From: Halorientalis sp. LT38
Lineage (GTDB): Archaea > Halobacteriota > Halobacteria > Halobacteriales > Haloarculaceae
Reading direction: 5' to 3'
NCBI RefSeq assembly: GCF_037031225.1
Contig: NZ_JAYEZN010000001.1
Coordinates: forward strand, 2,480,001 to 2,544,000
Length of the DNA: 64,000 nucleotides
The translations under genes were made by a program, and so were the position numbers. Shown piece by piece: positions 1 to 64,000 of this stretch (position 1 is its first letter; each line of letters starts with the position of its first letter). The notes under the pieces are model-generated. The model saw nothing but the letters and a program-made list of their open reading frames with translations. It was not told the DNA's origin and did no database searches.

Positions 1-70
1 CTATCGGCCGCGTCGGCACTTGAATTGTTCGTTGAATAGTGATATAATAGCCCGCCACGACAGCCGGTAC

Positions 71-153
71 TTTATATACTATACTTAAAAACTGCCGGCT
101 ATTCGGGAATGATGGGATTCTGGTAGGTCGGCCGGACAGAGCCGGCCGTTTTT
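71..153 (+). ncRNA. possible short transcript: TATA box plus hairpin-T5 terminator
   Basis: TTTATATA lies at 71-78. A perfect 7-bp hairpin at 129-135/142-148 with a 6-nt loop is followed by TTTTT at 149-153. If the TATA box fires in the usual window, a transcript of about 50-55 nt would start near 100 and end at 153. No reading frame of note lies between them. It could instead be the promoter of a gene to the left plus an unrelated terminator. Between 154 and the cofE start at 333 I see nothing else beyond a C-run/G-run inverted repeat at about 315-331, directly before the cofE ATG. Confidence 0.3.
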
Positions 154-332
154 CCGCGGTGCGATGGCAAGGGGGTGGCGGTGCCGTTGCCGCGGTCGGT
201 GGGTGGACGCCTCGTGCGTGGTCGGTCGCGCGCGTGCCGCGGTCGGTGAGCGGGGCGGGGCGACGCGTCCGCGATGGTGGCCGACCTTGCTCGTAGCGGG
301 TGCCTTTTTGTGACCCACCCCCCAGTGGGGGT

Positions 333-1091
333 ATGGAAGTGATCGCGGTCCCGGGGCTGCCCGAGATCCGGCCGGGCGACGACCTGGCCGCCCTCGTCGC
401 GGACCGGATCGACCTCCGCCCGGACGACGTGGTGGTGGTCGCCAGCACGGTCGTCTCGAAGGCGGCGGGTCGGACGGCGTCGCTGTCGGACTTCGAGCCG
501 GGCGAGCGCGCCCGCGAGATCGCCGACCGCATCACGGCCCTGACCGGCGAGGCGAAGGACCCGCGGTTCGCCCAGGCGGTCATCGAGGAGAGCGAGGCCC
601 TGGTGCTCGATGCCCCGTTCCTCCTCGCGAAGACCCGCTTCGGCCACGTCACCGTCAACGCGGGCATCGACCGCTCGAACGTGCCCGAGGCAGACCTGCT
701 CTTGCTCCCGGAGGACCCGGGCGCCAGCGCGCAGGCGCTCCACGAAGCCCTCGACGTCCCGGTGATCGTCTCGGACACGTCCGGACGGCCATTCCGGCAC
801 GGCCAGCGCGGCGTCGCCGTCGGCTGGGCCGGGATGCCCGCCAGCCGCGACTGGCGGGGCGAGGCCGACCGCGATGGCCGAGAACTGGGCGTCACGGTGC
901 AGGCGGTCGTCGACGAACTCGCGGCGGCGAGCAATCTGGTCGCCGGCGAGGGCGGCGGCGGCACGCCCGTCACGGTGATCCGGGACTGGTCGTTCGGCGA
1001 CCACGCGGGCAGCGACGAACTGTTCCGGGACCGCGAGGCCGACCTGGTCCGGCAGGCACTGGAGGACTGGACGTACGAGGACGACTCATGA
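333..1091 (+). CDS. cofE: coenzyme F420-0:L-glutamate ligase CofE
   Basis: A 252-residue protein of the CofE family, which adds gamma-linked glutamates to F420-0 using GTP in the cytoplasm. Family hallmarks are the early VVSKAAGR segment (around residue 43), a central VNAGIDRSN and a later SDTSGRPFR. The frame is open back to a GTG at 300, but the ATG at 333 starts exactly where family similarity begins (MEVIAVPGLPEI). The stop overlaps the next start by 4 bp (ATGA), so it is probably cotranscribed and translationally coupled with the F420-dependent reductase that follows. This pairs cofactor maturation with a cofactor user. Confidence 0.93.
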   Translation: MEVIAVPGLPEIRPGDDLAALVADRIDLRPDDVVVVASTVVSKAAGRTASLSDFEPGERAREIADRITALTGEAKDPRFAQAVIEESEALVLDAPFLLAKTRFGHVTVNAGIDRSNVPEADLLLLPEDPGASAQALHEALDVPVIVSDTSGRPFRHGQRGVAVGWAGMPASRDWRGEADRDGRELGVTVQAVVDELAAASNLVAGEGGGGTPVTVIRDWSFGDHAGSDELFRDREADLVRQALEDWTYEDDS

Positions 1092-2056
1092 GAGGCATCG
1101 AACTCACCCCCGAGCATCCGATCGAACAGGTCACCGATCTCGCCGTCGCTGCGGAGCAGGTCGGCTTCGACACCGTCCTGGCGTCGTGTCACTACTTCAA
1201 CCGCGACCCCTACGTCGCGCTCTCCCGGATCGCCGACGCCACCGACGAGGTGGCGCTCGGTCCGGCAGCGGCGAACCCCTACGATACCCACCCGGTCGCA
1301 CTCGCCTCCCGGGTCGCCACGATCCAGGAGGTCAGCGACGGGCGAGCGGTGTTCGGGATCGGCCCGGGCGACCGCTCGACGCTGTCGGCGCTGGGCGTCG
1401 AGCGCGACAGCCCCCTCCGGAGAGTGCTGGAGACGTTCAAGACCGCACGGGACCTCTGGGCGGGCGAGTCCGTCGACGTCGACGGCACCTTCCGCGCGGC
1501 CGACGCCGACCTGGAGTACGAGGTCCCCGGCGAGATCCCGGTGTACGTCGGCGCGCAGGGTCCGCACATGATCCGGATGGCGGCGAAACACGCCGACGGC
1601 GTCCTCTACAACGGGTCGCACCCGCGCGACGTGGCGTGGGCCGCCGACCAGGTCGAGCAGGGGCTCGTCGACCGCCCTGACGAGCGGGGCCAGTTCGAGT
1701 TCGCCGTCTACGCGAGCGTCAGTATCGCCGAGGACGAAGCCGCCGCCCGCGAGGCCGCCCGGCCGCCGGTGGCGTTCATCGCCGGCGGCGCGGCCCCGCC
1801 GGTGCTCGACAGACACGATCTGGACCGCGAGCGGGCGGACGAGATCGGCGCGGCCATCGAGAACGGCTCGTTCTCGGAGGCGTTCGGGCTGGTGACCGAG
1901 GAGATGATCGACGCCTTCTGCATCGCCGGCACGCCCGCGAAGGTCGAGTCAGAGATCGAAGCCGTACTGGAGTACGCGGACGGGTTCGTCGTCGGTGCGC
2001 CGCTGGGGCCGGATCTCGAGCGGGCTATCGAGCTCGCGGGGGCTGTCCTCCGCTGA
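1088..2056 (+). CDS. mer: F420-dependent methylene-tetrahydromethanopterin reductase (Mer-like, LLM family)
   Basis: A 322-residue luciferase-like TIM-barrel flavin/F420 oxidoreductase. It opens MRGIELTPEHPIEQVTDLA and has the GIGPGDRSTLSALGVER segment of Mer proteins. Mer reduces methylene-H4MPT with F420H2 in methanogens. Haloarchaea lack methanogenesis, so the likely role is C1 carrier reduction, possibly on a folate; that role is inferred. It overlaps cofE by 4 bp. Its last 32 bp overlap the convergent small membrane-protein gene at 2025-2240. Confidence 0.88.
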   Translation: MRGIELTPEHPIEQVTDLAVAAEQVGFDTVLASCHYFNRDPYVALSRIADATDEVALGPAAANPYDTHPVALASRVATIQEVSDGRAVFGIGPGDRSTLSALGVERDSPLRRVLETFKTARDLWAGESVDVDGTFRAADADLEYEVPGEIPVYVGAQGPHMIRMAAKHADGVLYNGSHPRDVAWAADQVEQGLVDRPDERGQFEFAVYASVSIAEDEAAAREAARPPVAFIAGGAAPPVLDRHDLDRERADEIGAAIENGSFSEAFGLVTEEMIDAFCIAGTPAKVESEIEAVLEYADGFVVGAPLGPDLERAIELAGAVLR

Positions 2057-2240
2057 GGTCCGGGAGGATGCCCGAAATGGTGGCCCCGAGCGCGAGATAG
2101 CCCGTGAAGCCGATGGTCACGGCGAAGAAGAGCGTCCCGAGCGCCAGCAAGACGGCGCTGATCGGGTCGCTGAGTGCGACGTCGGTCATGAACCGGGCCA
2201 GGTCCGGGAGACTGGTGACGATGTCGACGAGTCCTGCCAT
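2025..2240 (-). CDS. small membrane protein, unknown function
   Basis: A 71-residue protein with a hydrophobic core from about residue 24 to 60, probably two membrane helices around a short GFTGYLALG turn. It is convergent with mer and overlaps its 3' end by 32 bp. I believe similar short proteins recur in haloarchaea, but the family cannot be named from sequence alone. The ATG sits close to the divergent promoter region shared with the acidic zinc-ribbon gene. Confidence 0.6.
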   Translation of the reverse strand: MAGLVDIVTSLPDLARFMTDVALSDPISAVLLALGTLFFAVTIGFTGYLALGATISGILPDLSGGQPPRAR

Positions 2241-2320
2241 ACCGTCGGGTAGCGAGGGCTGGTACTTGTGTGTCGTGGTTTTCGCGAACCTCTAAGGGGA
2301 CCCGCTCCCCAGTGACTGGC

Positions 2321-2671
2321 ATGGACGACGCCTCGCTCGACGAGTTCCTGGACGCGGGCGGTGACGAGGCCGACCCGGGCGACGAGGCCGACCCGGGCGA
2401 CGACACTGACCCGGGCGACGACTCTGACCCGAATGACGAAGCCGAGCAGGGCGACGGCGCCAGCGAGGAAACGGACGAGACCGATGCCGACGCGGCGACC
2501 GAGGACGAGACGGGGGAGACGGTGGCGACCGGGAGCGACGCGGCGTCGCCGGCCGTCTCGACGTACGCGTTGAGCGGCGAACCGGCCGCCTGTGCGGCCT
2601 GTGGCGAATCGGCCGACCGTCGGTGGCGCGACGGCGACGACCTGGTCTGTGCCGACTGCAAGGCGTGGTAA
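2321..2671 (+). CDS. acidic protein with Asp-Pro-Gly repeats and C-terminal zinc ribbon
   Basis: A 116-residue protein. MDDASLDEFLDAGG is followed by tandem DPGDEA-like repeats (about residues 15-45), a long acidic linker, and a C-terminal two-knuckle zinc ribbon (CAAC at about 91-94, CADC at about 111-114). The repeats are also repeats at DNA level (GACCCGGGCGACGA units), so copy number may vary between strains. The start at 2321 is preferred over 2270 because the extra 17 residues are basic and unlike the rest. The function is unknown; such proteins are usually predicted nucleic-acid or protein adaptors. Confidence 0.75.
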   Translation: MDDASLDEFLDAGGDEADPGDEADPGDDTDPGDDSDPNDEAEQGDGASEETDETDADAATEDETGETVATGSDAASPAVSTYALSGEPAACAACGESADRRWRDGDDLVCADCKAW

Positions 2672-2855
2672 CCAGTCAGTCGTCTGATACAGCAACATTA
2701 CGTGGGACCGGTCCCAACGACGCACGTGAGAGACACCGGCGGACGGGGTTTCGCGCGGGCGACGCACGAACCCGGAGTTCGTCGGGTCGAGCAAGATGAC
2801 GCCTCCGGCAGGCGGGACTCGCCCGCTCGCCTGCCGGGTACCCCGCTACCCAGCT

Positions 2856-3818
2856 ATGACTGACGCAGACACAACGACACTCGGACAGGAGACGGCCGAC
2901 GCCGTCGAGGCGGCCGGCGCACTCGCGCGCCGGGTCGCCGACAACGTCGGCCAGGTGATCGTCGGCCACGACGAGGAGATCGAACACATCCTCACCGCGG
3001 TGCTCGGCCGGGGACACGTTCTGCTGGAGGACGTCCCCGGCGTCGGGAAGACGATGCTCGCCCGCTCCATCGCGGCTTCCTTCGACGGCTCTTTTAAACG
3101 CGTGCAGTTCACGCCGGACCTGCTTCCCTCCGACATCACCGGCGTCAACGTCTACAACCAGCAGACCGGCGAGTTCGAGTTCCGGCCGGGCCCGGTCTTC
3201 GCGAACGTCGTCCTCGGCGACGAGATCAACCGCGCCCCGCCCAAGACCCAGAGCGCGCTGCTCGAGGCCATGGAGGAACAGCAGGTCACCGTCGACGGGG
3301 ACACCCACGAGATGCCCGACCCGTTCACGGTGATCGCGACCCAGAACACCGTCGAGCGCGACCGGACCTACGAGCTCCCGATGGCCGAACTCGACCGGTT
3401 CATGAAGAAACTCCACCTGGGCTACCCGGAGGCGGCCGAGGAGGCGGCGATGCTCGGCCGCGTCGTGGGGAACCACCCGATCGAGGACTTAGAGCCAGTG
3501 GCGACGCTCGCCGACCTGGAGGCGGCCCGGGCGGCGGTCGGCGAGATCACCGTCGAGGAACCGATCCGGACCTACGTCACGCGCCTGGCGGGGTACACCC
3601 GCGAGCACGCCCAGCTGGGTGTGAGCCCCCGCGGCTCGATCGCCCTCCTCCGGGCCGCGCAGGCGCGGGCGGCCCTCGCGGACCGGGACTACGTGATCCC
3701 CGACGACGTGCAGGTCGAAGCGCCGGCGATCATGCCCCATCGGGTGCGGACGGCGACGGCCGACCGGACGGGCGCGGAGATCGTCGCCGAAGCCCTCGAC
3801 GCCGTCGCGGTCGAATGA
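2856..3818 (+). CDS. MoxR-family AAA+ ATPase
   Basis: A 320-residue AAA+ ATPase with Walker A PGVGKTM, Walker B LGDEINRA, sensor ATQNT and the MoxR-typical HLGYPEAAEE region. MoxR ATPases act as chaperones that assemble or activate metal or secreted enzymes. They are classically encoded with DUF58 and transglutaminase-like proteins, as here: the stop overlaps the DUF58 gene start by 4 bp. The frame extends upstream to 2796, but the start at 2856 (MTDADTTTLGQE) removes a basic proline-rich leader unlike the family. An 8-bp inverted repeat (2807-2814/2828-2835) lies just upstream. Confidence 0.92.
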   Translation: MTDADTTTLGQETADAVEAAGALARRVADNVGQVIVGHDEEIEHILTAVLGRGHVLLEDVPGVGKTMLARSIAASFDGSFKRVQFTPDLLPSDITGVNVYNQQTGEFEFRPGPVFANVVLGDEINRAPPKTQSALLEAMEEQQVTVDGDTHEMPDPFTVIATQNTVERDRTYELPMAELDRFMKKLHLGYPEAAEEAAMLGRVVGNHPIEDLEPVATLADLEAARAAVGEITVEEPIRTYVTRLAGYTREHAQLGVSPRGSIALLRAAQARAALADRDYVIPDDVQVEAPAIMPHRVRTATADRTGAEIVAEALDAVAVE

Positions 3819-4867
3819 GACCGACGCTCCGCAGCCTCGGGGTCGCCGGGGTCGCGGCTGCCGCCATCGCCATGGCCGCTGCCTCAGGCGCTCGCGCGCT
3901 GAACGCCCTCGCGGCGCCGGCGCTGCTCACGCTCCTGGTGGGGGCGGTCCAGGTGTACCACGCGGGCACGCCCGAAGTGACGCGCAGCGACCCGACGCCG
4001 GGCCACCCGGGCGAGTCCAGGACGGTCGCCCTGTCCGTCGACGGCGGGGCGCTCGCCCGGGTGACGGACGCGATTGCGCCCGGCGTGGCGGGGACGGGGT
4101 ACGACGCCCGGGTCACGCTCCCCGCGACGGTCGAGTACGAGATCGAACTCGGGGCGCGGGGCGAGTGGGAACTCGGCCCGCCGCGCGTGATCGTCACCGA
4201 CGCGCTCGGGCTGTTCGTGCGCACCTTCGAACCCGAGGCGACGGCCACGGCGCTGGTCTACCCGCAACTCGTGGACCTGCGGGAGACCGACGCCATCGCC
4301 CGGCTGCTGGGTATCGACACCGCGACCGACCGACAGGCCTTCGACAGCATCCGCGAGTACGCGCCGGGCGACCCGCTCCGCGACGTGCACTGGAAGTCGA
4401 GCGCCAAGCGCAGCGGTGACGACCTCGTGGTCAAACAGTTCGTCAGCGAGCGCCGGGAGTCGACCCTTCACCTCGCGGCGGGGGCGGCGACCGGCCACAC
4501 CGACGCGATGGCCAGCGGCGTGGCCAGTCTCGCGGTGCTGGCCCTGGAGGCGGGCCTCTCGGTCGGCGTCTCCTGTCCGGCCGGCGAGGTGCCGCCCGGG
4601 CGCGGCAGGGCCCACCGCCGGCACCTCCTCGAACTGCTCGCCCGGACCGACGCGGGCCGGCTGTCCGAGTCGGCCCGGAAGCGCGCCGACGTCGTCCTCG
4701 ACGCCGACGGGGACGGCGTGACGGCGACCGTCGACGGCCGGGACCACCCGCTCTCGATCGCTCGGACGCCGCCCGAACCGACGGAACAGGAGACACCGGG
4801 GGCCGACGACGCCCACGCCGCCCCGGTCGGCCGGGACGAGCGCCCGCGCGGGGAGGTGGGGCGATGA
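3815..4867 (+). CDS. DUF58 domain membrane protein
   Basis: A 350-residue protein with two N-terminal membrane segments (about 8-26 and 30-48), a beta-rich stretch, then the DUF58 core at 176-199 (IREYAPGDPLRDVHWKSSAK). DUF58 proteins carry a von Willebrand A-like fold and work with MoxR ATPases. It is the middle gene of a three-gene unit whose members each overlap by 4 bp, indicating coupled translation. The disordered C-terminal tail is acidic and polar. The client of the complex is not known. Confidence 0.9.
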   Translation: MRPTLRSLGVAGVAAAAIAMAAASGARALNALAAPALLTLLVGAVQVYHAGTPEVTRSDPTPGHPGESRTVALSVDGGALARVTDAIAPGVAGTGYDARVTLPATVEYEIELGARGEWELGPPRVIVTDALGLFVRTFEPEATATALVYPQLVDLRETDAIARLLGIDTATDRQAFDSIREYAPGDPLRDVHWKSSAKRSGDDLVVKQFVSERRESTLHLAAGAATGHTDAMASGVASLAVLALEAGLSVGVSCPAGEVPPGRGRAHRRHLLELLARTDAGRLSESARKRADVVLDADGDGVTATVDGRDHPLSIARTPPEPTEQETPGADDAHAAPVGRDERPRGEVGR

Positions 4868-7053
4868 GTACCGAGCCGGGCGAGCGGGGTCTCCGCGGCG
4901 TCCCGACGGGGCTCGACCGGGAGTCGGCGGTCGGGCCGCGCGCCCTCGCGCTGCTCTCGGCGGGACTGTTGCTGTTTTCGTTCACGTTCCCGCTGTACGG
5001 GATCATCGACGTGGTGGGCGACCCCGATACGTTCCTCCTGGTGGTGGCCGCCACGCTCGTGGTCGCGACGGGGCTCTCGCAGGTGCTGCGGGCGCGGACC
5101 GCGCTGACGGTCGGGATCGGATTGTTAGTCCTGGGGCTCTGGAGCTACGCGTCGGCGCTGCCGGCGGACGTCTTCGCCCAGCAGGGGCGCATCGCGAGGG
5201 ACGTGTTCTCGCTGCTCACGGGACTCTCGGTGTTGCGCCTCCAGATGATCGAGCTGTTCGTACTGGCGTACACGCCGGCGCCGGTCTTTCTGACCTGGTT
5301 CCTGGCTCTCCGGCGGCGATACGTGGCGACCGCCTTCGTCGGCGGCGCGGCGCTTTCCTTCTTCGTCCTGACGGGGGACGTCGGCACGCTGGTCGCGCTG
5401 CTGGGCGCGCTCGGCGCGGTCGGGACGGTCGGGTTCGGGCGGCTCGAACGGTTCGGCGGCGACGCGCGCGCCGTCGAGACGCTGGCGATCGTCCTCGCCG
5501 CCATCGTAGTCGTGACGCTGACGGTCAGCGTCGTCCCCGGGGGGAGCGACCAGCCGTTCGGGATCTTCGACGACGCCGGCACCGACACCATCGAGGGCAG
5601 TCTCATCACCGCCGACGAGCGCGTCTCGATCCAGGGCGAGATCAGCCTCTCGTCTGCGGTCCGCTTCCGGGTCGAGAGCGACGAGGAGGCCTACTGGCGG
5701 ACGGCGGCCTACGACCGCTACACGGGCGACGGCTGGGTGCGGACCGGCGGGAAAGCCGACTATCCCGGGGAGATGCCCGGGCCGCCGGGCGAGTCGCGCG
5801 TGATCCAGCAGCGGGTCACCGCCGAATCACGGATCGACGTGCTCCCGGCGGCCTGGAAACCGGTCGCCGTCAGCGAGAGCCGCGCCGACGAGACCGAGGT
5901 GACGTCGATGGGCGGCCTCCGGCCGACCCAGGGGCTCACCCCCGGCGACAGCTACACGGTCGTCAGCCGCCAGCCGGTCGCGTCGCCCGACCGACTCCGT
6001 CGGGCCGGCAGGGACTACCCACCGGCGATCGAAGACCGCTACACGAATCTGCCGGCGAGCACGCCCGACCGCGTCGCGCGGCGCACGGAGCGGGTCACGG
6101 CCGCGGCCGGCGCGGACTCCCCTTACGAGACGGCGCGGGCGATCCAGTCGCACCTCCAGAGCCAGAAGAGCTACTCCCTCGAGGTAGCGCGCCCCGAGGA
6201 GGACGTGGCCGCGACCTTCCTGTTCGAGATGGACGAGGGTTACTGCACCTACTTCGCGACGACGATGGTGACGATGCTGCGGACCCAGGACGTCCCCGCG
6301 CGGTTCGTCGTCGGCTACACGCCCGGCGAGCAGGTCGACGACGACGAGTACGTCGTCCGCGGACTGGACTCACACGCCTGGGTCGAGGTCTACGTCCCCG
6401 ACGTGGGCTGGGTGCAGTTCGACCCGACGCCGGCCGATCCCCGCCGGGACGCCGAGCAAGATGCCCTCGACGGCAGCGGCAGTGGTGACTTCGGCGACGA
6501 GGACGACGACGAACTGGAGACGACGGCCCCACCGATTCCGGACGAGCCGGAAACGACGACCGAACCGACCACGAGCGCCGACGACGACGGGCGGAACACG
6601 ACCGCCGCACAGGAAATCGACGCGTCGGCGGTTCCGACGACCCACGACGCCCGCGGCGGCGGCGGGCTCCCGGACCTCCCCTCGCGCGAGGAAGCGGCGC
6701 TCGTGCTGGTCGTCCTCGGCGGGGCCGTCGCGGGCGCGCGCCGGACCGGTCTGACCGACCGCGCCTACCGGGCGGTATGGCTCCGCTGGCAACCCCGCCG
6801 GGATCCGGAACGCGACGTGCAGCGAGCGTTCGAGCGGGTCGAGTACGTCCTCGCGCGGGCCGAGCGGCCGCGCCGGCCCGGCGAGACGCCGCGGCAGTAC
6901 CTGGCTGCCATCGACGCCGACGAGGCCACGGCGCGACTCTACCGGCTCCACGAGCGAGCCCAGTATGCCGGCCGGGTCACGGCGGACGAGGCGGACGACG
7001 CGGTCGCCACCGCAGGAGAGATCGTCGGGGAGCGGTGGGGTCGCTTCGGATGA
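4864..7053 (+). CDS. TgpA-like membrane transglutaminase/peptidase
   Basis: A 729-residue protein with a run of N-terminal membrane helices (about 25-225), then an external transglutaminase-like domain with catalytic Cys461 (in EGYCTYFATT), His504 (in DSHAWVEVYVP) and Asp520 (in QFDPTPA). An acidic Thr-rich linker (about 530-590) follows, then another membrane helix at about 615-632 and a C-terminal DUF4129-like helical domain (FERVEYVLARAERPRRPGET). It is the last gene of the MoxR-DUF58 unit. It is likely a surface-exposed enzyme whose maturation depends on MoxR and DUF58; its substrate is unknown. Confidence 0.9.
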   Translation: MSTEPGERGLRGVPTGLDRESAVGPRALALLSAGLLLFSFTFPLYGIIDVVGDPDTFLLVVAATLVVATGLSQVLRARTALTVGIGLLVLGLWSYASALPADVFAQQGRIARDVFSLLTGLSVLRLQMIELFVLAYTPAPVFLTWFLALRRRYVATAFVGGAALSFFVLTGDVGTLVALLGALGAVGTVGFGRLERFGGDARAVETLAIVLAAIVVVTLTVSVVPGGSDQPFGIFDDAGTDTIEGSLITADERVSIQGEISLSSAVRFRVESDEEAYWRTAAYDRYTGDGWVRTGGKADYPGEMPGPPGESRVIQQRVTAESRIDVLPAAWKPVAVSESRADETEVTSMGGLRPTQGLTPGDSYTVVSRQPVASPDRLRRAGRDYPPAIEDRYTNLPASTPDRVARRTERVTAAAGADSPYETARAIQSHLQSQKSYSLEVARPEEDVAATFLFEMDEGYCTYFATTMVTMLRTQDVPARFVVGYTPGEQVDDDEYVVRGLDSHAWVEVYVPDVGWVQFDPTPADPRRDAEQDALDGSGSGDFGDEDDDELETTAPPIPDEPETTTEPTTSADDDGRNTTAAQEIDASAVPTTHDARGGGGLPDLPSREEAALVLVVLGGAVAGARRTGLTDRAYRAVWLRWQPRRDPERDVQRAFERVEYVLARAERPRRPGETPRQYLAAIDADEATARLYRLHERAQYAGRVTADEADDAVATAGEIVGERWGRFG

Positions 7054-7101
7054 GCCCGGAAATCCGCTTGCTGGCGGATGCTTTCGCGGGTCCCGAAGGT
7101 G

Positions 7102-7427
<326 letters not shown>

Positions 7428-7502
7428 CCCCTCGCATTTCGGCCCGCTCGTCGGGCCGGGTACTTGCTCGTTTTCAGCCCCCACAGCGACCGCGCCGGTC
7501 GC

Positions 7503-8372
7503 TCAGGAGTTGACGGCTTCCAGCTTGTCGCTGACCACGATCCGCCCCTTGGCGGTGAGCGTCGTCGTCTCGTCTCCGTCCTCGATCAGTTCCTTCTCGC
7601 GCATGTCGGCCAGCAGCATCTCGAGCTGGCTCGGTTCCACGTCGACGACGTTGGCCAGCGAGACGCCCGGCCCGGTGGAGTAGACCGCGACCAGCAGTTC
7701 CGTCTCCTGCTCGGACAGCGAGATGTCGGCGAGGTCGGCGACGATGTCGCTGTACTCGAGTCGGAGATAGCGCCCGAGGATGCTCATCTCCCGGGCACTG
7801 TCCAGTGCGGCCAGCGAGGTCATCGCCTGCCCGTCCTGCATGTGCCGGACCGACAGCACCTCCTGTTTGGTGCCGTTCACGTCCCGCCGGCCGCGCTCGA
7901 AGTCGGTCACCGTCGAGAGGTCGACGGCGAACGTCGAGTCGGGACCTTTGAACCGGACCGTTTTGGGTTCGAGATAGAGCTTCGCCGGGTGAAAGGTCTC
8001 GTCGGTGACCCGGCCCCCCACCCGGGCCGGGTGTTTGACCGTCGTCCGGGTCCCGTTGAGCAGGGCCTTGAACAGGACGGTCGAGAACTTCCCGATCTTC
8101 CCGTCGTCGGCCTCGACGGCCGCGACGTGGCGTCTGTCGCCCCGCCGAAACGCGATGGTCACCGTCGAGTCGAAGAAATCGCCCAGGTCCGGCGGGACGT
8201 GCCCGACGGCCACGTCGAAGATGTCGGACAGCGGGATCGTGGTCTTGCCGCCCTCGCCCGCGAGCACCAGTCGCTTCTGGCTCAGGAGGATCCGGCCGGT
8301 CGCCGGCTGCCCCCGATCGGAGGCGCTGGCGTTGAATTTCCCCACGAAATCCGCGATCACTGATTCCGACAT
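7503..8372 (-). CDS. CheF-like archaeal taxis protein (DUF439 type)
   Basis: A 289-residue protein beginning MSESVIADFVGKFN, with two beta-rich halves (LSQKRLVLAGEGGKTTIPLSD near the start) and a C-terminal winged-helix-like region (LSEQETELLVAVYST...LTAKGRIVV). This matches the CheF family, which links the Che proteins to the archaellum switch. Assignment rests on recognised sequence style, not a search. No che or arl genes are in the window, so it would be a stand-alone copy. The start at 8372 is preferred to 8456 because the 28 added residues are basic and unrelated. Confidence 0.7.
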   Translation of the reverse strand: MSESVIADFVGKFNASASDRGQPATGRILLSQKRLVLAGEGGKTTIPLSDIFDVAVGHVPPDLGDFFDSTVTIAFRRGDRRHVAAVEADDGKIGKFSTVLFKALLNGTRTTVKHPARVGGRVTDETFHPAKLYLEPKTVRFKGPDSTFAVDLSTVTDFERGRRDVNGTKQEVLSVRHMQDGQAMTSLAALDSAREMSILGRYLRLEYSDIVADLADISLSEQETELLVAVYSTGPGVSLANVVDVEPSQLEMLLADMREKELIEDGDETTTLTAKGRIVVSDKLEAVNS

Positions 8373-8504
8373 GCTAGAGAGTCTATGTGGCGTACGCGCT
8401 CCCCGGCCGTGGTGAGTTAGCGCGCGTCTTCCGTACACGTACCACTGCGTCGACACCCAAAACGTTTGTGCGCGTATCGAACCCGGAGCGTTCGGGGAGT
8501 TCGC

Positions 8505-8936
8505 TCACTCGGTGAGGTCCTCGGCGATGGCGGCGAGGCTGTCGCTTGGCTTCTCGGTAGCCTCGTAGACGGTCCGCTCGCCGGGCGCCCGCAGCCCGTA
8601 CTGGAACTCCGACGTGACCTCGTCGAGCAGGACCGACCCGCCGACCGAGACGTCGGCCTCGGCGACCCACTCGGCCAGGCGGTTCTCGCCGCTGCCCGGC
8701 TCACGGGCCAGGGTCGGCGTGTCGTAGGCCCCGGAGATCTCGGGGTCGCCGTCGAGACTCGTCTCGACGCGCGCGTGGTAGGTCGACCCGTCGAGAACGA
8801 GGCGGACGATCTCGTCGGCCGGGAGGGCGGCGTCGGCCGGCGCGACGACTTTCGGGCGGTCGGTGCGACCGACGCGTTCGAGGCTCGCCCGGTGGGTCGC
8901 GACGGCATCGTGATCGCTCGGGAGACGGTCGGGCAC
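8505..8936 (-). CDS. conserved haloarchaeal protein, unknown function
   Basis: A 143-residue acidic soluble protein, largely beta and alpha mixed (DEIVRLVLDGSTYHARVET, then LAEWVAEADVSVGGSVLLDEV). No motif is recognised. It starts 1 bp after the end of rps6e on the same strand, so it is almost certainly cotranscribed with the ribosomal protein gene. That hints at a translation-linked or housekeeping role, but nothing in the sequence names it. Confidence 0.7.
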   Translation of the reverse strand: MPDRLPSDHDAVATHRASLERVGRTDRPKVVAPADAALPADEIVRLVLDGSTYHARVETSLDGDPEISGAYDTPTLAREPGSGENRLAEWVAEADVSVGGSVLLDEVTSEFQYGLRAPGERTVYEATEKPSDSLAAIAEDLTE

Positions 8937-8937
8937 G

Positions 8938-9324
8938 TTACTCGTCGTCGCTCAGGAGGTCGGCGACGTCCTCGGAGCCGCGTTCGGTGATCTTGGCGTT
9001 GATCTGTCGGACCTCGTCGCTGATCTCGCGGCCGCGGACGGTTACGCGCTTGCGCTCACCGTTGCGGCTGGGGGTGAACCCGGTCCCGCCGTCCGAGAGC
9101 AGGGAGGTCAGGTCCGGCCCACGCACGTCCGAGCGCATCGGGCGGCCGGCGTTGTCCGAGCCGCCGGTGAGTTCGACGGTGTAGCCGTCGAGGCCGAGCG
9201 CGCCCCCGTCGACCTCGTCGCCGAGGTCGCGGCCCATGAATCGGTTGGCGTCCTGTCCGTCCACGTCGAGCTGGTAGGTGTCGCCGGTCTCGGGATCCGC
9301 GACGACGACGGTGAAATCTGCCAT
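8938..9324 (-). CDS. rps6e: 30S ribosomal protein S6e
   Basis: A 128-residue protein beginning [20 protein letters not shown]. It has the S6e signature [20 protein letters not shown] and an N-terminal [20 protein letters not shown]6e is a small-subunit protein of archaea and eukaryotes. The ATG at 9324 matches the family start; the 27 codons upstream are spurious. It is followed by an unknown gene after 1 bp and is divergent from the small gene at 9430. Confidence 0.95.
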
Positions 9325-9429
9325 TGGTCGATTCAGACCGTCCCGGATAAAAAGCCCGTCGGAACGGGCCCGGCCCACCCGGCCGGTCGGGTTCGAGAAC
9401 GTCAAGTGGGTCCGGAGCCGAGTCTGCGT

Positions 9430-9711
9430 GTGGACCGAGATTCGCTGGAACGTGAACTGGGTGCGGCGTTCGGGGGGACCGACCGAGCGCAGCGCGTCGT
9501 CGCCAGGCAGGCCCGCGACCTCGCCGACGCGGGGAAGATCGAGGCCGAACTCGGCTTCGAGCTGACCGTCGACGCCGTGATCGACAACCTCGAGGACGCC
9601 CCCGACGAGTACGACCTCGCCGAGCGGTGGAACTGGTGGCTCGACTCGCTCGAACTCTCACACGGCGGCTACAACCGATTCCGCGTCCGTCCCGAGGCCG
9701 TGAAGGACTGA
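9430..9711 (+). CDS. conserved haloarchaeal helical protein
   Basis: A 93-residue protein from a GTG start ([24 protein letters not shown]), with a characteristic C-terminus [25 protein letters not shown]. The frame is open back to a GTG at 9406, which adds eight residues; 9430 fits the expected Met-Asp-Arg-Asp start better. It is convergent with hisS. Tryptophan-rich WNWW and the helical pattern suggest a small folded domain. The function is unknown. Confidence 0.65.
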
Positions 9712-9745
9712 GCCGGCGACCAGTCGGCGACCGACCCGCCGCTCC

Positions 9746-11050
9746 TTACTCGAAGTCGTCGAGCGTCGGCCGGTCGTGCTCGCCGGGGAACTCTGCCAGC
9801 GGCACCTGCTGCTGGTCGCCCGAGGCCATGTCCTTGACCGTCACCGCGTCGTCCTCGAGGTCCTGTTCGCCGACGATGACGACCGTCTCGGCGTTCATCG
9901 AGTCGGCGTAGTCCAGCTGGCCGCCGAAGCTCCGATCGGAGAGGTCGGTCTCGACGACGTGCCCCCGCTCGCGCAACTCGCGGGTGATCTCCGCGGCCTC
10001 CGTGCGGGTGTCCCCCACCTTCAGGACGTAGTAGTCGGTCGTGAACGACTCGTCGGGCCAGACGCCCGCGCGCTGGAGCAAGAGTGAGAGCGGCGCGAGG
10101 CCGGGTGCGACCCCCACGGCCGGCGTCGGCTGCCCGCCGAAGCTCTCGATGAGGTCGTCGTAGCGACCGCCGCCGAAGACGGACCGGGAGACCTCGCCCG
10201 TCGCGTCGAAACACTCGAAGACGACGCCCGTGTAGTAGTCCAGCCCGCGCGCGGTCTCGAGCGAGAGCGTGCAGTACTCCCGGGCGCCGAAGTCAGCCGC
10301 GGCGTCGAGGACGTTCTGGAGGTTCGTCACCGCCGCCTCGATCCGATCGGTCCCCGCGAACGCGATCAACTCGTCGAGGTCCTCCTCCCCGACGGCCAGT
10401 AGCTCGTCGAACTCGGCAGCCTGCTCGTAGGAGAGGCCCGCGTCGTGGAGCAGACCGTGGTACTCCTCCTCGTCGATCTTCGCGGACTTGTCGACCGCCC
10501 GGATCGCCGCGCGCGTGTCGACGTCGGCGTCGAACCCCTCCAGCAGCCCGCCCAGGATGTCGCGGTGGGAGACGCGGAACTCGAACTCCTCCCCGGTGAG
10601 CCCGAGGTCCGTCAGCGCGTCGGCGGCGAAGGCGAGTACCTCCGCGTCCGCTTCCGGCTCCGAGGAGCCGAAGATGTCGACGTTGGTCTGGTAGAACTCG
10701 CGGAAGCGGCCCTGCTGCACCTGCTCGTACCGCCAGAACGGCCGCGTCGAGACCCACTTGATCGGCTTGGAGAGTTCCTTCTGTTTCCCGACGACCATCC
10801 GCGCGACCGTCGGCGTGAGTTCGGGCGTCAGCGACACCTCGCGGCCGCCCTTGTCCTCGAAGGCGTACAGTTCCTCGACGATCTCCTCGCCGCTCTTGTC
10901 GACGTACATCTCCGTCCGCTCCATCGCGGGGGTGCCGATCTCCCGGAAGCCGTAGCGCCGAGCGGTCCGCTCCAGCGTGTCGATGACCTCTCGCCGGGGC
11001 CCCATCTCCGCGGGGTAGAAATCGCGAAAGCCCTTCAGGCCGTCGTACAT
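9746..11050 (-). CDS. hisS: histidyl-tRNA synthetase
   Basis: A 434-residue class II synthetase that charges tRNA-His. MYDGLKGFRDFYPAEM opens the protein. Motif 2 is in FREFYQTNVDIFGS, the histidine-specific RGLDYYTGVVFE and the GGGRYDDLIESFGG motif follow, and the C-terminal anticodon-binding domain starts around residue 330. The start is placed at 11050 because six upstream codons (MGKAGD) precede the family's normal beginning. It lies 38 bp downstream of the PP-loop ATPase gene on the same strand. Confidence 0.96.
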   Translation of the reverse strand: MYDGLKGFRDFYPAEMGPRREVIDTLERTARRYGFREIGTPAMERTEMYVDKSGEEIVEELYAFEDKGGREVSLTPELTPTVARMVVGKQKELSKPIKWVSTRPFWRYEQVQQGRFREFYQTNVDIFGSSEPEADAEVLAFAADALTDLGLTGEEFEFRVSHRDILGGLLEGFDADVDTRAAIRAVDKSAKIDEEEYHGLLHDAGLSYEQAAEFDELLAVGEEDLDELIAFAGTDRIEAAVTNLQNVLDAAADFGAREYCTLSLETARGLDYYTGVVFECFDATGEVSRSVFGGGRYDDLIESFGGQPTPAVGVAPGLAPLSLLLQRAGVWPDESFTTDYYVLKVGDTRTEAAEITRELRERGHVVETDLSDRSFGGQLDYADSMNAETVVIVGEQDLEDDAVTVKDMASGDQQQVPLAEFPGEHDRPTLDDFE

Positions 11051-11088
11051 GTCCCCCGCTTTGCCCACCGCGCGCTTGAATCTGTCCG

Positions 11089-11682
11089 TTACTCCCGCAG
11101 CCCCACCACGCGCGTCTGATCGTGGGCGGGGAACACCTCGCCGACCGTCCCCTCGTCGTACTCCTCGCGGATCAGCTCCCGCAACTCCGCCTCGTAATCC
11201 CCTTTGGGGATCTCCTCGCTCGGGCCCTCCTCGACGAGCAGTTGCGCGTCGACCAGGTCGTCGACCGCCCCGCGACCGAACCCCGACAGCGGCGCGATGT
11301 AGTCGACGTCGTGGCGATCCTCGAGGCTCTGGGCCTGTGCCCGCGAGACCGTCGGCACGCGGTCGTCCCTGCGAGTCCCGTCGGCGACGGCCGAAAACGA
11401 CTCCGCGGCCACGATCTCGAGGACGTGATCGTGGACGTGCTGGATGCCGTTGCGCGGGAAGCCGTCCTCCACCATCTGCGCGGCGGCCTCACGCGCCACG
11501 TCCTCGTCCAGCTCGATCGTCTCCAGCGGAAAGCCGACCGCCTCTGCGGACTCGCGAGCCTGCTCGGCGGCGTCGGTGATCCCGAACGTCGCCGAGACGA
11601 GCGTCACCTCGTAGAACGGATCCAGGACCAGGGCGGCGAGCGTCGAGTCTTTCCCGCCGCTGTAGAGGACGCCGACGTCCAT
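11089..11682 (-). CDS. PP-loop ATPase (alpha-hydrolase superfamily), diphthine-amidase/tRNA-thiolation-like
   Basis: A 197-residue protein with the PP-loop SGGKDS at residues 8-13. It also has VPTVSRAQAQSLEDRHDVDYIAPLSGFGRGAVDDLV. This is an N-type ATP pyrophosphatase that adenylates a substrate, perhaps for tRNA or protein modification; the exact substrate cannot be told. Its ATG follows the PDCD5 gene stop directly (11683), so the two are coupled, in a translation-gene neighbourhood with rps19e and hisS. Confidence 0.75.
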   Translation of the reverse strand: MDVGVLYSGGKDSTLAALVLDPFYEVTLVSATFGITDAAEQARESAEAVGFPLETIELDEDVAREAAAQMVEDGFPRNGIQHVHDHVLEIVAAESFSAVADGTRRDDRVPTVSRAQAQSLEDRHDVDYIAPLSGFGRGAVDDLVDAQLLVEEGPSEEIPKGDYEAELRELIREEYDEGTVGEVFPAHDQTRVVGLRE

Positions 11683-12033
11683 CTACCGGCGCTGGATGTC
11701 GAAGCTCTGCGAGTCGGGCTTGAGTTCCGAGAGCAGCTCTTTCATCTTCTCCTCGTCGATCTTGCCCTGGATCCGGCCGCTCCGGGCCAGCGCGATCACC
11801 TGCTGTTCGACCTGCTCGCCGAACTGCGGCTTGGACATCTTGACCGTGTTCAGCCGCTTTCGCGCTCCGTCGGTCAGGTGCTGGCGGAGCAGCGCCTTCT
11901 TCTGGGCCTCGGCCTGCTGGCGCTGTGCCTCCTGGGCCTCGCCGCCGCCCTGGCCCTGTTTCTGCTCGCGGAGCTTCTCCATTTTCTCCTGTCGCAGCCG
12001 TTCGAGTTCCTCGTCGTCTGGCTCGCCACTCAT
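11683..12033 (-). CDS. DNA-binding protein of the PDCD5/TFAR19 family
   Basis: A 116-residue, highly charged helical protein with the archaeal PDCD5 core ([18 protein letters not shown], then [15 protein letters not shown]) and a Gln-rich coiled N-terminal half (about 10-50). Family members bind nucleic acid and are almost always beside rps19e in euryarchaea, as here. An AT-rich patch at 12081-12090 is a plausible TATA element for its promoter. Confidence 0.93.
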
Positions 12034-12088
12034 GACTACCCCAACGTTGTCGCGTCAGTCGCAAAACCCTAACGGACCACCTTTTTAC

Positions 12089-12130
12089 TGCAGGGGGATG
12101 CGCTCACTCCGTTCGCGCACCCCCTCTGCA
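12089..12130. repeat. stem-loop with GARC-GNA-GYGA apex, copy 1
   Basis: A long interrupted hairpin in the gap between rps19e and the PDCD5 gene. TGCAG-GGGG pairs with CCCC-CTGCA (one bulge), then GCGC/GCGC encloses loop 12104-12114. Read on the minus strand the loop is GAACGGAGTGA. It is downstream of rps19e and likely ends or buffers that transcript. The stem-loop family is described under findings. Confidence 0.75.
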
Positions 12131-12150
12131 AAAACGTGGGCGAAAAACCT

Positions 12151-12177
12151 CTCCGCGCTCCCTCCGGTCGCGCGGAG
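12151..12177. repeat. stem-loop with GACC-GGA-GGGA apex, copy 2
   Basis: A perfect 8-bp stem CTCCGCGC/GCGCGGAG around an 11-nt loop at 12159-12169, which reads GACCGGAGGGA on the minus strand. The inner two positions here are CC/GG instead of GC/GC or AC/GT, keeping them complementary. Confidence 0.75.
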
Positions 12178-12181
12178 TGAA

Positions 12182-12202
12182 CCGGCGCGCGCTGCGCGCC
12201 GG
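12182..12202 (-). terminator. GC hairpin downstream of rps19e
   Basis: A perfect 9-bp inverted repeat (12182-12190/12194-12202) with a GCT spacer, about 110 bp beyond the rps19e stop on the minus strand. No T-run follows, so it may stabilise a 3' end and not terminate. Confidence 0.4.
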
Positions 12203-12215
12203 ATGCTGGCCGCCG

Positions 12216-12286
12216 ACCGCGACAGCTACCGCCACCGCGACAGCTACCTCCTCCGCTACCGCGACAGCACCGCAGCTACCCGACTG
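12216..12286. repeat. degenerate hexanucleotide repeat
   Basis: CCGCGACAGC recurs at spacings of 18 and 24 bp, with CTACCG and CGACAG hexamers between copies. The tract sits just beyond the rps19e stop (12310). It does not appear to be coding. Confidence 0.6.
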
Positions 12287-12309
12287 GCGAAAACGAAAGA
12301 AAGACCGCC

Positions 12310-12771
12310 TCAGGCGTAGCGTTCGAGTTCCGGACGATCGAGGTCCTGGAGGACCTGCCCGGCCGTGTCGTCGAGGAGGCTCTTGCCCTCGGGGGAAACC
12401 TTGCGGCCCTCGCCCTTCGCGATGTCGACGTAGCCGGCCTCCTCGAGCTGCTGGAGGGCGGTCCGGATGATGTTCCCGGACGCGTCGGTGTTGTTCTTCG
12501 GGCGGACCCGGTAGCGGGTCGAGCCGTTGACGGAGTCGCCGTACTCGCTGCGCAGGCGCTCGACGCCGATGGGCTGCTCGACGGCCACCTTCCGCAGGAG
12601 GCTGGCGGCGCGGCGCGCCCAGAAGTCCTCCTGCTCGGGCGGGAGTTCGCGCCCGGCCCCGGTCTTCGTGTAGCGGGCCCAGTCGGGTTCGGTTACGGCG
12701 TCTTCCTCCTCGAGTCGCTCGGCGACCGCCTCGATGAGATCCTCGGCGGGCACGTCGTAGAGCGTCGTCAT
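12310..12771 (-). CDS. rps19e: 30S ribosomal protein S19e
   Basis: A 153-residue archaeal/eukaryotic small-subunit protein. It begins MTTLYDVPAEDLIEAVAERL, with the S19e core DFWARRAASLLRKVAVEQPI, then YGDSVNGSTRYRVRP and C-terminal winged-helix LQQLEEAGYVDIAKGEGRKV. S19e works in 30S maturation. It is followed after 276 bp, on the same strand, by PDCD5 and the PP-loop ATPase, a typical archaeal gene order. The gap between carries several hairpins. Confidence 0.96.
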   Translation of the reverse strand: MTTLYDVPAEDLIEAVAERLEEEDAVTEPDWARYTKTGAGRELPPEQEDFWARRAASLLRKVAVEQPIGVERLRSEYGDSVNGSTRYRVRPKNNTDASGNIIRTALQQLEEAGYVDIAKGEGRKVSPEGKSLLDDTAGQVLQDLDRPELERYA

Positions 12772-12827
12772 TGCTCACTGGTTCCCCGTGGCGTCATAAA
12801 AGCGCATCGTTAGCGTCCCGTCGCCGC

Positions 12828-13865
12828 TCACCCGGCGCGGCGCTGGGCACTCCGACGGGCCCAGAGCGCCGCCGCCGTCCCGCCCCCGAGCAGCGTCGGC
12901 AGCCAATAGGTCGCCGCCCGGTGGATCACCACCGCGGCGCTCGCCGTCGCCGCGGGGATCCCCGTCGTCGAGATCAACAGCGCGACGAAGGCGACCTCGA
13001 TCCCACCGAGCCCGCCCGGCAGCGGCGTCACGCCTGCGATCGACCCGACCGGGATCACGACCAGCGCGGCCGCGAAGGGGATCGTGATCCCGAGCGCGTA
13101 CACCGACAGCCACAGCGACCCGGCAAGGGTAATCCAGCCAGCGAGCGAGAACCCCAGCGCCAGCAGGATCGTCTGTCGGCTGGCGGCCACGCGGTCGATC
13201 GCACCGAAAAAGCCCTCGATGCGCGTCTCGATCACCGCGGGATCGAGCGGCTCCCGCCGCGGCAACACGCGCCCGACGGTGCGGATCACCGGTGTGAGAA
13301 CGCTGACGACGGCCGATTCGAGCCCGTACCGGTACCGCCAGCCGAGGACGGCCGCCACCGGGACGACCACGGCGAGCGTCGCGACGGCACCGGCCGCCAG
13401 CAGCAGGTTCCGCCCGAGCGACACGGTCTGGACGCCGAAGAAGGCCAGCCCGACCGTCGCCAGGCCGATCGAGGGCAGGAAGTGCAACGCGTCGACCGAC
13501 GCGATGGCGGCCAGGCCCGTCTCGTACTCGGTGTCGGCGGCCTCGGAGATCAACAGGGCCGACAGCGGCTCGCCGCCGGCCTGTCCGAACGGCGTGACGT
13601 TGTTGGCGAACATCGCCGAGGCGAACACCAGGACGGCCGTCGGGGCCCCGACTGGCGTCTCGAGCGCGCCGAGCACCGTGTGCAGCGCCATGCCCCAGGC
13701 CGTGAGCCAGACGAGGGCCACGGGGATCACGAGGGCGGTGAGGGAGAGCGTCGCGGATCCGAGCGCCGCCAGCACCTCGTCGATCCCGGCGGCCCAGAAC
13801 AGCGCTCCGAGGACGACGATTGCGACGGCAAAGCCCAGTACCGTCGCGCCTCGCTCCCCGTCCAT
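12828..13865 (-). CDS. UPF0104/flippase-like (LPG synthase TM region) membrane protein
   Basis: A 345-residue polytopic protein, about eight membrane helices, with the family signature NNVTPFGQAGGEPLSALLI near residue 88. The later PVGSIAGVTPLPGGLGGIEVA is also typical. Bacterial relatives carry the lysylphosphatidylglycerol synthase transmembrane region; archaeal ones are thought to move lipids or lipid-linked substrates, which is not proven. The start at 13865 (ATG) is preferred over the GTG three codons upstream. It is divergent from thiL with 87 bp between. Confidence 0.85.
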   Translation of the reverse strand: MDGERGATVLGFAVAIVVLGALFWAAGIDEVLAALGSATLSLTALVIPVALVWLTAWGMALHTVLGALETPVGAPTAVLVFASAMFANNVTPFGQAGGEPLSALLISEAADTEYETGLAAIASVDALHFLPSIGLATVGLAFFGVQTVSLGRNLLLAAGAVATLAVVVPVAAVLGWRYRYGLESAVVSVLTPVIRTVGRVLPRREPLDPAVIETRIEGFFGAIDRVAASRQTILLALGFSLAGWITLAGSLWLSVYALGITIPFAAALVVIPVGSIAGVTPLPGGLGGIEVAFVALLISTTGIPAATASAAVVIHRAATYWLPTLLGGGTAAALWARRSAQRRAG

Positions 13866-13952
13866 ACGCGCCACCTGTACCGGTCGCCGCTTGAAGCCTC
13901 CGACTCCCGCCGAGAGGGAGGTTCTTTAGGGACGGGTCCGAAGGGGGTCGGT

Positions 13953-14831
13953 ATGGACGAATCGGCGGCGCTCTCGATGCTCGCCGAAGCCCTCCCGACC
14001 GCGGGCGACGACGCGGCCGTCGTCGGCGAGCAGGTCCTCACCACGGACATGCTCCACGAGACCACCGACTTCCCCGACGGCACGACCAGGTACACCGCCG
14101 GCTGGCGCGCCGTCGCCGCGTCGCTGTCCGACGTGGCCGCGATGGGCGCCGAGGCGACCGCCGCCGTCGCCGTCTACGCCGCCCCCGCCTTCGACGCCGA
14201 GGAGCTGACCGCCTTCGTCGACGGTGCGCGCGACGTCTGCGGCTACGTCGAGGCCGAGTACGTCGGCGGCGACCTCGACAGCCACCAGGAGTTCACCGTC
14301 GCCACCACCGCCCTCGGCCGGACGAGCGACCCCGTCCGCCGCTCCGGGGCCCGGCCTGGCGACGCCGTCTGCGTGACCGGAACCCTCGGCCGCAGCGCCG
14401 CCGCGATCCGCCTGTTCCGCCGCGGTGATCACGAGTGGGCCAACGACCTCTTCCGGTTCACCCCTCGCGTCGTCCCCGGCCTGGCCATCTCCGCCAGCGC
14501 TACGGCGATGATCGACTCCAGCGACGGGCTGTCGCGCTCGCTCCACCAGGTGGCCGAGGCGAGCGACTGCGGGTTCGCCGTCGAGACACCGCTCCCGATC
14601 GACGAGGCCGTCGACGAGGTGGCCGAGGACGCCGCCGACCGCCGCGAACTCGGCGTCTTCTTCGGCGAGGACTTCGAACTCGTCTTCACCGCCCCGCCGG
14701 AGGCGCTGCCGGGGCTCCGGGACGTGTGTGACGTGTCGATAACGGAGATCGGGACCGTGACCGACGACGAGGGGACGGTCACGCTCGACGGCGCGCCGCT
14801 GCCGGATCGCGGGTACACGCACGGGGAGTGA
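13953..14831 (+). CDS. thiL: thiamine-monophosphate kinase
   Basis: A 292-residue PurM/ThiL-fold kinase making thiamine diphosphate from thiamine monophosphate and ATP. Motifs are GDDAAVVGEQVLTTDML, then WRAVAASLSDVAAMGAE, MIDSSDGLSRSLHQVAE and FGEDFELVFT. The frame is open far upstream (to 12771), but that part is antisense to the flippase-like gene. The ATG at 13953 starts the family domain and the protein is full length. Confidence 0.93.
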   Translation: MDESAALSMLAEALPTAGDDAAVVGEQVLTTDMLHETTDFPDGTTRYTAGWRAVAASLSDVAAMGAEATAAVAVYAAPAFDAEELTAFVDGARDVCGYVEAEYVGGDLDSHQEFTVATTALGRTSDPVRRSGARPGDAVCVTGTLGRSAAAIRLFRRGDHEWANDLFRFTPRVVPGLAISASATAMIDSSDGLSRSLHQVAEASDCGFAVETPLPIDEAVDEVAEDAADRRELGVFFGEDFELVFTAPPEALPGLRDVCDVSITEIGTVTDDEGTVTLDGAPLPDRGYTHGE

Positions 14832-14849
14832 CGTTGGTCGTCCCCGGTA

Positions 14850-15104
14850 TCACGAATCGTCGCCATCGTCCGGCCACTCGGGCGGGAGGCGAGAGAGGGT
14901 GTTCGCGATAACGAAGTCCTGTCGCTCCGTGTGTTCTCGGAGCCAGTTCCCTGCCTCGACGTGCGCTCGTTGGCCGTTCGGGATGTAGATCCCGTCCGCC
15001 CCGCGGGACACAAACGGTAGATCGAGCGCGTCCTCGAGGTGGCCACGCATTTCGTCGTGGTCTTCGTCGGTCGCAGTCACCCGGATCAACGTATCAGCGT
15101 CCAT
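14850..15104 (-). CDS. small haloarchaeal protein, unknown function
   Basis: An 84-residue acidic protein (MDADTLIRVTATDEDHDEM..., ending LPPEWPDDGDDS). The frame could also start at 15164, but that would overlap the upstream regulator gene by 34 bp. The ATG at 15104 has GGGGG about 6-10 nt upstream and is preferred. It lies 26 bp after the winged-helix regulator stop, so the two may form a regulator-partner pair. No motif is recognised. Confidence 0.55.
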   Translation of the reverse strand: MDADTLIRVTATDEDHDEMRGHLEDALDLPFVSRGADGIYIPNGQRAHVEAGNWLREHTERQDFVIANTLSRLPPEWPDDGDDS

Positions 15105-15130
15105 CGGTGTCCCCCACGTGTGATTTCGGG

Positions 15131-15514
15131 CTAACTTCCAGACGATTCGGGCCCGTCCGTCCATCCCTGCGCGGGGTCGAGCTTCTCGTTGACCAGTCCG
15201 TTCAGCCGGTGAAGTTCTCTGACGAGTTCGTCCTCAGAGTTGAGTCTGTACTTCTCGGGGGACGTGTCGTCGACTGTCTCGACGATATCCAGACGGAGAA
15301 GCAGGTCGAGATGCGTGTGTACGGACTGGCGACTCACGCCGGCCTTTTCCGCCAGCTTCGACTTGCTGAAGTGATAGTCGGGGGCGTCCATTAGCGCGTC
15401 GACCATGTAGCCGACGCTGTCGTGCTGGGTGAGGACGCGCCACCCGCTCGGGTACTCGTCCCGGAGTTCCGCCAGTCCCGGCTTTCCGCTATCCTCGGTC
15501 TCCTGACTCGACAT
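15131..15514 (-). CDS. winged-helix transcriptional regulator
   Basis: A 127-residue protein with a wHTH at about residues 45-100. SKLAEKAGVSRQSVHTHLDL is the helix-turn-helix and IVETVDDTSPEKYRLN the wing. It has a short acidic C-terminal tail. It is a DNA-binding regulator of unknown targets and the first gene of a probable two-gene unit with the small protein at 14850. It lies 84 bp from the Rli stop on the same strand. Confidence 0.75.
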   Translation of the reverse strand: MSSQETEDSGKPGLAELRDEYPSGWRVLTQHDSVGYMVDALMDAPDYHFSKSKLAEKAGVSRQSVHTHLDLLLRLDIVETVDDTSPEKYRLNSEDELVRELHRLNGLVNEKLDPAQGWTDGPESSGS

Positions 15515-15598
15515 ACCCTCCCTTGGTCGCGGAGGGTGTTAAATTCGTTGGACACCTTTCCGCGGGGAAGGCGACGTTCGGCTCCCCCACTTCGACGA

Positions 15599-17428
15599 TC
15601 AGTCGGTGTAGTAGTACTCGCCGTCGGATTTCTGCTGGCGGTCGAGCTGACTGCCGGGCTTGTTGACCCGCGGGCGACTGGTCCGCTCGTCGCGGCGGAA
15701 GGTGACGTCGAGGTTTGCGAGGAACTCGTTCATCCCCTCGCGCATCCCCTTGGGTGGGGAGGCGTGCCCGTACTCGGCGGGTTCGCCGTCGAAGACGAGC
15801 AGGCGGTCGGCCAGCAGGTCGATCATGTAGATGTCGTGGTCGATCACCAGCGCCGTGGCGTCGTGGATCTCGGTGTAGCGGCGGATGGCGTCGGTCGCCA
15901 GCACGCGCTGTTCGACGTCGAGGTGGGCCGACGGCTCGTCCAGCAGGTAGAGGTCGGCGTCCTTCGAGAGGCAGGCCGCGATGGCGACCCGCTGGCGCTC
16001 CCCGCCCGAGAGGTCGGTGAGGTTCTGCTCCATCACCCGCTCTAACTGGAGGGGCTGGGCGATCTCGGTCTGCCAGTAGGACGACCCGAAGTCGTCGGTG
16101 ATCGACCGGAGGAAGGCGTCGACCCGCATGTGCTGGTCGATCTCGATGTACTGCGGTTTGTAGGAGATATCGAGGTCGGCGTCGACCTCGCCCTCGTCCG
16201 GATCCAGGCGGCCGGCGAGCAACTGCGCGAACGTCGACTTCCCGATCCCGTTCGGGCCGACGACGCCCAGCACCTCGCCCTCGTGGATCTGGCCGCCCGC
16301 GACGTCGAGGCCGAACTCGCCGTCGCCGTAGGACTTCGTGAGGTCGGGGTAGGTCGCCACCACCTCGCCGCTCGTCACCGTGCGGGGCGCGTGTTCCTCG
16401 AACTCGATCTCCTCCTGGCGGATGCGCATGTTCTCGTTCTCCAGGTAGCCAGAGAGGTACTCGTTGATCCCGTTGCGCACGGACTTCGGGGGCGTGATGA
16501 TCCCGAAGGCGCCCGGGCTCCCGTAGGCCAGGTGGACGTTGTCCGCCAGGAGATCGAGGATGGCGAGGTCGTGCTCGACGACGAGCATCGAACGATTCTC
16601 CTCCTCGGCGAGTTCCCGGACGATCCGTGCCGCCGTCACGCGCTGGCCGATGTCGAGGTAGGGCGTGATCTCGTCGAGGAAGTAGAAGTCGGCGTCGCGG
16701 GCCAGCGTGGCGGTCATGGCCACGCGCTGGAGTTCGCCGCCGGAGATGGAGTCGATGTCCTGATCGAGGACCGCTTCGATCCCGAACCGCTCGACGAGGT
16801 CGTCCAGCGCCCCGCGTTCGTCGGTCCGCTCGAGCAGTTCTCGGGTCTTTCCGTCGAACTGGTCGGGGATCTGGTCGACGTACTGGGGCTTGCGCGCGAC
16901 GGTCACGTCGCCGTCGCGGAGTTCTTCGAGGTAGTCCTGGAGTTCGGTCCCGCGGTACTCCTCGAGGACGCGGTCCCAGTCGGGGTCGGTGTTGAACTCC
17001 CCGAGGTTGGGCATCATCTCGTCGGCGAGGATGTGAACGGCGGTGGTCTTCCCGATGCCGTTGGGGCCAAGGATGCCGGTCACCTGCCCCTCCTCTGGGG
17101 CGGGCAGTCCGTAGAGGGCGAAGGCGTTCTCGCCGTAGCGGTGGACCGGTTCTTCGTCGAGTTCCTGGGGCAGGTTGATGATCTCGATGGCGTCGAAGGG
17201 GCACTTCTCGACGCAGATACCACAGGATTCGCCCAGACAGATCTCCTCGCTGATGGAGATCTGATCGGGGCCGCCCTCGTACATGTCGGCGTCCTCGTAG
17301 CGCTCGTCGCGGGTGACGATGCACTCCTTGCCCGTCCGGTTGGGCGGGCAGAAGTTCGCGCACTCGTAGTTGCAGCGGTCGGGCTGGCACCTGTCGAGGT
17401 CGACGACGGCGATGCTGTCTTCGGCCAT
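15599..17428 (-). CDS. rli: ribosome-recycling ATPase Rli/ABCE1
   Basis: A 609-residue twin-ABC protein with an N-terminal 2x[4Fe-4S] domain (CQPDRCNYECANFC and CLGESCGICVEKCPF). It has two Walker A motifs (GPNGIGKTT and GPNGIGKST) and two signatures (SGGELQRVA and LSGGERQRVA). ABCE1 splits ribosomes after termination, and length and domain order are normal. The start at 17428 (MAEDSIAVVD) is chosen over 17479, which would overlap the upstream gene. It is 2 bp downstream of the EMC6-like gene stop, so it is cotranscribed. Confidence 0.97.
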   Translation of the reverse strand: MAEDSIAVVDLDRCQPDRCNYECANFCPPNRTGKECIVTRDERYEDADMYEGGPDQISISEEICLGESCGICVEKCPFDAIEIINLPQELDEEPVHRYGENAFALYGLPAPEEGQVTGILGPNGIGKTTAVHILADEMMPNLGEFNTDPDWDRVLEEYRGTELQDYLEELRDGDVTVARKPQYVDQIPDQFDGKTRELLERTDERGALDDLVERFGIEAVLDQDIDSISGGELQRVAMTATLARDADFYFLDEITPYLDIGQRVTAARIVRELAEEENRSMLVVEHDLAILDLLADNVHLAYGSPGAFGIITPPKSVRNGINEYLSGYLENENMRIRQEEIEFEEHAPRTVTSGEVVATYPDLTKSYGDGEFGLDVAGGQIHEGEVLGVVGPNGIGKSTFAQLLAGRLDPDEGEVDADLDISYKPQYIEIDQHMRVDAFLRSITDDFGSSYWQTEIAQPLQLERVMEQNLTDLSGGERQRVAIAACLSKDADLYLLDEPSAHLDVEQRVLATDAIRRYTEIHDATALVIDHDIYMIDLLADRLLVFDGEPAEYGHASPPKGMREGMNEFLANLDVTFRRDERTSRPRVNKPGSQLDRQQKSDGEYYYTD

Positions 17429-17430
17429 TG

Positions 17431-17751
17431 TTAGATCGTCGTGTTGGCGCTGAGCAGGACGCCCCAGGAGACGAACCACAGGGAGAAGGTCATGAACCCG
17501 ACGTAGAGGTAGTCCTTCGCCGAGAAGTCGTCGACGTCGACGCCCAGCAGCTTCAGTAGCGGAAACTGGACGAGGATCGCTCCGAGGACGACCAGCAAGG
17601 CGGTGTCGGTGGTCGCGGCCGTCGCGGGGTCGAGGCCTGCGGTGACCACCGACGAGCCGACGGCTGCCGCCAGCCCGGCGAACGCCGACAGCGTCGTCAC
17701 TTTCAGCCCGCGGACGTGTGAGGCCCGCCGCTCGGCCGTGTCCGTTGCCAT
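17431..17751 (-). CDS. EMC6-like membrane protein
   Basis: A 106-residue protein with three predicted membrane helices (about 16-36, 45-63, 80-100) and the segment DVDDFSAKDYLYVGFMTFSL. Small archaeal proteins of this kind are described as related to the eukaryotic ER insertase subunit EMC6. The link is from recognised sequence style. The ATG at 17751 removes a basic leader. It ends 2 bp before rli. Confidence 0.7.
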   Translation of the reverse strand: MATDTAERRASHVRGLKVTTLSAFAGLAAAVGSSVVTAGLDPATAATTDTALLVVLGAILVQFPLLKLLGVDVDDFSAKDYLYVGFMTFSLWFVSWGVLLSANTTI

Positions 17752-17948
17752 ACCCCTCACTCCGCTATCGGGCCCCAAAAACCGTTCGTTGTCGGCCCGC
17801 TGGCTCGGCGTCGCGCGCTCGCGGCGCGCCATCGACGACCCGCCGTCGGCGGCCCGGGGATCCACTCCCCACCGCTGAAATCGGGACTGGAGCGCCCGAG
17901 ACTGCCATGCATCAATCTTTATGGACCCGGCGCGCCACCGTCTACGCG

Positions 17949-18227
17949 ATGGCAGAATCCGATGGGGAGACTCTGGCGGACCTTCCGCCGAGCGCGAAGC
18001 TCGTGTACAAGGTGCTGGAGTACAACGGGCCGCTCACCCAGAAGGGGATCGTGGAGGAGTCGATGTTGTCCGCGCGGACCGTCCGGTACGCCCTGGAACG
18101 CCTCGAAGAGGTCGGTGCCGTCGACGAAGACGTCTACTTCGCCGACGCCCGGCAGAACCTCTACGAGATCGTCGACGATGCCGAGGAACAGGCCGCCGAA
18201 AGCACCGAATCGGCCGTCTCCGATTAG
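17949..18227 (+). CDS. MarR/HTH-type transcriptional regulator
   Basis: A 92-residue winged-helix protein beginning MAESDGETLADLPPSAKLVY. The helix-turn-helix is GPLTQKGIVEESMLSARTVR followed by YALERLEEVGAVDE and a short wing; the tail is acidic. TTTATG at 17919-17924 lies 25-30 nt before the ATG, fitting a leaderless transcript. Single-domain regulators like this are very common in haloarchaea and the target is unknown. Confidence 0.85.
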   Translation: MAESDGETLADLPPSAKLVYKVLEYNGPLTQKGIVEESMLSARTVRYALERLEEVGAVDEDVYFADARQNLYEIVDDAEEQAAESTESAVSD

Positions 18228-18252
18228 ACGTCCCGACCCGGTGGAAAACTCG

Positions 18253-18471
18253 CTACTGCTCGGCCGTCGCCCGCTCTGTTCTCTCTGTGACGCGCTCGAC
18301 GGCCGCCTCGACGCCCGGTCGCTTCTCGCCGAGCGTCGCCCCGATCAGCGCACCCATCGCCGCCCCCGTACTCGCTGCGTTGCGACTGAACAGGCCGCCG
18401 ACCGCCCCGCCGACCGCGCCGCCCATTGCTGCGTACCGTGCACGACTCAGCGCGCGCTTGATGCGTCCCAT
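18253..18471 (-). CDS. small glycine-zipper protein
   Basis: A 72-residue protein. A basic start (MGRIKRALSRARYAAMG) is followed by a Gly/Ala zipper (GGAVGGAVGGLFS...GAAMGALIGATLG) and an acidic helical tail. It may insert in or lie along the membrane. The start at 18471 is chosen because upstream codons are basic and lie over another region. The function is unknown. Confidence 0.65.
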   Translation of the reverse strand: MGRIKRALSRARYAAMGGAVGGAVGGLFSRNAASTGAAMGALIGATLGEKRPGVEAAVERVTERTERATAEQ

Positions 18472-18539
18472 GTCTCTACAGACGGCCACGAGCCGGATAA
18501 AGATACGGTGTGCTCCCCCACCGGTACGGACCGACGCCC

Positions 18540-19010
18540 CTAGAACGTCGTCCCGACCGCGATGTCGTAGTCGTCGACCGCCTGCGCCTCCGCGCCCCAC
18601 CCGAGGAAGGGGACCGAGAACTGCCACACCTGGCCGGGGTCGAGGTCGTTGACGTTGTCGATCATCGAGTCGAGCAGATCGCCGTCGGCGTTGTAGAACC
18701 GGACGCGGATCTCGGCGTAGCCGAACTGTCGGTCGCTGTCGTTTCGCACACGTCCCTCGACCGACAGCGTCTCCCAGTCGGTCCCCTCTTCGGTGCGCAC
18801 GACCGAGTGCTCCAGAATCGTGAGCGACTCGGCCGGTGGCCGATCTTCCGGCGTCGCCTCCGGGGTCGGAATCGGCTCGGATCCGTTCCCGCCGTCGCCA
18901 CCGTTCGACCCGTCACCGGATCCGGGTTCGTACTCGCGCTCTTCCGAGCAACCGGCGATGCCCCCGGTGAGCACCACTCCTGCCGCCGTCAGCAAGGCAC
19001 GTCGTTTCAT
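18540..19010 (-). CDS. Tat-type lipoprotein with FxLYD-like domain
   Basis: A 156-residue secreted lipoprotein. The twin-arginine start KRRALLTAAG and lipobox IAGC (Cys21) are followed by a Gly/Ser/Pro-rich linker and a beta-sandwich (about 62-150) with FGYAEIRVRFYNADGDLLDS, as in FxLYD domains. It is exported folded and anchored to the cell surface. Its ligand or partner is unknown. Confidence 0.85.
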   Translation of the reverse strand: MKRRALLTAAGVVLTGGIAGCSEEREYEPGSGDGSNGGDGGNGSEPIPTPEATPEDRPPAESLTILEHSVVRTEEGTDWETLSVEGRVRNDSDRQFGYAEIRVRFYNADGDLLDSMIDNVNDLDPGQVWQFSVPFLGWGAEAQAVDDYDIAVGTTF

Positions 19011-19187
19011 ACGCGTTCCGAGCGTCGCCGATCTGATAAACGTGTCTCTATTATCGATTGGGAAGCCGTTTGGGGCGTTCTCTGCGCGGGTTTCGAGAGG
19101 TTAGGTTCCTGCCACGGATCCGTTCGAAACCGGGCCCGCAACCTGCCGAACCGGGCGCTGACGCTCTGAGGTGAGGCGCTCGGAGAA

Positions 19188-19210
19188 AGCCTAGGCCGGA
19201 ATTTGAATCC
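19188..19210 (-). repeat. copy of the tRNA-Thr 3' end
   Basis: Twenty-three bases identical to the acceptor 3' strand and T-arm of tRNA-Thr (19436-19458), in the same orientation, 248 bp downstream of it. The rest of a tRNA is absent, so this is a fragment or attachment-site-like duplicate. Confidence 0.9.
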
Positions 19211-19229
19211 AGAGTCAGACGGTCGCTCA

Positions 19230-19284
19230 CTCCGGGAGAGCAAGCTCTCCCGTGCTCCCGTTCGCTGCGCTCACGGGAACTCCG
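19230..19284 (-). repeat. 55-bp tRNA-associated module, Thr copy
   Basis: This segment matches the reverse complement of 24052-24106 (tRNA-Gly locus) with one mismatch in 55. It contains an 8-bp hairpin (19234-19241/19244-19251) and a GAGC-GCA-GCGA stem-loop (19257-19277). Confidence 0.92.
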
Positions 19285-19299
19285 TTCGCGCTGCGACTG

Positions 19300-19348
19300 C
19301 TGTCAGAGCGATGCTCTGACAGCGTCCCGCTCGCGTTGCTCGCGGGAC
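19300..19348. repeat. two strong hairpins beside tRNA-Thr
   Basis: The first is a perfect 10-bp stem at 19300-19309/19313-19322 with a GAT loop. The second is a perfect 7-bp stem at 19324-19330/19342-19348 with an 11-nt loop (GAGCAACGCGA on the minus strand), a variant of the stem-loop family. Confidence 0.8.
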
Positions 19349-19435
19349 TGGCAGGGATTCAAATTTCGCTGCCGGCTCTTCTCACTCCCGAACTCCATCG
19401 TCGCTGTCGCTCCTCCGTCGTTGCGTCGTGAAAAG

Positions 19436-19507
19436 AGCCTAGGCCGGAATTTGAATCCGGGGTCTCGTCCTTACCAAGGACGCGCTTTACCGCTAAGCTA
19501 CCCAGGC
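19436..19507 (-). tRNA. tRNA-Thr (anticodon GGU)
   Basis: The cloverleaf on the minus strand has acceptor GCCTGGG/CCTAGGC, D arm GCTT-AAGC, anticodon arm CGTCC-TTGGTAA-GGACG giving GGU, variable loop AGACC, and T arm CCGGA-TTCAAAT-TCCGG, with discriminator T. CCA is not encoded. A TATA-like GCATAAA (minus strand, 19541-19547) lies 34-40 nt upstream. Its 3' flank holds repeat modules and a second copy of its own 3' end. Confidence 0.97.
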
Positions 19508-19555
19508 GCGTATCGCACTCGTGAGTTGCAGGAGATTGTCTTTATGCGTTTCGAT

Positions 19556-20281
19556 TTAGTGGTCGGCGGAGGTCCGCGCACCGCCAGCGGGCGAGGGGTC
19601 GCTCCCCACGATCGCGGCCAGGCGCTCGCGGGCCTCTGGCGTGACGACGGCCTCGGCGGTCTCGAACGTGGCGGCCCCGGTCGCGAGGCCGGTCGCGAAC
19701 TCGCGGAGGCGCCGCGAGGCGCTCCCGCCGGCGGCGGTGGTGCCCGCGACGACGGCCAGTTCGAGCACGTCGGCCTCCAGGTTGCCGTCGAGTGCCTCGT
19801 CGTCGGTCTCGCGGCGGACGGTCTGGTCCTGGCCGAACGACCGGACCACGGTGACGGCGGCGTCGGCAGCCTCGGTTCGCGCGAGCAGGTAGAATCCGCG
19901 AGCCACGAGGATGTCCGCGACGAGGACGTCCAGATCGGCCGCGGCGGCGTCACCGGTCTTTCCGTCGGCGTCGTCCGGGCGCTCGGCGGCGAGGTCCGAG
20001 GCGGTCCAGTCCGCCGGGGCGTCGCCGGCCCACGGTTCGGCCTGGGCGAGCGAGCGGGTGAGGCGCAGGCCCTCGTAGATCAGTTGCACCCCCGCGGCGC
20101 GATCGGCCACCCCCTCCGTCGTGGCGGCCTCGTCGACGGCCGCCGCACAGCACAGCGTCAGCGCCCCCGGTGCCATCGACCCCGCCTCGATCCGCTCGGC
20201 CATGCGTTCGAACAGGCGCTCGGGATCGACGTCGTCGACGGCGTCCAGAGCCGCGCGTCGGACCGCAGCGGCTTCCTCCAT
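19556..20281 (-). CDS. conserved haloarchaeal helical protein
   Basis: A 241-residue, almost wholly helical acidic protein (MEEAAAVRRAALDAVDDVDPERLF...). It contains LTLCCAAAVDEAATTEGVAD and VADILVARGFYLLARTEAADA. The all-alpha pattern faintly recalls polyprenyl-synthase-like folds, but the DDxxD metal motifs are missing, so I do not assign that activity. It is divergent from the enoyl-CoA hydratase gene, 61 bp away, suggesting a shared promoter region. Confidence 0.7.
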   Translation of the reverse strand: MEEAAAVRRAALDAVDDVDPERLFERMAERIEAGSMAPGALTLCCAAAVDEAATTEGVADRAAGVQLIYEGLRLTRSLAQAEPWAGDAPADWTASDLAAERPDDADGKTGDAAAADLDVLVADILVARGFYLLARTEAADAAVTVVRSFGQDQTVRRETDDEALDGNLEADVLELAVVAGTTAAGGSASRRLREFATGLATGAATFETAEAVVTPEARERLAAIVGSDPSPAGGARTSADH

Positions 20282-20342
20282 TACGCCGGGCTAGCGGGGC
20301 GAAAGGCAAAGACCTTTGGAAACGACCGACCACGGCCTGGCC

Positions 20343-21029
20343 ATGATACGGACCCAGCGGGACGGTGACGTCCGCGTCGTCACGCTCGACCGGCCCGAGC
20401 GCCGCAACGCCCTGACGATCGACGGGCTCGACGCGCTGGAGGCGGCCGTCACCGAGACCGACGCCCCTGTCGTCTACCTCCGGGGCGCTGGCGACGCCTT
20501 CTGCGCCGGCGCCGATCTCGACGTGGTCGCCGACCTGGAGGGGGACGAGGCCCGCGAGTTCGCCGTCCACGGGCAGGTCGTCGCACGCGCCATCGAGGAG
20601 AGTTCGAGTGCGGTCGTCGCGGGGATCGACGGTCCGGCGCGGGGCGGTGGCGTCGAACTCGCGCTGGCGTGTGACGTCCGGGTCGGCACCGACCGCGCCA
20701 CGTTCGCCGAACCCGCCGTGGAATTCGGCCTGTTCGGTGCCTGGGGCGGGACCGTCAGGCTCCCGCGGGTCGTCGGCGAGGGCGAAGCGATGGACCTGGC
20801 CCTCTCGGGCCGGGTCGTCGACGCCGAAGCCGCCCTCCGGATGGGCCTGCTCTCGCGGATCACGGCCGATCCCCGGGCGGTGGCGACGGAACTGGCGGCC
20901 AACGATCACGGCGCGCTGGCGGCGATCAAGCGACGGCTGCGGGACGACGACGCCGCGACCGAACAGGAACGGCGTGAGGCGGCTGCATTCGCCGACCTGC
21001 ACTCGACCGTCGACTTCGACCGCGCGTAG
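20343..21029 (+). CDS. enoyl-CoA hydratase/isomerase family protein
   Basis: A 228-residue crotonase-fold protein. The oxyanion-hole segments are GAGDAFCAGADLDVV and GIDGPARGGGVELALACDV, with the later FAEPAVEFGLFGAWGGT carrying an acidic residue near the usual catalytic place. It is slightly shorter than the usual 255-260 residues at the C-terminus. It acts on acyl-CoA thioesters, with unknown specificity. The start at 20343 is chosen because the preceding nine codons are atypical. Confidence 0.88.
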   Translation: MIRTQRDGDVRVVTLDRPERRNALTIDGLDALEAAVTETDAPVVYLRGAGDAFCAGADLDVVADLEGDEAREFAVHGQVVARAIEESSSAVVAGIDGPARGGGVELALACDVRVGTDRATFAEPAVEFGLFGAWGGTVRLPRVVGEGEAMDLALSGRVVDAEAALRMGLLSRITADPRAVATELAANDHGALAAIKRRLRDDDAATEQERREAAAFADLHSTVDFDRA

Positions 21030-21104
21030 CGGCCGCGCGACCAGTCGGACCGAAAAGGTTGAACCGGCGCCCCTCATAGCCGGTCGATAGGTAACGGGGA
21101 GATC

Positions 21105-21743
21105 ATGCCGGAGTGTAACTACTGTGACGCGTCGTTCGAGGCGGAGGGGGACTATCTCGAGCACCTGCACGCGGACCACGACGAATCGGAGTTGAGCCGC
21201 ATCGATCGCCGTCGTGTCGCCGATCACGTCGGGGCCGAGGAGGACGGCGAGTTCCCGACGGGACCGGTCATCCTCGGCGGTGTCGTCCTGCTGACCGTGG
21301 TGGTGCTGGCGTACGTGATGTTCTTCGTCAACGACGGCGGCGGCGCCAGCGGGCCGGCGGCCGCGAGCGGAGACGTCGGGGACGTCGAAAAGACGCCGTA
21401 CGGCGTGGGTTCGGTCCACGAGCACGGGACCATCGCCGTGACCATCGACGGCCAGCAGCTCGACTTCAGCCAGCAGCAGTACCAGCTGGCGGCCGATCCG
21501 TTCCACTTCGAGAACGGGAACGGCCAGCAGTGGCACAAACACGCACAGGACGTGACCCTGGAGTACGCCATGTCCACCCTGGGCATCGGCGTCACGGACG
21601 ACTCCGTCACCTTCGACGGGACGACCTACGAGGCGGGCCAGGACAACGTCACCGTCACCGTCAACGGGAACGACGTCGATCCGTCCTCGTACGTCCTGCA
21701 GGAGGGTGACTCCATCCGGATCGTCGCCGAACAGTCGAGTTAG
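21105..21743 (+). CDS. zinc-finger membrane protein with extracytoplasmic domain
   Basis: A 212-residue protein. The N-terminal C2H2-type finger has Cys4, Cys7, His20 and His25. A membrane helix at about 52-75 (ILGGVVLLTVVVLAYVMFF) follows, then a Gly/Ala linker and a beta-rich C-terminal domain (about 100-212) containing HEHGTIAVTIDGQQLDFSQQ. The finger would face the cytoplasm and the beta domain the outside. No enzyme motif is visible. It is convergent with nadE, overlapping by 4 bp. Confidence 0.8.
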   Translation: MPECNYCDASFEAEGDYLEHLHADHDESELSRIDRRRVADHVGAEEDGEFPTGPVILGGVVLLTVVVLAYVMFFVNDGGGASGPAAASGDVGDVEKTPYGVGSVHEHGTIAVTIDGQQLDFSQQQYQLAADPFHFENGNGQQWHKHAQDVTLEYAMSTLGIGVTDDSVTFDGTTYEAGQDNVTVTVNGNDVDPSSYVLQEGDSIRIVAEQSS

Positions 21744-22594
21744 AACAGCGGTTCGGGCCCCGGCGGCTGCCGACGCTTGTGCGCACTCTTCGCGTGCAGG
21801 TCACGGACCCGGTCGATGACTGCGGGCTCGACCTCGATCTCGCGGGCCGTCGCGGCCTTCGACAGCGGGCCGTCGACGTGGAGCGCCAGGATCGAGTCGA
21901 GCGTCTCGTAGGTCAGCCCGAGTTCCTGCTCGTCGGTCTGGCCCGACCACATCTCCGCGCTGGCGGTCTTCTCCGCGAGGTCGTCCTCGACCCCGAGGTG
22001 TTTGGCGAGCTGGCGGACCTGTCCCTTGTAGAGGTTCGCGATGGGGTGGCAGTCGACCGCGCCGTCGCCGTACTTGGTGAAGTACCCCACTAGCGCCTCG
22101 CTCCGGTTGCCCGTCCCGAGGACGAGGGCGTCGCGCTGGTTGGCGTAGAAGTAGTTGACGACCGTCCGCGCGCGGACCCGGAGGTTGCCGACCGCCATCC
22201 GGAGCGGTTCGGTCTCGGTGTTGACGTCCGGCTCGATGCCCGGCAACACGTTCAGGATCGAGTCGACGACGGGTTCGACCGGGACCACGTCGTAGTCGAT
22301 ACCCAGCGTCTCGGCGACGCGTTCGGCGTCGCTCATGTTCTCCTCGCGGTTGACCTCGCTGGGCATCACCAGGCCGAAGACGCTGTCGGCACCGAGCGCG
22401 TCGACGGCGAGGTACGCAGTCGTGGTGCTGTCGATGCCGCCGGAGAGGGCGATGATGGCGTCGTCCACGCCCGCGGCGTCGAGTTGCTCGTCGATGAACG
22501 AGGTGACGTGTTCGCGTCGCGCTTCCAGTTCGGCGTCCGACAGGGAGAGGTCGAGCGGCCGCCCGGCCCGCGCGATCGCGTCCGTTTCTGCCAT
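21740..22594 (-). CDS. nadE: NAD+ synthase
   Basis: A 284-residue ammonia-dependent NAD synthetase that amidates deamido-NAD using ATP. The PP-loop SGGIDS is at 51-56. GTGNRSEALVGYFTKYGDGA and PIANLYKGQVRQLAKHLGV are family motifs. No glutaminase domain is present, so the nitrogen source is ammonia or a partner. It overlaps the end of the zinc-finger gene by 4 bp, convergently. Confidence 0.95.
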   Translation of the reverse strand: MAETDAIARAGRPLDLSLSDAELEARREHVTSFIDEQLDAAGVDDAIIALSGGIDSTTTAYLAVDALGADSVFGLVMPSEVNREENMSDAERVAETLGIDYDVVPVEPVVDSILNVLPGIEPDVNTETEPLRMAVGNLRVRARTVVNYFYANQRDALVLGTGNRSEALVGYFTKYGDGAVDCHPIANLYKGQVRQLAKHLGVEDDLAEKTASAEMWSGQTDEQELGLTYETLDSILALHVDGPLSKAATAREIEVEPAVIDRVRDLHAKSAHKRRQPPGPEPLF

Positions 22595-22722
22595 ACCCCT
22601 TCTTTGGGCCGGGCGCGACTAATACGTCCCGCTGTCGCTCGGATTCCGGACGTTCGTCGAATTCGGCGGTCCGAAAGCGAACGGCCCGGGGGCGTCCCGG
22701 CCGAGCCGCCGCGGCGCGTCAC

Positions 22723-23607
22723 CTACGTGCCCGGCGTCGTTTCGTTCGGCGTCTCCTCTCCACCGGGCGCGACGGGGATGTCCGGGGTCACGGTGGCGTT
22801 TGCCTCCGCGGTCGGTTCGGAGAGCAGGTCGGGTTCGAGCAACACGTCGAAGGGCTCGTCACCGGGCGCCGCTTCGGGGTCGAGGTAGCCGACCGCGAAC
22901 GCGGTGACGGCGGTGGCGTTGTCGAGCGTGACGTTCACCGTCGCCACCGGGTCGGCGTCGGCTTCGGCGTCGGCGGGCCGCACTTCCAGGGTGTAGTCAC
23001 CGGCGGGCACGGCCTCGTAGTCGGAGCTGTTGCCGAAGCTCACGTTCTCGAAGAGGGTGGTGTTGGTCTCGGCGACGGTCACGTCGACGGCGGGCGCGTC
23101 GGGGACGAGGTGTGCGAGGCGGACGAGCGACTCGTTCGAGTCCGGTTCGGCCGCGCCGTCGAGGAGGAGCACGGGCCTGAACGGTTCCTCGGCGTCCTCG
23201 CTCACTTCACCTGCGGCGACGACGGTGTACGCGCCGGCCTGGATCGGGAGCGTCTCCTCGTAGACGACCGTGTCGGGGTCGTCGGCGGCGGTCACGGTCA
23301 CGTTCCGCTCGCCCGCGTCGACCGCCAGGTAGTCGCTCACGGTCCCGAAGGAGACGTTCTCGAGGACGGCCTCACCGTCGATCAGTACGTCGACCGGCGG
23401 CGCGTCGGGGGAGGCGTGGACGACCCGGACGTCGGCAGTGCCGTCTTCTTCCGTCTCGTTCTGGACTGTGACCGGCAGTTCCTCGGTTTCGTTCGTCTCG
23501 TTGCCGTCCTGTGCGGCGGCGGCCGTCGAGCCGGCGAGGACCAACCCGCCGAGGAGGACGGCCAGCAGGACGACGCTGGCGGCGCTGCGTAACCTGGTTG
23601 CTTGCAT
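22723..23607 (-). CDS. secreted protein with two DUF4397 domains
   Basis: A 294-residue protein with an N-terminal signal peptide (about 1-33, VVLLAVLLGGLVLAGSTAAA). Two tandem DUF4397 repeats follow, each with VRVVHASPDAPPVDVLIDG-like and ENVSFGTVSDY-like segments (starting near 58 and 162). The tail is Pro/Thr-rich. Many NxS/T sequons suggest N-glycosylation. No lipobox or PGF anchor is seen, so it may be released or loosely attached. A TATA-like element (minus strand, about 23637-23645) precedes the start by about 30 nt. Confidence 0.85.
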   Translation of the reverse strand: MQATRLRSAASVVLLAVLLGGLVLAGSTAAAAQDGNETNETEELPVTVQNETEEDGTADVRVVHASPDAPPVDVLIDGEAVLENVSFGTVSDYLAVDAGERNVTVTAADDPDTVVYEETLPIQAGAYTVVAAGEVSEDAEEPFRPVLLLDGAAEPDSNESLVRLAHLVPDAPAVDVTVAETNTTLFENVSFGNSSDYEAVPAGDYTLEVRPADAEADADPVATVNVTLDNATAVTAFAVGYLDPEAAPGDEPFDVLLEPDLLSEPTAEANATVTPDIPVAPGGEETPNETTPGT

Positions 23608-23793
23608 GCACCGAGCCCAGGGGCCTGGTCCGCTTCGTTATTTATGGCGTAGCGACGCCGTGCAACAGTTGTCCGGGGGACAGATCGGTGGGGGTTCGGT
23701 TTGCCCGGGCTTACTCGACGTGCAACGGTCGGTCGGCGGACCAGTCGACGGAAGCGCTACGTTCAAGTGCCGGGACGAGGTACGACGAGTCGA

Positions 23794-23883
23794 GCGCCGG
23801 TGTTCCACCGAGCGGAGCGAGGTGGAGCTCGGGGCACGAACGAAGTGAGTGCGCCGGTGTCCTGCGGAACGAAGTGACGCAGG
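23794..23883 (+). repeat. repeated tRNA-Gly 5'-end units with GNA-apex stem-loops
   Basis: GCGCCGGTG, the first nine bases of tRNA-Gly, occurs at 23794 and 23851 before the true gene at 23912. Between these copies are three stem-loops: TCCACC/GGTGGA around GAGCGGAGCGA (23804-23826), GCAC/GTGC around GAACGAAGTGA (23834-23852) and CCTGCG/CGCAGG around GAACGAAGTGA (23861-23883). From 23608 to 23793 I see only the DUF4397 promoter and otherwise nothing recognisable. Confidence 0.88.
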
Positions 23884-23911
23884 GCTCGGCGAGAGCGAGT
23901 GGAACGAGCGA

Positions 23912-23982
23912 GCGCCGGTGGTCTAGTGGTAGGACATGAGCTTCCCAAGCTCATAGCCCGGGTTCAATTCCCGGCCGGCGCA
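23912..23982 (+). tRNA. tRNA-Gly (anticodon CCC)
   Basis: The cloverleaf has acceptor GCGCCGG/CCGGCGC, anticodon arm TGAGC-TTCCCAA-GCTCA giving CCC, T arm CCGGG-TTCAATT-CCCGG and discriminator A. CCA is not encoded. No AT-rich TATA element lies 25-35 nt upstream. The nearest AT-richer patch is about 23757-23769, so the primary transcript may include the upstream repeat units. Confidence 0.97.
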
Positions 23983-24051
23983 TGTTGGGACGAACTATTC
24001 GTGAGTCCCGACTGCGGTTCCGGGAATTGTAGCCCTGCCAGTCGCGCGCAG

Positions 24052-24106
24052 CGGAGTTCCCGTGAGCGGAGCGAACGGGAGCACGGGAGAGCTTGCTCTC
24101 CCGGAG
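24052..24106 (+). repeat. 55-bp tRNA-associated module, Gly copy
   Basis: This is the reverse-complement match, with one mismatch, of 19230-19284 at the tRNA-Thr locus. Relative to their tRNAs the two copies are in the same orientation. It holds a CCCGT/ACGGG stem around GAGCGGAGCGA (24059-24079) and an 8-bp hairpin GGGAGAGC/GCTCTCCC (24085-24102). Confidence 0.92.
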
Positions 24107-24123
24107 CGAGCACGTCTGGCTCT

Positions 24124-24145
24124 GGTTCAATTCCCGGCCGGCGCA
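24124..24145 (+). repeat. copy of the tRNA-Gly 3' end
   Basis: Twenty-two bases identical to 23961-23982 (T loop to discriminator A of tRNA-Gly), same orientation, 163 bp downstream. A second, degenerate copy follows at about 24193-24210. Confidence 0.92.
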
Positions 24146-24171
24146 CTCCCTGCGGTCGTTTGCCGGCCGAC

Positions 24172-24196
24172 TTCCCGTTCGCTTCGCTCACGGGAA
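24172..24196. repeat. stem-loop with GAGC-GAA-GCGA apex
   Basis: A perfect 7-bp stem TTCCCGT/ACGGGAA around TCGCTTCGCTC, which reads GAGCGAAGCGA on the minus strand. It lies between the exact and degenerate copies of the tRNA-Gly 3' end. Confidence 0.85.
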
Positions 24197-24212
24197 TCCC
24201 GGCCGGTGCATG

Positions 24213-24245
24213 CGAGACGCGAACGCCAGTGAGCGTCTCGATTTT
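24213..24245 (+). terminator. hairpin plus ATTTT ending the tRNA-Gly unit
   Basis: A perfect 8-bp stem CGAGACGC/GCGTCTCG, loop GAACGCCAGTGA (24221-24232), followed by ATTTT. It resembles a transcription terminator for the tRNA-Gly region. The loop is a 12-nt variant of the stem-loop family apex. From 24246 to 24323 nothing else is recognised. Confidence 0.65.
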
Positions 24246-24323
24246 GTGAACGGCGACCGACGGGAGCCGTGAGCGCATTTCTGTGACGAACTGACGTGCG
24301 TATCGAAATCGAAACGCGGGAGC

Positions 24324-24620
24324 TCACTCCACGTCCGGTGCGCGCTCGTCGGGGCGGCCGGGGAGTTCCAGTTCGATCTCGAGTTCGGGGTCGCCGACGC
24401 CGTCGAAGTCGACTTCGAGCTCGACGGGCTCGCCGAAGGCGAAGGGGAGTTCCCACTCGTCGGTCGCGATGGTGAGGTCGTCGCCGTCGCGCAACTGCTC
24501 GCCCAGGTCGATCAGGAAGCGACCGGCCTCGGCGGCGTCGAGCCGGTAGGTCTGCTCGAAGGCGCGGCCGGTGCGGATGGTCGTGCGCTCGGCCTCGTCG
24601 GGGGCCTCTGGGTCGGACAT
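24324..24620 (-). CDS. amphi-Trp domain protein
   Basis: A 98-residue acidic protein beginning MSDPEAPDEAERTTIRTGRA. It contains AEAGRFLIDLGEQLRDGDDL and DEWELPFAFGEPVELEVDFD, the core pattern of the amphi-Trp domain common in haloarchaea. The domain is short and beta-rich and its role is unknown. It stands alone between the tRNA-Gly repeat region and msrA. Confidence 0.8.
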   Translation of the reverse strand: MSDPEAPDEAERTTIRTGRAFEQTYRLDAAEAGRFLIDLGEQLRDGDDLTIATDEWELPFAFGEPVELEVDFDGVGDPELEIELELPGRPDERAPDVE

Positions 24621-24704
24621 GCTCGATCACCGCGCGGTAGGTCGCGACGAAGGATCAATGGCGCGGTCCGGCGGCATGGCCGACCGTCGGGTCGTCGCCG
24701 TCGG

Positions 24705-25238
24705 TCAGGCTTCGACGTTCTCGCGGAACTTCTCGCGGACCTTCTCGACTTTGGGCTGGGCGTGCATCCGGCAGTAGGCGTCGCGGGGGTTCTTCTCGAA
24801 GTAGTTCTGGTGTTTCTCCTCGGCGCGGTAGAAGGTCTCCAGGGGCTCGATCTCGGTCACGACAGGGTCGTCGTACCCGCCGTCCTCGTCGAGGGCCGCG
24901 ACGTATCGCTCGGCGGTGGCGTGCTGGTCGTCGTCGTGGGTGAGGATGATCGAGCGATACTGGGTCCCCACGTCGGGGCCCTGTCGGTTTTTCTGGGTCG
25001 GGTCGTGGACGGTGAAGAACACCTCGAGCACGTCCTCGTAGTCCATGGCTGCGGGGTCGTACTCGACCTGCACGACTTCGGCGTGGCCGGTGGTGCCGGC
25101 GCAGACCTCGCGATAGCTGGGGTCGTCGGCGTGGCCGCCGGCGTATCCGGAGGTCACCGACTCGACGCCCGCGAGTTCCTCGAAGGCCGCCTCGACGCAC
25201 CAGAAGCACCCGCCGCCGAGGGTCGCTGTCTCTGTCAT
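24705..25238 (-). CDS. msrA: peptide-methionine (S)-S-oxide reductase
   Basis: A 177-residue MsrA repairing oxidised methionine. The active site GGGCFWC is at 8-14 (catalytic Cys11). GYAGGHADDPSYREVCAGTTGHAE and VFFTVHDPTQKNRQGPDVGT follow. The C-terminal region has a Cys in DAYCRMHAQPK that may act in recycling. The start at 25238 is chosen because upstream codons do not match the family. Confidence 0.96.
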   Translation of the reverse strand: MTETATLGGGCFWCVEAAFEELAGVESVTSGYAGGHADDPSYREVCAGTTGHAEVVQVEYDPAAMDYEDVLEVFFTVHDPTQKNRQGPDVGTQYRSIILTHDDDQHATAERYVAALDEDGGYDDPVVTEIEPLETFYRAEEKHQNYFEKNPRDAYCRMHAQPKVEKVREKFRENVEA

Positions 25239-25326
25239 GTCCCGGGTTAGGGGACCGATCCGTATGTATGTGGCGCGGGCGAGCAGGGTGCCCATCCGGC
25301 GGGGGTCGTCCGGAAGGCGTTGCGGT

Positions 25327-26754
25327 CTATGCTCGCCGGCGGTGTCCCGCCACCGCGAACGCGGCCAGCGCGACGAGCGCGAGCAGCGGTCCGAACCCGT
25401 CGCCGCTGGCGTCGGTCACCTGATAGGCGGTCGCCGGGGTGTCTGCCGTGGCGCCGGATGCCGTCGCCGGTGCGGTCGTCGGCGGCTCGGTGGTGGGGGT
25501 GGGCGTCTGCGTCGGCGTCGAGGGCGTCTCCGCGGTGAGGTCGGTGATGGCGACGGTCCGCGAGAGTGGGTCGCCGTCGCGGCGGAAGGGGCGGTCGGGT
25601 CCGCCGCGGTCGAGGACGCCGTCGTCGTCCACGTCGACGTAGGCTGTCACGGTGATCGAGTCGGCCGTCGCCGACTCCCTGAACGGCACGGTCACCGACT
25701 GGCCCTCGCCGGCCGCGAGGCGCTGGTTCGCGATCAGCGGCCCGTCGGGGCCGTCCCGAACGACGAGGAAACCGTCGACGGCGGCTGAGACGTTCCGGAG
25801 GACGAGTTCGTTCCGCGGATCGGTCGTCGTCCCGGTCGTGAACGAGGCGCCGAGACGACGGATGCGCCCCTCCGTCTCGCGGACGACGACTCCGTTCAGG
25901 CGGGCGGTGACCGTGACCGGGACGCCCTCCGGCGCGTCGCTGAGGTCGAGCGTGAGGTTGGCGTAGGGTCGCCGGCGGTCTCTCACCGTAGCGGTTCGCT
26001 CGATCGCGAAGGGGTGGCCGACGGCGTCGAGCGCGATCGACAGCGTGGTGCCGGGGGCCAGCGGCGTTCGCCCGACGAGTTTCTGGTCGGGCAGTGGCGA
26101 CAGCTCCACGTCGTCGCTCGTCGGGGTCGAGAACGCGATCGAGGCGGGGAAGACGCCGAGGTTGCTGCTCCCACTCGTGCCGTCGAGGGTGAAGGTCAGC
26201 CGGAAGACTTTGGTCGGCGAGACGGTGGTGGCACCGCCGTCGTCGGCGCGGTCGTTGCCGTTCTGGTCGTCCGTCGCCCGCAACGCGCCGGCGTCGTAGA
26301 TCAGGTCGTAGGTGTCCGCACCCGCCTCTCGAACCGCGAGATCGCCGCTCGTGGGGTCGATGACGCGCGGGGGCCGGTCGGTGGTCCCCATCTCGACGCC
26401 GGTCAGTGACGCGCGGTCGCTCGACAGGAGTGCGCGGAACCGCTCGGTCGTGGTGTTGCCGGGCTGGGCCGCGACCGCCGAGCCCAGTCCGGGCGTCGAG
26501 ACGCGTACCACGAGCGCGTCCGCGGGCGTCACGCGCGGTCGTCGCGTCAACTGGTCGTCGGCCTGACCCGCCCAGAGCGCGGTGAGCGCGTCCCCCGGCG
26601 CGACGAACGTGGTCACGTTCGGGGCGGCGGCCTGTGCACTCGTCCCGCCGGTCGTCGTGCCGGCCGCGACACCGGCCGTCGCGACGAGCGCGAGCGCGGC
26701 GACGAACACCAACAGGGGCGGTGTCGCGGCGGCTATCGACCGACGGGGTAGCAT
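25327..26754 (-). CDS. secreted surface protein with PGF-CTERM-like anchor
   Basis: A 475-residue protein. The signal peptide (about 1-32) is followed by large beta-rich repeats (about 45-400, including FVAPGDALTALWAGQADDQL and a second SITVTAYVDVDDDGVLDRGG calcium-site-like loop). A Thr/Pro linker (about 410-445) leads to the C-terminal GDGFGPLLALVALAAFAVAG plus basic HRRRA. That end is close to the PGF-CTERM signal cut by archaeosortase and replaced by a lipid, but starts DGFGP and not PGFGP. It is likely an S-layer-associated glycoprotein of the BGTF/DUF7282 kind; that family call is tentative. Confidence 0.8.
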   Translation of the reverse strand: MLPRRSIAAATPPLLVFVAALALVATAGVAAGTTTGGTSAQAAAPNVTTFVAPGDALTALWAGQADDQLTRRPRVTPADALVVRVSTPGLGSAVAAQPGNTTTERFRALLSSDRASLTGVEMGTTDRPPRVIDPTSGDLAVREAGADTYDLIYDAGALRATDDQNGNDRADDGGATTVSPTKVFRLTFTLDGTSGSSNLGVFPASIAFSTPTSDDVELSPLPDQKLVGRTPLAPGTTLSIALDAVGHPFAIERTATVRDRRRPYANLTLDLSDAPEGVPVTVTARLNGVVVRETEGRIRRLGASFTTGTTTDPRNELVLRNVSAAVDGFLVVRDGPDGPLIANQRLAAGEGQSVTVPFRESATADSITVTAYVDVDDDGVLDRGGPDRPFRRDGDPLSRTVAITDLTAETPSTPTQTPTPTTEPPTTAPATASGATADTPATAYQVTDASGDGFGPLLALVALAAFAVAGHRRRA

Positions 26755-26834
26755 CTACCACACCAGTTCCACGAGCGAGTATTTCAGTGCTGTGGACGGG
26801 TTGGGCGGCGATGTGGCCACCGGAGCGGAGCCGG

Positions 26835-27299
26835 CTACAGGTTCTCGCCCTGGTAGGAGCCGTCGTAGGTGTCCTCGTGCTCGGCCCGGGCGAGCGTCAA
26901 CTGGGCGATCCGGGCTCCCTGCTGGAGTTCGATCGGGTGGTGAACCTCCAGCAAGCCCTCCCCGCGGCCCTCGTAGCCGGCGTCCCAGACGGCCGTGTCG
27001 AGCATGCAGGAGTTACGCAGGAGCGAGGAGCGGGGGTAGAGGAAGCCGACGTGGTCCTCGGGAATGACGATGCGCTCGGCGTAGCGGACGACGTAGCCGC
27101 CCTCGTCGAGGTGGTAGACGCCGTCGTCGTCGGGGTCGAGTTCCCGGCGGTCGCCGACGGTCTTGCCCTCGCGCTCGATCCGTCCCGCACTCGTCTGCTC
27201 GAAGACCGCGTCGAGCGTGAGGTCGACGCCGTTGGGCTGTACCTGCGATTCGCGGAGCTCGCCGAGTCGATCGGCGAGGAACGCGCCGCTTCTGAACAT
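26835..27299 (-). CDS. dut: dUTP diphosphatase (Dcd/Dut family)
   Basis: A 154-residue trimeric dUTPase/dCTP-deaminase fold protein with QVQPNGVDLTLDAVFE and LYPRSSLLRNSCMLDTAVWD. DAGYEGRGEGLLEVHHPIEL and ARIAQLTLARAE follow. The RSSLLR and DAGYEGRGEG segments and short length fit dUTPase better than the longer dCTP deaminase. It removes dUTP and supplies dUMP. The start at 27299 (MFRSGAFLADRL) is the family start; the frame upstream is basic and spurious. Confidence 0.82.
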   Translation of the reverse strand: MFRSGAFLADRLGELRESQVQPNGVDLTLDAVFEQTSAGRIEREGKTVGDRRELDPDDDGVYHLDEGGYVVRYAERIVIPEDHVGFLYPRSSLLRNSCMLDTAVWDAGYEGRGEGLLEVHHPIELQQGARIAQLTLARAEHEDTYDGSYQGENL

Positions 27300-27443
27300 A
27301 GAGGGGGCGCGCGGAGGACTCGCAAAACGCTGGCGGTCCGCCGAGGAGGGTCGTTGGCGCACGTTCCTCGCTTCCATACCGCATGGGAGGGTCTCAAAGG
27401 GGTACTAGTACTGTGGTAACCCTGTAATCAGAAACTCGCATGA

Positions 27444-27449
27444 TTTATG
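27444..27449 (+). promoter_or_regulatory. TATA box of the aconitase gene
   Basis: TTTATG within TGATTTATGT, 28-33 nt before the aconitase ATG at 27477. This implies a very short 5' leader. Confidence 0.55.
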
Positions 27450-27476
27450 TCCGCGGACCCGCGACGGACAGACGTT

Positions 27477-29447
27477 ATGGGACAGACGCTTACGGAGAAA
27501 ATTCTCGACGATCACCTCGTCGAAGGCGAGCTGGAGACGGGCGAGGAGATCGGGATCGAGATCGATCAGGTCCTGACACAGGACACGACCGGGACGCTGG
27601 TATGGCTGCAGTTCGAGGCGCTCGGCCTCGACGAAGTCCAGACGGAACTGGCCGCCCAGTACTGTGACCACCAGACCTACCAGTTCGACTTCAAGAACAC
27701 GGACGATCACCGCTTCCTGCGTTCGGCCGCCGGAACCTTCGGCGCGTACTTCTCGCGTCCGGGCAACGGTATCTGCCACAACGTCCACAAGGAGAACTTC
27801 GCCGCGCCCGGCAAGACGCTGCTTGGTTCGGACTCCCACACGCCGACCCCAGGCGGGCTGGGCCAGCTGGCCATCGGCTCCGGTGGGCTGGACGTGGCCG
27901 TCGCGATGGGCGGCGGCGCGTACTACATCGACATGCCCGAGGTCGTCAACGTCCGTCTCGAGGGCGAACTGCCCGAGTGGGCGACCGCCAAGGACGTCAT
28001 CCTCGAGATGCTGCGCCGCCTCAGCGTGAAGGGCGGGGTCAACAAGATCTTCGAGTACACCGGACCCGGTGTCGAGAGCCTCAGCGTCCCCGAGCGGACG
28101 ACCATCACCAACATGGGGACGGAACTGGGCGCGACCTCCTCGATCTTCCCGACCGACGAGAAGACCGAGGATTACCTCGCGCGCCAGGGCCGCGACGACG
28201 AGTACGTCGAGCTCCAGCCCGACGAGGACGCCGAGTACGACGACGAACTCGTCATCGACCTCTCGGATCTCGAACCGCTCATCGCCGAGCCGTCGATGCC
28301 GGACAACGTCGTCCCCGTCAGCGAGGTCGAGGGCGTCGACGTCGACCAGGTCATGATCGGCTCCTGTACGAACGGTGGCTACGAGGACATCCTCCCGGCC
28401 GCGAAGATGCTGGAAGGCCGTTCGATCCAGCCGGACACCGAGATGATCGTCGCCCCCGGTTCCAAGAAGGCGAGCGAGATGCTCGCCCGTGAGGGCTGGA
28501 CCGCCGAGATGATGGCGGCCGGCGTCAACTACTCCGAGGCGACGTGTGGTGCCTGTATCGGCATCGGCCACGTCCCCGGCTCGGATTCGGTCTCGCTGCG
28601 GACGTTCAACCGCAACTTCGAGGGCCGCTCGGGCATCGAGGACGACAACGTCTACCTCTGCTCGCCGGAAGTCGCCACCGCGGCGGCCATCAAGGGCGAG
28701 ATCGTCGACCCACGCACCCTCGCCGACGAACTCGGCGACATGGAAGCGCCCGGTTTCGAGCTTCCCGACCAGTACGAGGGTGCCGAGAACGACATCATCA
28801 CGCCGGACGACCCCGTCGACGACTCGCTCGTCAAGGGGCCGAACATCGGCGACGTTCCGCTGAAGGACGAACTCGACGCCGAGCTGCACGGGGAGGCCCT
28901 CCTGAAGATGGGGGACAACATCACGACCGACCACATCATCCCTGCCACGCAGGACATCCTGATGTACCGGTCGAACATCCCCAAGCTCTCCGAGTTCACC
29001 CTCTCGCGTGTCGACGACACGTTCGCCCAGCGCTCGCTGGACTCGGACGGCGGCTTCCTCGTCGCCGGCGAGAACTACGGCCAGGGCTCCTCGCGCGAAC
29101 ACGCGGCCCTCTGTCCGATGTACCTCGGTATCGAGGGCGTCCTCGCACAGAGCTTCGCCCGCATCCACAAGGCGAACCTGTTCAACTTCGGCCTCCTGCC
29201 GCTGGAGATCAGCGCCGAGGACTACGAGCAGATCGAGCAGGGCGACGACATCGAGATCGTCGACGACGTCGCCGAGGCCGTCCGCACCGGGCAGGAAGAG
29301 TTCACGGTCCGTGTCAACGACGACTGGGAACTCACCGCCTCGCTGGACGCCTCCGAGCGCGAGCGACAGATCCTCGCCGACGGTGGGAAGCTCTCCCACA
29401 CGAAGAAGAAGGCCGCCAGCGGTTCGGACGCGCCTGCGGACGACTAG
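27477..29447 (+). CDS. acn: aconitate hydratase
   Basis: A 656-residue Fe-S aconitase interconverting citrate and isocitrate in the TCA cycle. Cluster cysteines lie in GSCTNGGYED and in CGACIGIGHV. Other family segments are LLGSDSHTPTPGGLGQLAIG, DNITTDHIIPATQDILMYRS in the swivelling domain and ENYGQGSSREHAAL. Length fits the monomeric archaeal type. The start at 27477 is supported by the TATA box. It is followed by a terminator-like stem-loop. Confidence 0.96.
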   Translation: MGQTLTEKILDDHLVEGELETGEEIGIEIDQVLTQDTTGTLVWLQFEALGLDEVQTELAAQYCDHQTYQFDFKNTDDHRFLRSAAGTFGAYFSRPGNGICHNVHKENFAAPGKTLLGSDSHTPTPGGLGQLAIGSGGLDVAVAMGGGAYYIDMPEVVNVRLEGELPEWATAKDVILEMLRRLSVKGGVNKIFEYTGPGVESLSVPERTTITNMGTELGATSSIFPTDEKTEDYLARQGRDDEYVELQPDEDAEYDDELVIDLSDLEPLIAEPSMPDNVVPVSEVEGVDVDQVMIGSCTNGGYEDILPAAKMLEGRSIQPDTEMIVAPGSKKASEMLAREGWTAEMMAAGVNYSEATCGACIGIGHVPGSDSVSLRTFNRNFEGRSGIEDDNVYLCSPEVATAAAIKGEIVDPRTLADELGDMEAPGFELPDQYEGAENDIITPDDPVDDSLVKGPNIGDVPLKDELDAELHGEALLKMGDNITTDHIIPATQDILMYRSNIPKLSEFTLSRVDDTFAQRSLDSDGGFLVAGENYGQGSSREHAALCPMYLGIEGVLAQSFARIHKANLFNFGLLPLEISAEDYEQIEQGDDIEIVDDVAEAVRTGQEEFTVRVNDDWELTASLDASERERQILADGGKLSHTKKKAASGSDAPADD

Positions 29448-29449
29448 AG

Positions 29450-29477
29450 CGAGGACGAGCGGAGCGAGTCCTCGTTT
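29450..29477 (+). terminator. acn 3' stem-loop with GAGC-GGA-GCGA apex
   Basis: A perfect 7-bp stem CGAGGAC/GTCCTCG around GAGCGGAGCGA (29457-29467), then TTT, three bases after the acn stop. It is a likely 3'-end element, and its loop is identical to loops at the tRNA-Gly locus. Confidence 0.75.
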
Positions 29478-29619
29478 AAGCCGAGCGGCGTCAGCCGCGA
29501 GGCCATCATCGACTCCGACTTTTCTTTCGCGCCCGCTCCGGTAGCGACGAGGCCGTCGAACGATCGAGTCAGAGCTGCTCGCGTCCGCCAGCCTACTCCG
29601 TGATCCCGAGCGCGCCCCG

Positions 29620-30321
29620 CTAGTCGGTGTCGGCGAACTCGTCCGCCGACACCGCGGCGATGTCGAGGTAGACGGCCCGTTCGGCGGCGTCCTCGACGGC
29701 GTCCATGGCGCGATCGAGGGTCACGGCGAGTCCCCTGACGACCAGCGCGTCGGCGGTGGACTGCTCGGCGAAAGCCTCCGAGACCAGTTTCCGGCGGACG
29801 GTGTCGCACCGCGACTCGAGGTCCGCGACGGTGTCGCGCGCCTCGTGGACCGCGTCGACTCGCCTGTCGTCCGGCCCGGCGAACAGGTCCGAGACGGCCG
29901 CGGCGAGCACATCGACCGCATCGACGATCAGATCGCCCATTCGGACGAGATCGGCCGCGAGGGTCGCCGACAGCGACGGCTTCGTGGCCGCCAGTCCGCC
30001 GAGGAACGCCTCGACGTGGTTCGGGGCCTCGTCGGTGCGGGCGAACAGATCGAGGACGCTCCCCGGACGGAAGTACATCGGCGTGAAGTTCGGTTCCATC
30101 GACCGGCCGATAGTGTGGCGCACCGTCGCGAGCCGCTCGTCGCACTCCGATTCGATCCGGCGGACGCGTTCGAGTTCGCCACAGAACGCTTCCGTGTCGT
30201 CGCACTGATAGTACTCGATACCCGGGCGGACGCTCCCGGTACAGTCCGCGACCCGGTCGAGGTACGCCGCAGCGACCGCGCCGAACTCGGCCCGGAACGC
30301 ACTGGTGGGTGTCTCGTGCAT
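29620..30321 (-). CDS. DUF47/PhoU-like protein
   Basis: A 233-residue, all-helical acidic protein. Its pattern (CDDTEAFCGELERVRRIESE, VEAFLGGLAATKPSLSATLA, and a late DRAMDAVEDAAERAVYLDIA) fits the TIGR00153/DUF47 family of PhoU-like proteins that accompany phosphate transporters. No pit gene is adjacent, so the partner must lie elsewhere. The assignment is from fold pattern and the C-terminal segment. Confidence 0.7.
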   Translation of the reverse strand: MHETPTSAFRAEFGAVAAAYLDRVADCTGSVRPGIEYYQCDDTEAFCGELERVRRIESECDERLATVRHTIGRSMEPNFTPMYFRPGSVLDLFARTDEAPNHVEAFLGGLAATKPSLSATLAADLVRMGDLIVDAVDVLAAAVSDLFAGPDDRRVDAVHEARDTVADLESRCDTVRRKLVSEAFAEQSTADALVVRGLAVTLDRAMDAVEDAAERAVYLDIAAVSADEFADTD

Positions 30322-30876
30322 CGGCTCGACCGTCCCCGGCCAGTGCGTAAGCCGTTGCTATGAGGGGTTCGTAGCGCCGGGGAGGGGTATAGTGACGCGC
30401 CGGTTGAACGAAGCCTCGCGATCGTGAAATCAAGCGGGGGACGGGCCAACCGCCGTCCGATCCGGTCGTCTGGACCCCGCGTACACCTCCCGGCGCAGTC
30501 GGGGCCCTCAGGAACTCGATTTCCTTTTCGCGCTGTGACCGGCGTGGCGCGGTCGTCCGGAAGGAAAGTGGGAGAGGATGGTCCCCGGGAGACCGAGGAC
30601 GGGTCGGGGTCGACGGCTGGAGACGCCGCGGGAGGTGATGCGTACCGCCACCGTGACCGGCTGGGGCGCCGACGATGTCGCCAGCGGCCACCTCCAGCCG
30701 TCGGTTCGGCCAGTTCTCCCGTAGTTATGGGGCTATTTTTTCCGATACGGTCGCCCCGGCTGCTCGTAAGGCCACCCTGTCGCGACGGGTGAGCGCCGAA
30801 ACGGCTGGCTACGGCGGGCTACGGGTTTCCTACTCGATGCCGACTCAAAGAAAGGAACGTGTCCGGTGCGACGGAT
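30322..30876. other. 555-bp gap without a supported gene
   Basis: Reading frames here are basic or proline-rich and unlike the neighbours. The only notable signal is a GGGG-CTATTTTTT tract at about 30733-30742. The end next to the thiolase stop has a pyrimidine-rich run on the minus strand that could end the thiolase transcript. No conserved RNA was recognised. Confidence 0.5.
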
Positions 30877-32031
30877 CTAGGCCAGCTCGAACTCGATGGC
30901 CGCACCCTGACCGAAGCCGACGCACTCGGTCGCGAGGCCGAGTTCGGCGTCGCGCTTGTTCATCTCGTGGACGAGCGTCACGGGCAGGCGTGCGCCGGAG
31001 GCCCCGAGCGGGTGGCCGATGGCGATGGCGCCGCCGTTGACGTTGTAGATGTCGTCGTCGAAGCCGAGCTGCTGCTGGCAGTAGTAACACTGCGAGGCGA
31101 AGGCCTCGTTGAGTTCCACGAGGTCGTAGTCCTCGGGGTCGCGGCCGGTGCGCTCACAGAGGCCCTCGACCGCGGGGATCGGGCCGATGCCCATGACCGT
31201 CGGGTCGACGCCGGCGACGTTGTTGCCGCCGACCTCGGCGAGGATGTCCAGGCCCTGGTCCTCGGCGAAGGCCTTGCTGGTGAGCATCGTCGCGGCCGCG
31301 CCGTCGGAGATCTGGCTGGAGTTGCCGGGGGTGACCGTCCCGTCGGCCTTGAACACGGTCGGGAGGCCCTCGAGCTTCTCGGCCGTGGTGCCGCGGCGGA
31401 GGCCCTCGTCTTCCTCGACGGTGATCTCCTCGCCCTCGTCGTCGGTGCCCTGGATCGGGATGATCTCGTCGTCGAAGCGGCCCTCGTCGGTGGCTTCGCA
31501 GGCGCGCTGCTGGCTGCGGGCGGCGTACTCGTCCTGCTCCTGCCGGGAGATGTCGTACTCCTCGGCGACCTTCTCGGCGGTCATGCCCATCTGCAGGTCC
31601 ATGACGTTGTAGTGGTCGTTGAGCCGCGGGTGGACGTTGGCGGTGTTTGCCCCCATCTCGACGCGGGACATGTTCTCGACGCCGCCGGCGATCATGACGT
31701 CGCGCTGGCCGGCGCGGATGGCGTCGGCCGCGGAGATGATCGCCTGCGCGGAGGACGCACACCAGCGGTTGACGGTGGTCGCGGGGACGCTCTCGCCCAG
31801 GTCCGACAGCAGCGAGATGACGCGGGCCATGTTGTTGCCCTGCTCGTCGCGCTGCTGGGCACAGCCCCAGATCAGGTCGTCGACGTCGTCGCCCGCCAGG
31901 CCGGTCTCGGCGAGCATCTCGTTGATCAGCGGGATCGAGAGGTCCTCGCTACGGACGTCCGAGAAGACGCCGCCCTCCTTCCCCTGCGGTGTACGGTACG
32001 CTTTGACAACGACTGGCGTGTTGGCTGCCAT
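30877..32031 (-). CDS. thiolase (acetyl-CoA C-acyltransferase family)
   Basis: A 384-residue thiolase with nucleophile Cys91 ([20 protein letters not shown]), the [12 protein letters not shown] segment, [19 protein letters not shown] with the catalytic His, and a C-terminal [13 protein letters not shown] carrying the second Cys. It cleaves or condenses acyl-CoAs in beta-oxidation or acetoacetyl-CoA formation. The start at 32031 is preferred: a TTTAAC box (plus-strand GTTAAAT at 32056-32062) lies 25-31 nt upstream, fitting a leaderless message. Confidence 0.94.
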
Positions 32032-32263
32032 GTCAGACCCATCAGGGTCGATAGTGTTAAATCCCGTCGAACTCCCAGCACCGGCACTACCAGTTGTCGC
32101 CGCCGCCACGGGAACGGTATTCGGTTGTTAACTCCCTCGTATAGAAGGCTTACAGCTGAAAATCCACCACGGGGATCGGTGAACGATTGGGGTGACGGCC
32201 CCGTCGCGTTCGGGTCGGATCGGGGCGCCGTCGGGGACGCTCGCTCGCCGGACTTCGGGGGGC

Positions 32264-32269
32264 TTATAT
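32264..32269 (+). promoter_or_regulatory. TATA box of the AAA ATPase gene
   Basis: TTATAT lies 26-31 nt before the ATG at 32295, as expected for a leaderless haloarchaeal message. Confidence 0.6.
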
Positions 32270-32294
32270 CGGTCGCGGACCAAATCTGCCGGGA

Positions 32295-33662
32295 ATGAGT
32301 GACCCGGAGCTGGACGTCGTCGAGTTCCTGTTGACAGCGACAGTGTACAACGGCGACCGCGACCTGGAAGCGGACGATCTCCCGCCGACCTATCGGGGTG
32401 TGTTCTGGACGGACGGTAGCATCGAGCGGCCCCTCTCCGTGACGGCGACGACCGCCGAGGAGGCGACCGGCGTCGAGGGCCCCTGGGACGCCATCTCGGG
32501 GCTGATGTTCACGGACCGCGACGACTTCTCGGGCGACATCGAGTTCACCGACCGCGAGATGGCAGAGGAGTGGTTCCTCGACCGCGTCGACGCCGAGCGG
32601 CTCCGCACGAACCCGACGCTAGCGGCCGCCTACGGCGACGAGTTCGAGGTCGACTACGAGCAAGCCCGCGAGCTGAACCGGCCCGCGCGCGCCGACCGCG
32701 CCTGGATCGACAGCCTGCTCGACGAGTACTTCGACGACGAGGAGGAAGAGGAGATGCTCGACCTCGTCGACATCCGCGCTCCCGAGGAAGTCGAGATGAC
32801 GATGGACGATCTCGTCCTCACCGAGGACCAGGAGGGGGAGATCCACAAGATCGTCAAGGCCATCGAACACCGCGACTACCTCGCCCAGATCGGCCTGCGC
32901 GAGATCGGGAAGCTCCTGTTCGTCGGCCCGCCGGGCACCGGGAAGACCTCCGTCGCGCGAGCGCTCGCCCGCGAACTCGACCTCCCGTTCGTCGAGGTGA
33001 AGCTGTCGATGATCACCAGCCAGTACCTCGGCGAGACGGCCAAGAACGTCGAGAAGTCCTTCGAGGTGGCCCGCCGGCTCTCCCCCTGTATCTTCTTCAT
33101 GGACGAGTTCGACTTCGTGGCCAAGACCCGTTCGTCGGACGAACACGCCGCGATCAAGCGCGCGGTCAACACCCTCCTGAAGTCGATCGACGACATCAGC
33201 CTCATCGACGACGACGTCCTGCTCATCGGCGCGACCAACCACCCCGACCAGCTGGACGCCGCGGCCTGGCGCCGCTTCGACGAGATCGTCAACTTCCCCA
33301 AGCCCGACCGGACGATGCGCTCGGACATCCTCCGGGTCGTCACCCGCCAGATGGACATCGCCGACTTCGACCCCGACACCCTCGCGGAGATGACCGAGGG
33401 CCTCACCGGGAGCGACCTCCGCCTCGTGCTCCGGGAGGCCGTCCTCGAGGCGCTGACGGAGGAACGGACCACCCTGACCCAGCAGGACCTCGAGGACGCA
33501 GTCGCCGGCTTCGAGGAGCGTGACAACCTGAAGAACCTGGACATGATCGACGGCGACGCCGACGCGCTCGTCGCCGGCGGCGACATCTCCGGCGGCGACG
33601 ACGAGGAAGTCGAGGCCGACGGCCACGGTCACGACCACGACCACGACCACAGCCACGATTGA
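32295..33662 (+). CDS. AAA+ ATPase with His-rich tail
   Basis: A 455-residue protein. An acidic N-terminal domain (about 1-170) has no recognised family. One AAA+ module follows, with Walker A GPPGTGKTS near 211, Walker B CIFFMDEFDF near 267, sensor LIGATNHPDQLDAAAWRRFD and a helical lid GLTGSDLRLVLREAV. The protein ends in a His/Asp tract (GHGHDHDHDHSHD) that could bind metal. The single AAA module resembles Cdc48/proteasome-type ATPases but the N-domain differs. It is probably a protein remodeller of unknown client. Confidence 0.88.
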   Translation: MSDPELDVVEFLLTATVYNGDRDLEADDLPPTYRGVFWTDGSIERPLSVTATTAEEATGVEGPWDAISGLMFTDRDDFSGDIEFTDREMAEEWFLDRVDAERLRTNPTLAAAYGDEFEVDYEQARELNRPARADRAWIDSLLDEYFDDEEEEEMLDLVDIRAPEEVEMTMDDLVLTEDQEGEIHKIVKAIEHRDYLAQIGLREIGKLLFVGPPGTGKTSVARALARELDLPFVEVKLSMITSQYLGETAKNVEKSFEVARRLSPCIFFMDEFDFVAKTRSSDEHAAIKRAVNTLLKSIDDISLIDDDVLLIGATNHPDQLDAAAWRRFDEIVNFPKPDRTMRSDILRVVTRQMDIADFDPDTLAEMTEGLTGSDLRLVLREAVLEALTEERTTLTQQDLEDAVAGFEERDNLKNLDMIDGDADALVAGGDISGGDDEEVEADGHGHDHDHDHSHD

Positions 33663-33717
33663 ACGGCCCGATCGGTAATCGCGGGATTTAGGCAGTCGGC
33701 GGTTCTTTCCTCCGGCG

Positions 33718-34542
33718 ATGGAGGTCACGCTGCTGGGGACCGGCGACACGACGGGGACGCCGACGCCCGGCTGTTCCTGTGACACCTGCGAGGCGGCCCG
33801 GGAGCGCGGCGTCGAACGGACGCGCTACTCCGTTCACGTCCGCAACGAGCGCACCGGTGAGTCCCTCCTCGTCGACGCCAGCCCGGACTTTCGCTACCAG
33901 TTCCTCGAACGCGACGTCGACCTCCCCGACGCGGCCGTGATCAGCCACATCCACTTCGACCACCTCGACGGCCTCGGGAACGCCTACCGCCTCTTCTCCG
34001 ACCTGCCCGTGTACGCCGCCGACGAGACCGACCCCGCCACAGGCGAGAGCGTCGCCGAGACGATCCGGAGCGACTACGACTACCTCGACGCCGTCACGGT
34101 CTCGGCCCAGTCCCCCTTCGAGTCGTTCGAGACCTGCGGCTTCGAGGTGACGCTGGTCCCCGTCGATCACCCGCCGCTGGTCTGTTACGGGCTGGCTATC
34201 GAAGACCCCGAAACCGGCGCGAAGCTCTCGCTTTCGGGCGATACGAGCTACGACGTCCCCGAACGGTCACGCGAGGTCCTGGCCGATCCGGCCCTCCTGC
34301 TCGCGGACGGGATCGTCACCGCGGACCTGTGCCAGCACCACCCGCTGGGCGGGGCCCACGAGGACGCCGACGGCGTCCCGCGGACGTTCGGGACCAAGCA
34401 CATGACCGTCGAAGGCGCGAAATCGCTGGGCGAGGACCTCGGAGCCGACCGGACGCGCGTGGTCCACGTCTCACACTACATCTCGGCCGACCAGGCCTTC
34501 GGCGACGGACTGGCCGTCGACGGCGAGCGGTACGAACTCTGA
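33718..34542 (+). CDS. metallo-beta-lactamase fold hydrolase (PhnP-like)
   Basis: A 274-residue MBL protein. The metal motif HIHFDH is at 77-82, followed later by DHPPLVCYGL, SGDTSY and VVHVSHY, which supply the remaining ligands. An N-terminal CSCDTCEAAR cysteine cluster (19-24) resembles the zinc site of PhnP phosphodiesterases. It likely cleaves a phosphodiester or cyclic phosphate. It stands 55 bp after the AAA ATPase. Confidence 0.85.
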   Translation: MEVTLLGTGDTTGTPTPGCSCDTCEAARERGVERTRYSVHVRNERTGESLLVDASPDFRYQFLERDVDLPDAAVISHIHFDHLDGLGNAYRLFSDLPVYAADETDPATGESVAETIRSDYDYLDAVTVSAQSPFESFETCGFEVTLVPVDHPPLVCYGLAIEDPETGAKLSLSGDTSYDVPERSREVLADPALLLADGIVTADLCQHHPLGGAHEDADGVPRTFGTKHMTVEGAKSLGEDLGADRTRVVHVSHYISADQAFGDGLAVDGERYEL

Positions 34543-34561
34543 GCAGTCGAATCTGCACTCT

Positions 34562-35530
34562 TCAGCCCCACCGATCCAGCCCGGACTGCCGACGCTGTCG
34601 GCCCTCGGGATCCGGCTCCCAGGGCTGTCCCGTAGCCCGCGCCCCCTCCCGATCGAACTCGGGCGGATCCGCAGGGTCGTGCCCCGCACAGTCGGGCCCG
34701 CACTCGCGCGCCGGATCGACGAGTCGGCCCTTCCATTCGCAGTAAGGGAGGCCGTCGCGTCCCGAACGCTCGACCGCCTCGATCGCCTCACAGCCCGGGA
34801 AGTCGTAGGTTCGCCAGCCCTTGCCGTAGGCGCGTTCGGCGATCCGACGGCGGTGGCGGTGCTTCTCGGCGGCGGAGACGACCGCGACGTCCGCCCTCGC
34901 GGGCCGGCGTTCGAGGACGTCGATTCCCGGTTCGTCGGGCGAGAGCGGTTCCGGCTCCCGGACGACCTCGCGCTCGGCGGTGTCGGGGTGGAAGCGCCAG
35001 ACGCCGATCTCCTCGGGGATGCGGTTGAGGTGGGCGCGGGTGACGTGTGACTCCGTCGCGAGGATCACCGCGTCGAGGAGGCCCAGGCTCACGTCCTTCC
35101 GGAGCTGGGTCTCCAGATCGCCGGGGCGGCCGAGATCGGGCTTGTTCTCGATGCCCACGAGCTCGCCGAACCAGCGCTCGGGGTACCGGGTGGTCTGGCG
35201 GACGTAGGTCCGACCGTTGCGCCGCTTTCGCTCGAAGAAGCCCAGTTCGACCGCGCGCTCGACCACCGACTCCGCGCGGTCGGGGTGGATCTCGAAGGCG
35301 TCCTTCCAGTAGCGGGTCCGGCCCGGGCCGACCGCGCTCTCGATGGCCGGTGCGGGAATCCGCTCGGGGGTGATCGCGGCTCGCTCGGCCAGATCCGGGC
35401 CGGGGTCGACGAGGACGACGTCCATGACCCGGTTGCCGTGGAGGCCGGTCCCGAGCTGGCGGGCGATGACGGCGTCGCGTTCGCTCTCCAGGTGCGCACA
35501 CAGCGCCACCTCGAACGCGAACTCGCGCAC
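34562..35530 (-). CDS. DUF5787 family protein, possible PD-(D/E)XK-like nuclease
   Basis: A 322-residue protein beginning (from GTG) VREFAFEVALCAHLESERDA, which I recognise as the haloarchaeal DUF5787 style. In the middle, ELVGIENKPDLGRPGDLETQ combined with LRKDVSLGLLDAVILATES looks like an ExK-containing restriction-type core, which is inference. A late Cys cluster (YCEWKGRLVDPARECGPDC) may bind zinc. The ATG nine codons upstream (35557) is possible, but the GTG start matches the family. Confidence 0.72.
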   Translation of the reverse strand: MREFAFEVALCAHLESERDAVIARQLGTGLHGNRVMDVVLVDPGPDLAERAAITPERIPAPAIESAVGPGRTRYWKDAFEIHPDRAESVVERAVELGFFERKRRNGRTYVRQTTRYPERWFGELVGIENKPDLGRPGDLETQLRKDVSLGLLDAVILATESHVTRAHLNRIPEEIGVWRFHPDTAEREVVREPEPLSPDEPGIDVLERRPARADVAVVSAAEKHRHRRRIAERAYGKGWRTYDFPGCEAIEAVERSGRDGLPYCEWKGRLVDPARECGPDCAGHDPADPPEFDREGARATGQPWEPDPEGRQRRQSGLDRWG

Positions 35531-35596
35531 GAGGGAAGGCAGGAGCGGGACGCGCAAAAGCGTCGCGCCTCCGGCCGGCGCAGTGCCGCGTCGGGC

Positions 35597-36415
35597 TCAG
35601 AGGTCCGCGGTCCGGAACCGGCGGTAGCCGACGGCCAGGGGCGCCAGGATCCACAGGCAGAGGACGAGGAGGGCGGCCCACCAGCCCACGTAGACGGGCG
35701 CGCCGTCGGCGACGTAGAGCCCGGCGAGGTCCACGTCGAACCCGGATCTGACCAGCCGGTCGTAGGACTCGCTGGGTTGCAGCAGCCGGAAGAAAAGCGC
35801 CCAGTCCGGCACGTCCCGGAGGACGCGCAGGTCGAAGCGGTGCAAGACGACGAGCACGAGCGAGTGCAGGCTGTCCCAGAAGGAGACCAGCAGGAGGTAG
35901 CCGCCCAGCCCGCCGACGGTGATCCAGCGGTCGACCGTCGTGGACAGGGAGAGCCCGACCGCGATACCGACGAACGCGGTGCCGTAGAGCGCGGTCGCGA
36001 GGAGGAACCACGGGAACCAGAGCGCCCCCGCCGTGTCGAAGCGGACGGCGCCGACGACGCCCGCGACGGCGAGCGCCGCCAGCGTCGGGACGACGGTGAC
36101 GACCGTTCGCCCGACGAACGTCCCCAGCGCCACGTCCTTTCGGGAGTGGGGCATCGAGAGCGTGAGGGACAGGGCGCCGGACTCGCGTTCGTCGACGACT
36201 GACTTGTAGGCGAGCAGGATGGCGACGGCCGGCAGGACCACGGCGACGACGCCGGCCAGTGCCTCGACGAAGGCGGGGAAGCTCGGATCGCCGATGTAAT
36301 CGTGTACCACGACGGTCCCGAGATAGAGGACCCCCGACAGCGCGGTCAGCAGCACGGTGATCTTCGACCGGCCCGCGTCCCGGACGTCCTTCGCCGCCAA
36401 AGTGCGCCAGCTCAC
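35597..36415 (-). CDS. ABC-2 type transporter permease
   Basis: A 272-residue polytopic permease with about six membrane helices. It begins MSWRTLAAKDVRDAGRSKIT and has the ABC-2 coupling segment KSVVDERESGALSLTLSMPH. It is the last gene of a three-gene exporter unit and overlaps the upstream permease gene by 4 bp. It resembles its neighbour in layout (same ERxSGAL...LSLPHSR pattern), so the pair arose by duplication and may form a heterodimer with the shared ATPase. Confidence 0.9.
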   Translation of the reverse strand: MSWRTLAAKDVRDAGRSKITVLLTALSGVLYLGTVVVHDYIGDPSFPAFVEALAGVVAVVLPAVAILLAYKSVVDERESGALSLTLSMPHSRKDVALGTFVGRTVVTVVPTLAALAVAGVVGAVRFDTAGALWFPWFLLATALYGTAFVGIAVGLSLSTTVDRWITVGGLGGYLLLVSFWDSLHSLVLVVLHRFDLRVLRDVPDWALFFRLLQPSESYDRLVRSGFDVDLAGLYVADGAPVYVGWWAALLVLCLWILAPLAVGYRRFRTADL

Positions 36416-37221
36416 GCCAGATCACTCTCCGCGAAGCGCCGGTAGGCGAGCCCGAGCGGGCCGACCAGCCAGAGGACGAACAGGACCAGCGCGACCCACT
36501 TCCCGAGGTACCACGGGCCGCCGAGGCTCGCGCTGGGGTCGACGAACCCGTCCGTCAGGCGGCCGAAGACGGCCCCCGGTTCGAGCCCGAAGACGAACTG
36601 CAGGGGGTCGGGCAGGTCGCCCTCTATCAACCCGAGGAAGCTCAACGCCAACTGGAGACCGTTCTCCATCGTCTCCCAGACCATCACGAACAGGAAGAAG
36701 AGGGTGAGCGCGAGCAGGAGCGCCCGGCGCTTCGTCGAGGCGGCGATGGAGGCGGCGACGCCCAGCCCCGTCCAGATCCCGGCGAACCAGACCGTCAGCC
36801 CCACGAGCGCGAGAAAGCGGAGCGGTTCCAGCGAGCCGAAGGGGTAGACGACGAGGAAGCCGGCAACCGCCATCGACGCGACGACGGTCGCCGCAACCGC
36901 CCCTGCCCGGCCGAGGAACTTCCCGAAAACCAGATCTCGGCGACTGTGGGGAAGCGACAGCGAGAGCCTGAGCGCGCCCGAGGCCCGCTCGCTCACGACC
37001 GCGTTGTACCCCAGCAGGACGCCGGCGATGGGGACCAGCGTCGTGAGACTCCCCTCGACGAAGCCGGCGAACCGGCCGGTGGTGTACGGTTCCTGTCCCG
37101 CCATCGGGTAGACGTACGCCGCGATCACGATCGCGAACGCGAGCAGGCCGAGCAGGAACTTCGTCGAGCGCTCGGCGACCGTGCGCCGCCAGTCCTGGCG
37201 CGCGATGACGTCCCAGGTCAT
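36412..37221 (-). CDS. ABC-2 type transporter permease
   Basis: A 269-residue permease with six membrane helices and NAVVSERASGALRLSLSLPH as the ATPase-coupling segment. It lies between the ATPase gene (4-bp overlap) and the second permease (4-bp overlap), so the three are translated as a unit. Its substrate is unknown; NosY-like permeases export copper-site or lipid-linked factors in some archaea. Confidence 0.9.
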   Translation of the reverse strand: MTWDVIARQDWRRTVAERSTKFLLGLLAFAIVIAAYVYPMAGQEPYTTGRFAGFVEGSLTTLVPIAGVLLGYNAVVSERASGALRLSLSLPHSRRDLVFGKFLGRAGAVAATVVASMAVAGFLVVYPFGSLEPLRFLALVGLTVWFAGIWTGLGVAASIAASTKRRALLLALTLFFLFVMVWETMENGLQLALSFLGLIEGDLPDPLQFVFGLEPGAVFGRLTDGFVDPSASLGGPWYLGKWVALVLFVLWLVGPLGLAYRRFAESDLA

Positions 37222-38132
37222 CGCCGGCCGGCCCCGGTGTACTCGATGAACATGTCCTCGAGGGACGCCTCCTCCGTCCGGAAGTTCAGCACGTCGACGC
37301 CCTCCCCGTGGAGTTCGACCAGGATGTCCATCTTCGCGTCGTTCCGGCAGGTGACCTCGATCGTCCCCTCGTCCTGTTCGACCGCCGTCTCGACGCCCTC
37401 GACGCCCCGGACGGCTTCGAGGGTCCCGTTCTCCAGGTGATCGACGTCGATCACGAGCTTCGTCCCGCCACCGAGGGACTCCCGGAGGCCCTCGATGGTG
37501 TCGACGGCGACGAGTTCGCCGTCCTGGAGGATTCCCACCCTATCGCAGACCGCCTCGACCTGTTCGAGGATGTGGCTGGAGAAGAAGACCGTCGCGCCCC
37601 GCTCGTTCTCCTCGCGGATGATCTGGCGCATGTCCGCTGCGCCGTTGGGGTCGAGGCCGGTGGTCGGTTCGTCAAGCAGGAGCAGGTCCGGCTCGCCCAC
37701 GAGGGCCATCCCGAGGACGAGGCGCTGGGCCATCCCCTTCGAGTAGTCGCTGGCCTGCCGGTCCGCGTCGTCGCGGATCCCCACCCGCTCCAGGATCTCG
37801 ATGGGGTCGTCGTCGGCGTCCTTGGACTCGATCGCGAACTCGACGTGCTGGCGACCCGTGAGCCGCTCGAACACCGAGTAGCCCTCCGGGAGGACGCCGA
37901 TGCGTTCGCGGGCCGCGACGCCCTCTGCGTGGCAGTCGTGGCCGAACAGCTCGACCGAGCCGTGCGTCGGCGTGACGAAGTCGAGTAGAAGGTTGATGAA
38001 CGTCGACTTGCCCGCCCCGTTCGGCCCGAGGAAGCCGAAGATCTCTCCCTCCGGCACGCTGAGGTCGACCCTGTCCAGTGCGATCAGGGTCCCGAACCGC
38101 TTCGATACCTCGTTCGCTTCGATTGCCGCCAT
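37218..38132 (-). CDS. ABC transporter ATP-binding protein
   Basis: A 304-residue nucleotide-binding subunit with Walker A GPNGAGKST, signature DYSKGMAQRLVLGMALVGEP (YSKGM in place of LSGGQ, as usual for ABC-2 exporters), Walker B LLLLDEPTTGLDP and a C-terminal regulatory extension. It is the first gene of the exporter operon 38132 to 35597. It powers the two ABC-2 permeases. Confidence 0.95.
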   Translation of the reverse strand: MAAIEANEVSKRFGTLIALDRVDLSVPEGEIFGFLGPNGAGKSTFINLLLDFVTPTHGSVELFGHDCHAEGVAARERIGVLPEGYSVFERLTGRQHVEFAIESKDADDDPIEILERVGIRDDADRQASDYSKGMAQRLVLGMALVGEPDLLLLDEPTTGLDPNGAADMRQIIREENERGATVFFSSHILEQVEAVCDRVGILQDGELVAVDTIEGLRESLGGGTKLVIDVDHLENGTLEAVRGVEGVETAVEQDEGTIEVTCRNDAKMDILVELHGEGVDVLNFRTEEASLEDMFIEYTGAGRR

Positions 38133-38240
38133 GTTCGTGTCAGCACGGCGGACAGGGATAAATGGGGACGGTGATTTTCCGGCTCGGAAACAGCGACTGG
38201 GGGGTTAGCGGGGTCGCCGACGGGCTTCAGTACTCGGCGG

Positions 38241-38295
38241 TCCCACTTTTCGCGAAGCGAAAATGGGAGCAGGAGAATCGACGCAGTCGATTCTC
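38241..38295 (-). terminator. tandem GNA-triloop hairpins after the 451-residue membrane protein gene
   Basis: The first is at 38241-38268: TCCCA-C-TTTTCGC pairs with GCGAAAA-TGGGA around GAA. The second is at 38273-38295: a perfect 10-bp GAGAATCGAC/GTCGATTCTC around GCA. Both lie just beyond the stop at 38301 on the minus strand and probably end or protect its transcript. Confidence 0.6.
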
Positions 38296-38300
38296 GGCGC

Positions 38301-39656
38301 TCACAACACGAACGTCGCCAGGACGGGCACCGAGTCCAGCACGACGATGCCGAAGAGGCTCTGTCGCTTGATCGGCCAGGTCGGGGCCCCCTGCAGCGAC
38401 TCCCAGGCCGGCGCGTCGACGTTCAGGTCCGCGAACGCTTCGGTCCGGCCGTCGGGGTCGTCGTGTCGGTCGCGCTCTCGTCGCTGGAGCAGCTCCACCT
38501 GCTTCCTGCGCCCCTCCTCCATCTTCCGGTGGAGTTTCCAGAAGGAGTGGTACAGCCAGAACAGCGTGAAACAGACGTAGGCGACCACTGGCCCGACGTA
38601 GGAGACGATCCAGGTGACCATCTCCAGGGGCGATGCCTGAGCGGAGAAGTAGTAGAGCCCCTCGACGACGAACCGGTAGGCGACGTAGCCGCCCGTGACG
38701 GCCAGCACGACGTTCAGCCGGGTCGCGAACCGGCCCAGATCACGGAACCCGCCGTGGTCGTCCGGGTGGAAGGGCTTGTAGACGAGGATATCCCGCCGCA
38801 GGAGCTCCATGAAGGTGTAGATCAGGACGAACGCGTCGTAGGCGACGGCGACGATCAGCACCGTCACTACCGAGTACGGGACGAAAGCGATCATGGTCCA
38901 GACGTTCCAGCCGAGGGTCAGATACGGGAGCGCGAGCGGGACGAACGACAGCGCTGCCGTGAAGGCGACCGACCGGGACACGGTGATCGGGCCGACGTCG
39001 ACGGTCGCTCCCATCCTGCTCAGCCGCTCCTCGCGGAACGTCGCGTAGGCCGCCCGGTCGACGATTTCGGAGTCGCCGAGTTCGGCGAGCAGGTTCTCCG
39101 TCCGCAGGACGAGGCCGTCGTAGACCAGGTGGCCGGCGACGAGGACGAAGAGGAAGTAGCCGGCCTGGACGGTGACCGCCGGCGCCGTGCCGGGGTTCGC
39201 CCAGGCCTCGTAGACGGTGTAGGCAGTCCCAGCCGCCAGCGGGACGAGCGTGGCGAAGAAGACGAGGCTCCGGTGGACGCCCGTGCTGTCGAGCGTCCCC
39301 GTCAGGAGCCGATACAACAGGTAGATCCAGAGCCCGCCGATCGCGACGGCCGGGAGCAGGAGGGCGACCGTTTCGAGCCCCGGTCGGGGCACGGCCAGCG
39401 AGAGTCGGCCAGCCGTCAGCTGGGCGGCGAGGGTGGTCGGGGTCCACACAACGAGCACCGCGAGCAGGAGGGTCGGCAGGTTCCGGAGCATGAGTCGCGG
39501 GACTCCGGTCGAAAAGGTGATCTCCGGGCGCTCGCCGTTGTTCGGTTCCGAGACGGAATCGAACGGGATCACCGCACAGGAGCGATAGAAGGGGCCGCGG
39601 TCGTCGGTCCACCGTTCCCAGTACGAGACGTGTGCGTCAGCCGACTCCTCGTCCAT
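38301..39656 (-). CDS. multi-pass membrane protein, unknown function
   Basis: A 451-residue protein. The soluble N-terminal ~50 residues (MDEESADAHVSYWERWTDDR) are followed by about eight membrane helices between 55 and 375, and a cytoplasmic tail with a basic coiled region (KLHRKMEEGRRKQVELLQRR). No transporter or enzyme family is recognised. Upstream lie 249 bp that carry the palindromic array at 39835-39895, a candidate control region. Confidence 0.75.
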   Translation of the reverse strand: MDEESADAHVSYWERWTDDRGPFYRSCAVIPFDSVSEPNNGERPEITFSTGVPRLMLRNLPTLLLAVLVVWTPTTLAAQLTAGRLSLAVPRPGLETVALLLPAVAIGGLWIYLLYRLLTGTLDSTGVHRSLVFFATLVPLAAGTAYTVYEAWANPGTAPAVTVQAGYFLFVLVAGHLVYDGLVLRTENLLAELGDSEIVDRAAYATFREERLSRMGATVDVGPITVSRSVAFTAALSFVPLALPYLTLGWNVWTMIAFVPYSVVTVLIVAVAYDAFVLIYTFMELLRRDILVYKPFHPDDHGGFRDLGRFATRLNVVLAVTGGYVAYRFVVEGLYYFSAQASPLEMVTWIVSYVGPVVAYVCFTLFWLYHSFWKLHRKMEEGRRKQVELLQRRERDRHDDPDGRTEAFADLNVDAPAWESLQGAPTWPIKRQSLFGIVVLDSVPVLATFVL

Positions 39657-39834
39657 GGTAGCACGAGTTCAATCGCGACACTAAGAGGTATCGACAGTTT
39701 TCCCGTCGTCGAGAACGAGGTACTGGACCGCTCTTTCTCGAGACGGACGTGTCTGACGCGGTCGTAGCTCCCTTTGCATGACAGCCAGGTCTCCCCATCG
39801 ATCGTGGTCGGTCTCGACGTCAGTGGCAAAGGAT

Positions 39835-39895
39835 GATACTCCAGAGTATGATACTCTAGAGTATCGTACTTTGAAGTACGATTATTTGGAGTATC
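39835..39895. repeat. four tandem 15-bp palindromic repeats
   Basis: GATACTCCAGAGTATG, GATACTCTAGAGTATC, CGTACTTTGAAGTACG and GATTATTTGGAGTATC follow each other with a 15-bp period and share one base at each joint. The second is a perfect 16-bp palindrome and the third is perfect except for its central TG. They lie between the RNA ligase stop and the promoter side of the membrane-protein gene. Confidence 0.93.
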
Positions 39896-39905
39896 TAAGA
39901 TCCGC

Positions 39906-40754
39906 TTACTCGCGATCGTACTCGTCGAGAAAGGCCCGCGTCCGTGCGGCGACTTCGGACCGGAACTCGCTCCTGTCGACGGACGCGTCGCCGTGATACA
40001 GTCGCTTGTGTTCCTCCCTGACGATGTCTTCGAGGACCCGCTCGTAGAGCGCCTGGAACGTGACGGTGCGGTCGCGGTCCTCGAGTCTGGCCGCCAGTTT
40101 CCGGAGGCGGCGGTCGGTCGCGAACGTCCGCGCCAGTTCCGGCGCCGACCCGTCGACCGGGACCGTATCGTCGACTTCGCGAAAGTCTGGGTGGACGATC
40201 TTCGCGCGCTGGCCTCGCTTGTTCCGGACGACCACGCCCTCCGCCGGGCCGTCGTAGAACGCCGATTGGGGGATGGTGTACGAGTCGGGATCGAAATCCC
40301 GCGCGTTTCGCTCTCGCTCGATCACTGGGACCGGGTCGAGTCCGAGCCGGTCGAAAATCCGCTCGGCGGCGTCCGGTTGCAGGAAGCGCTCCTCGGTCGC
40401 TGACCACACGTCGAACCCGAGAACCGACGGGGTCCGCTCCCAGTCGTAGTCGATCGCGTGCCGGTGCATCGCCTCGCCGAAGAACACGACCGTCTCGACG
40501 TCGTCGACCGCCTCGCGGAGTGCGTCGCGGTCCAGATTCCGCTGGACGTGTCGAACGGCGTGGTTATAGGGCTCGGGGACTTCATCCGGGTCGTCGTACA
40601 CGCGACTCCGATCGCCGAATCTGAGTCGCCCGGACTGGCGGAGTTGGAACCGGACGTTCGCCCCGTCGACCTTCTCGAGGAGCCAGAGGTGCCCGCTGTC
40701 GAAGAGCTCTGCAGGGGCGTTCGCGACCCGTGGAATCGACGGGAACTGCTTCAC
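39906..40754 (-). CDS. RNA ligase family protein
   Basis: A 282-residue ATP-dependent ligase/nucleotidyltransferase. The adenylated lysine is Lys28 in EKVDGANV (motif KxDG). The later VVFFGEAMHRH, GPAEGVVVRNK and AKIVHPDF correspond to motifs III, IV and V. The C-terminal helical part (about 200-282) could be the substrate-binding domain. It joins or repairs RNA ends in the cytoplasm. No kinase/phosphatase partner gene is adjacent. Confidence 0.85.
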   Translation of the reverse strand: MKQFPSIPRVANAPAELFDSGHLWLLEKVDGANVRFQLRQSGRLRFGDRSRVYDDPDEVPEPYNHAVRHVQRNLDRDALREAVDDVETVVFFGEAMHRHAIDYDWERTPSVLGFDVWSATEERFLQPDAAERIFDRLGLDPVPVIERERNARDFDPDSYTIPQSAFYDGPAEGVVVRNKRGQRAKIVHPDFREVDDTVPVDGSAPELARTFATDRRLRKLAARLEDRDRTVTFQALYERVLEDIVREEHKRLYHGDASVDRSEFRSEVAARTRAFLDEYDRE

Positions 40755-41106
40755 GTCTCCACTTCTCTCGCCCGGATGGTAATCGTTTCTCCCGATGGAT
40801 CGGAGCGCGGACTGCGTCGCACGGCACGCTCGACGTCGAACTCCCTTTCTTCCGATGGATATCGGAAGATTACAGTGTCAAAATCACGACACAACCTCTC
40901 GTGTTCGGTGTGCTACCGTTCCTCGACGCTCCTCGATACGACTTCTCACACCACATACTGGCCCCGAATTCTCCGTCTCTGACGCCTCTATACTGCATAT
41001 CGAGACATCAGCGGGACGGGCGCCCTATCGAGATGGTCTGGAATATATAGGATAAATAATATGATTCTTCCCATAGAGCTATCCCGGTTTGGCGGGATGA
41101 GAACGT
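40755..41106. other. 352-bp divergent intergenic region
   Basis: It holds an 8-bp inverted repeat CTTCCGAT/ATCGGAAG (40849-40868), TATA-rich sequence GAATATATAGGATAAATAAT (41041-41060) ahead of the histidine kinase gene, and a 6-bp leader hairpin ATCCCG/CGGGAT (41081-41098) ending eight bases before the kinase ATG. No gene is seen. Confidence 0.65.
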
Positions 41107-42549
41107 ATGGATATCGATTCCGAGGGCGACGGGACGACCCGTCACATCCGGATTCTACACGTCGACGACGACGCCGCGCTGGGAGACGTCGTGAAGCTCT
41201 TTCTCGAACGGGATTACGATCGCTTCGAGGTCGTCACGGAAACGAAGGCGCGTGACGGTCTCAGGCGGCTCGAGACCGACGACATCGATTGTATCGTCAG
41301 CGATTACGAGATGCCCCCGATGGACGGGCTCGAGTTTCTGGAGACGGTACGGGGGTCACACCCCGACATCCCGTTTTTGCTCTTCACGGGGAAGGGAAGC
41401 GAGGAGATCGCGAGCGAAGCGATCAGTCGGGGCGTGACCGATTACCTGCAGAAAGGAGTCGGGACGGACCAGTACGAGGTGCTGGGAAACCGGATCCGCA
41501 ACAGCGTGCAGAGCTACCGAACCGAACACGAACTCGAGCGAAGCCGCGCGTTTCTGGACTGCGTACTGGACCTGAGTCCATCTGCCGTCGTCGTCCTCGA
41601 TGGCGAGGGGAGCATCGTCCGGTCGAACAAACTCGCCGAGACCACGCTCGGACTCTCGAAGGCGGAGATCGCTGACCGGACGTTCGACGACACGGCGTGG
41701 ACGATCGTCGACGAGGACGGTGATCCAGTTTCGGACGATGCGGTCCCGTTCAAACGGGTCGCTGCCACCGGCAAACCCCTCTACGACGTCGAACACGGCA
41801 TCGAACGACCGGACGGCGAGATCGTCTGGCTCTCGATCAACGCCGCCCCGCTCCGGAGCGAGGACGGGCCGACGGAGCAAGTCGTCGCCGTCCTCTCGGA
41901 CGAGTCGAATCGAAAGCTCAAGGAACACCACGAAGCGGAGACGATCCGGCAACTGGAGGGGCTGGGACGGGTCCTCTCACACGACCTGGGGAACGCGCTA
42001 CAGATCGCACTGGGCCGCCTCGAGTTGGCGCGTGAGACGGGTTCCGATGACCATCTCACGGAAGTCCACGACTCGCTCGAACGGGCGATCGATATGCTGA
42101 CCGACCTCACGAACGCCATCGAGGCCAGGAGCGTCGTGGACGGGATCACCACGGTCGACGCCGGCGCGATCTTCGCTCGGGCGTGGGAGACCCAGGAGAC
42201 CACCGACGCGAGGAAAGACATCGCGGACGAGATCCGAATCGAGGCCGACGAGACGGCGCTGTTACGCATCTTCGAGAACCTGATCAGAAACGCCCTCGAA
42301 CACAGTCCGGAGTCACCGACGGTCCGCGTCGGCGTACTCGCCAACGGGTTCTACGTCGAGGACGACGGCCCGGGCATTCCGAACGCGGACCGAGACCAGG
42401 CGTTCGAGCCTGGATTCACCTCGAAGGCGGACGGGAACGGGATGGGACTGCCGAGCATCCAGCAGATCGCGCTCGCACACGGCTGGGAAACGAAGATCAC
42501 CGACGGCGAGACCGGCGGCGCCCGCTTCGAGTTCACCAACGTCGCCTGA
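41107..42549 (+). CDS. receiver-PAS histidine kinase
   Basis: A 480-residue signalling protein. The N-terminal receiver domain (about 14-130) has acidic pocket DDD and phosphoacceptor Asp66 (VSDYEMPPMDG). A PAS domain (about 146-262) follows. The dimerisation helix has His292 in SHDLGNALQ, then HATPase with N box ENLIRNALEHSP, G1 DDGPGIPNADR and G2 DGNGMGL. It is soluble, so it senses an internal cue through PAS or receives phosphate from another kinase through the receiver. Its output partner is not encoded nearby. Confidence 0.94.
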   Translation: MDIDSEGDGTTRHIRILHVDDDAALGDVVKLFLERDYDRFEVVTETKARDGLRRLETDDIDCIVSDYEMPPMDGLEFLETVRGSHPDIPFLLFTGKGSEEIASEAISRGVTDYLQKGVGTDQYEVLGNRIRNSVQSYRTEHELERSRAFLDCVLDLSPSAVVVLDGEGSIVRSNKLAETTLGLSKAEIADRTFDDTAWTIVDEDGDPVSDDAVPFKRVAATGKPLYDVEHGIERPDGEIVWLSINAAPLRSEDGPTEQVVAVLSDESNRKLKEHHEAETIRQLEGLGRVLSHDLGNALQIALGRLELARETGSDDHLTEVHDSLERAIDMLTDLTNAIEARSVVDGITTVDAGAIFARAWETQETTDARKDIADEIRIEADETALLRIFENLIRNALEHSPESPTVRVGVLANGFYVEDDGPGIPNADRDQAFEPGFTSKADGNGMGLPSIQQIALAHGWETKITDGETGGARFEFTNVA

Positions 42550-42664
42550 GTCAGAACTCCTCCTTGGACCGGTCACGACGCGTGCACCCGCGGACACCCT
42601 GTTCCCTCCACCTCTAAGGGGATCGGAGACACAGTACGATCTGGACCTTCCGTCCTGAACGAAT

Positions 42665-43363
42665 ATGGAAACCGAAATCACACACCGACCCTCCTACGCG
42701 CACCTCGTCGTCTCGCTCGAAGCGGGCGAAACCGTCCTCGCCGAACCGGGCGCGATGGTCAGTCACACGCCCTCGGTCAGTATCGAGACGTCGTCGACGC
42801 GAGACGGCCTGTTGAGTTCCGCCAAGTCCATGCTCGGCGGCGAGTCGCTGTTCGCGAACGAGTTCACCGCCGAAGGCGAACCGGGGACGATCACGCTGGC
42901 GCCGCCCAAGCCCGGCGACGTCCGCGAGTACGACCTCTCCGAGGAGACGCTCTACGCCGTCGACGGCGCGTTCCTGGCGGCCGAACCGCCGGTCGACATC
43001 GACTCGGAGTTCGGCGGCCTGAAGTCGCTGCTGGCCGGCGCGAGCATCACGCCGCTGGCCCTGTCGGGTTCGGGTCGCGTCTTCCTCGAGGCCTTCGGCG
43101 GCATCGAGACCGTCGACCTGGATCACGGCGAGTCCTACGTCGTCGACAACGAGAACGTCGTCGCCTGGGAGGGCACCGTCGACTTCGACGCCCGACGCGT
43201 GGGCGACCTCAAGTCGACGTTGCTCAGCGGCGAGGGCCTCGTCATGGAGTTCACCGGCCCCGGATCCGTCTGGTACCAGACCCGCGGACTGGACTCGTTC
43301 GTCGACGCCATCGCCGGCGCGCTCCCGACCGGCGACGACAACGACGCGACGATCGAGTTCTGA
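42665..43363 (+). CDS. AIM24/TIGR00266 family protein
   Basis: A 232-residue beta-helix-like protein. Segments PGAMVSHTPSVSIETSSTRD, SLFANEFTAEGEPGTITLAP and GSVWYQTRGLDSFVDAI are typical of TIGR00266. Homologues occur in all domains; the yeast relative AIM24 is mitochondrial, and the archaeal role is unknown. It is the last recognisable core-type gene before the non-coding repeat region. Confidence 0.9.
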   Translation: METEITHRPSYAHLVVSLEAGETVLAEPGAMVSHTPSVSIETSSTRDGLLSSAKSMLGGESLFANEFTAEGEPGTITLAPPKPGDVREYDLSEETLYAVDGAFLAAEPPVDIDSEFGGLKSLLAGASITPLALSGSGRVFLEAFGGIETVDLDHGESYVVDNENVVAWEGTVDFDARRVGDLKSTLLSGEGLVMEFTGPGSVWYQTRGLDSFVDAIAGALPTGDDNDATIEF

Positions 43364-43389
43364 GTTTTCGGGGGTTGCCGTCTCCCTTA

Positions 43390-44780
43390 CCGGACCCGTT
43401 GCTGGACGCAGGTTGCATCGTCAGAATCGGTGTTGTTGGTCTTCGTGGTTGTAACGGCGCTCTCGGACTCTCTAGGGTCGTCCTGACGAGTCATAATCGA
43501 TACGAGCATCCGCAAGGTAGTGGTGATAGTGGTTTGATTCGGAACTAGGAAGCCCATTGGTTATCGCCGTGTTCTGGAATCGAGCGGGAGCGACGTGCAG
43601 ACGCCAGTCTAGCCGACGCGATACTTGGTTGCATCGGAATTTCGAGTGGTAAGGCAAACGCGTATTTTCATAATCGGTTTCCGTATGGTGATTGGATCCG
43701 ATTATGAATTGTCTCGGACGCTCGAGGGATGTCTATCGTTCGATACGGATCCCTGGACCTGAACGCGCTCGCGGCTATTCGCACACGGGATCTCCCACGC
43801 GGATCGCGACCGTTGGATCTGCAGTCTTCATAGCTCGTTTTCTGCTGTTCTTGCGGGGCTGAAGACTGGTTATGATCGCCACGTGACGCCCGCTCGTTCT
43901 CCGAGGCAGGCGCTACAGAGATTAGCGATCCGTGGCCCAATTATGAGATTTCCACTTCCAGGAGGTAGCTCGACCGCATGATCTGGATATCACGTTGCGT
44001 CCATGACGAGGGCGGCGACCACGCTGGTTCTCTCACTGATGTTCCAGATGATGATACAGGTCGGCTGACGGCATCGCTGTGACTAACCAGTCCGTGTTGG
44101 GACAAGATGTATAATCGGCTTCGGGCGTTTATTGTGGCCCAGCCGTGTGCTAGAACTAGCTCTGCTGGTCACAGACGGTTATAACCGGCATCGAACGTCC
44201 GCAAGTAACGGGTTCGATGGAATCGAATCGGAACTAGAACTGCGAGAGTCGCTCGAGGCGTGATAGACTCGGCATAGAGATGGCGTGATCCACCTGTTTC
44301 TGCAACTGGGGACGACGTTCGTATCAAAGAAGCGTATTATCGTCCGGGCATTAAATTGTATAATTGGATTCAGTAATGCGATTAGGTCCGATTATACTTC
44401 TTATCTGGAAATTTACATTTACCGCATACCGGACCTGAATCCGGGGCGAGAGTCCTGCTCGACGTTGACGAGTGACGCCGTTCCCGCGATTCGATGCTGT
44501 CGGTGTTCTATCCAGTCTTCATGCCCGTTTCACACACATTCTAGCGGACTCTGAAGCCGATTATACACTTCGCTTGACGACCTGAGACGGCACGAGGATC
44601 CATATACCGCGTTCTCTCGGTAGCAAATCGATTATGAAACCACCGCCTTCAATCGAGATTCGTTCCTGGTACGATACTCTGAGTCACTCCACCAGGTCGA
44701 TCCTGCTTCTCGTCCTCGTTGTGTTCCATCCCCTCCTGTGTCGACGGCCAGCGGGTGGGACTGGTCGGGACGTTTGCGTA
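43390..44780. repeat. two diverged ~690-bp non-coding direct repeats
   Basis: Matched landmarks recur at an offset near 690 bp: TCCGCAAG (43509/44199), CGGAACTAG (43540/44228), an inverted-repeat block (43669-43706/44359-44396), GGACCTGAA (43754/44431), CAGTCTTCAT (43821/44513), TGAAG..GGTTAT or CGATTAT (43860/44551) and ATTATGA (about 43940/44629). Identity between landmarks is low. No coding frame is shared by the copies. Confidence 0.7.
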
Positions 44781-45905
44781 TCCGCTGAGTTTCGATTGCG
44801 GTGTCCCGCTCGTATCCTCGGTAGTGATGGCCGGAGAAGGCACTTATGGCTTCGGTTGGTCGATGCGGTGTGACTGACGATCGCGAGATACCCGCGCTAC
44901 CAGCTCTGTGGATTCCGTCGTCTGACGGGGGCTACTCATCACTCGGTCCACAGAGCGAATAGCGAGCTTAACGGCGGGATACGAACCGTTTCGAAGCGCT
45001 CAGACCGTGTTCGGATCTCCACACAGCCGGTTTTCGGCCGCTAGAATACCCATTGTGGGCCATCTCGACTGGAACTGGGGGACGAGCAATTGCACTCTTG
45101 GCTGTCGACTATCGCCTCGAACCGGTGGGAATCACGCTTCAACGACGCTTATAGCGGCATCTGGTGACGGAACTGGAAATGGAAACGCGCACTGCTGACA
45201 CTCGGATCTGGCCGAGTCGCTGTCCACACAGCGCCGACCTCTCGTGGTTTCACTCATCGTCGAAATTGCACCAATCACGCTGCACAAGCGCTCTCGTTCT
45301 CCACACGCCAAATTTGGCTTTAGAGCCCATCTATCGGCACTGTGTCCCATCCGGGGAGTGATCCGGGGTCGGTCTCCACGACTAGATCGGGTCACCACAC
45401 GTCCCGCAGACTGTCTTTGTGCTCCATACTTGCGGCCAGAAACCGGCTGTGGTGATCAATGGGACTGCTTCAGACGTCATTTCGGGCTGACTGGCATCAC
45501 TTCCGACGAAAACCGAAAATCGAGGCTGCTCGGGACCGTAGTGGATGACAGCCGGTCCGACCACACGCCGATCTCTGTTGATGGGTACCTTTCTCCGGAA
45601 ACGAGGGTGACTTTGGCCTAAATCCTGTCTTGGCCCCGCACACAGCGATTCTGGTCACAGAGCTGGAATCGCGAGCTCGATTTCGTCAAATTGCGCGTGG
45701 CGAATGTACTTCGTCGCGAGGCGTCGTCCACACAGACGTGTTGCGTATTCACTACGACCTTCATGTCGGGTGGTTTTGCGGGACTTTTGTTCGGCCCGGT
45801 CACAACTGATCTGTTTTTGAGCGGTGGTACGAGCGGGGTGGCCGTGATGGAGAATCGGTGGAGAGGGCGAACGCCCTCGGGGCGCTCGCGCACGCTCGCC
45901 ACCAT

Positions 45906-45926
45906 CCCGTTCGCAGCGCTCACGGG
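45906..45926. repeat. stem-loop with GAGC-GCT-GCGA apex
   Basis: CCCGT/ACGGG stem around TCGCAGCGCTC (GAGCGCTGCGA on the minus strand). The outer stem is the same as in the tRNA-associated copies at 19257 and 24059. Confidence 0.8.
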
Positions 45927-46158
45927 AGGGGGTGTCGAGCACATGCGCTTCCTGCGGTCGCCGCAAGCGCCCCTCGCCCGTTCAGTCCGCCAGGGTCTGA
46001 ATTGGTCAGGCGGCTGTGTGAGTGGCTAGCTGGTGAGCGGTGTGTGGGTGATTGATCGGCGGCGTGGGTGGATGGTCGGTGATCGACGACGGCTCGCCGC
46101 ACCACGAGCGGCGGTTCCGATGAGAGCAGGTGTACCCTCGGCGCCAGGGGGCAAGCAG

Positions 46159-46458
46159 CTACTTGATTTCCAGTTTAAATATCCTCAACAAGCTTTTTAC
46201 TGGAGCCTGCCAATCGGAGCGGCGTTTGGTGTAGCCCCGGTACTCGACACCGGCGACGTACGGCGCGCTGGCGGTGATCGACGGGTGGGACGTGACTGTT
46301 TCTTCGTTAGTCTGGACAGATACATTCTCGTGGATCCAGCACGGATGCCACACGGTCTCCCGAGGTTCGTAGGTGTCCTGTAGTGCGGTCCGCAGGACGG
46401 TTTCGACGTCCGGCAAGACTTTGGTTTTCCCAGCGCCGACGAGATTGCGGGTCGACAT
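46159..46458 (-). CDS. possible small protein, unknown
   Basis: A 99-residue open frame beginning MSTRNLVGAGKTKVLPDVET and ending LLRIFKLEIK. VGAGKTK superficially resembles a P-loop but is too close to the N-terminus to trust. It lies 27 bp downstream of another ~96-residue frame on the same strand, so the pair might be a small operon or a decayed gene. No family is recognised and coding is uncertain. Confidence 0.3.
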   Translation of the reverse strand: MSTRNLVGAGKTKVLPDVETVLRTALQDTYEPRETVWHPCWIHENVSVQTNEETVTSHPSITASAPYVAGVEYRGYTKRRSDWQAPVKSLLRIFKLEIK

Positions 46459-46485
46459 ATTCGGTCGCCCGTTACTGACGAGAAC

Positions 46486-46776
46486 TTACCCCACGACGGG
46501 TTGTTGGACCGAGCCGGTGAGATTGTGTCGCAGTCTGTTCTGCGTGGCGTCCTGAAAGCCCGTCACAAGCATGTCCGTCACTCGGTTGACCGATTTTGGT
46601 ACCAGTGGCGCCTTTATCGGACGGATCCCGATGTACGGCCGTCCCGACATCTGGTCCGGGTGTATCGGTAGGTCGGCAGTTTTCCCCTCTAATTTGGTTT
46701 GTTCTTGAGCAGACGCCTCCGTCGATTCGCCTGCTGAGTAAAGGGCCGTAAGTCTAGTCTCTTGAGCCAAAATCAC
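46486..46776 (-). CDS. possible small protein, unknown (GTG start)
   Basis: A 96-residue frame (ILAQETRLTALYSAGESTEA..., then RPYIGIRPIKAPLVPKSVNR). A GGGGGAA run lies just upstream of the GTG and could act as a ribosome-binding site. It may be paired with the frame at 46159-46458. Composition is less acidic than neighbouring proteins, so this may be a gene remnant at the edge of the accessory region. Confidence 0.28.
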   Translation of the reverse strand: MILAQETRLTALYSAGESTEASAQEQTKLEGKTADLPIHPDQMSGRPYIGIRPIKAPLVPKSVNRVTDMLVTGFQDATQNRLRHNLTGSVQQPVVG

Positions 46777-46867
46777 CTTCCCCCGTTGCTTAATTTCACT
46801 CCCGAAAGGGGGATATTGATGGTGTTGATACAGTAACTGATGAGCTTCTGTCTGCTCACCTCGCAGT

Positions 46868-46875
46868 GTTTATGA
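46868..46875 (+). promoter_or_regulatory. TATA box of the glycan flippase gene
   Basis: GTTTATGA lies 25-32 nt before the ATG at 46900, giving a leaderless transcript. This is the first promoter of the surface-glycan locus. Confidence 0.6.
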
Positions 46876-46899
46876 ACGGCGCCGGTACAAGGACAGACA

Positions 46900-48708
46900 A
46901 TGAGTGAGACCGAGGAAATCGGTCGTCGACAGCAACTCCGTGCGCTGATACGAGTTGCCAGATACAGACCGGTTCTTACTGTGGCAATTATCGTCGGCGG
47001 TGTCTTCGCTGCGCTGCTAGAAGGCGTCGGCCTGAGTTTTATCTTGCCGATCGTCGATATCGTACAATCTCCTGGTGATCCGGCCCAGCAGGCAGATGGC
47101 GTGATGGGTCTGTTCGTATCGGCCTACCAGATTCTCGGGATTCCGTTTACGCTTGGCTCTGTCGTCATCGGTGTCAGTCTCGTCCTTACAGTCAGGTGGA
47201 CGCTGACGTTTGTGGTCCGATGGCTGCGGGAAGCGCTCGTAGTGGACTACACACGTGAAATTCAGACGCAGTCGTTCGATAACGCGCTCGATGCGAAAAT
47301 AGAGTATTTCGACCGTGAGGGTTCTGACGACATACTCAATGCCATCGTCACACAGGCAGAATATGCCGGACGGGTGATCCGATTCGTGGTTAATTTCGTC
47401 GAACAGGGATTTCTGGTACTAATGTATCTCGGAATCGCGTTCGTGTTGGCTCCCGTTCTTACGCTGTTCGCGCTCGTGTTTCTCGGTGGATTCTCGGTCC
47501 TGTTCCGGTACGTCGTCGAGCCGGGATACGAACTCGGCGACAAAGTCGCGGACGCGAACGAACGAGTCCAGCAGGCTGCTCAGGCAGGGACCCAAGGGAT
47601 TCGGGATACGAAACTCTTCGGCTTGAAGCAGGAGTTATTCGACGACTTTCTAGACGCCGTAGACCAATACGCCCAAGCGGGGATTAGACAACAACGCAAT
47701 CAGCAAGCTATCCAAAACTTCTACAATCTCTTGACAGCAGTCTCCGTATTCATACTCATCTATATGGCAATCACGTTCGCCCAAATGTCTCTTGGGGCGC
47801 TCGGTATCTTTTTGTTCGCGATGTTTAGACTTGGCCCGAAGGCGAGTGGCCTGAACTCGAAGTTGTATCAGATCGAGAACAACCTTCCCCACTTAGTCAG
47901 GACACAGGAATTTATCGATGAACTTGAGCGTAATAGCGAATCGGTAGCTGATTCCGAACCCGTACCCGACGAAGTCCGGGAGGTTGAGTTCGATGAGGTT
48001 CGGTTCTCTTACCGGGGTCAGGAGGAGACCGCATTAGCAGGTGTGTCCTTTAGGTTTGAGAAGGGTGAGTTCATCGGCTTTGTTGGCCAGTCTGGCGCCG
48101 GCAAGTCGACAATCGTCTCGATGCTGGCTCGGATGTACGAACTGGAATCCGGAGAGATCCGAGCTAACGGTCGATCGATTCACGAGATGGACATTGATGA
48201 TTGGCGGTCGCGGATCGCCGTCGTCAGACAAGATCCGTTCATCTTCAACGATACGCTCCGGTACAACCTTACCATCGGAAACCGGGCTGTCTCGCAACAG
48301 AAACTCGGCCGGGTCTGCCGTATCGCCAAAGTCGACGAGTTCTTCGACGATCTTCCGAACGGATACGACACACAGCTCGGCGACGACGGCGTTCGTCTCT
48401 CTGGAGGGCAGAGACAACGTGTCGCCCTTGCGCGGGCGTTACTGAAAGACGCCGATGTGCTTGTTTTAGACGAAGCCACAAGTGACCTCGACTCGAGTCT
48501 GGAAAAAGAGGTTCAAGAGTCTATCGAGAGTATGGACCGAGATTACGCGATGGTTGGCATTGCGCATCGGCTCTCGACGGTGCAGAACGCCGACCGTATC
48601 TACACCGTCGACCAGGGAACGATTATAGAGACAGGAGATCATGAGGAACTCATCACAAATGACGGACAGTACGCCAAGTTGTACGCGTTACAATCCCGAA
48701 GCGAGTGA
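46900..48708 (+). CDS. ABC transporter, fused permease-ATPase (MsbA/PglK type)
   Basis: A 602-residue half transporter. Six membrane helices (about 20-320) are followed by an ABC domain with Walker A GQSGAGKST, Q-loop VRQDPFIFND, signature LSGGQRQRVALARALL, Walker B VLVLDEATSDLD and H-loop GIAHRLSTVQ. Homodimers of this kind flip lipid-linked glycans (PglK) or lipids. Its place at the head of a nonulosonate/glycosyltransferase locus suggests it flips the finished lipid-linked glycan. The ATG is supported by the TATA spacing. Confidence 0.9.
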   Translation: MSETEEIGRRQQLRALIRVARYRPVLTVAIIVGGVFAALLEGVGLSFILPIVDIVQSPGDPAQQADGVMGLFVSAYQILGIPFTLGSVVIGVSLVLTVRWTLTFVVRWLREALVVDYTREIQTQSFDNALDAKIEYFDREGSDDILNAIVTQAEYAGRVIRFVVNFVEQGFLVLMYLGIAFVLAPVLTLFALVFLGGFSVLFRYVVEPGYELGDKVADANERVQQAAQAGTQGIRDTKLFGLKQELFDDFLDAVDQYAQAGIRQQRNQQAIQNFYNLLTAVSVFILIYMAITFAQMSLGALGIFLFAMFRLGPKASGLNSKLYQIENNLPHLVRTQEFIDELERNSESVADSEPVPDEVREVEFDEVRFSYRGQEETALAGVSFRFEKGEFIGFVGQSGAGKSTIVSMLARMYELESGEIRANGRSIHEMDIDDWRSRIAVVRQDPFIFNDTLRYNLTIGNRAVSQQKLGRVCRIAKVDEFFDDLPNGYDTQLGDDGVRLSGGQRQRVALARALLKDADVLVLDEATSDLDSSLEKEVQESIESMDRDYAMVGIAHRLSTVQNADRIYTVDQGTIIETGDHEELITNDGQYAKLYALQSRSE

Positions 48709-48748
48709 GCCGAATCAAGTCAAAAACACATCATAAAAGGAGAGCGTG

Positions 48749-48756
48749 AATTTAAG
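48749..48756 (+). promoter_or_regulatory. TATA box of the neuC-neuA-neuB operon
   Basis: AATTTAAG lies 24-31 nt before the ATG at 48780. It gives a separate promoter for the nonulosonate genes although the flippase gene ends only 71 bp upstream. Confidence 0.55.
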
Positions 48757-48779
48757 TAAGGTGCTGCCTAGGTGTCGAA

Positions 48780-49976
48780 ATGATGACCCGTAATATAGTT
48801 GTATGTCTCACTAGCCGTGGAAATTACGCTCGTATTGGGACTGTTCTCCACGAACTGGAAGCTGATCCAGAAATCGATCTGGACATTGTCGTCGCAGGGG
48901 CGTCGATGCTGCGAAAGTACGGGACGCTCTCCGAAATTCTTCGCGAAGATGGACTCGAAATATCTCAAGAACTCTATAACGTCATCGAAGGTGGTAATCC
49001 GGTCAGTTCGGCGAAGACGACAGGGCTTGGGATTGTGGAGTTCACGAACGTCCTGAGTAACATCGATCCAGATGGTGTCGTCACGATTGCCGACAGGTAC
49101 GAGACGATGGCAATCACACTATCTGCATCGTATCTCAACATTCCCGTGCTTCACACGCAAGGCGGAGAGATTACTGGGTCTATCGACGAACGTGTCCGCC
49201 ACGCGACGACGAAGTTCGCCGATTATCATTTCGTCTCTACCGAACGTAGCGCCGAGATCGTCAATAGACTGGGAGAATACGAGGAGCGCATATTCAATAC
49301 TGGTTGTCCGTCTATGGATCTCGCAGCGGAAATCCAGGACATCGGCGATTCGATGTACGACCCACAGGATCAATACGGTGGTGTCGGTTCCGATGTAGAT
49401 GTCACAGATGATTACCTCGTTGTACAGTATCACCCCGTTGTCACGGAGTACGAGTCCGAATACGACAAGACGTGGGAACTGATCAACGCGATAGACGAAC
49501 TTGAGGTGCAAGCATTCTGGTTCTGGCCCAACATGGACGCTGGGACGGATCAGGTCTCCAAAGCAATCCGGGAGTATCGGAACATTCGCGACCCCGACGA
49601 CGTCCGGTTCTTCATCAACCTTCGACCGCGAGACTATCTGACGTTGGTAAACAATTCAGCGTGTCTGGTCGGCAACTCGAGCGTCGGTATTCGAGAATGC
49701 TCGTTCCTCGGGCAGCCGTCGGTCAATATCGGCGACCGTCAGAAACATCGTGAACGTGCTGAAAACGTCACCGATGTCGATTGTGAGACGGACGCTATTC
49801 GGGAAGCGGTCCGGGAACAGATTGCTGTCGACGAGTACTCTTCATCTTCTCTGTACGGTACCGGTGACGCTGGCGAAAAGATTTGCAAACGGATCAAGGA
49901 GATCGACCTCGAAATGAAGGGGTCGATGGATCCCAATCTCCTCGGAGTTTCCGAACCGGCTCTCCCTTACCAGTGA
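48780..49976 (+). CDS. neuC: UDP-N-acetylglucosamine 2-epimerase, hydrolysing (NeuC/LegG-like)
   Basis: A 398-residue GT-B-fold epimerase. Family segments are TSRGNYARIGTVLHELEAD, PVLHTQGGEITGSIDERVRH and LVGNSSVGIRECSFLGQPSV. NeuC converts UDP-GlcNAc to ManNAc plus UDP, and LegG does the same on a bacillosamine-type sugar, so the substrate decides which nonulosonate is made. The start may be 48780 or the next Met (48783). It is followed by neuA after 2 bp and then neuB, a compact pathway operon. Confidence 0.88.
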   Translation: MMTRNIVVCLTSRGNYARIGTVLHELEADPEIDLDIVVAGASMLRKYGTLSEILREDGLEISQELYNVIEGGNPVSSAKTTGLGIVEFTNVLSNIDPDGVVTIADRYETMAITLSASYLNIPVLHTQGGEITGSIDERVRHATTKFADYHFVSTERSAEIVNRLGEYEERIFNTGCPSMDLAAEIQDIGDSMYDPQDQYGGVGSDVDVTDDYLVVQYHPVVTEYESEYDKTWELINAIDELEVQAFWFWPNMDAGTDQVSKAIREYRNIRDPDDVRFFINLRPRDYLTLVNNSACLVGNSSVGIRECSFLGQPSVNIGDRQKHRERAENVTDVDCETDAIREAVREQIAVDEYSSSSLYGTGDAGEKICKRIKEIDLEMKGSMDPNLLGVSEPALPYQ

Positions 49977-49978
49977 GA

Positions 49979-50671
49979 ATGTCTAGTGACACCGCCCTCG
50001 GTCTGATTCCCGCCCGTGGTGGATCGAAGGGTGTCCCAGGAAAGAACGTCAAAGAGCTTGCCGGGGACCCGCTGATCGCGCACACCATCCGCGCAGCACG
50101 CAACTCACGGCTAGACGCCGTAGTCGTCTCGACCGACGACGAGGAAACCGAAGGTGTCGCAGAGGACTACGGAGCCGAGGTACCGTTTCTACGACCGGAC
50201 CACCTCGCGACAGATGAGGCCGCGATGGAGCCTGTTATTGAGCATGCGATCGAGTTCGTGACGTCCGAGTGGGAGCGGAAATGTGATCCCGATACGGTTG
50301 TGCTCTTACAGCCGACGTCGCCGTTGCGGACCGCTGCGGATATCAATGGGGCCCTCGATCGATATCGGGACACAGACGCCAACTCATTGGTCTCGACTTA
50401 CGAAGACCACAGTTATCGCTGGGAACGAACCAGTGACGGTGCAGTCAGGAAGAACTACGCCGGTGACCGAAAACGACGACAGGATAAGCAGCCGGAGTAC
50501 GTCGAAAACGGTGCAATATACATCGCCGATTGCGACGGGTTCCGCAGGACGGCCGATTTACAGGTCGGGACGACGGAACTGTACGTGATGGACCAACGGT
50601 CATCCGTCGACATCGACACCGAGTTCGACTTCTGGCTCGCGGAACGATTACTGGAGTACGAGGACAAGTGA
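49979..50671 (+). CDS. neuA: CMP-nonulosonate (acylneuraminate) cytidylyltransferase 1
   Basis: A 230-residue NeuA-type transferase with the signature LIPARGGSKGVPGKNVKEL, then VVVSTDDEETEGVAEDYGAE, LLQPTSPLRTAADINGALD and a C-terminal SSVDIDTEFDFWLAERLL. It activates a nonulosonic acid with CTP. The start at 49979 lies just after the neuC stop; the frame extends upstream over neuC and is rejected. It stands 1 bp before neuB. A second, different copy lies at 57442. Confidence 0.93.
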   Translation: MSSDTALGLIPARGGSKGVPGKNVKELAGDPLIAHTIRAARNSRLDAVVVSTDDEETEGVAEDYGAEVPFLRPDHLATDEAAMEPVIEHAIEFVTSEWERKCDPDTVVLLQPTSPLRTAADINGALDRYRDTDANSLVSTYEDHSYRWERTSDGAVRKNYAGDRKRRQDKQPEYVENGAIYIADCDGFRRTADLQVGTTELYVMDQRSSVDIDTEFDFWLAERLLEYEDK

Positions 50672-50672
50672 G

Positions 50673-51701
50673 ATGACGACGCTCGACATCAACGGACTGA
50701 CGATCGGTGGCGACGCTCGGCCCTACATTATTGCGGAAGCAGGGACGAACTTCCGTGGCGACGTAACACTCGGAAAGCGATTCATCGAAGAAGCGGCGAA
50801 AGCGGGCGCAGATGCAGTCAAGTTCCAGACACACATCCGGGACGCGGAGATGTCCGAGCCCGGCATGCAGGAACTCGGATTCGGCGATCTCTACGAACGG
50901 CTGCGAGAACAGGAGCTGAGTCTTGACGAGCATCGCGAGCTTCAGGCCCACTGTGCAGACAACGGTGTCGACTTCCTCTCGACGCCGTTCTCGGTCGAGG
51001 GCGTATCGAGGCTGGCCGAACTTGAGCCACCAGCGGTCAAGATTGGGTCAGGTGAATTGACGAACTACCATCTGCTGGATGCGGCGGCGGCAACAGGAAA
51101 ACCGCTCCTGATCTCTACGGGAATGAGCGATTCGGACGAGGTCCGCGATGCCTGTTCGTTCGTCGCCGACCGAACCGACCAGTTTGCCCTCTTCTACTGC
51201 GTTTCGGCGTATCCGACGGCGACGTCGGACCTGAATCTCGACCAGATCGAGGAGATGCAGTCGGAGTTCGGGGTGCCCGTCGGCTTCTCCGACCATTCGA
51301 CTGGTATCGAGGCAGCCGCCGTGGCAATGGCTCGCGGTGCGGACATCGTCGAGAAACACTTCACCATCGACAGACGACTCCCCGGCGGTGATCAGGAGGT
51401 GTCCATCGAGCCAGACGAACTGGCGGCGCTCGTGGACTACGCCGACCTCGTAGACGAGACGCGCGGTCTGGACGAAGGGCTGCTTCCCGAGGAACGCTCT
51501 ATCAAGGAGTGGGCCAACCACAGCGTCGTCGCGACTGAACGAATCGAAGAAGGGGACGAACTGACCGAACGGAACGTCACGACGAAACGCCCCGGGACGG
51601 GTATTCCTGCGTCGGAGTTCTTCGACGTACTCGGTAAGACGGTAATTCGGGATATCGAACCGGACACGGTACTCCAGCCTGACGATCTGCGTCGCGAATA
51701 A
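50673..51701 (+). CDS. neuB: N-acetylneuraminate/legionaminate synthase NeuB
   Basis: A 342-residue TIM-barrel synthase that condenses ManNAc-type sugars with PEP. It has RPYIIAEAGTNFRGDVTLGK, KFQTHIRDAEMSE, LSTPFSVEGVSRLAELEPPA, KIGSGELTNYHLLDAAAATG and GFSDHSTGIEAAAVAMARGA. The C-terminal SAF/antifreeze-like domain is present (ANHSVVATERIEEGDELTER...). Length and both domains are normal. It is the last gene of the neuC-A-B unit and is followed by a palindrome at 51741-51759. Confidence 0.94.
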   Translation: MTTLDINGLTIGGDARPYIIAEAGTNFRGDVTLGKRFIEEAAKAGADAVKFQTHIRDAEMSEPGMQELGFGDLYERLREQELSLDEHRELQAHCADNGVDFLSTPFSVEGVSRLAELEPPAVKIGSGELTNYHLLDAAAATGKPLLISTGMSDSDEVRDACSFVADRTDQFALFYCVSAYPTATSDLNLDQIEEMQSEFGVPVGFSDHSTGIEAAAVAMARGADIVEKHFTIDRRLPGGDQEVSIEPDELAALVDYADLVDETRGLDEGLLPEERSIKEWANHSVVATERIEEGDELTERNVTTKRPGTGIPASEFFDVLGKTVIRDIEPDTVLQPDDLRRE

Positions 51702-51740
51702 TCATCACTACCCGAGGCCCTCTATCGATTAAACGCCAAC

Positions 51741-51759
51741 AATAACGACCGTCGTTATT
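51741..51759. promoter_or_regulatory. perfect 19-bp palindrome between neuB and the FkbM gene
   Basis: AATAACGAC-C-GTCGTTATT, 40 bp after the neuB stop and about 70 bp before the next ATG, upstream of that gene's TATA element. It is shaped like an operator; no T-run follows, so a terminator is less likely. Confidence 0.5.
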
Positions 51760-51797
51760 CACTCATTTCGGAATACTCCCTACCATCAGCCCAAAGT

Positions 51798-51805
51798 CAT
51801 ATACG
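51798..51805 (+). promoter_or_regulatory. TATA box of the FkbM methyltransferase gene
   Basis: TCATATAC lies 24-31 nt before the ATG at 51829. Confidence 0.5.
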
Positions 51806-51828
51806 AACTCGAACAGTACAACTCCCAG

Positions 51829-52665
51829 ATGGCCGTAGAGAAGCTGTCGAAAGCACTGACAATATACGACGAAAACGGCTTTTGGCAATTGGTTTCACGA
51901 ACTTACCGGCATCTGCGATATCTGATTCGAACGCACGTTCTGTTCAGGTACTACTCTCTCAGGGGCTCTTGGCCGGTGCGTATTGGGGACTCTTCGTATT
52001 CGCTTACGACCCCATCAACTGCGGAGATGACCGAGATCACGTACTGCACTCGAAACGAAGCGTGGATTCTCGACGCCATCGAGGACGAACTGCAATCCGG
52101 TGACGTGTTCTGGGACGTCGGTGCGAACATCGGAATATATTCGCTGTTGGCTGGGACGAACTCGGCGGACGTGTCTGTGGTGAGTTTCGAACCGTACCCA
52201 CCGAACGCTGCCTCACTCCGGCGTAATCTCGACTACAACGATATCTCAGCGACCGTCGTAGAGAAAGCACTCGGCGACACTCGTGGCACGATCGGATTCG
52301 ACATCACCTCCGAAGAAGGGGTCGACGGGTCCGCCGCTGTCGATAGCGGTGCCGAATCGCCGTGCGAGGTCGTCCCTGGTGACTCGCTCGTTCACGACGA
52401 CGGCATCGCTCCACCCGACGTGCTGAAGATAGACGTCGAAGGTGCGGAACTGGACGTCTTGGACGGTCTGGCGGAGACGCTATCGAGCGGCAACTGTCGG
52501 ACAATTTACTGTGAAGTACACCTCTCGTCGAGTGATCGGCCGTCGATCGAAGACTTCGGGGGATCGTTCGACGAATTGAAACGGACGCTACGGACGCACG
52601 GATACGAGTTGTCGATCACTGACCGAGACAACGAGAAACACGTTCTCGCACGGCGATCGCAGTAG
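51829..52665 (+). CDS. FkbM family methyltransferase
   Basis: A 278-residue SAM-dependent methyltransferase. The Rossmann core has DVFWDVGANIGIYSLLAGTN and VSFEPYPPNAASLRRNLDYN, then the DVLKIDVEGAELDVLDGLAE segment typical of FkbM. Such enzymes O-methylate sugars and are common in surface-glycan loci, so a glycan-methylation role is likely. It has its own promoter. A hairpin CTGGCGC/GCGCCAG (52707-52724) lies 40 bp after the stop and may end the transcript. Confidence 0.9.
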   Translation: MAVEKLSKALTIYDENGFWQLVSRTYRHLRYLIRTHVLFRYYSLRGSWPVRIGDSSYSLTTPSTAEMTEITYCTRNEAWILDAIEDELQSGDVFWDVGANIGIYSLLAGTNSADVSVVSFEPYPPNAASLRRNLDYNDISATVVEKALGDTRGTIGFDITSEEGVDGSAAVDSGAESPCEVVPGDSLVHDDGIAPPDVLKIDVEGAELDVLDGLAETLSSGNCRTIYCEVHLSSSDRPSIEDFGGSFDELKRTLRTHGYELSITDRDNEKHVLARRSQ

Positions 52666-53207
52666 TGATGGAGCAGTTGATGATCGCTATCGACTCGGAT
52701 GTATCACTGGCGCCGTAGCGCCAGACGCTACACACTCCACATTCGGGAAAAGAGCTCGCCGGCCACGCTGGTGCACCGAGCCACCGTTCGAATCTACGGA
52801 CCTCATCCCGAGAAACAACGATCAGGTCCGTTTCCGTCGACGAATCTGCTAGAGATTGTATGTATTTAAGCCCACGCTCTCTCTTAATAGGGACAGAACA
52901 CGTTTCACTTAACCAATCCGTTGAATTGGCTCCATTTCGCTCAAATCCTCGGTCCTCCGTAATCGACTGGAGGAACACATCGTTGGCACAGAACGATCAG
53001 ATGGCTGAATGTATGTCTTGGCATACGATACTGGTAACGACTTGGACAACGAGTTCATAACTCCTATTTATTATCAACGAACCCGGGAATGTAGCTAGCG
53101 AGCGATGAATTGTTCCAGTTGTTAGATCCCTTGAACGTGTTTCTAAACGCCGGTATTGCGAGAATATGCGGTGCTTTTAATAGCTGACTCTCCTCTCTTA
53201 TCAGTTA
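52666..53207. other. 542-bp gap with hairpin and promoter only
   Basis: It contains a 7-bp hairpin at 52707-52724 and a TATA box TTTTAATA (53175-53182), 26-33 nt before the sulfatase-like gene. The minus-strand frame over 52616-52978 is not acidic and has no recognisable motif, so I do not call it. Otherwise AT-rich sequence. Confidence 0.6.
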
Positions 53208-54644
53208 ATGAAACCGAATATTCTGCTGATCGTTATGGATAGTGTCCGCGCCCACAATCTAAGTCTCTACGGTCACGAGCACGACACGACTCCGTTTCTT
53301 CGCGAATTCAGCGATCGCGCGACGGTTTATACACAGGCTCGCGCCCCAGGGACGTTCTCATTGACGAGTCACGCGAGCATGTTTACAGGACATCATGTCG
53401 TAGAACATCGCGTCCCAAGCAGGAAATACGGTCTGGAACCTGGCCACACCATTTGGGACGAACTCCGGAATGAATACGGATACGAGACTGGTGTCTTTTC
53501 ACAAAATACGTTCATTACTGATGAGGCGTTTGGCCTTGCATCGGGGTTTGAAACGAGGAACAACGGACCACCACTCCCAGACGATCTCCCCTTCCCGGAA
53601 GCACTCGACTTCAGGGGTATCAGTGGTGGCAATTATGCCGGCTCCTTCCGCAAGGCCGTGACGAGTAACCATCCCGTACGCTCACTCCTGAATGGGGTCG
53701 CGACGGTGGTACCCTCCCAGTATCTTCCTGACGGAGCGAAAGCCAGACGCGGTAATACTGCGGACGTCTACACCGATTATTTCCTCGACTGGCACGACGA
53801 TCGAGATCAGCAGTGGGCTGCCTGTCTCAACTTCATGGACGCTCACGCGCGATACCTACCCAAAGCTAAACACGACAAGTGGGGGAATGAATGGGTTCGC
53901 CAGAAAGCTCGCCAGTACGATTCTTGGACGTGTTATACAGACACGGAGGCCTGGTCGGAAGTGGCGGCCTTGGAGGCAATGTACGATGGCGCGATACATC
54001 AGGTCGATGCCCAATTAGAGCGGTTGCTAACTGAATTGGAGAACCGAGGCAATCTCGATGAGACGCTCGTCGTGATCACGAGTGACCACGGGGAAACGTT
54101 CGGGGAACAAAGTCTCGTTCGACCTGGGGTCAGATTGACGACACACGGAATCGGCATCCACGAAACGTTACTGCACGTTCCACTCGTCACGAAACATCCC
54201 AATCAAACTGAGGGAGCCGTGATCGAGGATCTGTCCACTTTGACGGCATTCCCGGCGGCGGTTCGTTCGGCGGTTGAAGGCGAGGGAGATCGGGAGCGGT
54301 TCTGTCCAGACGGTCCTGTCCTCGCTACCTCGACGAACATCGATTATAAGGACAAGCGTGAACTCAAGGAAATTGGTATAAATGACTTCGAGAAGTTCGA
54401 AGATTGGGCTCACGCGATTTATACGAAGGTTGACAACTCCATACAGAAACACGCAACGTGGGGCGATGACGCGGCGACGATTTCGCTCCCGGACGGGTTC
54501 TGGCCCTTCAAACTGTCTTCTAGAGGGGACGATCGAGTGAATCGCTTCCTCGAAATGTTCGAGGACGCCGGGCTCTGTATCGACCTCGATGGTGACGTTG
54601 ACGATGAGACAGTCCAACAGTTACAGGATCTAGGATATTTTTGA
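53208..54644 (+). CDS. sulfatase/phosphoglycerol-transferase superfamily enzyme
   Basis: A 478-residue alkaline-phosphatase-superfamily protein. LIVMDSVRAHNLSLYGHEHD supplies the first metal Asp. APGTFSLTSHASMFTG stands where sulfatases carry C/S-x-P-x-R, so a Ser or Thr nucleophile is likely. VVITSDHGETFGEQSLVRPG supplies further metal ligands. No membrane helix or signal peptide is evident. It may transfer or remove a sulfate or phosphate group on a glycan. The leaderless start is supported by the TATA box. Confidence 0.85.
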   Translation: MKPNILLIVMDSVRAHNLSLYGHEHDTTPFLREFSDRATVYTQARAPGTFSLTSHASMFTGHHVVEHRVPSRKYGLEPGHTIWDELRNEYGYETGVFSQNTFITDEAFGLASGFETRNNGPPLPDDLPFPEALDFRGISGGNYAGSFRKAVTSNHPVRSLLNGVATVVPSQYLPDGAKARRGNTADVYTDYFLDWHDDRDQQWAACLNFMDAHARYLPKAKHDKWGNEWVRQKARQYDSWTCYTDTEAWSEVAALEAMYDGAIHQVDAQLERLLTELENRGNLDETLVVITSDHGETFGEQSLVRPGVRLTTHGIGIHETLLHVPLVTKHPNQTEGAVIEDLSTLTAFPAAVRSAVEGEGDRERFCPDGPVLATSTNIDYKDKRELKEIGINDFEKFEDWAHAIYTKVDNSIQKHATWGDDAATISLPDGFWPFKLSSRGDDRVNRFLEMFEDAGLCIDLDGDVDDETVQQLQDLGYF

Positions 54645-54687
54645 GTCAGAGAAACGGAATCCGTCGGTCTGCATAACCCAAACATCC

Positions 54688-54696
54688 AAATAATTT
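54688..54696 (+). promoter_or_regulatory. TATA-like box before the 54717 gene
   Basis: AAATAATTT lies 21-29 nt before the ATG, a slightly short but usable spacing. Confidence 0.4.
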
Positions 54697-54716
54697 CCAT
54701 TGCTACCGCCGTAAGG

Positions 54717-55655
54717 ATGGGCAATGGCGCACTCGGAAAGATAGCGAACTGGACGCGTAAGGCGATAGATCGAATCAAAGAAGACGGTCTCGACGGACTT
54801 TATTGGGCGGTCATTAAGTTCTACGGGAAGTTTTTCATGAAGCGAGTCTCCGATGGGGTATTCAATTTCAGAGGTAGGCCGATTTACGAGCGCGACTGGG
54901 ACGTACTGATTATCCTCGACGCCTGTCGTGCGGATTTCATGTCTGAGGTCAAAGGCGACTACCCGTTCGTGTCTGAAAACTCCACTATCTCGAATGCGAG
55001 CAATTCACGACTCTGGCACGAGCGTAACTTCAACTCCGTTTACAGCGACGAGATGGCACGAACGGTTCTCGTGAGCGGGAACACGTTCTCGGGGAGAGTA
55101 TTATCCGATGAGGACTTTCTCCAGCTCGATCGTGTCTGGGAGTACGCCTGGGACGACGAGTATGGGGTCATGCCAGCGAGGCCTATTACCGATCGCGCGA
55201 TCACTGCAGCAAGGAACCATGACCCGGACCGTCTGATCGTCCACTACATGCAACCTCACATGCCCCCAATCCCGTACGTGTCCGGAAACCACGGCGAAGA
55301 CGAACCCATCGATGACCGGTGGTTGGACGCCTGGAAACACGTCCAGAACGGTGAGATATCGATCGACGAAGCATGGGGAGCACACGTCGAGAACCTCCGA
55401 TACGTCCTTGATGACGTGGCACTCCTGCTAGAGAACATCGACGCCGAACGAGTCGCGATCTCTGCAGACCACGGCAACGCGTTCGGTGAACACGGCTTCT
55501 ACCGACACCCGGGCCACATCCCGATCAGAGCCCTCCGGGAGGTTCCGTGGTGTATTACCTCAGCGACCGACACCGGGGAGTATGAGCCGCCGGAATACGA
55601 CGTGGAAAGCCGCGGGAACGTCGAAGAGAAACTTGCTGCGCTCGGATATAAGTGA
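54717..55655 (+). CDS. alkaline-phosphatase-superfamily glycan enzyme, paralogue A
   Basis: A 312-residue protein with YERDWDVLIILDACRADFMS, VWEYAWDDEYGVMPARPITD, VHYMQPHMPPI and AISADHGNAFGEHGFYRHPG. These give the Asp and His metal ligands of the superfamily. The sulfatase CxPxR motif is absent; an Asn/Ser-rich stretch (ISNASNSRLWHERNF) is at the expected nucleophile place. Two more genes of the same shape lie at 60958 and 62972. It may act on surface glycans as a phospho- or sulfo-transferase or hydrolase. Confidence 0.8.
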   Translation: MGNGALGKIANWTRKAIDRIKEDGLDGLYWAVIKFYGKFFMKRVSDGVFNFRGRPIYERDWDVLIILDACRADFMSEVKGDYPFVSENSTISNASNSRLWHERNFNSVYSDEMARTVLVSGNTFSGRVLSDEDFLQLDRVWEYAWDDEYGVMPARPITDRAITAARNHDPDRLIVHYMQPHMPPIPYVSGNHGEDEPIDDRWLDAWKHVQNGEISIDEAWGAHVENLRYVLDDVALLLENIDAERVAISADHGNAFGEHGFYRHPGHIPIRALREVPWCITSATDTGEYEPPEYDVESRGNVEEKLAALGYK

Positions 55656-55697
55656 GGCGGATAAGCGTTAATAGGATCACGGGAGCTACCAGCAAAG

Positions 55698-56513
55698 GTG
55701 AAACGAATAGTCGTTCTCACTAGCTCGGAGCTGCGACACGACTTTCTTCGCAAAGCTATCGCACTTGCGGATGGAATCGATGTCGTTCGAACGTACTGTG
55801 AAGGGCTCTCCGGGACCACACTGGACAAGGTGAAGCAGGAGGGCGACGAGATTCAGGTTCGACATCTTGAAGCACGTGATCGGTCGGAACGTGACTTTTT
55901 CGGCCCGTTCGTAGATTTGGCTCCAGACGAATCCAATCCCAAATCAGTCGACAGAGGTGCGATCAACGATTCGGATGTCTTCGAGGAGATCACGAGCCTC
56001 GATCCGGATCTGCTGGTCGCCTATGGCTGTTCAATCGTCGAGGATCCACTCCTCTCGGCCTTTGAAGGTCGGTTTCTCAACGTACACCTCGGGTTGTCAC
56101 CGTATTACCGGGGAACGGGAACGAATTTTTGGCCGCTGGTTAACGGTGAACCGGAGTTCGTCGGTGCGACGTTCATGCATCTCGACGATGGGATCGACAC
56201 AGGAGAGGTGATCCACCAACTGAGAGCACGGATTCATCCCCGAGATTCGCCACACGAAATCGGAAATCGGCTCATTAGCGATGTCGCGACTGTCTATCCG
56301 GAAGTAATCAGAAAATTCGACGAGCTAGAACCGGTCGAAAACGTCCCGGAACCCGACGAGGCGAAATATTATGAGAAGTCAGACTACTCCACCGAGGCGA
56401 CGCGAAAACTGTACGAGAACTTCGACTCCGGCCTCATCCCGGAGTACCTAGCGGAGCGCGAAGAACGGATCGAAGCCGCTCCAATCGTCGAAAATCCGGT
56501 TCTGGCTCAATGA
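55698..56513 (+). CDS. formyltransferase family protein (sugar N-formyltransferase-like)
   Basis: A 271-residue protein (GTG start) with the N10-formyl-THF transferase core: DLLVAYGCSIVEDPLLSAFE, FLNVHLGLSPYYRGTGTNFW (catalytic Asn and His) and FMHLDDGIDTGEVIHQL (catalytic Asp). It is not tRNA-Met formyltransferase, since archaea do not formylate initiator tRNA. It overlaps the deacetylase gene by 4 bp, which in turn overlaps a CMP-nonulosonate synthetase gene, so N-formylation of a surface sugar is the likely role (inference). Confidence 0.85.
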   Translation: MKRIVVLTSSELRHDFLRKAIALADGIDVVRTYCEGLSGTTLDKVKQEGDEIQVRHLEARDRSERDFFGPFVDLAPDESNPKSVDRGAINDSDVFEEITSLDPDLLVAYGCSIVEDPLLSAFEGRFLNVHLGLSPYYRGTGTNFWPLVNGEPEFVGATFMHLDDGIDTGEVIHQLRARIHPRDSPHEIGNRLISDVATVYPEVIRKFDELEPVENVPEPDEAKYYEKSDYSTEATRKLYENFDSGLIPEYLAEREERIEAAPIVENPVLAQ

Positions 56514-57445
56514 AGGCGATAATGTATCACTACGTCCGGCCCCCCTCGAGTGACGGGAATTACTACTACCTCGATCTCTCGGATTTCCGTCGCCAACTCG
56601 ACTACTTCGAATCTAATTACGGGTTTTTGGACCGCGAGTCCTTCGTCGAAGCTATCCGGACGGGTACCGATCCCGGAAACGATATCGTATTGACGTTCGA
56701 TGATGGCCTCCGGGACCATTTCGACTGGGTCTATCCAGAACTCCGAAAACGTGGGTTATGGGGTATTTTCTACGTTCCGACCGGGCCATACGAAACGGGG
56801 TCTGTCCTAGATGTTCACAGGATTCATGGGTTACTCGGCCAGTTTCTCGGCTCGGAGGTTCTCGACGAACTGAAAGATATCGTTACATCTGACATGATTC
56901 CAGATCAACGCCGTCAGGATTTCCGGACATACACGTACGAATCCCAGGACAATACCGAAGCGACGACCAAAGTAAAACGGATACTCAATTACTATATCTC
57001 TTACGAGCATCGCTCTTCGGTCCTGAATACACTCGAAAATCGCTTGTCCGGTTCTACTCGTGACGTTCCGGACGTCTACGCATCACTCAGTCAGTTCGAA
57101 GAAATGCAAAACAACGGCATGATTATCGGTTCACATTCGGTTACTCATCGAGTGTTCTCAAAACTGGATCGAACGGAGCAGAAACGGGAGATTTTCGATT
57201 CGTTTTCTCTCCTCGGATCGGCCTTCGGTCGGTTGGATTTACGCACCTTCTGCTACCCGTATGGCGGCGACCACACGTACGACGATACGACGCTGTCACT
57301 CCTCAGCGACGCAGACTGTGAGTTCGCGTTCAGCGTTGAATCTCGGGACGTTACCGACGATGACTTGACGAACTTCAGAAACGAACTCCCACGCTACGAT
57401 TGCAATGAGTTCCCACACGGTGAGGCTTCGGGTGGTGTCGTGTGA
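56510..57445 (+). CDS. polysaccharide deacetylase family protein
   Basis: A 311-residue NodB-like enzyme. MYHYVRPPSSDGNYYYLDLS is followed by VLTFDDGLRDHFDWVYPELR (catalytic and metal Asp), GSHSVTHRVFSKLDR (the HxxxH metal site) and FCYPYGGDHTYDD. It has no signal peptide, so it is probably cytoplasmic and acts on a nucleotide- or lipid-linked sugar or free nonulosonate and not cell-wall polymer. It is coupled by 4-bp overlaps to the formyltransferase before and the cytidylyltransferase after. Confidence 0.88.
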   Translation: MKAIMYHYVRPPSSDGNYYYLDLSDFRRQLDYFESNYGFLDRESFVEAIRTGTDPGNDIVLTFDDGLRDHFDWVYPELRKRGLWGIFYVPTGPYETGSVLDVHRIHGLLGQFLGSEVLDELKDIVTSDMIPDQRRQDFRTYTYESQDNTEATTKVKRILNYYISYEHRSSVLNTLENRLSGSTRDVPDVYASLSQFEEMQNNGMIIGSHSVTHRVFSKLDRTEQKREIFDSFSLLGSAFGRLDLRTFCYPYGGDHTYDDTTLSLLSDADCEFAFSVESRDVTDDDLTNFRNELPRYDCNEFPHGEASGGVV

Positions 57446-58113
57446 CGAGTCCCCAGGAATGTGACGGGAATGCGGTGGCACTGATTCCGGCGCGGGGGGG
57501 ATCGAAAGGAGTATACAATAAAAACGTCCGTGACGTCGGTGGAAAACCACTCATCGCGCACTCGATCGATGCCGCCCGCGAGGCCGATACAGTCGATTCC
57601 GTCGTCGTTTCCACTGAAGACCAGCAAATACAGGCGATCGCCACTCAATATGGTGCCCGAGTTCCGTTTTCACGGCCGCGACCGCTCGCTGCGGACGACA
57701 CACCCATGGTGCCCGTCGTTAGGCACGCAATCGAAACGCTCCGGGCGGCAGGTGAAAATTACGATCAACTGATCTTGCTACAACCGCCGACACCGCTTCG
57801 GCGGCCGTTTCATATCGACGAAGCGGTGGTACGCTATCACAGAACAGGCGCCGACTCTCTGGTATCTGTGTGCCAATCTCGGCAGCCCCGATGGACTGAA
57901 ACCGGGGGGAGTGCGCGCCGTCTGACAACAGACGCCGAATTCGTCGAAGTGGGTGCGGTCTATATCGTTGACGTCGACCGGTTTCGCTCCGAGATGGATC
58001 TGCAGGCCGGTGAGCCCGTACTCTACGAAATGGACCCTCGGTACCATCTCGACATCGACACGGAGGAAGAACTTCGGCTCGCCGACATCATCCTATCCGC
58101 GAATCGAGTGTAA
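57442..58113 (+). CDS. CMP-nonulosonate cytidylyltransferase 2
   Basis: A 223-residue NeuA-type enzyme from GTG, with ALIPARGGSKGVYNKNVRDV, VVVSTEDQQIQAIATQYGAR, LLQPPTPLRRPFHIDEAVVR and YHLDIDTEEELRLADIIL. It differs clearly from the copy at 49979 (for instance VYNKNVRDV versus VPGKNVKEL). It is coupled to the deacetylase gene by a 4-bp overlap. Its substrate may be a modified nonulosonate made by the two preceding genes. Confidence 0.9.
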   Translation: MTSPQECDGNAVALIPARGGSKGVYNKNVRDVGGKPLIAHSIDAAREADTVDSVVVSTEDQQIQAIATQYGARVPFSRPRPLAADDTPMVPVVRHAIETLRAAGENYDQLILLQPPTPLRRPFHIDEAVVRYHRTGADSLVSVCQSRQPRWTETGGSARRLTTDAEFVEVGAVYIVDVDRFRSEMDLQAGEPVLYEMDPRYHLDIDTEEELRLADIILSANRV

Positions 58114-58190
58114 CTAACTTGCGTACTGTGCTCCGTTTTCGGGTTTATAGACCGAAAAGTCTATCCCGTAGATGGGAGGGCGGACATACT

Positions 58191-59117
58191 ATGGCAATCG
58201 ATTACCTCCGCCGCTACCTCAACGTTCGGTGGCTCCGCCCGGAAAACGTCATGTGGCGAACGGTCAGTTCTCGTGCGATGAGTGACTTCGAGTACGAAGA
58301 ACCCTCACTTGACCTGGGATGCGGTGACGGAATAACGAGTTTCATTCGGGCGGGCGGCGATTTTGAAACGTCGTTCGACATCTTTACCGGGGTCGGGAAT
58401 CTCGACGAATTCTTCGAGGACGAGGACATCTACGACGCCGCACCGGACACGTACGATCCGGATATATCTCAGCGTCCCAATTATTCTATCTCTGTCGGGC
58501 TGGATCACAAACAGGCTCTCCTGGACAAAGCCGCCAAACTGGATTTCTACGATGAACTACTCCAACACGACAACAACGAGCCACTCCCGTTTGACGACGG
58601 CGAGTTCAGGACTATTTTCAGCAACGCCGTGTACTGGGTCGAGAACGTGGACCTCCATCTCGAAGAGATATCTCGCGTCCTCGACGATTCTGGCGAAGCA
58701 CTCCTCGTGCTACGTACCCCACACGTCCATCAGTTTCTGGACTATCTTCACGCTCGTGAAGACGTCCTCGGCGAAGAATTCGTCGACATGATCGACCGGG
58801 GCCGGTCGGAACACTATCCGAGTCTCCACACTGAAGAAGGGTGGGACAGGAAACTCGAAGCGGCCGGGCTCGAAATCAGCGAGAAGCGGTCCGTCATCAG
58901 TACGACGCACGCCGGGATCTGGGATGTCGGGCTTCGGCCGATCTCGCCCCTCACGATCAAAATGGCGAACGCGCTAGGAAACAGCCAACGACGAAAAATC
59001 AAGTCGGAGTGGATCGACCTGTGGGAGGAACTCTTAGAACCACTCTGTGAACCGATGTTCGAGCTGGAGAGGGACGACCCAGCGGCCGAAATTCTGTACT
59101 TTGTTACCCCGCAGTAG
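58191..59117 (+). CDS. class I SAM-dependent methyltransferase
   Basis: A 308-residue protein with the SAM motif SLDLGCGDGITSFIRAGG (residues about 42-59), then LPFDDGEFRTIFSNAVYWVE and ISRVLDDSGEALLVLRTPHV, a typical methyltransferase-11 pattern. The start is placed at the ATG 58191, which has a strong GGAGG (58175-58179) 11 nt upstream. The frame is open from TTG at 58119. It lies 77 bp after the second NeuA gene and probably modifies a sugar or lipid carrier in this locus. Confidence 0.85.
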   Translation: MAIDYLRRYLNVRWLRPENVMWRTVSSRAMSDFEYEEPSLDLGCGDGITSFIRAGGDFETSFDIFTGVGNLDEFFEDEDIYDAAPDTYDPDISQRPNYSISVGLDHKQALLDKAAKLDFYDELLQHDNNEPLPFDDGEFRTIFSNAVYWVENVDLHLEEISRVLDDSGEALLVLRTPHVHQFLDYLHAREDVLGEEFVDMIDRGRSEHYPSLHTEEGWDRKLEAAGLEISEKRSVISTTHAGIWDVGLRPISPLTIKMANALGNSQRRKIKSEWIDLWEELLEPLCEPMFELERDDPAAEILYFVTPQ

Positions 59118-59154
59118 TCCACGATCGTCGACTCCTTCCTGGCCGTAAGGAGGC

Positions 59155-60906
59155 TCAGTGTGCCCTTTCGTCTAAATCGCGATACATCTCGTCGACGACG
59201 TTTTGGACCGTGTCCTCTTCCAGGACGAAATATTTGTTCACAAACGCTTTCTCGTCGTTTAGGATCGAATCGAGGTCCTCGACTCGTAACTCGGAGAAGA
59301 ACGTCTCGACACTCTCCTCGGACTCGAGAACCGGGAACGGGCCGTGTCTGGCGTACAGCATATCGAGAATGAAGGGCTCCCAGAGGTTGATACACACGCA
59401 CGGTGTCCCGGCGAGCACGGCTTCGATACCGATGTTCGAGTTGACCGTCAAGAGGAGATCGGCGGCGCCGAGTTCTGCCCAGAGGTTCGCATCAGTTACA
59501 GTCACAGTTACCGAATCGGTCCCCTTTACGTCACTGTAGAACTCCGGATCCTCTCCGGGGTGTACTTTAATGATCGCCCGCACTGGCACATCGAGCCTAC
59601 CGAGGCCCGCGATCGCGAGCGAAACGAAGCGTTCTCGGACGGAATCGTCGTAAGTTTGCGTTCCAATTACGACGCGCAGTCGGTCGTCGATATCTTCACC
59701 TGGGTTATTGGAATCCACCCACGATCGCAAGTCTGTCAGGTACGGCCGGCCCGCTGGCTTCATGTTGTCGAATTCCTCCTGCGATCCAACATCGGGGACC
59801 GACTTTCGGAGATGATGTTCAGCGAGGGTCCCTGGGAAGAACCGGATTCGCTCCGATTGGATCGGAGCGAAGTGACCTGCTGTTACACTGTGTGGGATGT
59901 AATACGGAGTACATCCTCGGCGTTCGGCAGCGTTGAGGATTGCACGTCCCAGCATCGATCCCGTGCCGGTAGTGACCTGTTTGGAACCGAACCGTTCGAT
60001 CGAATTCTCGATTTGAATTCCGACGAGGATACGCCGAAAGACGTCTGCCTGGTAAATTTGCGAGACAGTGTGCTGAATCGCCCGGGGTGAATTGATCCCC
60101 CACTCTCGCTGAAAGAAGTCATTCAGATCAGTAGCCAACTCCCGGCCCCGAACTTCCTGGGTCCAGACCCGTTTCAGAAAGGTGAGTTGTCGAACGATGT
60201 TACGCGGCGTCGAGAGTAGATTTGCCGGGATCGGATCGTAGGCATTCATCTCTGGCGTCGGATTCTTCAGGTACCAGACGATCGTTAGTGGCGTCGCGAG
60301 TACCACGTGGTCCCTGTCGAAGCGGTCGATTACCGGTTGCATACTCTCGAACCGGCCAACGGCTGGAACGAAAATCGTGTCAGCTTGTTCTGGAAGCGCA
60401 ACGAGGGGGCGAAGTAACATAGACAGGACCTGATCGAGAAAGAACGGAACGAGTCCGGCGATCATCCAACAGAACGCGAGTAAATCCGTTCTATCTCGGG
60501 AATCCGGCGTCAACTGGGTTGAGATATCGTACTGTGATGCCACGTCTGCGACTATTTTCCGATCCGTTTCTGGAACGTTTTCGTGACAACGAATCGTCTC
60601 TACATCCTCCGATTTCACCCGGTCACTGAGTCGGCTGTGAAGAAACGCAACCCGCATCAGTGAACTATCACCCTCCGTAAGATGTGGAACGACGAAGTGT
60701 CGCCACATCGTTCGGTAGAGTGGAATCGGAGAGTCCGTCTCCGGTTCGTAGGCTGCGAGCGGATAGTAGTACTTGTCCCAATCGGCCATCGAAACGTCGG
60801 CTAGTTCGTCTGATATGACGAACCGCGTCGAGACGTCGTCGGATAGATCTTCGGGATCAACTGCAACCCGAAGAACGCCAGATCCGTCTGAATTAGCTGA
60901 AACCAT
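59155..60906 (-). CDS. GT-B glycosyltransferase, polysialyl/capsule-transferase-like
   Basis: A 583-residue protein. The C-terminal half has AIIKVHPGEDPEFYSDVKGT and LLLTVNSNIGIEAVLAGTPC, the K-x-HP and SN/SS-x-GxE motifs seen in capsule, CDP-glycerol and polysialyl transferases of the GT-B fold. The N-terminal half (about 1-300) has one hydrophobic stretch near 140-165 but no obvious signal. In a locus that makes CMP-nonulosonate, a sialyl-type transferase is an attractive reading but not proven. It lies 51 bp downstream of the paralogue-B gene. Confidence 0.68.
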   Translation of the reverse strand: MVSANSDGSGVLRVAVDPEDLSDDVSTRFVISDELADVSMADWDKYYYPLAAYEPETDSPIPLYRTMWRHFVVPHLTEGDSSLMRVAFLHSRLSDRVKSEDVETIRCHENVPETDRKIVADVASQYDISTQLTPDSRDRTDLLAFCWMIAGLVPFFLDQVLSMLLRPLVALPEQADTIFVPAVGRFESMQPVIDRFDRDHVVLATPLTIVWYLKNPTPEMNAYDPIPANLLSTPRNIVRQLTFLKRVWTQEVRGRELATDLNDFFQREWGINSPRAIQHTVSQIYQADVFRRILVGIQIENSIERFGSKQVTTGTGSMLGRAILNAAERRGCTPYYIPHSVTAGHFAPIQSERIRFFPGTLAEHHLRKSVPDVGSQEEFDNMKPAGRPYLTDLRSWVDSNNPGEDIDDRLRVVIGTQTYDDSVRERFVSLAIAGLGRLDVPVRAIIKVHPGEDPEFYSDVKGTDSVTVTVTDANLWAELGAADLLLTVNSNIGIEAVLAGTPCVCINLWEPFILDMLYARHGPFPVLESEESVETFFSELRVEDLDSILNDEKAFVNKYFVLEEDTVQNVVDEMYRDLDERAH

Positions 60907-60957
60907 ACGATCTCACAGTCGTCGTTGGATTTGCATCACGTCGTTTTGCCATATAGC

Positions 60958-61893
60958 CTACGAACGGTATCCGAGTGCCTGTAACCGTTTTATTATATCA
61001 CCGTCCCCGGAGCTGAAATCGGTATTCGGTTCGTAGTTGCCCGAATCGTCGGCGCTCGTCGTACACCAAGGGACCTCCCGGACGCACCGGAGCGGATACC
61101 GTCCATGGCCGTAGAACCCGTACTCCCCCATCGCGTTCCCGTGATCCGCACTCACCATGACTGTCTCCGCGGAGATGTTCTTGAGCAACAGCTCAACGTC
61201 TTTGAGGACGTATTCAAGGTTGGCTTTGTAAGCCTGCCAGACTTCGGATTTCGATACCGAACCCGCTCGTAGTTGGTGCCAAATCGAATCGGTCCATTCG
61301 CCCCCGACGTCGTCCAGATCAATCGCGGATCCGATATCGGGAACGGGCACCGATGGGAAGTGTGGTTGCATATAGTGGACGATCATCCGTTCGGGATCGA
61401 GTTCTCTGGCGGTCGAAATTGCTCGATCCGTGATCGGGCGCGCAGGGATAGTTCCGAGTTCGTCGTCCCAGGCGTACCGCCACACCTCGTCGAGATGGCC
61501 GAACGTTGTTTCGTCGGCACACTCGGACGAGAACGGGTTTCCGGTGACGTACGCTGTTTCGGCCATCTCGTCCCGATACTGGTTGGCGAAGTTCGTCTCC
61601 ATCCAGGCCTTCGAGGTCCCATTAGTCGAGTAGATCGTGTCGAAGTCGGCGAGAAAATCGTAGTCATGTCGAACCTCGTCCAGTAAATCCACGCGACACG
61701 CATCCATTAGCACGAGAACGTCCCAGTCAGCAGTGAAAACCGGCGTCACGTCTGGTCCGAATCGGTCACCGAACCGACTTCCGAGGAGCAACCGATCGTA
61801 GAGCATTACGCCGGCCCATGAGAGGCCAGAGAGGCCGTCAGTCCGTATTCTAGACCCCGTCCGGGAGAGAAAACCGGGGAGTTTCTGCAACAT
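60958..61893 (-). CDS. alkaline-phosphatase-superfamily glycan enzyme, paralogue B
   Basis: A 311-residue protein with TADWDVLVLMDACRVDLLDE, VWRYAWDDELGTIPARPITD, VHYMQPHFPS and SADHGNAMGEYGFYGHG. It is closest in the window to paralogue A (54717), including the N-terminal IRTDGLSGLSWAGVMLYDR similarity. The nucleophile region reads IYSTNGTSKAWMETNF. The start at 61893 is chosen over 61968 because a TATA box (plus strand ATATAAAT, 61917-61924) lies 24-31 nt upstream of it. Confidence 0.82.
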   Translation of the reverse strand: MLQKLPGFLSRTGSRIRTDGLSGLSWAGVMLYDRLLLGSRFGDRFGPDVTPVFTADWDVLVLMDACRVDLLDEVRHDYDFLADFDTIYSTNGTSKAWMETNFANQYRDEMAETAYVTGNPFSSECADETTFGHLDEVWRYAWDDELGTIPARPITDRAISTARELDPERMIVHYMQPHFPSVPVPDIGSAIDLDDVGGEWTDSIWHQLRAGSVSKSEVWQAYKANLEYVLKDVELLLKNISAETVMVSADHGNAMGEYGFYGHGRYPLRCVREVPWCTTSADDSGNYEPNTDFSSGDGDIIKRLQALGYRS

Positions 61894-61916
61894 GTTCTGT
61901 GTGACTTCGGGTGCGA

Positions 61917-61924
61917 ATATAAAT
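61917..61924 (-). promoter_or_regulatory. TATA box deciding the start of the 60958-61893 gene
   Basis: ATTTATAT on the minus strand, 24-31 nt before the ATG at 61893. It lies inside the longer upstream reading frame, which argues against the 61968 start. Confidence 0.6.
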
Positions 61925-62042
61925 GATCCCCTACTCGTCGAATTCGTAACTAGCTCCGGATCGGGCAACTGCTGTGGTTGTGCGTCAGTTCGTGTTCGTG
62001 ATGGTACACTTTTGTCCCGGCACGTCGTCCGACCAACCGCTC

Positions 62043-62049
62043 TATTTTA
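62043..62049 (+). promoter_or_regulatory. TATA box of the GT2 glycosyltransferase gene
   Basis: TATTTTA lies 24-30 nt before the ATG at 62073 and supports that start over 61974. Confidence 0.55.
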
Positions 62050-62072
62050 ACCGTCCGCTTCTAGGACTGTTC

Positions 62073-62984
62073 ATGGTCTCTGTCAGTGTCGTCATTCCGA
62101 CGTTGGGTCGGACCGAACGCCTTCGTCGCGCTATCGAGAGCGTTACAGCGCAGACCGTGCTCCCCGATTCGATGATCGTCGTCGACGGATCCGACGACGG
62201 GGCAGCAAAGCCGCTCGTCTCAGATCAGAATCTCCCTTTTGATTGTACCTACACTCTCCAAGATGGCGACGGTGGCCCCTCTGAAGCTCGAAACATCGGT
62301 ATCGAAGCCACTGACGCCGAATTAGTCGCCTTCCTCGACGACGACGATCATTGGCATCCGAAGAAACTCGAAACTCAACTGGACGCGTACGATCGACTCG
62401 GTGCTGGACTGATCTTCTGTGGTATCGAGAACGTCCGGCTCGACGGAACCGTCACGAACCGATCGTGTCCGACCGCTGCTCCGGACGCGAAATCGATCCT
62501 CGTAAACGACGGTATCGGATCGCCATCGGCTGTTCTCGTTCGTCGTGAAGACGCCGAAGCCGTCGGGGGCTTCGACGAAGCGTTCCCCGTGCGCGAGGAC
62601 TGGGAGTTCTACGTTCGGCTCCTACAGGTGACCGAAGCTGCGGCAGTTCCCGAGCCGCTGGTGACGAAAGAGTACAACCCGGAAGGGCTGTCCAGAAACG
62701 TTGAGCTCGCCGAGCGGTACATCATGAAAATCCACGAGAAGCACCGTGAAAAGTACGACGCGGAACTGACGCGGAAGTTCAAGCGAAACAACCACTTCAT
62801 CCTTGGCCGGCGATACGCGAAGGCTGGGAAGACGGCCCAGGCTCGATCCCACTTTTCGACGTCCCTCTCGAACGGATTCCAGGTGAAGACCGCCCTCTAC
62901 CTGTTCGCTTCCTGTCTCGGTCCCTGGGGCTACGAGAGCATCCGGAAGATCTCGCGCCGACTTCGGGTCGGTCAGTCCGCGTAG
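62073..62984 (+). CDS. family 2 glycosyltransferase
   Basis: A 303-residue GT-A protein. It opens SVSVVIPTLGRTERLRRAIE, then DGGPSEARNIGIEATDAELV, the metal-binding LDDDDHWHPKKL and GGFDEAFPVREDWEFYVRLL. It adds a sugar from a nucleotide donor during glycan build-up at the cytoplasmic face. It is convergent with paralogue C, overlapping by 13 bp, and divergent from paralogue B. Confidence 0.92.
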   Translation: MVSVSVVIPTLGRTERLRRAIESVTAQTVLPDSMIVVDGSDDGAAKPLVSDQNLPFDCTYTLQDGDGGPSEARNIGIEATDAELVAFLDDDDHWHPKKLETQLDAYDRLGAGLIFCGIENVRLDGTVTNRSCPTAAPDAKSILVNDGIGSPSAVLVRREDAEAVGGFDEAFPVREDWEFYVRLLQVTEAAAVPEPLVTKEYNPEGLSRNVELAERYIMKIHEKHREKYDAELTRKFKRNNHFILGRRYAKAGKTAQARSHFSTSLSNGFQVKTALYLFASCLGPWGYESIRKISRRLRVGQSA

Positions 62985-63898
62985 CCGAGTTGCTCCAGTC
63001 GGTCAGAAACGACCTCACTCGCGACCGACTCGCGCTCGCCGGTCGGCTCTTCGGCGACAATCGCTCGTCGCTCCCCGGATTCGTGGACGTGCCACGGGAC
63101 CTTCACGAGGTGTTCGGTGTAGGTCGCACGTGGATGGCCCCACTCGCGAACCGGGATCGGGAACGAGCGTTCGCCGACCATGTTTCCGTGGTCGGCCGTG
63201 ACGACCGTCTTCCCGTCTATTTCGTTCAGGTACTGCTCGACGTGAGGGAGCGCCCGTGTCAGGTTGTCAGTGTAGAGTTCCCACACCTCCGCTCGATCAA
63301 TCGACAGGTCACCGGTCATCAGTCGATTCCAGAGGTTGAGTCCCGCGTCGTCTGGGTTGTCCAGGTGATCCTTGTCGAAGTCGGTCTCGGCACCGAGAAA
63401 CGGGTAGTGTGGTTGGACGTAGTGTGCGAGGATCCGCTTGTCGGGGTACTTTCTGGCGGCCTCGAGTGCGTATTCGGTCATCGTCTCGGGACGGACGGTC
63501 CCCGTTTCCGCATCCCAGTCGGTCTCACTCCAGACGTTGATCACCTCGTGGAACTGTGCGTCGATGCGGTCTCGATTCCGGTACAGTTGCGGGTTTGCCG
63601 TTACGTAAACGGTGTCGAGTAAATCGCGGCCGTCGAAGTTCGCGAGGAGAAACTCGGTGGTACTCGACCCTCTCGATATTCGATGTTCCAGCGTCCCTGG
63701 CAGGGTCGCGTGGTTCGCGAACATGTCGTAGCGGCACGCGTCGAGGATGAGGAGGCTGTCCCAGTCTTCCGCGAAAATATCGACACCGTCGGTGTTATAC
63801 GATCGTCGATACAGTCGACGATGGTAGAGTCGGTTGAACTCCCGAAAGAAAAGCGTCGGGTTCTGTATTCCCCGTCGAAGTTGCGTGAGAGAGTACAT
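62972..63898 (-). CDS. alkaline-phosphatase-superfamily glycan enzyme, paralogue C
   Basis: A 308-residue protein with AEDWDSLLILDACRYDMFAN, LAHYVQPHYPFLGAETDFDK and VTADHGNMVGERSFPIPVRE. The candidate nucleophile stretch is ISRGSSTTEFLLANF, again lacking sulfatase CxPxR. It is more diverged than A and B, with a basic N-terminal helix (QLRRGIQNPTLFFREFNRLY). The start at 63898 is chosen over 63925. From 63899 to the window end I see no complete gene. Confidence 0.8.
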   Translation of the reverse strand: MYSLTQLRRGIQNPTLFFREFNRLYHRRLYRRSYNTDGVDIFAEDWDSLLILDACRYDMFANHATLPGTLEHRISRGSSTTEFLLANFDGRDLLDTVYVTANPQLYRNRDRIDAQFHEVINVWSETDWDAETGTVRPETMTEYALEAARKYPDKRILAHYVQPHYPFLGAETDFDKDHLDNPDDAGLNLWNRLMTGDLSIDRAEVWELYTDNLTRALPHVEQYLNEIDGKTVVTADHGNMVGERSFPIPVREWGHPRATYTEHLVKVPWHVHESGERRAIVAEEPTGERESVASEVVSDRLEQLGYAD

Positions 63899-64000
63899 GC
63901 CTCTTTTTGATCGGACGGGACACATGAAGACTCCTATCGTGACCGTCTACATCCCGGCCCCGCTCTACTCTGCATGAGGTGTCCTCGTCGAACCGGTGCT

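Follow-up and report, generated by a model that had tools for sequence, protein, structure and literature searches.

The array of repeated pieces surrounding the tRNA-Gly(CCC) gene is best explained as a set of local members of a haloarchaea-wide family of modules, each of ~55-150 bp and carrying one or more hairpins. In these modules, the end facing away from the tRNA is a duplicate of the terminus of the host tRNA, corresponding to its first ~9 nt upstream of the gene and to its last 14-22 nt downstream. The exact come-and-go of such modules beside undamaged tRNA genes suggests a small tRNA-anchored repeat of a kind not described before, and no earlier description of these modules was found in the open-access literature searched. 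The locus lies in a window of 64,000 nt, the whole stretch of DNA that was analysed, which belongs to a haloarchaeal genome of 3.58 Mb in two contigs.

The earlier note, made from this sequence, had reported that the first nine bases of the tRNA, GCGCCGGTG, occurred twice upstream and that its last 22 nt were repeated downstream, once exactly and once in degenerate form, and all of these copies were recovered at the positions given in Table 1. The stem-loops that it described between the copies, as well as the hairpin closing the block, were likewise found in the sequence, the latter with a putative role as terminator. The antisense arms, the acceptor-like partners of the 5′ copies and the core shared with tRNA-Lys(TTT) and tRNA-Thr(GGT) had been missed.

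Table 1. Features of the tRNA-Gly(CCC) locus, in window coordinates.
Feature	Position	Strand	Basis and remarks
Promoter-like box CGCTACGTTCAAGTGC	23755..23770	+	Conserved in 8 congeners; putative promoter
Leader module 1 (repeats family D1)	23794..23850	+	5′-end copy 23794-23802, GNA-loop hairpin, acceptor-like partner, second hairpin
Leader module 2	23851..23911	+	5′-end copy 23851-23859, hairpin, CTCGGCG partner, spacer
tRNA-Gly(CCC)	23912..23982	+	ARAGORN; Rfam RF00005, 70.7 bits
First hairpin of trailer module 1, GAACTATTCGTGA loop	23984..24012	+	Position and loop type recur at many tRNAs
Antisense copy of own T-arm, CCGGGAATTGTAGCC	24020..24034	+	Fits own tRNA better than others, P ≤ 5e-4
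Shared core	24038..24123	+	GNA-loop hairpin (loop 24064-24074) and GGGAGAGC hairpin
Exact copy of the last 22 nt of the tRNA	24124..24145	+	Sequence comparison
Second trailer module, type Z	24146..24210	+	CTCCCTGCGGTCG loop, antisense acceptor 24160-24170, hairpin, degenerate 3′-end copy TCCCGGCCGGTGCA 24197-24210
Closing hairpin GAGACGCGAACG/CAGTGAGCGTCTC, then GATTTT	24214..24245	+	Hairpin 24214-24239; putative terminator

The mimics at tRNA-Gly(CCC) form the outer arms of hairpins; the inner arm, which lies closest to the tRNA, is in each case antisense to the end that the mimic copies. Upstream, the 5′ copy of each leader unit is able to pair with the acceptor-like partner CTCGGSG that follows it; downstream, every 3′ copy is a hairpin arm because of the antisense T-arm and acceptor pieces. 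The block at 24038-24139 is ~90% identical to blocks placed 3′ of tRNA-Lys(TTT) and tRNA-Thr(GGT), and the T-arm sequences bounding these three cores are each tRNA's own. The type Z module was also found at tRNA-Arg(CCT) of the source genome and at tRNA-Gly(TCC) of a Halorubrum-like genus. Folding of the array as a whole was far better than that of shuffled sequences (z -10.4), a result that palindromes guarantee, and tRNAs were the only known structured RNA family detected in the window (Rfam 15, gathering score). At 17789-17879 of the window, ARAGORN called a tRNA-Ala(CGC) lacking Rfam support, which is probably a false positive.

The specificity of the copies for the adjoining tRNA was assessed in the source genome with 42 of its 43 Rfam tRNA matches, each end being compared with its own flank and with all other flanks. 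The last ~20 nt of the tRNA were repeated in its own downstream flank at 20 of 42 tRNAs, whereas the end of another tRNA was present in 5 of 1610 pairs (0.3%); the first 8-9 nt were repeated upstream at 3 of 42 tRNAs, against 1 of 1590 cross pairs. The self-versus-cross permutation gave P ≤ 5e-4 for 3′ pieces, whether sense or antisense, and on these comparisons a chance origin of the end copies was rejected. The same permutation was not significant for 5′ copies pooled over the 42 tRNAs (P 0.06), since only three tRNAs carry them. Tandem duplication of tRNA genes followed by decay was also considered and rejected, as no significant excess was observed of 3′-end copies upstream (P 0.07) or of 5′-end copies downstream (P 0.56). 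The typical trailer is ordered as tRNA, hairpin, antisense T-arm, hairpin-bearing core, sense T-arm and own acceptor 3′ strand, and its antisense arms track the T-loop variants of their own tRNA, such as TTCGAATCC with GGATTCGAA and TTCAACTCC with GGAGTTGAA. In a sample enriched for carriers, 139 palindromic modules were delimited at 93 of 185 tRNAs, with an antisense arm detected in 98 of them and a median length of 129 bp (10-90% range, 107-172).

The occurrence of these modules beside tRNAs extends to the whole class. The inverted T-arm pattern GGATTTGAA-N30-60-TTCAAATCC was present in 318 of 391 Halobacteria genomes, representing 77 of 86 genera, and the same pattern read backwards, used as control, had no match in the Halobacteria search; outside the class, a single genome of the wider phylum searched carried it. 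Among the haloarchaeal pattern matches inspected, 47 of 49 were placed ≤600 nt 3′ of a tRNA. A degenerate (IUPAC) version of the pattern matched 22 of 24 genomes of the same order versus 8 of 124 others, and among the matches listed from outside the class (one per genome) none was module-like by eye. Exact matches to the Gly leader pattern came from 47 of 382 genomes, belonging to 21 of 85 genera. The loci outside the source genome were in part picked by the pattern itself. Similar trailer units were seen outside Halobacteria at a tRNA-Ser of a DPANN archaeon (L147, Woesearchaeota) and at a tRNA-Glu of a euryarchaeal MAG (L164, Euryarchaeota Ods02). In seven alphaproteobacterial loci (L132, L137, L146, L151, L168, L116, L142), an inverted repeat GGATTTGAAGTTCCTAT...ATAGGAACTTCAAATCC was found away from tRNAs, with arms ~20 nt apart that resemble a recombinase site.

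Comparison of relatives revealed a rapid turnover of modules. Random variation of the flanks among related strains, an outcome considered in the earlier note, was not seen: the flanks change fast, yet they retain the same architecture and the ends of the local tRNA. Orthologous tRNAs of congeners carry zero to three modules each, with differing cores, and one to three leader modules precede tRNA-Gly(CCC) in all eight species of the genus. An exact presence and absence was provided by two genomes of the Halorubrum-like genus, so labelled because one member, G113, has an exact match in a named Halorubrum locus (L115). There, the tRNA and both flanks of G015 (L308) and G016 (L309) align except for one 73-bp Z module, which in L309 contains a 14-nt duplicate of the tRNA end, TCCCGGCCGGCGCA, the polarity relative to L308 being unrooted. 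Across the genomes of this genus, the modules at tRNA-Gly(TCC) occur in permuted order, as none, U1, Z, U1-Z or Z-U1-Z. A near-exact 134-bp tandem duplication at tRNA-Val(CAC) of G005 shows array growth. A separate double-hairpin insert occupies one and the same point of the T-loop copy at no fewer than eight loci of different tRNAs, its layout being TTCAAAT/TCCGACCGAC...GTCGGTCGGCGT-hairpin-ACTCCC (L012, L014, L027, L055, L062, L068, L223, L242, L157, L267). Another repeat family, placed immediately 3′ of the tRNA at Ala(CGC) (L016), Arg(CCG) (L029), Pro(GGG) (L049) and L227, combines conserved linkers ACTCCTCGAAAAACGTGGGCGAAAAA...GGTGAACCG with hairpins whose stems are specific to each site. 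In G006 (C1:2240734-2244715), more than 20 tRNA genes were observed within ~4 kb, resembling a viral tRNA array.

Leader and trailer modules differ in the signs of selection that they carry. In all eight congeners, the box CGCTACGTTCAAGTGC stands at a fixed distance of 23-27 nt from the first 5′ copy and at 85-199 nt from the tRNA. Since this conserved box is upstream of the first 5′ copy, the transcript should include the leader mimics; the first 5′ copy thus occupies the position expected for the start of the tRNA. Among 53 distinct leader units, counted without correction for phylogeny, C>T changes in the acceptor-like partner numbered 13 versus no G>A, and consensus pairs included 19 GU versus 3 AC; moreover, the sense strand was the better folder in 53 of 53. 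Variation in leader stems thus appears to preserve pairing in RNA, favouring selection at the RNA level. In trailer stems GU and AC were nearly balanced (22 vs 27, and 32 vs 26 for the T/antiT pairs), and therefore there is no sign of RNA-level selection there. Selection on the trailer as an RNA structure was rejected despite an average folding advantage of the sense strand of ~3.4 kcal/mol, since this advantage is tied to the sense orientation of the GA-rich loops and not to GU pairs. Consequently, the longer precursor carrying the mimics, proposed in the earlier note, is supported for the leader, in view of the box 85-199 nt before the tRNA and the RNA-type stem changes, and is not supported for the trailer as an RNA device, in which GU is not favoured over AC.

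The common loop of the modules, GA-N-C-GNA-G-N'-GA, contains a GNA triloop within tandem G.A pairs. With a single exception, the stem-bearing cases in tRNA flanks have a Watson-Crick N-N' pair, and the flanking stems are nearly all Watson-Crick. Sequences of the d(GCGNAGC) type form very stable DNA mini-hairpins. With respect to the tRNA, sense GNA loops outnumber antisense ones by 72:22 downstream and 20:2 upstream. Readings of the modules as K-turns or bulge-helix-bulge elements gave no consistent motif by eye. In the available part of a splicing-endonuclease study, the circular-RNA products were introns, rRNA and one 5′ UTR, with tRNA trailers unmentioned (PMC7714728).

The explanation that we favour, which in our judgement stands about an even chance of being correct, is that small palindromic modules bounded by tRNA ends arise with duplication of their target and disappear through repeat-mediated deletion, the leaders being co-transcribed with the tRNA. 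In a gain, a module would insert at a tRNA terminus and the terminus would be duplicated outward, so that the tRNA would stay intact. Loss, duplication and shuffling would proceed by recombination between the direct repeats of the tRNA end, and modules may spread between tRNA loci either as a non-autonomous element or via recombination. Leader modules would be transcribed and then removed in 5′ maturation, presumably by RNase P, and this removal would impose a constraint on the fold of the leader RNA. The inner arm, antisense to the tRNA end, may serve for targeting or may have been left behind by fold-back synthesis. One rule applies on both sides of the gene, cores are shared and the same hairpin insert recurs, and these observations favour non-autonomous modules directed to tRNA ends. 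Against this explanation, duplications of ~9, 14 and 22 nt are unusual for a single enzyme, target duplication by itself leaves the own-end-antisense inner arm unexplained, gene conversion between arrays could imitate mobility, and the empty and filled sites of G015 and G016, being unrooted, could represent gain or loss. The analysis revealed no transposase, integrase or RNA partner for the modules. A broader proposal, which we put forward tentatively and regard as doubtful, is that Halobacteria in general possess a repeat system, mobile or self-propagating, that is guided by tRNAs, served by a host or trans-acting enzyme and operated through ssDNA or RNA hairpins. Such a system would recognise any tRNA terminus via T-arm/acceptor complementarity, its insertion would duplicate the terminus, and the resulting arrays would be repeat-spacer-like, with the tRNA's own end as the repeat.

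Functional leader RNAs and fold-back synthesis are serious rivals, and each may be part of the answer. If the modules were pre-tRNA leader and trailer RNAs under selection, in which the mimic hairpins guide folding, shield the ends or modulate cleavage by RNase P and tRNase Z, the substitution, pairing and folding biases of the leaders, the conserved distance from the box to the first copy, the mostly sense orientation of GNA loops and the antisense T-arms following the variants of their own T-loop would all be accommodated. We consider this unlikely, since module presence varies freely among congeners, many tRNAs have none and trailer stems show no GU preference; furthermore, the uncorrected leader counts could owe some of their C>T changes to strand-biased deamination. 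Fold-back (template-switch) DNA synthesis, to which we assign a low probability, would start at a tRNA end E, snap back at a very stable mini-hairpin, copy itself as E' and return to the template to copy E once more, yielding E-E'-E. It requires no mobile element, and it agrees with the arrangement on either side of the gene, where the antisense arm adjoins the tRNA and the sense copy lies outermost, with the GNA mini-hairpin held in the recurring loop and its nearly invariable Watson-Crick N-N' pair, and with trailer stems devoid of GU preference; however, homologous cores and conserved linkers across tRNAs and genera are unexpected from independent slippage, which alone also predicts no such concentration as that affecting nearly half of the tRNAs.

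A far less probable origin, which we regard as very improbable, is that the copies are scars of integrative elements (proviruses or plasmids) attached at the tRNA 3′ end and shrunk by deletion. Sites of this kind typically carry direct repeats of the tRNA 3′ end, and in L322 and L324 a different, unrelated and apparently gene-bearing sequence, read by eye, directly follows tRNA-Gly(TCC), which suggests that an element has integrated at this same attachment site. As the earlier note had recognised, however, integration at the tRNA 3′ end leaves the upstream copies unexplained, so that the leader modules already contradict it; neither does it account for the antisense arms, the conserved cores or one architecture common to dozens of different tRNAs, nor for an inverted T-arm pattern spread over 77 of 86 genera.

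The favoured modules share traits with several known systems without coinciding with any of them. Archaeal tyrosine recombinases act at tRNA attachment sites, where the tRNA 3′ end is duplicated and the tRNA kept intact. The modules likewise give a direct repeat of the 3′ end beside an intact tRNA; unlike the scars of these recombinases, they are hairpins of ~100 bp, in which an integrase gene would not fit, they include 5′-end copies, and they carry each tRNA's own ends. Casposons integrate at the tRNA 3′ end with a 14-15-bp duplication, comparable in length and place to the 14-nt duplication of type Z, whereas the modules are far smaller and hairpin-based. Bacterial REP/REPIN palindromes are short intergenic hairpins of one family, scattered and non-autonomous; the modules are also short non-autonomous hairpins of one family, differing from REPs in being bounded by copies of the end of the adjoining gene. 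The SMR-A/B elements of Haloquadratum walsbyi have ~80-110 bp, inverted repeats, no transposase gene and a mobility that was left unexplained, and they insert into palindromes, with IS605/PATE elements as targets and no target duplication (PMC3119063). The modules resemble them in being haloarchaeal, non-coding, of roughly the same size class (median 129 bp) and provided with inverted repeats. Unlike SMRs, they are located at tRNAs (47 of 49 class-wide matches 3′ of a tRNA) and not in IS605/PATE palindromes or other mobile elements, and they present target duplication, as indicated by the 14-nt tRNA-end duplicate at the filled L309 versus the empty L308. Haloarchaea also lose segments lying between short direct repeats of 4-20 bp (PMC3119063). 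Module removal or gain is similarly exact between the direct repeats of the tRNA end; such deletion covers loss only, and the origin of the modules and of their own-end antisense arms lies beyond it.

Nearly half of the tRNA genes of the source genome bear modules, and the marker pattern is present in most genera of the class. If the modules are mobile, they would represent a new way for selfish DNA to occupy the most constrained genes of a cell harmlessly, via duplication of the tRNA end. If they are functional, haloarchaeal pre-tRNAs would hold mimics of their own ends, and RNase P and tRNase Z would have to distinguish the real ends from them.
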